From positions 1 to 35,907 of the forward strand of contig JAAYAN010000027.1 of the NCBI GenBank assembly GCA_012719345.1: DNA of 35,907 bases. The letters are read 5' to 3'. Of this stretch, positions 1-35,907 are shown in pieces; the stretch's first letter is position 1, and every line of letters begins with the position of its first letter. The DNA is from Ignavibacteria bacterium (GTDB taxonomy: Bacteria; Bacteroidota; Ignavibacteria; Ignavibacteriales; Melioribacteraceae). The notes beneath the pieces were generated by a model. That model ran no database searches. It was not told the origin of the DNA and saw nothing but the letters and a program-made list of their open reading frames with translations. The position numbers and the translations under genes are program-made.

Positions 1-1071
1 ATAGAACAAGGTATGTTTAAAGCTTACATCCAGCTTGGGTTAATTGCTCAGGAAGTAAATAAAGATTTTGAAAAGGCTGCTGAATATTATAACCTTGCTC
101 TTGAAAAAGGTGTTGATGCAGGTTACTATTATTTAGGTCAGCTGTATCAGAATTCCTATCACGACTATAAGACAGCCGAAAACTACTATCTCAAATCTGT
201 GGAAAAGGGCAATAACAATGCAGTGTTTAATTTGGCATTGCTGTATCAGAATAAACTGCACGATTACGAAAAAGCAAAAAAATATTATCTTATTTCTGTC
301 AATTATGGTAATGTTGATGCAATGAACAATCTTGCAGTAATCTTTAAAAAAGATTTTAAGGATTATAAAAAAGCCGAAGAATATTATTTAAAAGCTCTTA
401 AAAAAGGCAATAAAATTGCAGCAAATAATCTTGCATTACTTTATCAGAATGAATTGAATGATATTTCGAAAGCAATTGAATATTACGAAATAGCTGTTAG
501 AGAAGGAAATATTGCAGCCGTTTACAATTTAGGAATACTATACCGCGATTCAAAAAAAGATTTTGAGAATTCTGATAAATATTTTAAAATTGCTGCCGAT
601 AAAGGGCATAACAAGGGTATGATACAACTTGCATATAATTATTTCGAGCAAAGAAAGGAAAAAGATACAGCCCTTGAGCTTGCAAAAAAAGCTTTCGACT
701 TTTTAAAAGATCAAACAAATGCATATATTTATACTTTAATTTTAATGTGGCATAACAAATTTGAAGAAAATGTTTCGATTGCCGAAAAATATGTTGAAAC
801 AGAAGAATTTATGTCGGATATAAACAGGCGTTTCGAAAAATATATTATGTTTTTAATTGCAAATAAAAAAACAGAATATGTTTATAATATGTTTGATTCA
901 AATAAATATGATTGCAAATACAGATTCAGACCTCTTTATTATGCTTTAATGTTTTTTATGAAAGACACACATCCCGACGAATATCAGCGTATGGGTGATG
1001 AACTGAAACAGACAGTTGTTGAAATTGTGATAAAAATTAAGCAAATGAGAGTTCAGTATAACATTAGTTAA
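1..1071 (+). CDS. TPR/Sel1-like repeat protein, 5' end cut by window
   Basis: The frame is open from base 1 and the four codons before the first ATG (base 13) continue the repeat pattern, so the true start lies upstream of the window. At least six tandem repeats of about 35 residues are visible, each with a core like KAxxYYxxAxxxGxxxAxxNLAxLY. This is the helical-hairpin pattern of Sel1/TPR solenoids, which act as protein-interaction scaffolds. The last 110 residues (from about residue 240) lose the repeat and are rich in aromatic and charged residues. No catalytic motif, membrane segment or signal peptide is visible in this part. The function and partners cannot be read from the sequence. 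Repeat identity is seen directly; the scaffold role is family knowledge. Confidence 0.85.
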   Translation: MEQGMFKAYIQLGLIAQEVNKDFEKAAEYYNLALEKGVDAGYYYLGQLYQNSYHDYKTAENYYLKSVEKGNNNAVFNLALLYQNKLHDYEKAKKYYLISVNYGNVDAMNNLAVIFKKDFKDYKKAEEYYLKALKKGNKIAANNLALLYQNELNDISKAIEYYEIAVREGNIAAVYNLGILYRDSKKDFENSDKYFKIAADKGHNKGMIQLAYNYFEQRKEKDTALELAKKAFDFLKDQTNAYIYTLILMWHNKFEENVSIAEKYVETEEFMSDINRRFEKYIMFLIANKKTEYVYNMFDSNKYDCKYRFRPLYYALMFFMKDTHPDEYQRMGDELKQTVVEIVIKIKQMRVQYNIS

Positions 1072-1123
1072 CAGAATTTGCAGATTTTTCTTCATTATTA
1101 GAATTCCTTTCATTATTTTTAAA

Positions 1124-1158
1124 TACTTAAGACAAATAAAACACTGTCTAAGTATATT
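1124..1158 (+). promoter_or_regulatory. Putative ompA promoter with overlapping dyad
   Basis: AAGACA (1129-1134) and TATATT (1153-1158) are separated by 18 bases and lie 35 bases before the OmpA-family ATG. An imperfect inverted repeat, TACTTAAGACA (1124-1134) and TGTCTAAGTA (1145-1154), spans both boxes with one extra A in the left arm. This is the layout of an operator over a promoter. A terminator for the upstream gene is less likely because no T-run follows the right arm. Confidence 0.4.
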
Positions 1159-1192
1159 ATTGTTTAAAATATCACCTAAGATTGAGGTTATT

Positions 1193-2632
1193 ATGTGGAA
1201 AAAAATACTGTTATTATTAATTATTTGTCTCTTTAGTCAGACAGTATTTTCTCAGGCAAAAATGATTAAAAAATATCATCCATTTATGAATTCGTTCGTT
1301 TTATCGGGAGATTTCGGACTAAATCTGAATTATAACGATTACGAAAATGTGGGTCCGGGTATATCATCAAGAATATCAGCCGAGTATTTTTTTGAAACAT
1401 ATTCAAAGCATTCAATTGCTCCAAGGATATCAATTGAAGCTGGGTTTTTGCGGGGTGCAGATTCGAGAAGAACAATTGATGAATACAGAACAAAATACAT
1501 TTCCGGCGGCATTGGGATGGTTTACGCGTATCAATACGATGAAACTTTTTATCCCTATTTGTTTGCAGGATGTTCAATAATATTTTTCGATCCTTTAACA
1601 CAAGAATGGAAGGAAATGCCAAATAATTCTGCCGGAAAGTATATTAAGACGGATGTTTTATATAACGGAGAAATTGGACTGAGAATTCTTGTAGCAAATA
1701 ATTTAACTATGAATATAAGTACCGGAATAAAAGTTTCTTCAAGCGATCGGTTAGATGATGTGCAGGCTGGCAAGCATGATGACTTATTTTTTACAACAAT
1801 GATCGGTCTGTCTTATTCGCTTAACGGAAAAACTGATGAAGATAAGGACGGTATTCCTGATGATATTGATGTTTGCATGAATATTTATCCGGGAATGGAA
1901 GTTGATGAGAGAGGATGTCCTGTAGATAATGACAAAGATGGAGTTCCGGATTATCTTGACAAATGCCCGTGTTCAAAAGAGGGAGTTAAAGTTGATAAAA
2001 ACGGATGTATTCTTGATACAGATAATGACGGAATAACAGACGATTTGGATAACTGTCCGAATACCCCGAAAAATGTTAAAGTTGATGAAGATGGATGTCC
2101 TGAAGATAATGATTTGGATGGAGTGCCTGATTACATTGATCAATGTCCCTACACAAAATTAGGTGTTGCCGTTGATCATAACGGGTGTCCTATTGATTCT
2201 GATAATGATGGAGTGCCGGATTATAATGATAAGTGTGATAATACTGAATCTGGAGTAAAGGTTGATGAAGACGGGTGTCCTATAATTGAGGATGAATTTG
2301 TTCTTTCCGGAAAATTAAGTTTTGGTTCCGGCAGAGCTGCAATGTCCCCGACAGCTTTAACAGAACTCGAAAAACTTATTGAAGTAATCAAAGCTGATCC
2401 TAACTCAAGATGGAGAATTGAAGGGCATACAGATTCCGATGGCAGAGCACAGGATAATTATCGGTTGTCATTTGAAAGAGCAAATGCAGTTTTGGAATTA
2501 TTTATAAGTAAAGGTCTCGATAGGAGCAGATTTGATATTATTAGATTTGGAGAAGATTACCCGATTGCTGATAATTCTACCCCTGAAGGGAAAGCTAAAA
2601 ACCGCAGGGTTGTTGTTAAAAAAATATATTAG
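1193..2632 (+). CDS. OmpA-family outer membrane protein with TSP3 repeats
   Basis: This is an outer membrane structural protein that tethers the membrane to peptidoglycan. I place the start at ATG 1193 because it begins a clean signal peptide (MWKKILLLLIICLFSQTVFS) and has GAGG a few bases upstream; a TTG at 1160 would add 11 residues before the signal. Order in the 479-residue protein: signal peptide; about 190 residues with alternating strand pattern (beta-barrel); five thrombospondin type-3 repeats of the form DxDxDGxxDxxDxC, roughly residues 212-360, expected to bind calcium; and a C-terminal OmpA domain with GHTDSDG, LSFERA and NRRVV, the peptidoglycan-contact region. It stands alone and ends at a terminator shared with the convergent FKBP gene. 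Confidence 0.93.
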   Translation: MWKKILLLLIICLFSQTVFSQAKMIKKYHPFMNSFVLSGDFGLNLNYNDYENVGPGISSRISAEYFFETYSKHSIAPRISIEAGFLRGADSRRTIDEYRTKYISGGIGMVYAYQYDETFYPYLFAGCSIIFFDPLTQEWKEMPNNSAGKYIKTDVLYNGEIGLRILVANNLTMNISTGIKVSSSDRLDDVQAGKHDDLFFTTMIGLSYSLNGKTDEDKDGIPDDIDVCMNIYPGMEVDERGCPVDNDKDGVPDYLDKCPCSKEGVKVDKNGCILDTDNDGITDDLDNCPNTPKNVKVDEDGCPEDNDLDGVPDYIDQCPYTKLGVAVDHNGCPIDSDNDGVPDYNDKCDNTESGVKVDEDGCPIIEDEFVLSGKLSFGSGRAAMSPTALTELEKLIEVIKADPNSRWRIEGHTDSDGRAQDNYRLSFERANAVLELFISKGLDRSRFDIIRFGEDYPIADNSTPEGKAKNRRVVVKKIY

Positions 2633-2675
2633 AAAAAAAACGTTGGAGCGGGTAATCAAAAATTACAAGCAGTTT

Positions 2676-2716
2676 AAAAAAAAGAAACCCAGATTAAACA
2701 ATAATCTGGGTTTTTT
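2676..2716. terminator. Bidirectional rho-independent terminator
   Basis: A perfect 12-bp stem, AAACCCAGATTA (2685-2696) with TAATCTGGGTTT (2702-2713), encloses a 5-base loop. It is flanked by an A-run on the left (2676-2683) and a T-run on the right, so it gives a U-tract in both directions. It lies between the convergent OmpA-family and FKBP genes, immediately beside the FKBP stop codon, and should serve both. Confidence 0.9.
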
Positions 2717-3415
2717 TTATTTTGAAATTTCTATAAGCTCAACTTCAAAAAGTAAAGTTTTTGCCGGACCGATTACAGGAGGTTTGCCTGATTCTCCGTA
2801 AGCGAGTTTGTATGGGATGTAAAGCTCAAATTTAGAACCGGGACTCATTAATTTTAAAGCTTCAGTCCAACCCGGAATTACACCAATAACAGGAAAAGTT
2901 GCAGTTTGACCTCTTTTGTAAGAATTATCAAATTCAGTACCGTCTATAAAATATCCTCTATAGTGCACAGTAACGCTGTTTGTATCATTAGGGCTGGGTC
3001 CTGATCCTTTTCTTATCTCTTTATACTGAAGACCGCTTTTTGTTGTAATAACACCGTCTTTAACCTTATTTGCTGCTAAATAGTTTTCACCTTCCTTAAT
3101 GTTTTTATCCTTTTCTGCTTTAGTGAGGCTGTCTTTTTCTGCCATTTTTTTAGAATGAAAAGCTACGAGAATATCAGAAATTTCTTGTTCACTTAATATC
3201 GGCATTTCAGATAAAGCATCTTTTAATCCTTTGGCGAAAATATCCGCTTCCACTTTTATTTCCTGCATTTTCATGGTTTGTCCGATATTATAGCCGATCG
3301 AATAACTAACCTTTTGCATTTCAGTTTTAAGGTCTTCTTTAGTTAATTGTTTTTCCTGAGCAGTTGTTAATAAATGAAATGAAGCAAACAAGATAATTAA
3401 TAGTATTTTTTTCAT
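2717..3415 (-). CDS. FKBP-type peptidyl-prolyl isomerase, exported
   Basis: It catalyses cis-trans isomerisation of peptidyl-proline bonds, probably as a folding helper for periplasmic or outer membrane proteins. The 232-residue product has a signal peptide (MKKILLIILFASFHLLTTAQ), an N-terminal FKBP_N dimerisation region (about 25-120, with VSYSIGYNIGQ), and a C-terminal FKBP domain (about 135-232) with VTVHYRGYFIDGTEFDNSY, VIPGWTEAL and the Y-G-E near residue 210. This arrangement matches the Mip/FkpA subgroup. AGGAG lies 5 bases before the ATG. The gene is monocistronic and convergent with the OmpA-family gene; a chaperone for that porin is a plausible but unproven role. Confidence 0.95.
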   Translation of the reverse strand: MKKILLIILFASFHLLTTAQEKQLTKEDLKTEMQKVSYSIGYNIGQTMKMQEIKVEADIFAKGLKDALSEMPILSEQEISDILVAFHSKKMAEKDSLTKAEKDKNIKEGENYLAANKVKDGVITTKSGLQYKEIRKGSGPSPNDTNSVTVHYRGYFIDGTEFDNSYKRGQTATFPVIGVIPGWTEALKLMSPGSKFELYIPYKLAYGESGKPPVIGPAKTLLFEVELIEISK

Positions 3416-3447
3416 TAAGACTCCTTTGGTTAAATTTTCTAGGCATT

Positions 3448-3476
3448 AAAATAATCTAATCTTAAAATAGTTCCAA
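3448..3476 (-). promoter_or_regulatory. Weak candidate promoter of the FKBP gene
   Basis: Read on the minus strand, TTGGAA (3476-3471) and TATTTT (3453-3448) are separated by 17 bases. The -10 box ends 32 bases before the FKBP start codon. Each box matches the consensus at only four of six positions, in a very A+T-rich region, so this is tentative. Confidence 0.25.
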
Positions 3477-3517
3477 TTTAAAAAAATTTCACTAAACTTT
3501 TTTAAATAATATTCGAA

Positions 3518-3543
3518 TATAATAATAAGGGATATGATATCCC
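3518..3543 (+). promoter_or_regulatory. TATAAT box followed by operator-like dyad
   Basis: TATAAT (3518-3523) is a consensus -10 box. Six bases later GGGATAT-G-ATATCCC (3529-3543) is a perfect 7-bp inverted repeat with a single central base, placed where transcription would begin. An RNA hairpin with a one-base loop cannot form fully, so a dimeric DNA-binding protein site is the simpler reading. No good -35 box was found at standard spacing. It precedes the 81-codon gene by 28 bases. Confidence 0.45.
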
Positions 3544-3571
3544 CGTTTATCATTTAAGCAGGGAGGCTAAG

Positions 3572-3817
3572 ATGGTTATTTCAAGGGTCATCTCGGATGC
3601 CGGCTCCTACAGTGCATCAGGCGTTATAAAGAGCAGTGACGCCAGATCGAATAACGATTCTGCCATTGGTGCTATCTCTGACGAACAGGCAAAGTTTAAG
3701 GAAAAACCCGACCCTTTAATTAGGGCTATAGTTGATCCGGAATTTGCTGAGAAGTCAAAAGATTCGTTAGAGTATAGGGAGCAAAAAAAAGGGATTTATG
3801 TTAATATGGTTTTATGA
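3572..3817 (+). CDS. Unidentified 81-residue protein, distinct composition
   Basis: I do not recognise this protein. It has the marks of a real gene: GGGAGG six bases before ATG, a TATAAT box and dyad upstream, and a strong terminator downstream. The first 37 residues are rich in Ser, Ala, Gly and Asp; the rest is charged (KFKEKPDPLIRAIVDPEFAE) and ends YVNMVL. There is no cysteine, no signal peptide and no membrane segment. The first 30 codons favour C-ending codons (GTC ATC GCC GGC TCC TAC AGC GAC), unlike neighbouring genes, and are about half G+C by hand count. The same stretch can fold as RNA: GATGC/GCATC (3596-3600/3614-3618) and an 8-bp hairpin at 3620-3643 with two G-U pairs. A highly expressed small protein, or RNA structure constraining the codons, would both fit. 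Confidence 0.6.
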   Translation: MVISRVISDAGSYSASGVIKSSDARSNNDSAIGAISDEQAKFKEKPDPLIRAIVDPEFAEKSKDSLEYREQKKGIYVNMVL

Positions 3818-3866
3818 AAATCTAACTAAATAGCCTTAGTCCTCAAAGCTTTAACAAAATCCTAAG

Positions 3867-3895
3867 CAGGCGGTTTAATACCGCCTGTTTATTTT
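3867..3895 (+). terminator. Rho-independent terminator after the 81-codon gene
   Basis: The stem CAGGCGGT (3867-3874) pairs perfectly with ACCGCCTG (3880-3887) around a 5-base loop and is followed by TTTATTTT. It lies between the small plus-strand gene and the convergent histidine kinase gene. The left flank is only moderately A-rich, so termination from the minus side would be weaker. Confidence 0.85.
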
Positions 3896-3901
3896 AAAAT
3901 A

Positions 3902-5002
3902 TCATTCTTTAATTATTGGAAGCTGAAAAGAAAAAGTGGAACCGATGCCAAGTTTGCTTTTTATAAATACTTTGCCGTTATGATCTTCAATTATTTTTTT
4001 TACAATCCATAAGCCAAGTCCTGAACTATCTTCGCCGGCGGTAGGCTTGGGAGTTAAAATTACACCTTTGTTGAATGCTTTTTTTACATCTTCTTCAGAT
4101 AGCCCGACCCCATTATCCGAGACTTCGACAGTAACATTATCTGAATTAAAATAAGTTCTTACATGGACAATAGTATTTGGGAGAGCATATTTTATTGCGT
4201 TATTCACAAGATTTTCAATTGCTTCTGTAATTTTATCGGGATCAATATTGTTTTTAGGAAGGCTGTTGGATGATTGATTAAGTAATTTAACGCCTTTTTT
4301 CTTTGCATAAGAAGCATTTTGAATGCAGATATTATCAATTATATTTTTTATAGAGGTCATTTCAAATTTCATTGTTTCTTCTGGTTTTTGCCTTGCCATA
4401 ATTTTACTTATTTCGTGTGCAAGTTTCACAACCTGATCTGAAGAGGTAGCAAGATTTTCGATGATTTCCTGTTGTTCGGTTGCATTCAAATCATACCCTT
4501 TTATCAAATCGATATATCCTTTTATTGCAGAAGCAGGATTCTTAATATCGTGGATAGCAATGGCAAAAAGCTCATCTTTTTGTTTTTGTAACTCTTCGAG
4601 GTTTTGTTTGGAAGTCTGCAATTTTATTTTTTGTTCGAGCAAAGTTGAATTGATTTCTTCAAGCTGGGAAATATTTGTTTCAAATTCTTTAATTTTTTGA
4701 ATTAATAATTCATTTTTATTTTGTTCGTTTTGCAGACTGGTTTTTAGTGAATTATATGAATGTCTTAAATTTTCATATTCCTCGGTTAAATTAAGTTTTA
4801 AAAGTTTTTTTAATGTATTATTTTTTTTGTTTTGAAAAAGGACTAACAATAATAGTAAAGCGACAACAATAAAAAGAAAAATTAAAATATAACTCTTCTC
4901 GGAAAAATCACTTTTTTCAGGTATTTGGGCATAATAAAAATCTGCAAATAAGGAAAACAGAATTAAGCTTTTAAATTGAATCTTGTTAAGCGTGTATTTC
5001 AT
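3902..5002 (-). CDS. Membrane-anchored sensor histidine kinase
   Basis: It autophosphorylates on histidine and passes the phosphate to a response regulator. Order in 366 residues: an N-terminal hydrophobic signal-like segment (about 10-25), a short extracytoplasmic stretch, a transmembrane helix (about 38-56), a long coiled coil (about 62-147), a HisKA dimerisation domain with H-box AIAIHDIKNP (His151), and a HATPase domain with N-box ENLVNNAIKYA (about 263-273), DNGVG (296-300) and GLGLWIVKK (328-336). There is almost no periplasmic sensor domain, so the signal probably comes through the membrane helix or the coiled coil. No response regulator gene is adjacent. GGAAAAATT precedes the ATG. 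It is divergent from purC. Confidence 0.95.
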   Translation of the reverse strand: MKYTLNKIQFKSLILFSLFADFYYAQIPEKSDFSEKSYILIFLFIVVALLLLLVLFQNKKNNTLKKLLKLNLTEEYENLRHSYNSLKTSLQNEQNKNELLIQKIKEFETNISQLEEINSTLLEQKIKLQTSKQNLEELQKQKDELFAIAIHDIKNPASAIKGYIDLIKGYDLNATEQQEIIENLATSSDQVVKLAHEISKIMARQKPEETMKFEMTSIKNIIDNICIQNASYAKKKGVKLLNQSSNSLPKNNIDPDKITEAIENLVNNAIKYALPNTIVHVRTYFNSDNVTVEVSDNGVGLSEEDVKKAFNKGVILTPKPTAGEDSSGLGLWIVKKIIEDHNGKVFIKSKLGIGSTFSFQLPIIKE

Positions 5003-5036
5003 AATTTTTCCAGCAAAAATAAGAAAATGAATTTAC

Positions 5037-5053
5037 ATATTATCGGATAATAT
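5037..5053 (-). promoter_or_regulatory. Perfect 8-1-8 dyad upstream of the histidine kinase
   Basis: ATATTATC-G-GATAATAT is a perfect inverted repeat with one central base. Read toward the kinase it contains TATCCGATAATAT, which recurs before the CheB-like gene at 32603-32615 in the same orientation relative to the gene. GATAAT within it also resembles a -10 box. The element could be an operator, a promoter core, or both. Confidence 0.4.
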
Positions 5054-5072
5054 TAAATAATTATGAGTACGG

Positions 5073-5101
5073 TTGAATTAAGCCGGATGTCTCTTTATAT
5101 T
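5073..5101 (+). promoter_or_regulatory. Putative promoter of the purC-recX operon
   Basis: TTGAAT (5073-5078) and TATATT (5096-5101) are separated by exactly 17 bases, and the -10 box ends 29 bases before the chosen purC ATG. The boxes match the sigma-70 consensus at four and five of six positions. This placement also supports the ATG at 5131 over the TTG at 5101, which would overlap the -10 box. Confidence 0.55.
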
Positions 5102-5130
5102 TGATATTGCAAAAAATAAAAGGAAAATAT

Positions 5131-6027
5131 ATGAATAATGTTGTATTGGATACAAATTTTGAGGATATAAAATTATTTAAGAAAGGAAAAGTCCGTGATA
5201 TGTACGATTTAGGTGATTATTATCTGATGGTTTCAACGGACAGACTCTCCGCTTTCGATGTTATAATGAATCAGGGTATACCCGATAAAGGAAAAATTCT
5301 TACTCAGATTTCAAAATTTTGGTTTGATTATTCAAAAAATATTATTGATAATCATATTGTTTCAACAAATGTTGATGAATTTCCGGAAGTTTGTAAAAAA
5401 TATAAAGATATATTACAAGGCAGATCGATGCTTGTTAAAAAAGCCGAACTTATTCCTATTGAGTGCATTGTGCGCGGTTATATAACAGGTTCTGGATTAA
5501 AAGATTATCAGAAAACTGGAATGATTTGCAGAATTCCTCTTCCTGAAGGTTTGGTAGAGTCTGAAAAACTGCCTGAACCTATTTTTACACCTTCAACAAA
5601 AGCTGAAATAGGTGACCACGATGAAAATATTTCTGCTGAGCAGGCTGAAAAAATAGTTGGCAAAGAAATATTTGAAGAAATTAAAACAAAGACTTTAGCG
5701 GTTTATAAAAACGCATATAAATATGCCGAATCACGAGGAATTATACTTGCAGATACAAAGATGGAATTCGGTATTTACGATGGGAAAGTTATAATAATAG
5801 ACGAATTGCTTACCCCGGATTCATCGCGCTTCTGGCCGATGGAAAGTTACGAAAAAGGTAAAACTCAGTCGAGTTACGATAAGCAATATGTGCGCGATTA
5901 TCTTGAATCGGTAAAATTTAACAAACGTCCTCCGGCTCCCGATTTACCTGAAGATGTAATTATTAACACAAGCAACAAATACAAAGAAGCTTTATATAAA
6001 TTAACCGGCAGAAATTTAGAACAATGA
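5131..6027 (+). CDS. purC: Phosphoribosylaminoimidazole-succinocarboxamide synthase
   Basis: PurC joins CAIR and aspartate with ATP to form SAICAR in de novo purine synthesis (cytoplasm). The signatures are [16 protein letters not shown] at the N-terminus, the ATP-site segment [17 protein letters not shown], and [15 protein letters not shown]. At 298 residues it belongs to the longer yeast/plant-like subgroup rather than the roughly 240-residue E. coli type. I chose ATG 5131 because AGGA lies 7 bases upstream; an in-frame TTG at 5101 overlaps the putative -10 box. It heads an eight-gene operon and its stop overlaps the next start as ATGA. Confidence 0.97.
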
Positions 6028-6314
6028 TTCCGGTTAAACTAAATATTGATAAAAACACTTTGAATATTACCTGGAATGATAATTCGGAAGATAAAATCAA
6101 GCTGGCAAATTTAAGGCGGCTTTGCCCTTGTGCTGTTTGCAACTCCGAAAGAGAAAAGAATGGCAACACATATATACCTATTTATACAGGAAATCAATTG
6201 AAAATTGAAAATATAAAAATAGTTGGAAGTTATGCCGTAAATATTATTTGGAAAGACGGTCACAGTAACGGTATATACGATTTTGATTACCTTCTGAAAA
6301 TTTCACGGAATTAA
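6024..6314 (+). CDS. DUF971 domain protein
   Basis: A 96-residue, single-domain protein of the DUF971 family, also known as the gamma-butyrobetaine hydroxylase-like N-terminal domain. Visible family features are [10 protein letters not shown] with three cysteines near residue 36 and [15 protein letters not shown] near the C-terminus. In other proteins this domain is fused to Mrp/ApbC-type iron-sulfur carriers or to hydroxylases, and the cysteines suggest metal binding. Here it stands alone. It starts within the purC stop (ATGA) and is followed after one base by pgsA, so it is co-translated with both. Its actual function is unknown. Confidence 0.85.
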
Positions 6315-6315
6315 A

Positions 6316-6912
6316 ATGGTATTACCTAATCAGCTTACTGTTTTGAGGATAATTTTAACTCCTGTTTTTCTTTTCTTTTTCTTGTCGGAAGATATTACTT
6401 TCAAACAGATATCAATTGTAATATTTATCATTGCAGCAATTACCGATTGGTACGATGGCTGGTTGGCAAGAAAATTTAATTACATTACAACTTGGGGAAA
6501 ATTTATGGATCCTCTTGCCGATAAAATTCTTACTTCTGCCGCTTTTTTCGGATTTGTTTTTATTGATGTTCTTCAGCTTTGGATGGTGATAGCCATTGTT
6601 ATAAGAGATTTTTTAATTACTATTTTAAGATTGATTGCAGAACATCAGAACAAATCTTTCTATACAAGCAAAGCTGCTAAATGGAAAACTTTTATCCAAA
6701 TGGCATTTATATATTATTTGTTAACAGTATATACACTAAAAACATTCGACTTTATTTATGTTGGAAACGAAAATATCTTTTCTTTATTGCTTGATGAAAA
6801 TATTGTAAATTATTCGATGTTTGCAGTAACAGTATTTACGTTATATACTGGATTTACATATCTATTTAAAAATAAGCTTATGATAAAAAGGCTGATTATT
6901 AATGAAGATTAA
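6316..6912 (+). CDS. pgsA: CDP-diacylglycerol-glycerol-3-phosphate phosphatidyltransferase
   Basis: PgsA makes phosphatidylglycerol phosphate from CDP-diacylglycerol and glycerol-3-phosphate at the inner membrane. The CDP-alcohol phosphotransferase signature DG-x2-AR-x8-G-x3-D-x3-D is intact in the segment beginning DWYDGWLARKF and ending GKFMDPLADK (about residues 43-68). Several hydrophobic helices span the 198 residues, and NQLTVLRIILTPVFLF is the typical N-terminus of the family. The neighbour pgpA carries out the next step and overlaps the 3' end by 11 bases, which supports PgsA over other CDP-alcohol transferases. Confidence 0.96.
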   Translation: MVLPNQLTVLRIILTPVFLFFFLSEDITFKQISIVIFIIAAITDWYDGWLARKFNYITTWGKFMDPLADKILTSAAFFGFVFIDVLQLWMVIAIVIRDFLITILRLIAEHQNKSFYTSKAAKWKTFIQMAFIYYLLTVYTLKTFDFIYVGNENIFSLLLDENIVNYSMFAVTVFTLYTGFTYLFKNKLMIKRLIINED

Positions 6913-7354
6913 TTCTTTTATAAAACTTCTCGGTTCGGGAATTTACACAGGATATATTCCCTATGCTTCAGGAACTTTTGGAAGTTTAGCTGCATTATTC
7001 ATATATTTAATACCTGGCTTTGAAAGCCATTATGTTCTTATACCGGTAATAATAATAACAAGTGTTGCAGGTATTTTTATTGGGAATCAGTTTGAAGATA
7101 AATATGGCAAGGACCCGAAAGAATGTACTATTGACGAATTTGCGGGTACTTGGATCAGTTTTCTTTTGATTCCTAAAAATGCTGAATGGATTATTTCTGT
7201 TTTTATAATCTGGCGCATTTTAGATATTATAAAAATTTATCCCGCAAACATATCAGAAAGGCTTAAAGGAGGTTTAGGTATTATGCTCGATGATATCATT
7301 TCCGGAATATATGCGCTTTTGCTGAGTTATTTTTTACTTTTATTTTTTAACTGA
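6902..7354 (+). CDS. pgpA: Phosphatidylglycerophosphatase A
   Basis: PgpA dephosphorylates phosphatidylglycerol phosphate to phosphatidylglycerol, directly after PgsA. The 150-residue membrane protein shows the family features GSGxxxGYIPYASGTFGS near the N-terminus (about 11-28), a conserved acidic DEFAGTWISFLLIP (about 79-92) and ILDIIKIYPANISERLKGGLGIMLDD with the closing acidic pair (about 106-131). Three to four hydrophobic segments are visible. The start overlaps pgsA by 11 bases, so translation is probably coupled. Confidence 0.94.
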   Translation: MKINSFIKLLGSGIYTGYIPYASGTFGSLAALFIYLIPGFESHYVLIPVIIITSVAGIFIGNQFEDKYGKDPKECTIDEFAGTWISFLLIPKNAEWIISVFIIWRILDIIKIYPANISERLKGGLGIMLDDIISGIYALLLSYFLLLFFN

Positions 7355-7377
7355 TTTCAATAAACCTGAGAATATAA

Positions 7378-8634
7378 ATGAAAGCTTTCATTATTTCGGT
7401 TGGGGATGAGTTACTGATAGGGCAGACTGTTAATACTAACGCATCATTTTTGGCTGAACAATTAACAAAATATAACTACGAAGTTGTTAAGATAAGCGTA
7501 GTAGGAGATGATGAACAAGCAATTCTTGATGAACTTGATTATTCAGTTTCTTTAGCCGATGTTATTTTTGTTACCGGAGGATTGGGACCGACACACGACG
7601 ATATAACAAAAAAGTGTCTTCAAAATTTCTTCGATAAGTCCCTTGTTGTCAATCCCGAAGTTCTTAATGACGTAAGACTGTTTTTTCAGAAACGCGGAAA
7701 AACCTTAACGAAAATAAACGAAGACCAGGCTCTTGTTTTGGAAGATGCAACCGTATTTAGAAATCTTGTAGGTACTGCTCCGGGAATGTTGAATGAGAAA
7801 AATGGAAAATTTGTTATAACCATGCCAGGTGTTCCTTTTGAAATGAAAAGTATTTTTGAAAATTCCGTGTTACCGTATTTAACTGAAAAATATCCGCAAA
7901 ATAAAATAATTATTAAACAATTAAACCTGCTTACAACAGGCATTGCTGAATCTATTCTATATGAAAAGCTTGGCGATTTGGCAGTGCTTTTATCAGGAGC
8001 AAAACTTGCTTTTTTACCAAATGAGTTTGGCGTAAAAATGCGGATAACTGTTACTGCTTCATCTGAAGAAGAAGCTGAGAGCAAGATTTTAGAAATAGAA
8101 CAAAAAATAAGAGCAATAGTTGGTAGATACATTTACGGAAAAGGTGATGCAACAATAGAAGAAGTTGTTGCCCGCTTATTAATTGACCGAGGACTGAAAT
8201 TAGGTGTTGCCGAATCCTGTACGGGTGGTTTAATCTGTAACAGATTAACAAATGTTCCAGGCAGCAGCAATTTCTTTGAACGGGGAATTATTACCTACAG
8301 CAATGGAGCAAAGGTCGAACTTCTTAATGTGAATGAGGATTTTATTCACAATTACGGAGCAGTAAGTCTGGAAGTTGCGCGACAGATGGCTGAAGGCGTA
8401 AGAAAATGCAGCGGAACTGATATTGGCGTTGCTTCAACAGGAATTATGGGTCCTTCGGGAGCTACCGAAAACAAACCGATAGGACTTGTTTACATAGGTA
8501 TTTGCGATGATAAAATATGTACTGCAAAAGAATTTCATTTTGGAGATGATAGAATACTAAACAAAATTAAAACTTCGCAAGCTGCAATAGAAATGTTAAG
8601 AAGATATCTTCTTGGAATTCCGTATGACGAATAG
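7378..8634 (+). CDS. cinA: CinA: ADP-ribose pyrophosphatase-like/NMN deamidase
   Basis: A two-domain protein of 418 residues. Residues 1-165 are a MoaB/MogA-like fold with ISVGDELLIGQTVNTNA and FVTGGLGPTHDD, linked in this family to ADP-ribose or NMN pyrophosphatase activity. Residues about 255-415 are the CinA C-terminal (PncC) domain with AESCTGGLICNRLTNVPGSS, GVASTGIMGPSG and PIGLVYIG, which deamidates nicotinamide mononucleotide for NAD salvage. It comes two genes before recA, the arrangement known from Gram-positive cinA-recA operons where CinA was named for competence. It overlaps thpR by 11 bases. Confidence 0.95.
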   Translation: MKAFIISVGDELLIGQTVNTNASFLAEQLTKYNYEVVKISVVGDDEQAILDELDYSVSLADVIFVTGGLGPTHDDITKKCLQNFFDKSLVVNPEVLNDVRLFFQKRGKTLTKINEDQALVLEDATVFRNLVGTAPGMLNEKNGKFVITMPGVPFEMKSIFENSVLPYLTEKYPQNKIIIKQLNLLTTGIAESILYEKLGDLAVLLSGAKLAFLPNEFGVKMRITVTASSEEEAESKILEIEQKIRAIVGRYIYGKGDATIEEVVARLLIDRGLKLGVAESCTGGLICNRLTNVPGSSNFFERGIITYSNGAKVELLNVNEDFIHNYGAVSLEVARQMAEGVRKCSGTDIGVASTGIMGPSGATENKPIGLVYIGICDDKICTAKEFHFGDDRILNKIKTSQAAIEMLRRYLLGIPYDE

Positions 8635-9181
8635 GCTTTTTATTGCGCTTGAAATTCCTGATGAAGTTAAAGATAAACTAATTTACTTGCGAAATGAAAT
8701 TTACGGAGCCGGTTTTAAGAAAATTAAATGGGAAAATAAAGATAAGCTTCATATCACATTGAAATTTTTAGGCGAAACAGAAATTACTTTATATCCTGAA
8801 TTAAAAAATACAGTTTCAGAAACAGTTGAAAAGCAAAAGAAAACTTTGTTGTCATTTTCAGAATTCGGTGTTTTGTACAATAATACAAGTCCCAGAATTC
8901 TTTTAACCGGAACAGAAAAAAATAATGAGTTGCAATGTTTTAAAAGAAATATTGATGATAGATTAAGTGAGTTGGGGTTTGAAAAAGAATCACGAAGATT
9001 TGATCCTCACCTAACAATTTTCCGATTTAAACGCGCAGAAGACTCGATAATTGAGGAAAAATTTCTTAATAAAAAAATAGAAAACGTTAAGTTTACAACA
9101 GAAAAAATAGTTATATACAAAAGCAGTTTATTGAAAAGCGGATCGGTTTACGAACCGGTTGATGCATTTTTTATGAAATAA
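8624..9181 (+). CDS. thpR: RNA 2',3'-cyclic phosphodiesterase
   Basis: A member of the 2H phosphoesterase superfamily, often labelled 2'-5' RNA ligase. It opens 2',3'-cyclic phosphates at RNA ends. Both catalytic H-x-T motifs are present: [10 protein letters not shown] (about residues 43-52) and [10 protein letters not shown] (about 127-136). The length of 185 residues is normal. I chose ATG 8624 because [12 protein letters not shown] is the usual family start; a TTG at 8612 would add four residues. The start overlaps the cinA stop and recA follows after ten bases. Confidence 0.9.
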
Positions 9182-9191
9182 AGGAGGGACA

Positions 9192-10211
9192 ATGGCTGAC
9201 GAAAAAGAAGCAAAAATGAAAATTTTACAAGAGACTATCGGCAATATCGAAAAAATGCACGGCAAGGGAACAATAATGAAATTGGGTGACGGTGTAGTGA
9301 ACAAAGTGGAAGCGATTTCCACAAGTTCGTTATCGCTGGATGCCGCTTTGGGTATTGGGGGTGTTCCAAGAGGAAGAATTGTAGAAATTTACGGACCAGA
9401 ATCTTCAGGTAAAACTACAATATGCCTGCATATTATAGCAGAAGCACAAAAAGCAGGCGGGCTTGTAGCTTTTATTGATGCTGAGCACGCACTTGATGTG
9501 AATTATGCAAAACGGCTTAATGTAGATATAAATAATCTTTTAATATCGCAGCCTGATTACGGCGAGCAGGCTTTGGAAATTGTTGATACTTTGGTTAGAA
9601 GCAATGCTCTTGATGTGATTATAATAGATTCTGTTGCAGCGTTAGTTCCGCGCGCTGAAATAGAAGGAGAAATGGGAGATCCTCAAATGGGACTTCAGGC
9701 GCGGTTGATGTCGCAAGCTTTGCGAAAACTGACCGGAGCGATAAGTAAATCGAAAACCTGCGTGATTTTCACAAATCAGCTCCGCAGCAAGATTGGTGTT
9801 ATGTTTGGAAACCCCGAAACAACAACAGGCGGTAATGCGCTTAAATTTTATGCATCTGTGCGAATGGACGTGCGGCGTATTGCTGCTATAAAAGAAGGTG
9901 AAAATGTTATTGGTAACAGGACAAAAGTCAAAATAGTAAAAAGCAAAGTTGCTCCGCCATTTAAGGAAGTGGAGTTTGATATTATTTATAACGAAGGAAT
10001 CAGCAAAGTAGGCGATATTATAGATTTATCGGTAAACAGCGGTATTGTAAAAAAGAGCGGAGCTTGGTTTACATATGGAGACGATAGGTTTCAAGGCCGC
10101 GAGCAGTTTAAACAGAAAATAGCAGAAGATAAAACTTTGTTTGAAAAATTAGAAAAAGAAGTTAAGAAAGCTATAGGTATTTCTGAAGAAGAAGAAAAAC
10201 CGGTCAAATAA
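9192..10211 (+). CDS. recA: Recombinase A
   Basis: RecA forms filaments on single-stranded DNA, promotes homologous pairing and strand exchange, and stimulates LexA-type self-cleavage. The 339-residue protein contains Walker A GPESSGKT (68-75), Walker [11 protein letters not shown], the DNA-binding L1/L2 loops ([10 protein letters not shown] and the [19 protein letters not shown] segment), and the acidic C-terminal tail ISEEEEKP. The ribosome binding site AAGGAGGG is the strongest in the window, consistent with high expression. It lies inside the purC operon with only ten bases upstream, so no LexA box or private promoter is evident. recX follows with a one-base overlap. Confidence 0.99.
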
Positions 10212-10843
10212 TGCTTATTAAAAGTATCATCCGAATAAAGAACAAAATCAGAATTTCTTTTGACGATGATACTTTTTTAATTTTAAATGAAAATTCAATA
10301 ATAGAATACAACCTTTATAAAGGACTTAATTTACCTGATGAGCTTTTTGATAAATTAAACAATGAAAGCAGGTTTTTAACTGCAAGTAATTATGCATTCC
10401 GCTTGCTCTCCTTAAGAAATTATACAAAAAAAGAATTAACAGATAAACTGAAGAAAAAAGAATATGAAGAACCGGTAATACTGAGAGTCCTTAATTACCT
10501 TGAAGAAAAGAACTACATTAATGATGAAATATTCGCCGAAAAATTTCTGGAAAGTAAAATACGACAGTCAAAAACCGGACAGTTAAAGATTAAAAGTCAG
10601 CTAATTAAAAAAGGAATTGAACTTAAAATAATTGAAAGGTTATTTAGAACTATACTGAAAGAAGAAGATTTTGAAATAACTGCAATAAATTTGGCGCAAA
10701 AAAAAATAAAAATGCTTAAAAGCAAACCTCTGCAAGAAAAAGTTAAAATGCACAAAATTTACAATTTTCTTTTGGGCAAAGGGTTCAGTATGGAATTAAG
10801 TTACAAAACAGCGGTTTCTGTAGTAAATAAAAAAGAAGAATAA
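10211..10843 (+). CDS. recX: RecX regulatory protein
   Basis: RecX binds RecA filaments and limits their growth and ATPase activity. The 210-residue protein shows the family core of helical triplets: ASNYAFRLLSLRNYTKKELTDKLKKK (about 58-83), VLNYLEEKNYINDEIFAEKFLES (about 92-116) and the Lys/Arg-rich C-terminal helices. The first 55 residues form a short beta-rich extension seen in many RecX proteins. The ATG shares its A with the recA stop, giving translational coupling that keeps RecX below RecA. It closes the operon; no strong terminator follows. Confidence 0.93.
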   Translation: MLIKSIIRIKNKIRISFDDDTFLILNENSIIEYNLYKGLNLPDELFDKLNNESRFLTASNYAFRLLSLRNYTKKELTDKLKKKEYEEPVILRVLNYLEEKNYINDEIFAEKFLESKIRQSKTGQLKIKSQLIKKGIELKIIERLFRTILKEEDFEITAINLAQKKIKMLKSKPLQEKVKMHKIYNFLLGKGFSMELSYKTAVSVVNKKEE

Positions 10844-10980
10844 GAATTGATGTAATTGATTAAATTAAATAGATTTTGTTAATTTATATCTTAATTTTTT
10901 TTGAATTTGGAAATTCTTCAGCAAAGCATTTGGTTTAATAAGATCTCAAATGAAATAAAATGATACTAAAGGAGATTGCA

Positions 10981-12447
10981 ATGAAAAATAAAATAATTGG
11001 CGATGGATTAACATTTGATGATCTTCTTCTTGTTCCGGCAAAATCTTCGGTACTCCCGCGCGAAACAGATATCACTTCGTATCTTACCAGGGATATAAAA
11101 CTTAATGTCCCTCTTCTTTCGGCAGCAATGGATACAGTTACTGAATCGGAAATGGCAATTTCTATGGCGGGGCAGGGAGGTATTGGTATTATTCATAAAA
11201 ATATGTCTATAGATGCCCAAGCCGATGAAGTTGATAAAGTTAAAAGATCCGAAAGCGGAATGATTCATAATCCTATTACTCTTACCCAAGATAAAACTAT
11301 TGGATGTGCTCTGAACGTAATGAGCAAATATAGAATATCTGGTATCCCGATTGTTGATGAAAAAAATAAGCTGATTGGAATTCTCACAAACAGAGATTTA
11401 CGTTTTGAATTAAATCTTGATCTTCCAGTGAAAGAAATAATGACTTGTAAAAATCTTATAACTGCTCCTCAAGGAACAACGTTAGAACAAGCCGAAAGTA
11501 TATTACAAAAACATCGTATAGAAAAATTACCTGTTGTAGATAAAAACAACATTCTTAAAGGATTAATTACTTTTAAGGATATTTCGAAAAAGAAGAAGTT
11601 CCCGAATGCATGTAAAGATGAAATCGGAAGATTAAGAGTTGGAGCAGGTGTTGGTGTTACAAGAGATATTCTTGAAAGAGTGAGCGCGCTTGTAAGCGTT
11701 CAAGTTGATGTGATTGTTGTTGATACAGCTCACGGACATTCGGATGGAGTTTTAAAAGCTGTTAAAAATATTAGGAAAAACTTTAAAAATATAAATTTAA
11801 TTGCCGGAAATATAGTTACAAAAGAAGCTGCCTTAGCATTGGTTGAATGCGGGGTAGATGCAGTAAAAGTAGGAATAGGCGCCGGCTCAATTTGTACAAC
11901 AAGAATAATTGCCGGTGTAGGGATGCCTCAAATCAGCGCTGTTATGGAGGTTGCAGAAGCTCTGAAAGGTAAAAAAATACCGGTTATTGCAGACGGAGGT
12001 ATAAAACAAACCGGAGATGTTGCAAAAGCAATTGCAGCCGGAGCCGATACAGTAATGATTGGTGGAATGTTGGCTGGTGTTGATGAAACACCCGGTGAAA
12101 AAGTTTTATACGAAGGCAGAAGCTTTAAGGTTTACAGAGGAATGGGTTCGATAGGAGCTATGCAGCAGGGAAGTAAAGACCGTTATTTTCAAGATGCTGA
12201 AGATGATATCAAAAAGCTGGTACCAGAAGGAGTTGAAGGAAGAGTCCCTTATAAAGGACCTCTTTCCGATACAATATATCAATTTATCGGAGGTTTGCGT
12301 TCTGCAATGGGGTATTGCGGCGTAAAGACTATTGAACAGATGAAGACAAAGGCAAGATTTGTAAAAATTACAAATGCAGGACTTCGCGAAAGCCATCCGC
12401 ATGATGTGATTATTACAAAAGAATCGCCAAATTATCATCAAAGATAA
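10981..12447 (+). CDS. guaB: Inosine-5'-monophosphate dehydrogenase
   Basis: GuaB oxidises IMP to XMP with NAD+, the committed step to GMP. I chose ATG 10981 because AAAGGAG lies 6 bases upstream and the 488-residue product starts as usual ([20 protein letters not shown]); an ATG at 10960 would add seven residues. The N- and C-terminal barrel halves flank two CBS domains (about 93-205, with [10 protein letters not shown] and [10 protein letters not shown]). The catalytic cysteine is in [12 protein letters not shown] near residue 303, and GMGSIGAM and the flap segment near residue 410 are intact. It is followed after 14 bases by a glycosyltransferase gene and then purD, so two purine genes share one transcript. 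Confidence 0.98.
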
Positions 12448-12461
12448 AACAGACCTTTACA

Positions 12462-13745
12462 ATGTTTAAAGTCTTAATAATTGCATATTATTTCCCTCCA
12501 ATGGGACTTGCCGGTGTACAGCGTACTTTAAGGTTCGCAGAATATATGCCTTTGTATAATTGGGAACCTACAGTTATTACTACAGGAACAAAAGAGCTTA
12601 ATGCTATTGATTTATCGTTAATGAATGAAGCCCAGGAATCCGGAATCAGAATTATAAGAACAAATCCTTTGCCAAAGAACATTAACGAATTATCCGAACA
12701 GACAATAAGTATGTCTCATAAGGTTAATGCAAGTAAAGTTAAAAAGTATTTCAATTCTTTCTATGTTCCTGATGAAAAAAAACATTGGGCAAAAAAAGCT
12801 TATGAAAAAGCAAAAGAGATTTTAGCAAAAGAAAAATTTGATATAATTTTTATTCCGGCTCCGCCTTTCTCGGTTTTTGAAATAGGTGCTGCCCTGAAGA
12901 GGGAATTCGATATACCCTTGTTTGTTGACTACAGATCTTTGTGGTACGGAAACCAATATAATATTTATCCAACTTTATATCATTTTGTCAAGCAGAAAAG
13001 AAACGAATACAATTGCTTAAGAGCAGCTGAAAGAGTAATAGTCGTAAACAGACGAATAAAAGAAATGCTTCTTACCAACTTTAAATTTCTCAGGTTTGAA
13101 GATGTTCTTATAATTCCGCATGGTTTTGATAGTCCCGACTATCAGGAAAACAACAAATATCCTAAGGTAAATGATAAATTATCAATAACTTATACAGGTT
13201 TATTTGCAGATAAAATTACTCCTAGATATTTTCTTAAAGCATTTAAGGAATTATCTATTGAACGACCTGATATTACTCAAAACATTGAATTAAATTTTGT
13301 AGGTGCGTTAAATAAAAAGAATAAAGCTTTAGTGCGGGAATTAAAACTTCAGGAAAATGTTAAGGAATTCGGGTATCTTACACATAAAGAAGCTGTACGC
13401 AGAATTGTTTCGAGTGATGCTTTATGGCTGATGATTAGCAAAGTAAAAAATGCCGATGCCGTAACAGTTGGAAAAATGTTTGAATATTTCGGGTCGGGCA
13501 AACCTGTAATAACTTGTGTTCCCGACGGAGCAGCAAAAGTTGCTGCACAAGAATACGGAGCCTCGTATATTGCCGAACCCGATAACATAAGCGAAATACA
13601 AAATGCAATAGTAAAACTTCACGAAGATTTTAGGAATAATAATTTGCCGAAAGCGAACGAAGATTTTATGATTAAGCACGAAAGGAAAAATCTGACTGAA
13701 ATATTAACAAAAGAATTTCAGTTTTTTATTAAGGAAATTGTATGA
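12462..13745 (+). CDS. Glycosyltransferase, GT4-like
   Basis: A GT-B-fold glycosyltransferase of 427 residues. The N-terminal YYFPPMGLAGVQRTLRFAEYMP (about residues 8-29) is the acceptor-side loop typical of family 4 enzymes. A middle HGFDSPD, ITYTGLFADK and the donor-site segment VGKMFEYFGSGKPVITCVPDG (about 341-361) follow in order. The acidic residue before the GSGKP loop is the usual sugar-nucleotide contact. No membrane segment is seen, so it probably acts on the cytoplasmic face on a surface-polysaccharide or lipid-linked acceptor; the sugar and acceptor cannot be told. It sits between guaB and purD and overlaps purD by 4 bases. Confidence 0.88.
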   Translation: MFKVLIIAYYFPPMGLAGVQRTLRFAEYMPLYNWEPTVITTGTKELNAIDLSLMNEAQESGIRIIRTNPLPKNINELSEQTISMSHKVNASKVKKYFNSFYVPDEKKHWAKKAYEKAKEILAKEKFDIIFIPAPPFSVFEIGAALKREFDIPLFVDYRSLWYGNQYNIYPTLYHFVKQKRNEYNCLRAAERVIVVNRRIKEMLLTNFKFLRFEDVLIIPHGFDSPDYQENNKYPKVNDKLSITYTGLFADKITPRYFLKAFKELSIERPDITQNIELNFVGALNKKNKALVRELKLQENVKEFGYLTHKEAVRRIVSSDALWLMISKVKNADAVTVGKMFEYFGSGKPVITCVPDGAAKVAAQEYGASYIAEPDNISEIQNAIVKLHEDFRNNNLPKANEDFMIKHERKNLTEILTKEFQFFIKEIV

Positions 13746-15022
13746 ATGTTTTATTGATTGGAAACGGCGGAAGAGAACACGCTATTGCTTATAAATTATC
13801 AGAAAGCAAAAGTCTTAAAAAATTATATATAATTCCCGGGAATCCCGGAACTGCTTCTTGTGGCGAAAATGTAAATCTAAAAACAGATAAAGATATAATA
13901 CTCTCTTTTTGTAAAGATAAAAATATAGATTTGGTTGTAATAGGACCGGAACAGCCGCTTGTTGATGGATTATCGGATTTTTTGCTTGAAAACGGATTTA
14001 AAGTATTTGGTCCGTCTGCAAAAGCTTCACAAATTGAAGGAGATAAAGTTTTTTCTAAAAATTTGATGAAAAAATATAAAATCCCGACTGCAGCTTTTGA
14101 GGTTTTTAAAAGAGAAGAAAAAGCAAAAGCCGAAGAATATATAAGAAACTCGAAATTCCCGCTGGTATTGAAGGCTTATGGACTTGCAGCCGGCAAAGGT
14201 GTTTTAATCTGCAATAATTTTAAGGAAGCAGTAAATGGATTAAAACTTATTTTTGAAGAAAACGCATTTGGAGATGCAGGCGAAAAAATTGTAATTGAAG
14301 AATTTATGCAGGGTGAAGAAGCCTCTGTTTTTGCAATAACTGACGGAAATGATTTTATTACTCTTCCCGCAGCTCAGGATCATAAAAGAATTTATGATAA
14401 TGATGAAGGAAAAAATACTGGCGGAATGGGTTCTTATGCGCCTGCTCCTGTAATTACCGAAGAGCTTCAGAAAGAGATAAACGATACTGTTATATTGCCT
14501 ACATTAAAAGCTATGGAAGCAGAGGGATGTAAATTTTCCGGCTGCCTTTATTGCGGTTTAATGATAACAACCGAAGGACCTAAAGTAGTTGAATTTAACT
14601 GCCGGTTCGGCGATCCCGAAGCACAGGTAGTTCTTCCAATATTACAAGGCGATTTTCTTAAACTTCTTATATCTGCTGCCGAAGGGAAATTAGATAAATC
14701 CCAATACAAATACGAAAACAAATCAGCAGTTTGTGTTGTTGCCGCCTCTGCAGGATATCCGGATTTATATAAAAAAGGCTATGAAATTACAGGCCTTGAG
14801 AAAAAATTAAACAATATAATTGTATTTCAGGCAGGAACAAAATCGGAAGGGGATAAAATTGTTACAAGCGGCGGAAGAGTTTTAGGGATTACCGCAGTAT
14901 GTGATGAAAATAATATCCCAAAATGTAAAATAATGGCTTACGAAGCTATTAAAAATATTAATTTCGAAGGAATGCAGTTCCGATCTGATATTTCGGATAA
15001 AGCTCTGAAGCATTTAAAATAA
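13742..15022 (+). CDS. purD: Phosphoribosylamine-glycine ligase
   Basis: PurD joins phosphoribosylamine and glycine with ATP to give GAR, the second step of purine synthesis. The 426-residue ATP-grasp enzyme shows LLIGNGGREHAIAYKLSES at the N-terminus, IIPGNPGTASCGEN, FGPSAKASQIEGDKVFSK, LVLKAYGLAAGKGV, the metal and ATP site HKRIYDNDEGKNTGGMGSYAP and FNCRFGDPEAQV (about residues 280-291). Its ATG lies in the stop of the glycosyltransferase gene (ATGA). It is convergent with the HIT gene, whose stop codon is only two bases away. Confidence 0.98.
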   Translation: MNVLLIGNGGREHAIAYKLSESKSLKKLYIIPGNPGTASCGENVNLKTDKDIILSFCKDKNIDLVVIGPEQPLVDGLSDFLLENGFKVFGPSAKASQIEGDKVFSKNLMKKYKIPTAAFEVFKREEKAKAEEYIRNSKFPLVLKAYGLAAGKGVLICNNFKEAVNGLKLIFEENAFGDAGEKIVIEEFMQGEEASVFAITDGNDFITLPAAQDHKRIYDNDEGKNTGGMGSYAPAPVITEELQKEINDTVILPTLKAMEAEGCKFSGCLYCGLMITTEGPKVVEFNCRFGDPEAQVVLPILQGDFLKLLISAAEGKLDKSQYKYENKSAVCVVAASAGYPDLYKKGYEITGLEKKLNNIIVFQAGTKSEGDKIVTSGGRVLGITAVCDENNIPKCKIMAYEAIKNINFEGMQFRSDISDKALKHLK

Positions 15023-15024
15023 TA

Positions 15025-15372
15025 TCAGCCGGGAGGCCAATTAAATTTGCGTCCGCCAAGAAGATGCATATGAATATGATATACTTCCTGTCCGCCGTTA
15101 TTCCCGCAATTAAAAACCAGCCTGAATCCATCTTCCGAAATATTTTCTTTTTTAGCAATTTCATTGGCGGCATCAATCATTTCACCTAAAAGAACTGCAT
15201 CCGTTTTTCCGTTTATTTCACGGATAGTCGGGATTTCTTTTTTAGGAATAATAAGAATATGAACAGGAGCCTGAGGCTTAATATCCCTGAAAGCAAGAAC
15301 ATTTTCTGTTTCAAAAACAATATCTGCAGGGATTTCTTTAGATATAATTTTACTGAAAATAGTGTTTCCCAT
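15025..15372 (-). CDS. HIT-family nucleotide hydrolase
   Basis: A histidine-triad protein of the Hint/HinT branch, which hydrolyses AMP-N or AMP-linked adducts such as aminoacyl adenylates. The 115-residue protein is the normal length. FSKIISKEIPADIVFET at the N-terminus and the catalytic triad YHIHMHLLGG near the C-terminus are intact. It is the last gene of a six-gene minus-strand operon and its ATG overlaps the stop codon of the NtrC-type regulator by one base. No terminator is visible between it and the convergent purD. Confidence 0.94.
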   Translation of the reverse strand: MGNTIFSKIISKEIPADIVFETENVLAFRDIKPQAPVHILIIPKKEIPTIREINGKTDAVLLGEMIDAANEIAKKENISEDGFRLVFNCGNNGGQEVYHIHMHLLGGRKFNWPPG

Positions 15373-16730
15373 CAGTCTTTTCCTTTCTCTATATCGTATT
15401 TTTTCATTTTGCTGTATAAATGGCTGCGCTGGATTTCAAGAATATCGGCAGTTTTGCTTATGTTCCAATCATTTAATTCAAGCTGTTTTTTTATAAAAAC
15501 GCGCTCTGCCTTTTCTTTAAATTCCTGAAATGAGTTTGAAACATTAAGAATATCATCAATTTTCCCTTCCAATGGAGGCATCAATTTATAAATATCATCT
15601 TCCGTTATTTTATTCCCGGGTATCATTATTAAAAGCCGTTCGGTAAAATTTTTAAGCTCCCGGATGTTTCCAGTCCAGCTGAATTTTTGAAGCGTAAGTA
15701 AAGCATCGTTCCCGATTTCTTTTGACGGAATATTGTTTTTTGTGCAGATATCGGAAATGAAATGATTTATAAGTTCAGGAATATCTTCTTTTCTTTCGCG
15801 CAAAGGGGGAATAATAATTGGGATTACATTTAATCTGTGATAAAGATCTTCGCGGAAATTGCCGTTTTTAATTTCCTCTTTCAGGTCTTTATTTGTTGCG
15901 GCAACAATTCTAACATCAACCGAAATTTTATTAGTTCCCCCAACTCTTTCAATTTTTCCGTCTTCAATTGCTCTTAAAACTTTTGCCTGCGCCTGTTGGC
16001 TCATATCACCGATTTCATCAAGAAAAAGAGTGCCGCCGTCGGCTTGCTCAAACTTTCCTATCCTTTGCTGGACTGCACCGGTAAAAGAGCCTTTTTCGTG
16101 TCCGAAAAGTTCGGATTCTATAAGCTCGTTAGGTATTGCAGCGCAGTTTACTTCAATAATTTCCTTGTTCGCTCTGTTACTTGCTTTGTGGATTGCGCGT
16201 GCAATAAGTTCCTTTCCGGTTCCGTTTTCTCCAGTAATTAAAACACGCGCTTCGGTTTTGGCAACTCTGTCAACAGTTTCTAAAATAGATTTAATAGCTT
16301 TGCTTTTGCCAATGATTATATCTTTTGATTCAGCCGATTTTTTTAACGTCCGGTTCTCTTTAATTAAGGATGATTTTTCAATAGCATTGCGCACACTTAT
16401 TAAAAGTTTTTCTCTGTCAATCGGTTTTTCAATAAAATCGAATGCACCAAGTTTTGTAGCTTTTATTGCATTTTCGATGCTATTAAAGGCTGAAATCATA
16501 ATTACATTCAGTTCAATCTTTTTTTCGCGTAACATATTCAAAACCTCAAAACCGTTTAATCCAGGCATCTGAATATCAAGCAGAAGCAGATCATAACTGT
16601 AAGTAGCGATTTTATCAAGTCCTGTTTGCGAATCGCTGCAATATTCCACATAATAATCCTCGTATTCGAGAATCATTTTCAAGCTTTCGCCAATTTCAAG
16701 TTCATCATCAATTATCAGAATAGATTTCAT
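15372..16730 (-). CDS. NtrC-family sigma-54-dependent response regulator
   Basis: It activates transcription with sigma-54 RNA polymerase after phosphorylation. The 452-residue protein has a receiver domain with DD at 8-9, the phospho-acceptor Asp52 in LLLDIQMPG and Lys in DFIEKP; an AAA+ domain with Walker A GENGTGKE, the sigma-54 contact loop as GSFTGA instead of GAFTGA, GGTLFLDEIGDMS (Walker B) and LYHRLNVIPI; and a Fis-type helix-turn-helix at the C-terminus (WNISKTADILEIQRSHLYSKM). I chose ATG 16730; a GTG at 16736 would overlap the upstream stop as GTGA and add two residues. No histidine kinase is in the operon, so the partner is elsewhere. Confidence 0.95.
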   Translation of the reverse strand: MKSILIIDDELEIGESLKMILEYEDYYVEYCSDSQTGLDKIATYSYDLLLLDIQMPGLNGFEVLNMLREKKIELNVIMISAFNSIENAIKATKLGAFDFIEKPIDREKLLISVRNAIEKSSLIKENRTLKKSAESKDIIIGKSKAIKSILETVDRVAKTEARVLITGENGTGKELIARAIHKASNRANKEIIEVNCAAIPNELIESELFGHEKGSFTGAVQQRIGKFEQADGGTLFLDEIGDMSQQAQAKVLRAIEDGKIERVGGTNKISVDVRIVAATNKDLKEEIKNGNFREDLYHRLNVIPIIIPPLRERKEDIPELINHFISDICTKNNIPSKEIGNDALLTLQKFSWTGNIRELKNFTERLLIMIPGNKITEDDIYKLMPPLEGKIDDILNVSNSFQEFKEKAERVFIKKQLELNDWNISKTADILEIQRSHLYSKMKKYDIEKGKD

Positions 16731-16732
16731 AA

Positions 16733-17383
16733 TCACTTAATGTTTATTAAACTGTTGCCAAAAAATAATGAATATAATTTTAAAATATCTGAAGGAAATA
16801 AATTTTTATTGTGGATTAAACAATCTCCAAACATTTCTCCCAAAGAATTTGTTCTTAAATCTCTTATATCCATCGATCCGTCAATTTTAAATGCTGTTTC
16901 GAACATTTCAACAAAAATGCTTGCAAATTTCGATAAATTTAAAAATGAGCCGTTGTAAGCGAGAAAAGCATTCCCAAAAAAATGAGCAATTTTATCTTTA
17001 TCACCGAATTTGCCCGAAGGAGAATCGGGAAAGAAATATTTAGGAAGTTTATTTAACCGCAAGTTAAATGTTGAATCGTCGGGCGAGGGAAGATAAACAG
17101 GGATTTTAATGTTAAGTAAAGACGATTCCATCGGTATAGAATTATAGGGCAGAGTTGCAAATGAAAGACAAAATAGTGTTTCGGAATAATCGTAATCAAA
17201 AGTTTTTAATGCAAAAAGAAATATTGAATCGACAACTGATAATGATTCGCTTAAAGTTGTGATTTTGTCAAAATCCGAAGCTGCTATATAGTTTGAAATT
17301 AAATAAATGCCCTCCGAAAAAGTTGCTTTTTTTTGCGGGTAGCTTTGAATGGAAAAAAGGAGAAAGAAAAGGAAAAATTTCAT
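16733..17383 (-). CDS. Exported hypothetical protein, VanZ/DUF2279-like pattern
   Basis: Not firmly recognised. The 216-residue product starts with a signal peptide or anchor (MKFFLFFLLFSIQSYPQ). After about 120 residues without recognisable motifs, DKDKIAHFFGNAFLAYN is followed by about 20 hydrophobic residues containing an acidic residue (VEMFETAF) and then DIRDLRTNSLGEMFGDCL. The order DKxxHFxxxxxxxY, a central E, D-L-x-x-N-xx-G is like that of VanZ and DUF2279-type proteins, so a distant relationship is possible but is my inference. It lies three bases after nadD and two bases before the NtrC-type regulator, within the same operon. Confidence 0.7.
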   Translation of the reverse strand: MKFFLFFLLFSIQSYPQKKATFSEGIYLISNYIAASDFDKITTLSESLSVVDSIFLFALKTFDYDYSETLFCLSFATLPYNSIPMESSLLNIKIPVYLPSPDDSTFNLRLNKLPKYFFPDSPSGKFGDKDKIAHFFGNAFLAYNGSFLNLSKFASIFVEMFETAFKIDGSMDIRDLRTNSLGEMFGDCLIHNKNLFPSDILKLYSLFFGNSLINIK

Positions 17384-17386
17384 CGA

Positions 17387-17977
17387 TTAATCTCGGTATA
17401 ATTTATGTTTGGAGATGTATTTTATTACATCATCGGGTACAAGAAAATCAATGGGGAGACCTTTTTTAATTCTGTTCCTTATTTCTGTTGCCGATATTTC
17501 GATATTCGGAGTATCTGCAAAAATCACATTCTTTTCGAAATGATGTTTTATAATGTATTCTTTTTCAGTAATACGCTTCATTACTATTACTTTTGCAAGC
17601 GATAAAATTTCTTCGGGTTTGTGCCAATTATCGAAACAAGCATAATTATCGTATCCTATTATAAGTTCGATATTTTGGTAAATATTTCTCAAATATTTAA
17701 TTGTTTCAATTGTGTACGAAATTCCGCCTTTTTGAAGTTCGTAATCCGAAAAGCCAAAATAATCGAAATCCTTAATGGCAGCTTTTAACATTTCTGTTCT
17801 GTGAGCAGAGTTTGAATTTATTAATCCGGTTTTGTGAGGCGAAATGTAGCAGGGAATAAATAAAATTTTTTGCAGATTTCTGATTTCAAGAACTTTACGG
17901 GCAGTAATTAAGTGTCCGTTGTGGATCGGGTCGAAAGTTCCGCCGATTATTCCGATTGTATTTTCAGTTTTCAGCAT
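17387..17977 (-). CDS. nadD: Nicotinate-nucleotide adenylyltransferase
   Basis: NadD transfers AMP from ATP to nicotinate mononucleotide, the penultimate step of NAD synthesis. The 196-residue protein carries the nucleotidyltransferase signature GIIGGTFDPIHNGHLITA (about 9-26), the mid-domain DNYACFDNWHKPEEIL (the usual GxDxxxxxxxW region, about 114-130) and ISATEIRNRIKKG with the second nucleotide-binding ISxTxIR motif (about 161-173). It follows the PrsW-like gene by five bases. CinA at 7378-8634 provides a second NAD-related step in this window. Confidence 0.96.
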   Translation of the reverse strand: MLKTENTIGIIGGTFDPIHNGHLITARKVLEIRNLQKILFIPCYISPHKTGLINSNSAHRTEMLKAAIKDFDYFGFSDYELQKGGISYTIETIKYLRNIYQNIELIIGYDNYACFDNWHKPEEILSLAKVIVMKRITEKEYIIKHHFEKNVIFADTPNIEISATEIRNRIKKGLPIDFLVPDDVIKYISKHKLYRD

Positions 17978-17982
17978 AAAAA

Positions 17983-18918
17983 TTAAGATAAATTTTCTGA
18001 AATAAGTTTACGATATCGCATAATTTCTTCTTCAAGAAATGCTTTTTGTTTTGCTGAACAGGATTTATACTGCGATTTGCGAAAAGCAAGCTTCACAAGA
18101 TTTTTAATATATTTTTTTTCCGGGGAATTAATTCCGATTACCGGTGAAGAAAATTTATTACCCTTAAATAGAGAAATGTGCGCTTGCGGAATTATACCAA
18201 ATTGGACTTCCTCATTTAATTCATTCCTTATAATTTCAAATTCCTTTTTTAAGCTGTATTTGAATACTGCAAAAAAAGACGCAATAATTATAACCATCAT
18301 AAAGAAACCGATAAAAGAAGTGTAACTGTTACTTACAAGCAGATTCCAAAGGAAATGGACAAAAACAGCTAAAAATAAACCTATAATAATTGTTGATGAT
18401 TTTTTCCAGCCCGATTGAAACTTAGCTGAAGTTAAAAAAGCACCGAAGGTTGCAGTGGCAATGCAATGCAAAACTGCAGAAAATATACTCCGTATAACAA
18501 CAAGCTGAATCCATAATTCCAATGTTGTACCGAAACCAACGAAATACATAAAATTTTCTGTCATTCCAAAACCAAGACCAACAGCTCCGCCATAAACCAG
18601 TCCGTCGGTTATATTGTCAAAATGTTTATTCCGGAAAGTAAAAATTAAAAAGGCGGCCTTCGTTAATTCTTCAACAAAAGGAGCAAAAATTACTGTCGAA
18701 ATAAATTCGGTTACTGCCTGATTGACATTCAGGATAACCAAAATCGCTTGCAAAAAAGCTACCCCGATTACCGAAAAAATAATTGCTCCGGCTGCGCCCC
18801 ATAAAAAGTGATATATTACTAAAAGCAAAGGTTCTTTTTCGTATTTATCCAAATACCATAGCAAAACCATATAACTTATCATTGGAATAAAAGCTGCAAG
18901 AAACGACATTAAAAGCAT
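17983..18918 (-). CDS. PrsW-family intramembrane metalloprotease
   Basis: A 311-residue polytopic membrane protein with about eight hydrophobic helices and a cytoplasmic C-terminal tail of about 80 residues. The family motifs are in order: FVEELTKAA (Glu83, Glu84), GLGFGMTENFMYF (Glu121), AVLHCIATATFGA (His151) and VHFLWNLLVS (His188), all placed to form a zinc site inside the membrane. In Bacillus subtilis PrsW cleaves an anti-sigma factor; the substrate here is unknown and no anti-sigma gene is adjacent. Its ATG overlaps the stop of the ABC permease gene by one base, so it is co-translated with that protein. Confidence 0.92.
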   Translation of the reverse strand: MLLMSFLAAFIPMISYMVLLWYLDKYEKEPLLLVIYHFLWGAAGAIIFSVIGVAFLQAILVILNVNQAVTEFISTVIFAPFVEELTKAAFLIFTFRNKHFDNITDGLVYGGAVGLGFGMTENFMYFVGFGTTLELWIQLVVIRSIFSAVLHCIATATFGAFLTSAKFQSGWKKSSTIIIGLFLAVFVHFLWNLLVSNSYTSFIGFFMMVIIIASFFAVFKYSLKKEFEIIRNELNEEVQFGIIPQAHISLFKGNKFSSPVIGINSPEKKYIKNLVKLAFRKSQYKSCSAKQKAFLEEEIMRYRKLISENLS

Positions 18919-20126
18919 TATTCAGACCTCTTCAGATTAGAAACTGACAGAATTTTTTTCCAAGAAAATTTGTTTTTATCGATAAGCATAGATATTCTAA
19001 AAATATGGGCAGAAAATTTAATTCCGAATAATATTGATAAAAGAAGCAGGGTATAAGTAATAAATATTTCGAATGCCGGCGGATTGTAAAAAACAATTTT
19101 TAAAAGCATAATCGGTGCAGTAGTAAGCGGAAAATAAGTAAGTATTTGTGTAATTAACGAATTGGGAGATTGAACTATTACAACAGAAATTATTATAGGC
19201 ATTAATAGGAAAAGACTTAAATAACCTGCCAGCTGCTGGGCGCCTTGTTCTGTATTTACAAAAGCTCCGCATCCAATAAATATAGATAGATAAAGAAAAT
19301 AACCGAGCAAGAAATACAAAATCTGGAAACAAAAAAAACTTCCGGTAACTGCATCAATAATTCTTTCGGGATAGAATATGCTGAAAATAATAATCCATAT
19401 TGCAAGCTGTAAAAGTGAAAGAATTCCCAAACCGAGTATTTTGCCGAAAAGAATATCTTTCGTTTTTACGCTCGACAAAATCATTTCTATTATTCTGCTG
19501 TTTTTTTCTTCAACCAGACTTCTTATAAAACTTCCGCCGGAATAAATTATTGTAATGGCAAGTATCATTATAAAAAAATAGGCAGTGTAAAACGAATCTA
19601 AAAAATCTCCCATCTTTTTTGATGTTAATTGTGTAACTTTTAATTTGTTTGGGAAAATGACAGAATTATTTGTTTGTGATATAAATAGAAAAGAAGCTTC
19701 GTAAACCATACTTTGAATTTCTGAAAAATTGAAATTGTTTAATTCTTTCAGGCATCTCAATTCGAAATCCGGTTTGCCGTATTTTACATCAGCAATTAAA
19801 AGAAAATCAATTTCATTTTTTGTAAGCAAAACATCTGTTTCGATTAAAATAATATTATTAGGAATATTTCTATCGGAATAATCAATAAAACTGAATTTAG
19901 ATTCCAGGTTTTGTTTATTTATTTCTTCTTTAACAATATTTTTTAACCCATCATTAAAAAAAACCATGCCTATTTTTTGTTTGTTTTTATTTTCACTTAA
20001 TAATTTCGAAGGAATCATTCCAATCATAATAACAATGACAGGAAACAGAATTGTATAAATAAAAAAAGATCTAGTCTTAATTTTGCTGTTGAATTCCCAT
20101 CTTGCTAATATTAATATACGCTTCAA
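18918..20126 (-). CDS. ABC-2 type permease, NatB-like
   Basis: The membrane subunit of an ABC-2 exporter. In 402 residues there is one N-terminal membrane helix (about 21-42), a large extracytoplasmic domain (about 43-180), then five helices. MILAITIIYSGGSFIRSLVEEKNSRIIE followed by SSVKTKDILFGKILG (about 186-230) is the coupling-helix signature of the NatB/YhaP group. The start is TTG at 20126: MKRILILARWEFNSKIKTRSF is the normal family N-terminus and there is no earlier ATG. Related systems have an ATPase gene (natA-like) immediately upstream, but here the upstream 120 bases are non-coding and the next gene is divergent. It heads the six-gene minus-strand operon. Confidence 0.93.
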   Translation of the reverse strand: MKRILILARWEFNSKIKTRSFFIYTILFPVIVIMIGMIPSKLLSENKNKQKIGMVFFNDGLKNIVKEEINKQNLESKFSFIDYSDRNIPNNIILIETDVLLTKNEIDFLLIADVKYGKPDFELRCLKELNNFNFSEIQSMVYEASFLFISQTNNSVIFPNKLKVTQLTSKKMGDFLDSFYTAYFFIMILAITIIYSGGSFIRSLVEEKNSRIIEMILSSVKTKDILFGKILGLGILSLLQLAIWIIIFSIFYPERIIDAVTGSFFCFQILYFLLGYFLYLSIFIGCGAFVNTEQGAQQLAGYLSLFLLMPIIISVVIVQSPNSLITQILTYFPLTTAPIMLLKIVFYNPPAFEIFITYTLLLLSILFGIKFSAHIFRISMLIDKNKFSWKKILSVSNLKRSE

Positions 20127-20218
20127 GAAAAATTACCTTAAATGATTTTTTTTAATTAACTAAACATAAAATATAATTATTTAATAAACAGACTTAAAAA
20201 TATATAAATAAACTTTTC

Positions 20219-20247
20219 TTGCTTATGAAAATTGTGATATTTATATT
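20219..20247 (+). promoter_or_regulatory. Putative promoter of the fatty-acid operon
   Basis: TTGCTT (20219-20224) and TATATT (20242-20247) are separated by 17 bases, 26 bases before the chosen ATG of the DUF177 gene. The -35 box matches consensus at only three positions. The site lies in the 147-base divergent region shared with the ABC permease gene; no FapR-like or other long palindrome is visible there. Confidence 0.4.
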
Positions 20248-20273
20248 TCGTGTCTGTGTTTCGCGAGTATTGT

Positions 20274-20780
20274 ATGATTATTAAACACACTGATTATTCT
20301 GCTGGTGTTCATAACATTGAATTTACAGAGAATTGTACTGAAATTGGTTTGGAAGAGCCGTTCTTTGGTAAAGTAAAAGTAAATTGTAAAATGGATAAAT
20401 CAATTTACCAGATAGTTCTGAATATCAACGGAAGTTCTCAGGTAAAATATGAATGCGACAGGTGTAACGAAGAATTTATTTCGGAAATAAGCACCGAATT
20501 TCAATTGGTTTGTCTTTTTAACAGTGAAGACGTGCAAAATGAAGATATAAATGTTATATATCTTTCGCCCGAACAGGATAAAATAAATATTTCAAATGAT
20601 GTAAAAGAATATTTTGTTTTAAACGTTCCCATGAAAAAAGTCTGCAAACCCGAGTGCAAAGGATTATGCGCAAAATGCGGTGCTAATCTGAATTTAAAAA
20701 AATGCGGGTGCGAAGAATCTATTAATAATCCAGTTTGGGAACCTTTGCAAAAATTAAAAGGAAAATTAAATAATAATTAA
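20274..20780 (+). CDS. yceD: DUF177 (YceD-like) rRNA accumulation protein
   Basis: A 168-residue DUF177 protein. In E. coli and plants the family is needed for normal 23S rRNA levels, and its gene nearly always precedes rpmF, as here (12 bases). The family core is visible as KVNCKMDKSIYQIVLNINGS, YECDRCNEEF (CxxC) and CKPECKGLCAKCGANLNLKKC near the C-terminus, the cysteine-rich tail typical of non-enterobacterial members that may bind zinc. I chose ATG 20274; a GTG at 20250 lies too near the putative -10 box (20242-20247). It is the first gene of the fatty-acid operon. Confidence 0.88.
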   Translation: MIIKHTDYSAGVHNIEFTENCTEIGLEEPFFGKVKVNCKMDKSIYQIVLNINGSSQVKYECDRCNEEFISEISTEFQLVCLFNSEDVQNEDINVIYLSPEQDKINISNDVKEYFVLNVPMKKVCKPECKGLCAKCGANLNLKKCGCEESINNPVWEPLQKLKGKLNNN

Positions 20781-20792
20781 ACAGGTAATAAA

Positions 20793-20972
20793 ATGCCAAA
20801 TCCTAAAAGAAAATGGTCTAAAAGCAGACGCGATAAAAGAAGAACACATTATAAAGCATCAGCTCCTGCTTTATCAACTTGTTCTAATTGCGGTGAAATG
20901 AAATTAAGCCACCGCGCTTGCCCAAGTTGCGGATATTATGCCGGCAAATCAATTTTCATACCCGAGTCATAA
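20793..20972 (+). CDS. rpmF: 50S ribosomal protein L32
   Basis: A short gene of 59 codons. It begins [20 protein letters not shown], the typical basic N-terminus of bacterial L32, and contains a zinc ribbon of two CxxC pairs: [20 protein letters not shown] (residues about 33-52). The zinc-binding form of the protein is therefore present, not the zinc-free paralogue. It lies between the DUF177 gene (12 bases before) and plsX (11 bases after), the widespread yceD-rpmF-plsX order that couples ribosome and lipid synthesis. Confidence 0.98.
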
Positions 20973-20983
20973 TTTATACAAAT

Positions 20984-22012
20984 ATGAGTGAAAATTCTGT
21001 AAAATCTTCCTGCCGCATTGCAGTTGATGCAATGGGCGGGGACTTTGCACCCGATAATGCTGTTATGGGTGCAGTTGTTGCACAGCAGGGAGATTCTGCA
21101 ATCGAAATATATCTTCTTGGCATTAAAGAAAAAATCCTTGAAGTATTAAAGAAAAATTCAGCTTCATTTCCCGTAGATAGGATAATTGATTGTCCTCAGG
21201 TGATAGAGATGGAAGATATTCCTACAGTTGCATTAAAAGCAAAGCCGGAATCTTCTATTGTTATTGGTGCAAAAATGGTAAAAAACGGCAAGGCGGATGC
21301 TTTTGTAAGCGCTGGAAATACAGGCGCTATGATGGCAGCTTCAACTTTACTTATAGGAAGAATTAATGGTGTGGGAAGACCAACCATCGGCGCACCTATG
21401 CCGTCCGAAAAAGGATTTACTCTACTGCTTGATGTGGGAGCCAGTGTTGATTCAAAACCTCAGCATTTATTAGAATATGCAATTCTTGGAACTATTTACG
21501 CTAAAGAAATTTATGGAATAAGCAATCCTTCTATAGGTATATTAAGTGTTGGTTCAGAAGATGTAAAAGGTAATGAAATGTCTTTAGCAGCTTTTAAATT
21601 ACTGAAGGATAGCGGATTGAACTTTTACGGAAATGTGGAAGGAAAAGATATACTTAAAGGAACCGTAAATATTGTAATTTGCGATGGATTTGTTGGGAAT
21701 ATTCTTCTTAAATTTGCCGAAGGAGTTCTGTCGCTTCTTAAATACAAATTGAAAAATTATGCCGAAAAGAGTATTATACGTAAACTTAAACTTTTAATGT
21801 TTAAAAGTTCGTTAAAAGGTGCTTTATCCGATATGGATGCTGAATCGCATGGCGGTGTTCCTTTGCTTGGAGTGAATGGAATAAGTATAATAGGACATGG
21901 TTCAAGTTCTGTTTTAGCAATAAAAAATATGATTTTACGTGCAAAAGAAATGCATCATAAAGAAATATTAAGAAAATTTGAGGAATCTTTAGAAAGATAT
22001 GGAAGAAAATAA
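20984..22012 (+). CDS. plsX: Phosphate acyltransferase PlsX
   Basis: PlsX converts acyl-ACP to acyl-phosphate, the acyl donor for PlsY in phospholipid synthesis. I chose ATG 20984 because CRIAVDAMGGDFAP then lies 10 residues from the start, as in homologues; an in-frame ATG at 20918 lies inside rpmF. The 342-residue protein contains AVDAMGGDFAPDNAV, ALKAKPESSIVIGA, FVSAGNTGAMMAAS, LLLDVGASVD and HGSSSVLAI in the family order. It overlaps fabH by 14 bases. Confidence 0.97.
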   Translation: MSENSVKSSCRIAVDAMGGDFAPDNAVMGAVVAQQGDSAIEIYLLGIKEKILEVLKKNSASFPVDRIIDCPQVIEMEDIPTVALKAKPESSIVIGAKMVKNGKADAFVSAGNTGAMMAASTLLIGRINGVGRPTIGAPMPSEKGFTLLLDVGASVDSKPQHLLEYAILGTIYAKEIYGISNPSIGILSVGSEDVKGNEMSLAAFKLLKDSGLNFYGNVEGKDILKGTVNIVICDGFVGNILLKFAEGVLSLLKYKLKNYAEKSIIRKLKLLMFKSSLKGALSDMDAESHGGVPLLGVNGISIIGHGSSSVLAIKNMILRAKEMHHKEILRKFEESLERYGRK

Positions 22013-23006
22013 AAGATTATATAGTGCTGTTATTACCGGTGTTGGAATGTATGTCCCGGAAAAAGTTTTGGATAACAAATATTTTGAAGGACTTGTTGAA
22101 ACAAATGATGAATGGATTACAACAAGAACAGGAATTAAAGAAAGAAGATTTTTGGAAAATGGAGCAACAAGCGATTTAGCAGCTGAAGCTGTAAAAGATT
22201 TACTAAAAACATCCAATACCGATCCTTTGGAAATAGATGCAATTATTATTGCAACTATTACTCCCGATATGATTTTCCCAAATACTGCAGCATTAGTTCA
22301 GCATAAAACAGGGTTAAATAATGCCTGGGGTTTTGATCTTTCTGCCGCTTGTTCCGGTTTTTTATTTGCTTTGCAGACAGGGTCAAGTCTTATTGAAAGC
22401 GGGCGTTATAAAAAGGTTATTGTTGTTGGCGCCGATAAAATGAGCGCAATAGTGGATTATACTGATAGAAATACTTGCATTCTTTTCGGAGATGGTGCAG
22501 CTGCTGTTTTACTTGAACCATCTAAAGATTTTTCTTTCGGATTTCAAGATTCTATATTACACATTGACGGATCCGGAATGGAAGCTCTGCATGTGAAAGC
22601 AGGTGGAAGCCTTTATCCGGCAAGCCACGAAACGGTGGATAAAAAAATGCATTATATGTTTCAAGACGGAAAAGCTGTTTTTAAAGTAGCAGTTAAGGGA
22701 ATGGCTGATGTTTCAGTTGAAATTATGAAGAAAAATAATCTAAAGTCCGAAGACATAGCTTTTCTTGTTCCTCACCAGGCAAATTTAAGAATAATTGAAG
22801 CTACTGCACAACGGATGGGAATCAGTAAAGATCAGGTTACAATAAACATTCATAAATACGGAAACACTACCGCAGCAACCATACCTTTGTGTCTTGTTGA
22901 GTATTACAGAAAAGGTAAAATTAAAAAAGGTGATAAACTTGTTCTTGCTGCTTTCGGTGGCGGATATACCTGGGGTGCAGCTTACATTGTATGGAGTATG
23001 GACTAA
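21999..23006 (+). CDS. fabH: 3-oxoacyl-ACP synthase III
   Basis: FabH condenses acetyl-CoA (or a branched acyl-CoA) with malonyl-ACP and starts fatty-acid synthesis. The Cys-His-Asn catalytic triad is visible as DLSAACSGFLFALQ (about residues 107-120), VPHQANLRI (about 257-265) and IHKYGNTTAATIP (about 284-296). TNDEWITTRTGIKERR and the glycine-rich AAFGGGYTWGAAY near the C-terminus are also family signatures. The length of 335 residues is standard. The start lies inside the plsX 3' end, and the stop shares one base with fabD, indicating a tightly coupled operon. Confidence 0.98.
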   Translation: MEENKRLYSAVITGVGMYVPEKVLDNKYFEGLVETNDEWITTRTGIKERRFLENGATSDLAAEAVKDLLKTSNTDPLEIDAIIIATITPDMIFPNTAALVQHKTGLNNAWGFDLSAACSGFLFALQTGSSLIESGRYKKVIVVGADKMSAIVDYTDRNTCILFGDGAAAVLLEPSKDFSFGFQDSILHIDGSGMEALHVKAGGSLYPASHETVDKKMHYMFQDGKAVFKVAVKGMADVSVEIMKKNNLKSEDIAFLVPHQANLRIIEATAQRMGISKDQVTINIHKYGNTTAATIPLCLVEYYRKGKIKKGDKLVLAAFGGGYTWGAAYIVWSMD

Positions 23007-23920
23007 TGAGAAAAACTGTATTTATATTTCCCGGACAGGGAGCGCAATATGTTGGAATGGCTAAAGATATATTTGAAAAATCCCAAATAGCTAAAGATAT
23101 TGTTAAAGAAGCCGAGGAATCAATAAAGTTTAAATTATCGGAAGTTATGTTTGAAGGTCCAATTGATTCGTTGAAACAGACCGATATAACTCAGCCGGCA
23201 ATATTTCTTCACAGCGTAGTATTAACATCGCTTATTAAAAATTATAAACCGGATATGACTGCAGGTCATTCGTTGGGAGAATATTCAGCTTTAGTTGCTT
23301 CCGGGGCAATGAAATTTGCAGATGCTATAAAACTTGTAAGATTCAGGGGACAAGCAATGCTGCAAGCCGGAATTGATAATCCGGGTACTATGGCAGCAGT
23401 TTTAGGACTTACTTCCCAACAAATTGAAGAAATTTGCACACTAGCTTCAGAATCAGGAATTGTACAGGGAGCAAATTATAACTCTCCCGGACAAATTGTA
23501 ATTTCAGGATCCGTTTTGGGAGTGCAGCGTGCTATGGAAATCTGCAAAACTAAGGGTGCGCGGATGGTGAAAGAACTTATTGTAAGCGGAGCCTTTCATT
23601 CTCCATTAATGCAAAGCGCAAAGGATTCTCTTAAAGTAAAATTGGATGAAACTCAAATAAATAATGCCGAAATACCAGTATATGCAAATGTAACAGCCAA
23701 ACCTGTAACAGACAAAAATGAAATTAAAAGATTACTTTTCGAGCAGGTTACAGCTCCCGTAAGATGGGAAGAAACGATAATAAATATGATTAATGACGGG
23801 GCAGATAATTTTATTGAGATAGGTCCCGGAAAAGTTTTACAGGGTCTTATAAAAAGAATTAATCCTGATGTTAAAGTATCGGGAATTGATAAATTTTCGG
23901 AATTGGAAAATTTCGCTTAA
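23006..23920 (+). CDS. fabD: Malonyl-CoA-ACP transacylase
   Basis: FabD moves the malonyl group from CoA to ACP, supplying the elongation substrate. Family motifs in the 304-residue protein are FIFPGQGAQYVGM at the N-terminus, the nucleophile serine in AGHSLGEYSALVASG (about 88-102), and GAFHSPLM with the catalytic histidine (about residue 200). I chose ATG 23006, which shares its A with the fabH stop and gives the usual N-terminus (MRKTVFIFPGQG); GGAG lies 9 bases upstream. An ATG at 22991 would add five residues and lies within fabH. Confidence 0.97.
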   Translation: MRKTVFIFPGQGAQYVGMAKDIFEKSQIAKDIVKEAEESIKFKLSEVMFEGPIDSLKQTDITQPAIFLHSVVLTSLIKNYKPDMTAGHSLGEYSALVASGAMKFADAIKLVRFRGQAMLQAGIDNPGTMAAVLGLTSQQIEEICTLASESGIVQGANYNSPGQIVISGSVLGVQRAMEICKTKGARMVKELIVSGAFHSPLMQSAKDSLKVKLDETQINNAEIPVYANVTAKPVTDKNEIKRLLFEQVTAPVRWEETIINMINDGADNFIEIGPGKVLQGLIKRINPDVKVSGIDKFSELENFA

Positions 23921-23936
23921 GAAGAGGAGAGTTAAA

Positions 23937-24680
23937 TTGAATCTTAAAGGAAAAAAAGCTGTTGTAACAGGCGGTTCACGCGGTATAGGAAAGGGAATTG
24001 TGCTTGAATTGGCATCGAAAGGATGTGATGTTGTTTTCACATATAATAGCAACGAAGAAGCAGCAAAAGCTGTTGAAAATGATTTATCAGAATTAGGAGT
24101 TGAAGGATTTGGAATTAAAGCAGATGCTTCATCTTTTGAAACTACTCAGGAAACGATGAAAAATATACTCGAGAAATTCGGAAGAGTTGATATTTTAGTT
24201 AATAATGCAGGGATTACAAAAGATAACCCACTGTTTATGATGAGTGAAAATGATTTTGATTCTGTCATTGATGCAAACTTAAAAAGTGTATTTAATTATA
24301 CAAAAGCTGTATTAAGACCAATGATTAAGCAAAGATATGGGCGAATAATAAATATTTCTTCTGTTGTTGCAATAACTGGAAACCCAGGACAGGCAAATTA
24401 TGTTGCTTCAAAAGCCGGAGTGATTGGAATGACAAAATCGAATGCAAAAGAGCTTGCTTCACGAAATATAACCGTAAATGCTGTTTGTCCCGGTTTTATT
24501 GAAACAGATATGACCGGTAAACTGAACGATCAGCAAAAAGATGCAATGTTAAAGACGATTCCGCTTGCACGTTTCGGGAAATCTGAGGATATTGCGAAAG
24601 TTGTAAGTTTTCTTGTCAGCGATTCGGCTGACTATATTACCGGACAGGTAATTGCCGTTGACGGCGGTATGGTAATGTGA
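23937..24680 (+). CDS. fabG: 3-oxoacyl-ACP reductase
   Basis: FabG reduces 3-oxoacyl-ACP with NADPH in each elongation round. It is a short-chain dehydrogenase with TGGSRGIGKG (cofactor loop, about 11-20), LVNNAGIT, the catalytic Ser in INISSVV, the Tyr-x3-Lys in ANYVASKAG (about 154-162) and VCPGFIETDM. I place the start at TTG 23937: AGGAG lies seven bases upstream and the 247-residue product starts MNLKGKKAVVTGG, the normal length and N-terminus. An ATG at 23868 would add 23 residues overlapping fabD and matching no family sequence. Confidence 0.96.
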   Translation: MNLKGKKAVVTGGSRGIGKGIVLELASKGCDVVFTYNSNEEAAKAVENDLSELGVEGFGIKADASSFETTQETMKNILEKFGRVDILVNNAGITKDNPLFMMSENDFDSVIDANLKSVFNYTKAVLRPMIKQRYGRIINISSVVAITGNPGQANYVASKAGVIGMTKSNAKELASRNITVNAVCPGFIETDMTGKLNDQQKDAMLKTIPLARFGKSEDIAKVVSFLVSDSADYITGQVIAVDGGMVM

Positions 24681-24724
24681 TTTTAATTAACTAATATTCA
24701 AACAAACTTAGGGAGTATCGAAAA

Positions 24725-24958
24725 ATGGATATTGCAGCTAAAGTAAAAGAGATTGTTATTGATAAACTTGGTGTTGAAGAATCTCAGATTACACCAGAAG
24801 CATCTTTTACAAATGATCTTGGTGCAGATTCTTTAGATATCGTTGAATTGGTTATGGGATTCGAATCTGAATTCAATATTTCAATTCCGGATGAAGACGC
24901 TGAAAAAATAACAACAGTTGGCGATGCCGTAAAATATCTTACAGAAAAAGTTGGTTAA
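24725..24958 (+). CDS. acpP: Acyl carrier protein
   Basis: The carrier of growing acyl chains in type II fatty-acid synthesis. The 77-residue acidic helical protein has the phosphopantetheine site [11 protein letters not shown] with Ser36, and the conserved helix-3 segment [22 protein letters not shown] lies nine bases before the ATG. It is separated from fabG by 44 bases and from fabF by 65 bases, larger gaps than elsewhere in the operon, and the downstream gap contains a terminator. Confidence 0.99.
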
Positions 24959-24967
24959 TATTAAATA

Positions 24968-24998
24968 ATGCCGCTTTTAGGCGGCATCTTTTTATTTG
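24968..24998 (+). terminator. Terminator/attenuator between acpP and fabF
   Basis: ATGCCGC (24968-24974) pairs perfectly with GCGGCAT (24981-24987) across a 6-base loop and is followed by CTTTTTATTT. It lies between genes of the same operon, so it should stop part of the transcripts and leave more acpP than fabF mRNA. The acyl carrier protein is needed in far greater amounts than the enzymes. Confidence 0.85.
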
Positions 24999-25023
24999 TT
25001 TATAAATCATTCTGGAAAAAATT

Positions 25024-26268
25024 ATGAGTAGAAGAAGAGTAGTTGTAACAGGTATAGGGACGGTTTGTCCAATTGGTAATACAGCTGATGAATTTCTGAA
25101 AGGACTTCAGGAAGGAAGAAACGGAATAGGAAAAATTACAAAATTTGATACAACAAATTTTGATACTAAAATAGCTTTTGAAGTGAAAAATTTAGATTTG
25201 GATAAATATATTGACAAAAAAGCTGCTAAAAGAATGGATCCATATACTCACTTTGCGGTAGCTTCTTCGGTAATGGCTAAGGAAGATTCCGGACTTGATC
25301 TTGAAAAAATAAATCTTGAAAGATCGGGTGTGGTTTTTGGAAGCGGTATTGGCGGTATGGATACTTTTGAAACACAACATTCCGTTTATCTCGAAGGAGG
25401 TCCAAAAAGAGTAAGTCCGTTTTTTGTACCGATGATGATTTCAGATATTGCAGCCGGACAGATATCAATACGTTACGGACTTAAAGGTCCCAATTATGCT
25501 ACTACATCTGCCTGTGCAACTTCTTCTCACGCTATTGCAGATGCATTTATGCTTATTCAAAGAGGTTCCGCTGATATTATGTTTACCGGCGGTGCAGAGG
25601 CTGCTATTTCACCGATGGCAGTAGCTGGCTTTAATTCGGCAAGGGCATTATCAACACAGAATGAAAATTACCTTACAGCTTGCCGTCCGTTTGATAAAAA
25701 CAGAGATGGGTTTATTATGGGTGAAGGAGCAGGTACAATTGTTATTGAAGAACTTGAACACGCAAAAGCGCGCGGAGCAAGAATTTATGCCGAAATAGTT
25801 GGAATCGGCTTATCGGCTGACGCATATCATCTTACTGCTCCAGCTCCAAACGGGGAGGGCGCAGTTCGTTCTATGCGCGAAGCTTTAAGAGATGCCGGAG
25901 TGAATCCTGAAGAAGTAGATCATTTAAATGCTCATGGAACTTCGACTGAATTAAATGATAAAAATGAAACAATGGCTATTAAAACAGTTTTCGGCGGACA
26001 TGCTTATAAAATGAATGTTAATTCTGTTAAATCTATGACAGGCCACCTTCTTGGCGCAGCAGGTGCAGTTGAAGCAATTGCTTCTGCTTTAGCTATTTAC
26101 CATGGTTTTATACCGCCAACAATAAATTATTCGGAACCCGACCCAGATTGCGACTTGAATTATACTCCGAATAAAGCGATAGAAAAGAAAATAAAATATT
26201 CATTGAGTAATACTTTCGGTTTCGGCGGACACAATGCTTCAATTTTATTTAAGAAATTTGAAGGCTGA
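25024..26268 (+). CDS. fabF: 3-oxoacyl-ACP synthase II
   Basis: FabF condenses acyl-ACP with malonyl-ACP during elongation. The Cys-His-His active site is intact: TTSACATSSHAIADAF (Cys near residue 164), LNAHGTSTELND (His near 303) and KSMTGHLLGAAGAVEA (His near 340). VVVTGIGTVCPIGN at the N-terminus and NTFGFGGHNAS at the C-terminus are the usual ends. The length of 414 residues is standard. It is followed after three bases by rnc. Confidence 0.98.
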   Translation: MSRRRVVVTGIGTVCPIGNTADEFLKGLQEGRNGIGKITKFDTTNFDTKIAFEVKNLDLDKYIDKKAAKRMDPYTHFAVASSVMAKEDSGLDLEKINLERSGVVFGSGIGGMDTFETQHSVYLEGGPKRVSPFFVPMMISDIAAGQISIRYGLKGPNYATTSACATSSHAIADAFMLIQRGSADIMFTGGAEAAISPMAVAGFNSARALSTQNENYLTACRPFDKNRDGFIMGEGAGTIVIEELEHAKARGARIYAEIVGIGLSADAYHLTAPAPNGEGAVRSMREALRDAGVNPEEVDHLNAHGTSTELNDKNETMAIKTVFGGHAYKMNVNSVKSMTGHLLGAAGAVEAIASALAIYHGFIPPTINYSEPDPDCDLNYTPNKAIEKKIKYSLSNTFGFGGHNASILFKKFEG

Positions 26269-26271
26269 TAA

Positions 26272-27048
26272 TTGAATTTCTTATTTTTGCCCTTTTTAGG
26301 TAAAGATAGAAAAAACAAAAAAATCTGGAGCAAAGGTTATCCTGCTGCAGCGAAGCAAAGTATAAAATCACTTAATAAAATGCTGGGGTACAGCTTGAAT
26401 AATCCTCGGTATTTTATAAAAGCTTTAACACATCGCTCTTATCTGGAAATTTCGCCGAATCTTGATAAATCTTACGAAAGACTTGAGTATTTAGGAGATT
26501 CTGTTCTTGGTATGATAACCGCAGAATATCTCTTTGAAAATTTTAACAAAGAACCGGAAGGTTTTCTTACAAAAACCAGATCGCAATTAGTTAACCGCGA
26601 TACTCTTGCTGTAGCTGCAGAAAAAATTCACCTAAATTGTTTCCTTTTATACGATAAAAGATTTCTCCGGTCGGAAGACAAAGGGATGAAATCAATTCTT
26701 GCTGACGGTTTTGAAGCTCTTATTGGGGCTATTTATTTAGATGCCGGAATTAACGAATGCCGCAAATTTATATTAAAAAATCTTATTCTGCCTTGCATTT
26801 CCGATGGCTCGTATCTTCAGAATAAAAATTATAAAGGTATGCTGCTTGAATATTGTCATTCAAAAGGGATTAAAAATTTTTATTATAATCTAATTAACGA
26901 GGAAGGTCCCGAGCATAATAAAACTTTTGTTGTTGAAGTTAAAATAGAAGATAAAAGTATAGGGATAGGAAAGGGTAACAGCAAAAAAACAGCTGAACAA
27001 AATGCTGCAAAAAATGCATTGGAACAAATGGAAATTTATTCCGGATGA
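26272..27048 (+). CDS. rnc: Ribonuclease III
   Basis: RNase III cleaves double-stranded RNA in rRNA and mRNA maturation. The 258-residue protein has the signature ERLEYLGDSVLGM (about 66-78) and the second acidic site DGFEALIGAIYLDAG (about 146-160), then a double-stranded RNA-binding domain from about residue 188 (YKGMLLEYCHSKG, KTFVVEVKI, GKGNSKKTAEQNAAKNAL). The start is TTG 26272, with GAAGG nine bases before it. The basic 32-residue extension before the RNase domain is also common in Bacteroidota; an ATG at residue 33 is too close to the domain. It ends the fatty-acid operon. Confidence 0.95.
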   Translation: MNFLFLPFLGKDRKNKKIWSKGYPAAAKQSIKSLNKMLGYSLNNPRYFIKALTHRSYLEISPNLDKSYERLEYLGDSVLGMITAEYLFENFNKEPEGFLTKTRSQLVNRDTLAVAAEKIHLNCFLLYDKRFLRSEDKGMKSILADGFEALIGAIYLDAGINECRKFILKNLILPCISDGSYLQNKNYKGMLLEYCHSKGIKNFYYNLINEEGPEHNKTFVVEVKIEDKSIGIGKGNSKKTAEQNAAKNALEQMEIYSG

Positions 27049-27066
27049 ACTTCTGATTTTAATCAC

Positions 27067-27096
27067 TTTACAAAATTTTCTTTTTGAATCTATAAA
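27067..27096 (+). promoter_or_regulatory. Putative gcvP promoter
   Basis: TTTACA (27067-27072) and TATAAA (27091-27096) are separated by 18 bases, 46 bases before the gcvP ATG. Both boxes match the consensus at five of six positions. The remaining leader is A+T-rich and too short for a tandem glycine riboswitch. Confidence 0.45.
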
Positions 27097-27142
27097 GTTT
27101 ACACATAAGTTTATTTTTTATAAAAATTAAAATAGTGGAAAT

Positions 27143-30019
27143 ATGAAAAACGTTGATTATACGGATAAGTTTATAAACAGGCATATCGGGTCTGACGATT
27201 TGCAAAAGAATAATATGCTTGATTTTATGGGGCTCAAATATGAAAATGATTTAATAAAAAATATAATACCCGAAAATATTCAAATGAAAAACGAACTTGA
27301 GCTGGAAAATGAAATTTCGGAATACGAATTTATTTCTCATCTCAAACAAATTTCACAAAGAAATAAAGTATTTAAATCTTTTATCGGATTAGGTTATTAT
27401 CCTTCAATTACTCCGATGGTTATTCAACGGAATATTTTGGAAAATCCCGGTTGGTATACACAATATACTCCTTATCAATCGGAAATCTCACAGGGCAGGT
27501 TGGAAGCTTTGCTGAATTTTCAGACAATGATTTGCGATTTAACCGGATTACCTTTGGCGAATGCTTCTTTGCTTGACGAAGGAACAGCTGCCGCCGAAGC
27601 AATGATTATGTCTTTTACAGCAAGAAAAGACAAAGATAAAAACACATTTTTTGTTTCGGATGAAGTTTTCCCTCAGACAATAGATGTAGTATGTACGCGG
27701 GCAGAAGCATTAGGAATTGAAGTTGTTATAGGAAAACATACTGAATTAAAAGATTTGCAAAAAATCTTTGGGGTGTTGGTTCAATATCCTTCGTCAAAAG
27801 GAGAAATTTACGATTATTCCGATTTCTTTAAAACAAATTCTGAGAAAGGCATTTGCAATATCATATCTGCAGATTTGCTCAGTCTTGCCTTGCTTACTTC
27901 TCCCGGTGAATTAGGAGCTGATGTTGCAGTGGGAACAACTCAGCGATTTGGTGTTCCTATGGCTTACGGAGGACCACATGCTGCATATTTTGCTGCAAAG
28001 GATGAGTTCAGAAGACAGATTCCTGGAAGAGTTATAGGAATGTCGGTTGATAGATTTAATAAACCTGCTTTGCGTATGGCTTTACAAACACGCGAACAGC
28101 ATATCAAAAGAGATAAAGCTACAAGTAATATTTGTACATCTCAGGTATTGCTGGCAATTATGGCTTCGATGTATGCTGTATATCATGGACCGGAAGGTTT
28201 GAGAAAAACAGCTCAGAGGATATATAATCTAACTGAAATTTTAGCAAGATCGTTGCGCAAGCTGAATTATAAAATAATAAATGATTTATTTTTTGACACT
28301 CTTACAATAAAGATTGAAGATGAAAGAATATACTCAGATATCAAAACTTTATCAGAAAATAATTCGATAAATTTTGGCTATTTTTATGAAAATTGCATCA
28401 CTGTTTCAATATCGGAAGTTACTACAATACAAGATATAAAAATTATTGCAGGAATATTTGCTGAGTTTGTCTCGAACACTAATATGAGCGCACAGGATTT
28501 TTCATCAAAAGATATAAAACCGATTCCCGAAAAATATTTAAGAAAAACAGATTATCTTACGCATCCTGTATTCAATTCGTATCATTCCGAAACAGAAATG
28601 ATGCGTTATATCAAAAAGCTTGAAAGAAAGGATTTATCTTTAACTCATTCAATGATTTCGCTTGGAAGCTGCACAATGAAGTTAAATGCAGCTTCGGAAA
28701 TGGCAGGAATTACTTGGAGCGAGTTTTCTAATATTCATCCATTTGCTCCGGAAGATCAGGTTGAAGGATACCGATTATTAATAAAAGAATTAGAAAATCA
28801 GCTAAAAATTATAACCGGATTTTATGCTGTATCGTTGCAACCGAATTCGGGTGCGCAAGGAGAATATGCAGGATTAATGGTAATTCGTGCTTATCATCAC
28901 TCGAGAGGTGATTTTAACCGAAATGTAGTTCTTATTCCTTCTTCGGCACATGGTACAAATCCCGCAAGTGCAGTAATGGCAGGAGGAAAAGTAACAGTTA
29001 TTGAATGCGATAAAGACGGGAATATTGATATTGAAGATTTAAGGAAGAAAGCTGAAGAAAACAAAGAAAATTTAGCTGCATTAATGGTAACTTATCCTTC
29101 AACTCACGGGGTATTTGAAGAAGAAATTAAACAAATATGTGAAATAATACATAATTGCGGCGGTCAGGTTTATATGGATGGCGCAAATATGAATGCGCAG
29201 GTAGGGTTAACAAGTCCGGCGTTAATAGGAGCAGATGTATGCCATCTTAATTTACATAAAACGTTTGCCATTCCTCATGGCGGCGGCGGACCGGGAGTAG
29301 GACCTATAGCTGCAGCAAAACATCTTGCCCCTTTTTTACCGGGACATCCTGTAATTAAAACCGGAGGAGAAAAAGCAATTAGGTCTTTGTCGTCAGCTCC
29401 TTGGGGAAGCGCAGGTATTTTAATGATCCCTTACGGATATATTAAAATGACCGGAGCTAAAGGATTAAAAACTGCTACAGAGACAGCAATCCTAAATGCA
29501 AATTATATTAAGGAAAAATTAAAAAATACTTATCCTGTTTTATTTGTTGGTAAAAGGGGATTTGTTGCACACGAGATGATTCTGGATATGAGAGAATTTA
29601 AAATTTCTGCCGGTATTGAAGTAGAAGATATTGCAAAAAGACTGATGGATTACGGATATCATGCCCCGACTGTTTCTTTTCCGGTGCCGGGAACTTTAAT
29701 GATAGAACCTACTGAAAGCGAATCGAAAGATGAATTGGACAGATTTTGCGAAGCAATGATTTCAATACGCAATGAAATAAAAGAAATTGAAGTTGGTTTA
29801 TTCAGTAGAGAAGATAATGTTCTTAAAAATTCTCCGCATACAGCGGATGAAGCAATTTCGGATAATTGGCAGCATAGTTATCCTCGCGAAAAAGCTGCAT
29901 TCCCGCTTTCGTGGGTAAGAGAAAATAAATTCTGGCCTTCAGTATCAAGGATTAACAACGCTTACGGCGACAGAAATCTTGTTTGTACATGTCCGCCTAT
30001 TAATTTGTATAAAGATTGA
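27143..30019 (+). CDS. gcvP: Glycine dehydrogenase (decarboxylating), P protein
   Basis: The P protein of the glycine cleavage system decarboxylates glycine and passes the aminomethyl group to lipoylated H protein. At 958 residues it is the single-chain form, with two homologous halves. The N-terminus FINRHIGSDD, the first half IGLGYYPSITPMVIQRN and NPGWYTQYTPYQSEISQGR, and the second half LGSCTMKLNAASEM and LNLHKTFAIPHGGGGPGVGP are all present, with the PLP lysine at residue 706. gcvT and gcvH are not in the window. A downstream Omp85-type gene overlaps it by 4 bases, an unrelated function for an operon partner. Confidence 0.98.
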   Translation: MKNVDYTDKFINRHIGSDDLQKNNMLDFMGLKYENDLIKNIIPENIQMKNELELENEISEYEFISHLKQISQRNKVFKSFIGLGYYPSITPMVIQRNILENPGWYTQYTPYQSEISQGRLEALLNFQTMICDLTGLPLANASLLDEGTAAAEAMIMSFTARKDKDKNTFFVSDEVFPQTIDVVCTRAEALGIEVVIGKHTELKDLQKIFGVLVQYPSSKGEIYDYSDFFKTNSEKGICNIISADLLSLALLTSPGELGADVAVGTTQRFGVPMAYGGPHAAYFAAKDEFRRQIPGRVIGMSVDRFNKPALRMALQTREQHIKRDKATSNICTSQVLLAIMASMYAVYHGPEGLRKTAQRIYNLTEILARSLRKLNYKIINDLFFDTLTIKIEDERIYSDIKTLSENNSINFGYFYENCITVSISEVTTIQDIKIIAGIFAEFVSNTNMSAQDFSSKDIKPIPEKYLRKTDYLTHPVFNSYHSETEMMRYIKKLERKDLSLTHSMISLGSCTMKLNAASEMAGITWSEFSNIHPFAPEDQVEGYRLLIKELENQLKIITGFYAVSLQPNSGAQGEYAGLMVIRAYHHSRGDFNRNVVLIPSSAHGTNPASAVMAGGKVTVIECDKDGNIDIEDLRKKAEENKENLAALMVTYPSTHGVFEEEIKQICEIIHNCGGQVYMDGANMNAQVGLTSPALIGADVCHLNLHKTFAIPHGGGGPGVGPIAAAKHLAPFLPGHPVIKTGGEKAIRSLSSAPWGSAGILMIPYGYIKMTGAKGLKTATETAILNANYIKEKLKNTYPVLFVGKRGFVAHEMILDMREFKISAGIEVEDIAKRLMDYGYHAPTVSFPVPGTLMIEPTESESKDELDRFCEAMISIRNEIKEIEVGLFSREDNVLKNSPHTADEAISDNWQHSYPREKAAFPLSWVRENKFWPSVSRINNAYGDRNLVCTCPPINLYKD

Positions 30020-31380
30020 TTAGGCTTGAGAGTATAATTACCGGATTAAAAATATCGTTTATTGAAAGTGTATTAGTAATTCTTTTAGTATTTGTTTCTC
30101 AACTTTCAGCTTCAGGTTTCGGAGAAACAGATTCGGTATTTTATAATAATGACGATATCTTTATTGTTGATTCGATAAAAATTAGCGGAAACGAAAAAAC
30201 TGAAAATCACGTTATTTCGCGTGAATTAAATTTTAATATCGGCGATACAGTAAACGGAAAAATGTTAAATTTTTGCCGCGAAAGAATTTACAGCCTCGGA
30301 CTTTTTTCAAACGTTAAAATTATACCGCAAAAGGCAGGGGATTATACAGAAATTGAAATAAATTTAAGAGAAAGTTGGTATATTTATCCACTTCCTGTTC
30401 TCAATATAGAAAACAGTTCTTTTAAGAGAGCTTCTTACGGGTTCAATCTTCTAATAAAAAATTTTCGCGGAAAAAACGAAACCATAAGCACCTTTATAAC
30501 TTTCGGATATAACCCCACTGTTTCGCTTCAGTACCAAGTTCCATTATTGTTTCCCGATTTGGATATAAGTTTTTTATCACGAATATTTTACGGAAAAGCC
30601 AAAAATAAAAGTCTAAAAGCAGAAAAAATTCTTGGAAGAGAGTTTAACAATAAACTTTATGGAGGGGAAATTATTTTAGGCAAGCGACTGAACATTTATA
30701 ATTCTGTATATGCAATGGCTGCTTATAATTATCAGGAAGCTGATATTCCAGAAGATAATTTTAAGAATAAAATATGCCGCGTTCCTTCGCTGGGAGTCTC
30801 TTACGAGCTAGATACGCGCGATTTAAAACAATTTCCTGCTGAAGGATATTTTATAACGGGACAGTGGCTTTATAACGGATTTGGGATTAATAACAGGAAA
30901 TACAGTATTATAAAAGCAGACTACCGGGAATACAGGAGAATAACAGAAAATTTACTGACAAAATGGCGTTTAACCGGAAGGCACGCTTTCGGTAAAAACA
31001 TTCCAGCTTACGATTATTCATTTTTCGGTTACGATGAAATTGTAAGGGGGCATAAAGATGATGTTAGGGAAGGCAATAATTATTTGATGGCGTCGTTTGA
31101 AGTAAAATATCCAGTCATTGAGGATTGGGATGTTTCTGTGAAATTGCCGCTTCTTCCAAAAAGTCTAACTTCTGCAAGAGTGGCTATTTATATAGAAACA
31201 TTCGGTGATACGGGGCTGACTTTTAACAACAATGACAAAGTTTCGCTTAAACAGCTTTATTCGGGTTATGGAGCAGGCTTGACTTTTCTAGTGCTTCCCT
31301 ATAATGTTTTCAGGGTTGCATATGCTTTTAACGAATACAGCAAAGGAGAGATTATTTTTGCAACAGGATTTTCCTTCTAA
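30016..31380 (+). CDS. Short Omp85-family outer membrane protein, one POTRA domain
   Basis: A 454-residue outer membrane barrel of the BamA/TamA superfamily. The order is: a signal peptide (hydrophobic 16-33), one POTRA domain (about 49-120: DSIKISGNEKTENHVISRELNF, ERIYSLGLFSNVKI, EIEINLRESWYIYP), and a C-terminal barrel of about 330 residues ending in phenylalanine (IIFATGFSF), the usual insertion signal. BamA has five POTRAs, so this is not BamA. The start is TTG 30016, overlapping the gcvP stop by 4 bases; no ATG is available before the signal peptide. The substrate is unknown: a TamA-like or two-partner-secretion-like role are alternatives. Confidence 0.85.
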   Translation: MIRLESIITGLKISFIESVLVILLVFVSQLSASGFGETDSVFYNNDDIFIVDSIKISGNEKTENHVISRELNFNIGDTVNGKMLNFCRERIYSLGLFSNVKIIPQKAGDYTEIEINLRESWYIYPLPVLNIENSSFKRASYGFNLLIKNFRGKNETISTFITFGYNPTVSLQYQVPLLFPDLDISFLSRIFYGKAKNKSLKAEKILGREFNNKLYGGEIILGKRLNIYNSVYAMAAYNYQEADIPEDNFKNKICRVPSLGVSYELDTRDLKQFPAEGYFITGQWLYNGFGINNRKYSIIKADYREYRRITENLLTKWRLTGRHAFGKNIPAYDYSFFGYDEIVRGHKDDVREGNNYLMASFEVKYPVIEDWDVSVKLPLLPKSLTSARVAIYIETFGDTGLTFNNNDKVSLKQLYSGYGAGLTFLVLPYNVFRVAYAFNEYSKGEIIFATGFSF

Positions 31381-32071
31381 AATTGAACTGTACTATACAG
31401 CGGAAAAAATTGAAAACGGAATTATCAGTATTTCCGGCGAGGAAGCCAATCATATTTTAAACGTTATGAGGCACAAAGTTAATGATGTATTATATGTTAC
31501 AGACGGCAAAGGAAGTTTTATAAAGTCGCGGATAACGTCTGCTGATAAAAAAGGAATTACAGCTGAAGCAATTGAAAGTAAGATTTATGAAAGAAAATAT
31601 CCTAATTATATTTTTTGCATGCCGCGTTTAAAAAATGCAGATCGGTTTGAATTTGCTCTTGAAAAGTGTGTTGAACTGGGAATAAACAGATTTATTGTTT
31701 ACGATGCTGAAAAAAGCGTGGCAAAAGGAGACAAAACAGAAAGATGGAATAAAATTGCTCTTTCTGCTATGAAACAATCACTCAACTTTTATCTTCCCGA
31801 AATAAGTTATAAAAAATCTCTGCAGGAAATTCCAAAGGATGGAATTAAAATTATGTTTGAGCAGGAATTCGGTTTAAGTCTGCAGGATTTTATTGCATCT
31901 GGTAAAATAAATAAAGACAATGATTATTTTTTTATTTTCGGTCCCGAAGGCGGACTTTCTGTATCGGAACAAAACCTTAAAGGTGAAATTATAAGACTGC
32001 ATTTAACATATAACAGATTAAGAACAGAAACAGCCGTTATTATGGCTGCATCAAATATTATAAAAAGATAA
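31358..32071 (+). CDS. rsmE: 16S rRNA (uracil-1498-N3)-methyltransferase
   Basis: RsmE methylates U1498 of 16S rRNA using S-adenosylmethionine. The 237-residue SPOUT enzyme shows SISGEEANHILNVMRHKVND (about 23-42), the Lys/Arg-rich MPRLKNADRFEFALEKCVELG, the cofactor loop FIFGPEGGLSVSEQ (about 188-201) and the C-terminal RLRTETAVIMAASNI knot. I chose TTG 31358 with GGAG nine bases upstream; an ATG at 31304 would add 18 residues from another frame of the Omp85 gene. It overlaps that gene by 23 bases. Confidence 0.95.
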   Translation: MQQDFPSKIELYYTAEKIENGIISISGEEANHILNVMRHKVNDVLYVTDGKGSFIKSRITSADKKGITAEAIESKIYERKYPNYIFCMPRLKNADRFEFALEKCVELGINRFIVYDAEKSVAKGDKTERWNKIALSAMKQSLNFYLPEISYKKSLQEIPKDGIKIMFEQEFGLSLQDFIASGKINKDNDYFFIFGPEGGLSVSEQNLKGEIIRLHLTYNRLRTETAVIMAASNIIKR

Positions 32072-32144
32072 TTTTAGTAAAGTATTTAAAAAATACAATT
32101 AAAGTTATATCTTTAAGCTGTTATTCATAATTTATTTACATAAT

Positions 32145-32600
32145 ATGAACCCAATAATAATAGCAACTCTTGCAATAATATTCGCTTTATCCGTAATTGT
32201 TATATTATCAATTAAAGCATTTCGGATATTAAGTCAGCTTAAACAGCAAAATAAAGATACTTCCGGATTGAAAATTCAGGAAAAAGCCGATTTGTTGATG
32301 AGCATACAAGACTTAGCCCAAAATATGCTTAACAATAATTTGAATATTACAGAAGGAAGCATTCGTATTAAAGTGCTTCTCGATCATCTCGATCCGCAAA
32401 AAAAAGTAAGAGACGATTTTTTGGTTTTTTACGAATTATATTCTGCCACCGAGCATATGCCCAGGCATAAAGACAGGGATAAATACACTTGTGACGATTT
32501 AAAAATATACGATGATGAGCGTGAAAAAATTGAAATTAAATTTCAGAAAAGAATTTTTGATGCTTGCAGGAAAATTTCCGATTACGAGTTTAATTTATAA
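32145..32600 (+). CDS. DUF2489-like membrane-anchored protein
   Basis: A 151-residue protein with one N-terminal membrane helix (IIIATLAIIFALSVIVILSI, residues 4-23) and a soluble, helix-rich remainder. ITEGSIRIKVLLDHLDPQ (about 68-85), YSATEHMP near residue 102 and a C-terminal EKIEIKFQKRIFDACRKI resemble the DUF2489 family (no known function), where E/RI-LLD and a central H-P are the recurrent features. The assignment is from memory of the pattern and is uncertain. It precedes the CheB-like regulator gene by 33 bases with a possible promoter between, so it may or may not be co-transcribed. Confidence 0.7.
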   Translation: MNPIIIATLAIIFALSVIVILSIKAFRILSQLKQQNKDTSGLKIQEKADLLMSIQDLAQNMLNNNLNITEGSIRIKVLLDHLDPQKKVRDDFLVFYELYSATEHMPRHKDRDKYTCDDLKIYDDEREKIEIKFQKRIFDACRKISDYEFNL

Positions 32601-32617
32601 AATATCCGATAATATTT
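32600..32617 (+). promoter_or_regulatory. Dyad/-10-like motif before the CheB-like gene
   Basis: AAATAT-CCGATA-ATATTT is an inverted repeat with 6-base arms and a 6-base spacer. It contains TATCCGATAATAT (32603-32615), the same 13 bases found upstream of the histidine kinase gene (5049-5037 on the minus strand). GATAAT resembles a -10 box, and the start codon lies 18 bases downstream. Confidence 0.35.
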
Positions 32618-32633
32618 GTGAAGAAAAAAGCTT

Positions 32634-33632
32634 ATGCGAGTATTGATTGTAGAAGATGACAGATCGAGCAGAATATTACTCCACAAATATCTTTTAAAAA
32701 TGGAAATTGAATCTGTTGCTGTAAATAATGGGATTGAAGCAATAGAGGAATTAAAAAAAATTGAGTATGACGTTGTAATAACCGATTGGCTTATGCCGGA
32801 AATGGATGGGCTGGAATTAATACAATACATCCGCAAAAACATTAAACCTAATCCATCTATTATAGTAACAACAGCAATTGCATCAGCCGAAGCAAAACGG
32901 AGAGTATTACTTTCGGGGGCGGATGATTACTTTGCAAAGCCGATAAATATAATGGATGTAAAAGAGAAAATTGATTTGCTTGAAATGAGAAAAACAAGCA
33001 ATATTGAAATACCATCTAAATTTATTGTTGAGACATCGAGAAAGCTGCCAGAAATTGTTGGTGTGGGAATAGCTGCCAGCACAGGCGGTCCACCAGTTCT
33101 GATGGAAATATTTAAGAATCTTGAATATACCGAGAATGCTGCTTTTTTTGTGGTTTTACACGGTCCAGCATGGATGCTTAAAACATTTTCGGAAAGAGTT
33201 CAGCAGGAAACAAACTATAAAGTATTTTTAGGTCAGGAAGGTCAGCCTGTAAAAGGAGGCGAAATATATTTTGCACCGGGTGATTTTCATATGAAACTTC
33301 ACGAGAAAAAAATGAGTTTGATGATTTCGGATGATAAGCCGGAAAACTTTGTTAAACCGGCAGCCGATCCTTTATTCCGAAGTCTGGCAAATACTTTTAG
33401 TAAAAAAACAATTGGTGTTGTACTTACAGGAATGGGTAAAGACGGAACAATCGGCAGCGGTTATATTGCTGCTTCCGGAGGAATTGTTATTGCTCAAAAT
33501 CCTAAAACCGCCAGCCTGCCATCTATGCCTCAGAGTGTGGTTGACTTAAGAATTGCAAGAAGTTTTTATGATGCTGAACTGCTTCCGGAAAAAATAATTG
33601 AAATGGTAAACAAATTAAAAAATCATCAATAA
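32634..33632 (+). CDS. CheB-like receiver/methylesterase response regulator
   Basis: A 332-residue two-domain protein. Residues 1-118 are a receiver with the DD pair (8-9), Asp51 in ITDWLMPEMDG, Thr in VTTA and Lys102 in YFAKP. Residues about 140-332 are a CheB methylesterase domain, which removes methyl groups from chemoreceptors. Its catalytic triad is Ser149 in AASTGGP, His176 in VLHGPAWM and Asp270 in TGMGKDGT. The usual HMP around the histidine is HGP here. No cheA, cheR or receptor gene lies in this window, so the substrate is unknown and may not be a chemoreceptor. I therefore give no gene symbol. Confidence 0.92.
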   Translation: MRVLIVEDDRSSRILLHKYLLKMEIESVAVNNGIEAIEELKKIEYDVVITDWLMPEMDGLELIQYIRKNIKPNPSIIVTTAIASAEAKRRVLLSGADDYFAKPINIMDVKEKIDLLEMRKTSNIEIPSKFIVETSRKLPEIVGVGIAASTGGPPVLMEIFKNLEYTENAAFFVVLHGPAWMLKTFSERVQQETNYKVFLGQEGQPVKGGEIYFAPGDFHMKLHEKKMSLMISDDKPENFVKPAADPLFRSLANTFSKKTIGVVLTGMGKDGTIGSGYIAASGGIVIAQNPKTASLPSMPQSVVDLRIARSFYDAELLPEKIIEMVNKLKNHQ

Positions 33633-33652
33633 AATCCAGACTTTCAATAATT

Positions 33653-35125
33653 CTATTCTAATCTGAAGAAATCTTCATAAATAAAGGGCCTGTTTATAGA
33701 TTCTTTTGGATAAAACTCATTTGTTCTTGATGAATATTCATATTTACTTGATAAGTTTTCGGCATTTTTTATTATATAGTCAATTGCATCAGCAATAAAC
33801 AGAACTTCATCATTTGTCATTGTAGGATGAAGCGAAACGCGAACCCAGCCTGGCTTTTCGGATAAATCTCCGTTATTTATCTTATCGGTAATTCTTTTAG
33901 AGCGCGTCGGATCAAGATGTAGAAGATAATGTCCGTAAGTTCCGGCACACGAGCAACCGCCCCTCACTTGAATCCCGAATTCGTCATTTAGTGCACGGGC
34001 AACAAAATTGTAATGTACATTTTCGGTATAAAATGAAATTACAGCAAGGCGGTTGTTATGCTCCGAAGCTAAGATGTGAAGATTTTTAATTTTGCTGAAT
34101 TTATCGAAAAGTATATCAAGTAATTCATTTTCACGCTTTTTTATAAAACTGATGTTCATTTTTTCTTTTAACTTGATGCATAATGCGGTTTTAATGGTCT
34201 GTAAAAATCCCGGTGTTCCGCCGTCTTCCCGAGTTTCTATATCATCAACAAATTTATAATGTCCCCAGGGATCAGTCCAGTCGACTGTTCCACCCCCTGG
34301 TTGGTCGGGTACATTTCGGTTGTATAGGTTTTTATTGAAAATTAAAACCCCTGAAGTTCCGGGACCACCTAAAAATTTATGGGGCGAAAAAAAAACTGCA
34401 TCAAGCTGCTGAAGTTTATTTTCGGGATGCATATCAATTTTTACATAAGGAGCAGAAGCAGCAAAATCCACAAAACAAAAACCTTTATAATTATGTATCA
34501 TTTCCGCCATTTCATAGTAGGGGGTTTTAATGCCTGTTACATTCGAGCAAGCAGTAAAAGATCCTAAAATTAAACTTCTGTTTTTATTTTCTTCAAGCAG
34601 ATTTGCAAATTTCCTTAAATCTGTAAGCCCTTTTTTATCAGGCGGAATAACAATAACATCAGCTGCCGATTCGAGCCAGGATGTATGGTTCGAATGATGT
34701 TCCATATGAGTTAAAAAAACAACAGGTTTAATTATTTCCGGAATGTTAATGTATTTCTTCACTTGTTCCGGAACAGCAAGACCCAGCAACCGTTGGAATT
34801 TATTTATCATTGATGTCATACCGGAACCGCCAGTAATAATTATATCATCACTTCCAGCATTGCAATGAGATTTAATAATTTTTTGCGCTTCCCGATAAAG
34901 ATTTGTCATTATTGAAGAGGAAATTCCTGTACCCGAATGAGTATTAGCAACAAAAGGTCCTATTTCGTAAGTTATTTTATCTTCAATAGTTTTATATAAC
35001 CTGCCGCTTGCTATCCAGTCGGCATATATAATTTTTTTCTCTTCTCCGGAAGGAGACTGAAAAGTTTTATTAATCCCTATTATTTGGTTTCTAAAATGAA
35101 AAAAATGTTTTTCAAGATTTTTCAT
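33653..35125 (-). CDS. Class-V aminotransferase / cysteine desulfurase-like enzyme
   Basis: A PLP-dependent fold-type I enzyme of 490 residues. Visible features are IIYADWIASGRLY (N-terminal substrate loop, about 34-46), ITGGSGMTSMINKFQRL (cofactor-phosphate site), HHSNHTSWLES, FVDFAASAPYVKID, the PLP lysine in FFSPHKFLGGPGTSG (about 245-259) and VRGGCSCAGTYGHYLL with two cysteines near residue 400. Typical cysteine desulfurases are close to 400 residues; the extra length and the CSC sequence place it in a less characterised subgroup, so desulfurase, selenocysteine lyase or other activities remain possible. It is convergent with the CheB-like gene (20 bases apart). It overlaps the upstream membrane protein gene by 14 bases. 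Confidence 0.88.
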   Translation of the reverse strand: MKNLEKHFFHFRNQIIGINKTFQSPSGEEKKIIYADWIASGRLYKTIEDKITYEIGPFVANTHSGTGISSSIMTNLYREAQKIIKSHCNAGSDDIIITGGSGMTSMINKFQRLLGLAVPEQVKKYINIPEIIKPVVFLTHMEHHSNHTSWLESAADVIVIPPDKKGLTDLRKFANLLEENKNRSLILGSFTACSNVTGIKTPYYEMAEMIHNYKGFCFVDFAASAPYVKIDMHPENKLQQLDAVFFSPHKFLGGPGTSGVLIFNKNLYNRNVPDQPGGGTVDWTDPWGHYKFVDDIETREDGGTPGFLQTIKTALCIKLKEKMNISFIKKRENELLDILFDKFSKIKNLHILASEHNNRLAVISFYTENVHYNFVARALNDEFGIQVRGGCSCAGTYGHYLLHLDPTRSKRITDKINNGDLSEKPGWVRVSLHPTMTNDEVLFIADAIDYIIKNAENLSSKYEYSSRTNEFYPKESINRPFIYEDFFRLE

Positions 35126-35531
35126 CTTCCTGCAATTCCGTATCGGTATTTATTTTTAGGAATTTATTGCCATCGCTCCATTTGCGTTTTCCTATTGTAA
35201 AAATAGGCATTATCAATGGAATAAATAATAAAATATACCACCAGTTAAATGCGTTTTCAAACTCGGAACGGTAAACAATATAAGCCCAAAAGATGGAAAC
35301 AAATGCAGTATTTAGAATTGGAAGAAATAATTTCCAGAATTCAACATCAGGTTTACGCCAAGGAGCATTTTTAAAAACGAAAAAAAATGCCATCCCTACT
35401 ATAACCAATCCCAAAATTCCGTTTTTTGTTTCTCCTTGAAAAATAAGAACAACTGATAAAATGAAAATCCAAGAAAAAGATCCTATCCAACCGAAAATCC
35501 AGCCTAATTTTTCACCCTTTCTGTTACTCAT
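35112..35531 (-). CDS. Small four-helix membrane protein, unknown
   Basis: I do not recognise a family. The 139-residue product has four hydrophobic segments (about 10-30, 39-51, 68-86 and 95-112), a cytoplasmic positively charged loop (KNAPWRKPD) and an acidic hydrophilic tail (DTELQEDEKS). AAGGAAT lies before the ATG. It overlaps the cysteine desulfurase-like gene by 14 bases and is therefore probably co-translated, which may mean a linked function or only shared transcription. Confidence 0.75.
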   Translation of the reverse strand: MSNRKGEKLGWIFGWIGSFSWIFILSVVLIFQGETKNGILGLVIVGMAFFFVFKNAPWRKPDVEFWKLFLPILNTAFVSIFWAYIVYRSEFENAFNWWYILLFIPLIMPIFTIGKRKWSDGNKFLKINTDTELQEDEKS

Positions 35532-35591
35532 TTTGTTATTCCTTAAAATGTTCTAAAAACAATAAGTATGTTCGAAAATAAACCTTTTTTA

Positions 35592-35620
35592 TTAAATTCC
35601 ATAACCTAATTTTATATAAT
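35592..35620 (+). promoter_or_regulatory. Weak candidate promoter of the last gene
   Basis: TTAAAT (35592-35597) and TATAAT (35615-35620) are separated by 17 bases, 15 bases before the ATG at 35636. The -10 box is perfect but the -35 box is weak, and the region is nearly all A+T, so chance matches are likely. Confidence 0.25.
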
Positions 35621-35635
35621 TAAAAATTTAGAACA

Positions 35636-35907
35636 ATGATAATAATTACAGATAATGTTTCGTTTACCGAAAACTTTTTTGGAAAGGAATTTAAATGGGA
35701 AATTATTTCCGACAATACTTTTAATGAAACTGAAACAGTATGTAATGAAATATTTGAGAGGAAAATAATATGGCAAACCGAAGAACCCGAAATACAATTT
35801 TGGGAATATCTTTTTATTTGCGAAGAATCCTTAAAATCGCAATATGATATAATTATTAAGTTATTAGATAAAAATAAAATTAATTTTTCTTCCTGTTTAT
35901 GTATTGC
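35636..35907 (+). CDS. Unidentified gene, 3' end cut by window
   Basis: An open frame of 90 codons runs from ATG 35636 to the window end without a stop. The product begins MIIITDNVSFTENFFG and is rich in Glu, Ile, Phe and Asn, with FWEYLFICEESLKS in the middle and two cysteines near the break (SSCLC). There is no signal peptide or obvious motif. The absence of stops in a region this A+T-rich and the usual Lys/Glu/Ile composition of neighbours support a real gene, but no ribosome binding site is evident. A minus-strand frame over 35612-35797 is shorter and less likely. Confidence 0.5.
   Translation, partial: MIIITDNVSFTENFFGKEFKWEIISDNTFNETETVCNEIFERKIIWQTEEPEIQFWEYLFICEESLKSQYDIIIKLLDKNKINFSSCLCI

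Follow-up and report, generated by a model that had tools for sequence, protein, structure and literature searches.

Between the genes for an FKBP-type peptidyl-prolyl isomerase and a histidine kinase in a bacterium of the order Ignavibacteriales (Ignavibacteria) lies an intergenic stretch that contains an open reading frame and several expression signals. Is this ORF a genuine small gene, where would it have come from, and what might the signals around it do? The window, that is, the whole stretch of 35,907 nucleotides that was analysed, represents the entire contig C323 of a 4.02 Mb assembly in 323 contigs. The relevant features are the following.

2717..3415, minus strand: gene for an FKBP-type peptidyl-prolyl isomerase (PF00254, PF01346), divergent from the ORF
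Intergenic stretch of 486 bases between the FKBP-type isomerase and histidine kinase genes, holding the next five features on its plus strand
3518..3523, plus strand: TATAAT, candidate -10 box, read from the sequence
3529..3543, plus strand: perfect 7-1-7 dyad GGGATATGATATCCC (GGGATAT-G-ATATCCC), read from the sequence
3561..3566, plus strand: GGGAGG, putative ribosome-binding site, 5 nt 5' of the ATG at 3572
3572..3817, plus strand: orphan ORF P0001, 81 sense codons, from ATG at 3572 to TGA at 3815-3817
3866..3895, plus strand: intrinsic-terminator-like hairpin (9 bp, 5-nt loop; about 3866-3888) with a T-rich tail
3902..5002, minus strand: histidine kinase gene (PF02518, PF00512), convergent with the ORF

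The TATAAT, the perfect dyad, the GGGAGG and the length of 81 codons given in the original prediction were all borne out on reading the sequence. The terminator that it described is present as well, the hairpin having a folding energy of -16.7 kcal/mol and a dyad core at 3868-3886; it is missing from the list returned by a consensus terminator scan. Taken together, the ORF and its signals would form a stand-alone transcription unit, with the FKBP gene divergent from it and the histidine kinase gene convergent. Elsewhere in the window, positions 1160-2632 encode a protein of the OmpA family that carries thrombospondin type 3 repeats. Our preferred reading, held as a whole with restrained confidence, is that P0001 is a genuine small coding gene, an ORFan as sampled, which was most likely acquired recently or built from two sequence sources.

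Protein searches with the ORF recovered its own genome only among 97 relatives (1/97, E 0.01), among 79 genomes of the family (1/79, E 0.1) and among 395 genomes of the phylum (1/395, E 0.01). In the class-level set of 391 genomes, which overlaps with the other sets as these do with one another, six genomes besides its own matched the ORF at seven places (E 0.008-0.049 per genome), against about 20 expected by chance at that E limit. These weak matches were rejected as chance: four genomes match the same stretch of one long ORF (open frames of 300-876 aa), which we take to resemble the tail of ClpB/ClpC, and among the other places one has a stop codon and two fall within open frames, 387 and 526 aa long. 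Pfam, NCBIfam and PADLOC yielded no family for the protein, which agrees with the earlier statement that it has no recognisable domain, and the PDB gave no match. No relative was found among phages or plasmids, nor was the ORF found in GTDB contigs or IMG/VR by exact 8-residue words, a search that detects close relatives only. Two weak matches in PHROGs, one to an unknown (E 0.018) and one to an endolysin (E 0.1), were taken as chance. At the DNA level, four matches were obtained in the own genome, and the three listed are the gene itself and two short ones in the AT-rich upstream part; a repeated or mobile copy was rejected on the basis of these listed matches. A 24-base match in another genome (L065), 96% identical and antisense within a 721-aa ORF, was also attributed to chance, the surrounding ORF being unrelated by eye.

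As far as sampled, the predicted gene is an ORFan. Because the window's genus is represented among the genomes searched by its own genome alone, with no other species, the word orphan may merely reflect poor sampling. The original prediction had proposed a homologue search, and had named the lack of a homologue in any related genome, together with the lack of a transcript over 3520-3900, as findings that would speak against it; no credible relative was detected in the relative, family, class or phylum genomes, and, as far as these searches sample them, the first of the two is what was observed.

The base composition of the ORF is uneven. Its first 30 codons have a GC content of 0.478 and a C-ending fraction of 0.367, compared with means of 0.336 and 0.127 for the genes of the window, so the compositional oddity noticed there is real, but the best break falls after codon 47 and not after codon 30, with 16 of 47 codons ending in C before it and 0 of 34 after it. 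This start had also been described as unlike every neighbour; this holds for its C-ending codons, in which it is equalled by none of the 35 window genes, but not for GC, which is as high in one of them. In 46 of 209 mechanically called genes from about 300 kb of the same genome, some run of 30 codons has at least as high a C-ending fraction, and the C-rich start is therefore unusual, not unique. The break was equalled in 1 of 5000 codon shuffles, which allow for the choice of split (the position was picked by maximising) and not for the choice of base, and in 1 of 2,354 overlapping 81-codon windows from the host. For third-position G+C no break is seen (1560 of 5000 shuffles were as strong), and 22 of 204 host genes include 47 consecutive codons of which as many end in C. 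Over all bases, C amounts to 9% in codons 48-81 vs 23% before. The break is consistent with a composite or recently acquired origin of the sequence, without proving one; it could also be due to chance or be a consequence of the protein composition. Elsewhere in the genome, a 10.7-kb stretch (L080, G000:C2) has a GC content of 0.426 and 22.6% C-ending codons, the highest among the contig stretches compared, and may be DNA of foreign origin or a contig that contaminates the assembly.

The gene had been proposed to be highly expressed. We built a ribosomal-type codon index from 27 ORFs (4,518 codons) of the ribosomal operon region, a few of which do not encode ribosomal proteins (presumably including secY, map and rpoA); C-ending codons are for the most part rarer in the ORFs of this region than in the genome sample. 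The index of P0001 is 0.487, vs a median of 0.590, and just 5 of 204 genes score lower. A second codon measure also places the ORF low, though less extremely so (-0.104; gene median -0.061), between the 5% point (-0.135) and the 25% point. Subject to the small size of the ORF, codon use speaks against high expression, and we rejected that proposal. The proposal of an acquired gene is still among the surviving options in view of the break and the low ribosomal-type index, although no donor was found.

A possible but rather unlikely alternative is that P0001 is an old, fast-evolving small family gene, neither acquired nor new, whose relatives have diverged past detection. Small, low-complexity, probably partly disordered proteins quickly lose detectable similarity, and the nearest relatives are themselves distant: FKBP relatives were found in 72 other genomes, and none outside the own genome exceeds 59% identity. 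However, the atypical codon use and the composition break favour a newer origin, and no ORF match was found at 29 FKBP loci of those 72 genomes, including flanks of up to 1.5 kb in both directions, or, at E below 0.8, at 11 kinase loci of the 21 other genomes in which the histidine kinase was found. A moved copy could still exist despite these empty loci, because the neighbourhood is not conserved. Among the 29 FKBP loci only L030 has a kinase match (31% identity), and a conserved locus was rejected, as the neighbours are not kept together in relatives within the flanks examined. One relative of the neighbouring histidine kinase (G009:C7:148564-149619) carries four in-frame stops and is possibly a pseudogene.

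We consider it unlikely that the ORF is a chance open frame in the intergenic stretch with little or no translation. Dinucleotide shuffling of the stretch produced an ATG-initiated ORF of 81 codons or more in 50 of 5000 trials (1%), and one as long in 109 of 5000 (2.2%) when GTG and TTG starts were allowed; since the genome has many such intergenic stretches and the 1% rate covers only one of them, this counts against a real gene. The failure to find a relative and the low confidence of the structure model point in the same direction. Against a chance frame, the codon statistics are gene-like in the frame of the ORF alone: with a coding score trained on codon usage in 35 genes of the window, the log-likelihood is +0.122 per codon in frame and -0.04 to -0.27 in the other five frames, and 0 of 2000 base shuffles reached the score of the ORF. 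It scores above 20 of 124 81-codon segments from window genes, a comparison that favours these genes, since the score was trained on them, and is at the low end of the real-gene range, yet inside it. A GGAGG within 20 nt is found at the ORF start and at one other (9192, a gene that we take from its sequence to be recA) among 24 starts with readable upstream bases (25 listed), of which 10 have any ribosome-site motif tried. In addition, the hairpin terminator stands 3' of the stop. In our judgement the predicted ORF is probably a real, self-contained small protein-coding gene, and the codon statistics, positive only in its own frame, support the original prediction on this point.

The 81-residue product is predicted to be hydrophilic, with an N-terminus rich in S, A, D and N that is probably flexible and a charged C-terminal half that is probably helical. 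A single-sequence AlphaFold2 model (mean pLDDT 55.6, pTM 0.15) has helices from residue 28 on, and is too poor to be read further than an unstructured N-terminus followed by a helical tendency. As to how such a gene might have been built from two sources, the leader and codons 1-47 could be foreign and joined in frame to 34 codons of native sequence at the end, making a composite newborn gene so recent that the break is still visible; this specific scenario is doubtful.

The dyad had been called operator-like. As an operator it would make P0001 a regulated gene, perhaps one repressed by its own product. The perfect 15-base dyad does sit at the expected transcription start, and a self-regulator would require just one operator copy. 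However, the 4.02 Mb genome contains a single exact copy and no second, so that no regulon is visible, and 319 kb of it holds 14 further places with three mismatches but none with one or two. Dyads of this class are near chance level: the window has 36 with 7-base arms and a spacer of 0-6 bases, vs 30-43 in ten shuffles, and 9 with at least three G/C per arm (including the 3529 dyad and the terminator), vs 3-8 shuffled. Only the position of the dyad is therefore suggestive. The product has no domain recognised in Pfam, NCBIfam or the PDB, and in particular no DNA-binding domain, such as a small DNA-binding regulator would have, was recognised there; moreover, the same bases form a 5' hairpin as RNA. 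Altogether, an operator seems very doubtful. As for the promoter, a consensus scan listed no -35 box 16-18 bp 5' of the TATAAT, and the one sigma-70-type match in 3300-4000 lies elsewhere (3440-3468), vs a shuffle mean of 3.1. The 3529 dyad itself appeared in the output of the consensus terminator scan as terminator-like, on either strand. On the minus strand (3528-3544) it is followed by a T-rich tail, and so might additionally keep leftward transcription from running on toward the FKBP gene.

As RNA, the dyad forms a hairpin of 6 bp with a 3-nt loop (-5.5 kcal/mol), located at the presumed 5' end or close to it. Several mRNAs are known to be stabilised by a stem-loop at their 5' end (PMC7509114). 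The present hairpin resembles the stem-loops described there in that it would stand at the 5' end, ahead of the ribosome site, but differs in its energy of only -5.5 kcal/mol and in that the start site is presumed. A stabilising 5' stem-loop would be at least as good a reading of the dyad as an operator. The suggestion of an mRNA with constrained structure found no support. The span 3529-3900, which includes the 5' hairpin and the terminator, folds at z -3.91, but 3545-3817, without these two hairpins, folds at z -0.83, and synonymous-codon shuffles gave z -1.00 and -0.71. Rfam had no match in the window at gathering score, and a structured or non-coding RNA was rejected, as the body of the transcript folds no better than shuffles.

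Membership in a sigma-28 (flagellar) regulon, with the promoter readable as TAAACTTT-N11-TTCGAATA, is highly improbable: the genome carries flagellins (three flagellin-type matches over cut-off) and an FlgM match below cut-off, weak because the same search gives matches in 11 of 14 control genomes, over cut-off in three, but the site, good by eye, is a partial match that ranks only 114th in about 300 kb by a sigma-28 score of our own, and Pfam yielded no family for the protein, not even FlgM. An FlgM-type anti-sigma factor was likewise rejected, the only, weak FlgM match of the genome being located elsewhere and having no significant similarity to the ORF. Flagellin-type matches lie in L044 (G000:C157:14000-33999) and L045 (G000:C33:28000-33000); two ORFs of 114-115 aa, which presumably resemble FliS, stand after two of these matches, and a 1,720-aa ORF, which we take to begin like a TPR protein, is directly upstream of one.

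If P0001 is, as we prefer, a genuine ORFan that was recently acquired or built from two sources, RNA polymerase would start near 3529, and the mRNA would thus begin with a short hairpin that may slow the decay of its 5' end. Ribosomes would load at the GGGAGG, and transcription would terminate at the 3866-3888 hairpin. The protein, at a modest and not a high level of expression, would most plausibly act, if at all, by binding a cytoplasmic partner. If expressed, it would be one more lineage-restricted small protein, and the internal break could help to show how such genes arise. Otherwise the locus is of little weight, serving as a worked example of how striking local signals, such as the dyad and the C-ending codons, shrink against genome-wide controls.

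Among known systems, prophage morons are self-contained added genes with their own promoter and terminator. P0001 is like them in its predicted stand-alone promoter-ORF-terminator arrangement and its atypical composition, but differs in standing among chromosomal genes. A phage moron was rejected, since no phage relative was found, the neighbours are the FKBP, kinase and OmpA genes, and the other ORFs of the window are chromosomal by eye. Orphan genes are a common feature of bacterial genomes. According to PMC1559721 (2006), viral homologues exist for 2.8% of microbial ORFans, and the majority have none. P0001 shares with ORFans, or taxonomically restricted bacterial small genes, its shortness, the absence of a detectable homologue, the atypical composition and the signals of its own, and it shows nothing beyond what is usual among them; the sharp break in C-ending codons inside the ORF is unusual for the host genome. 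Overall, it is an ordinary ORFan in which a single measurement, the break after codon 47, is mildly unusual.
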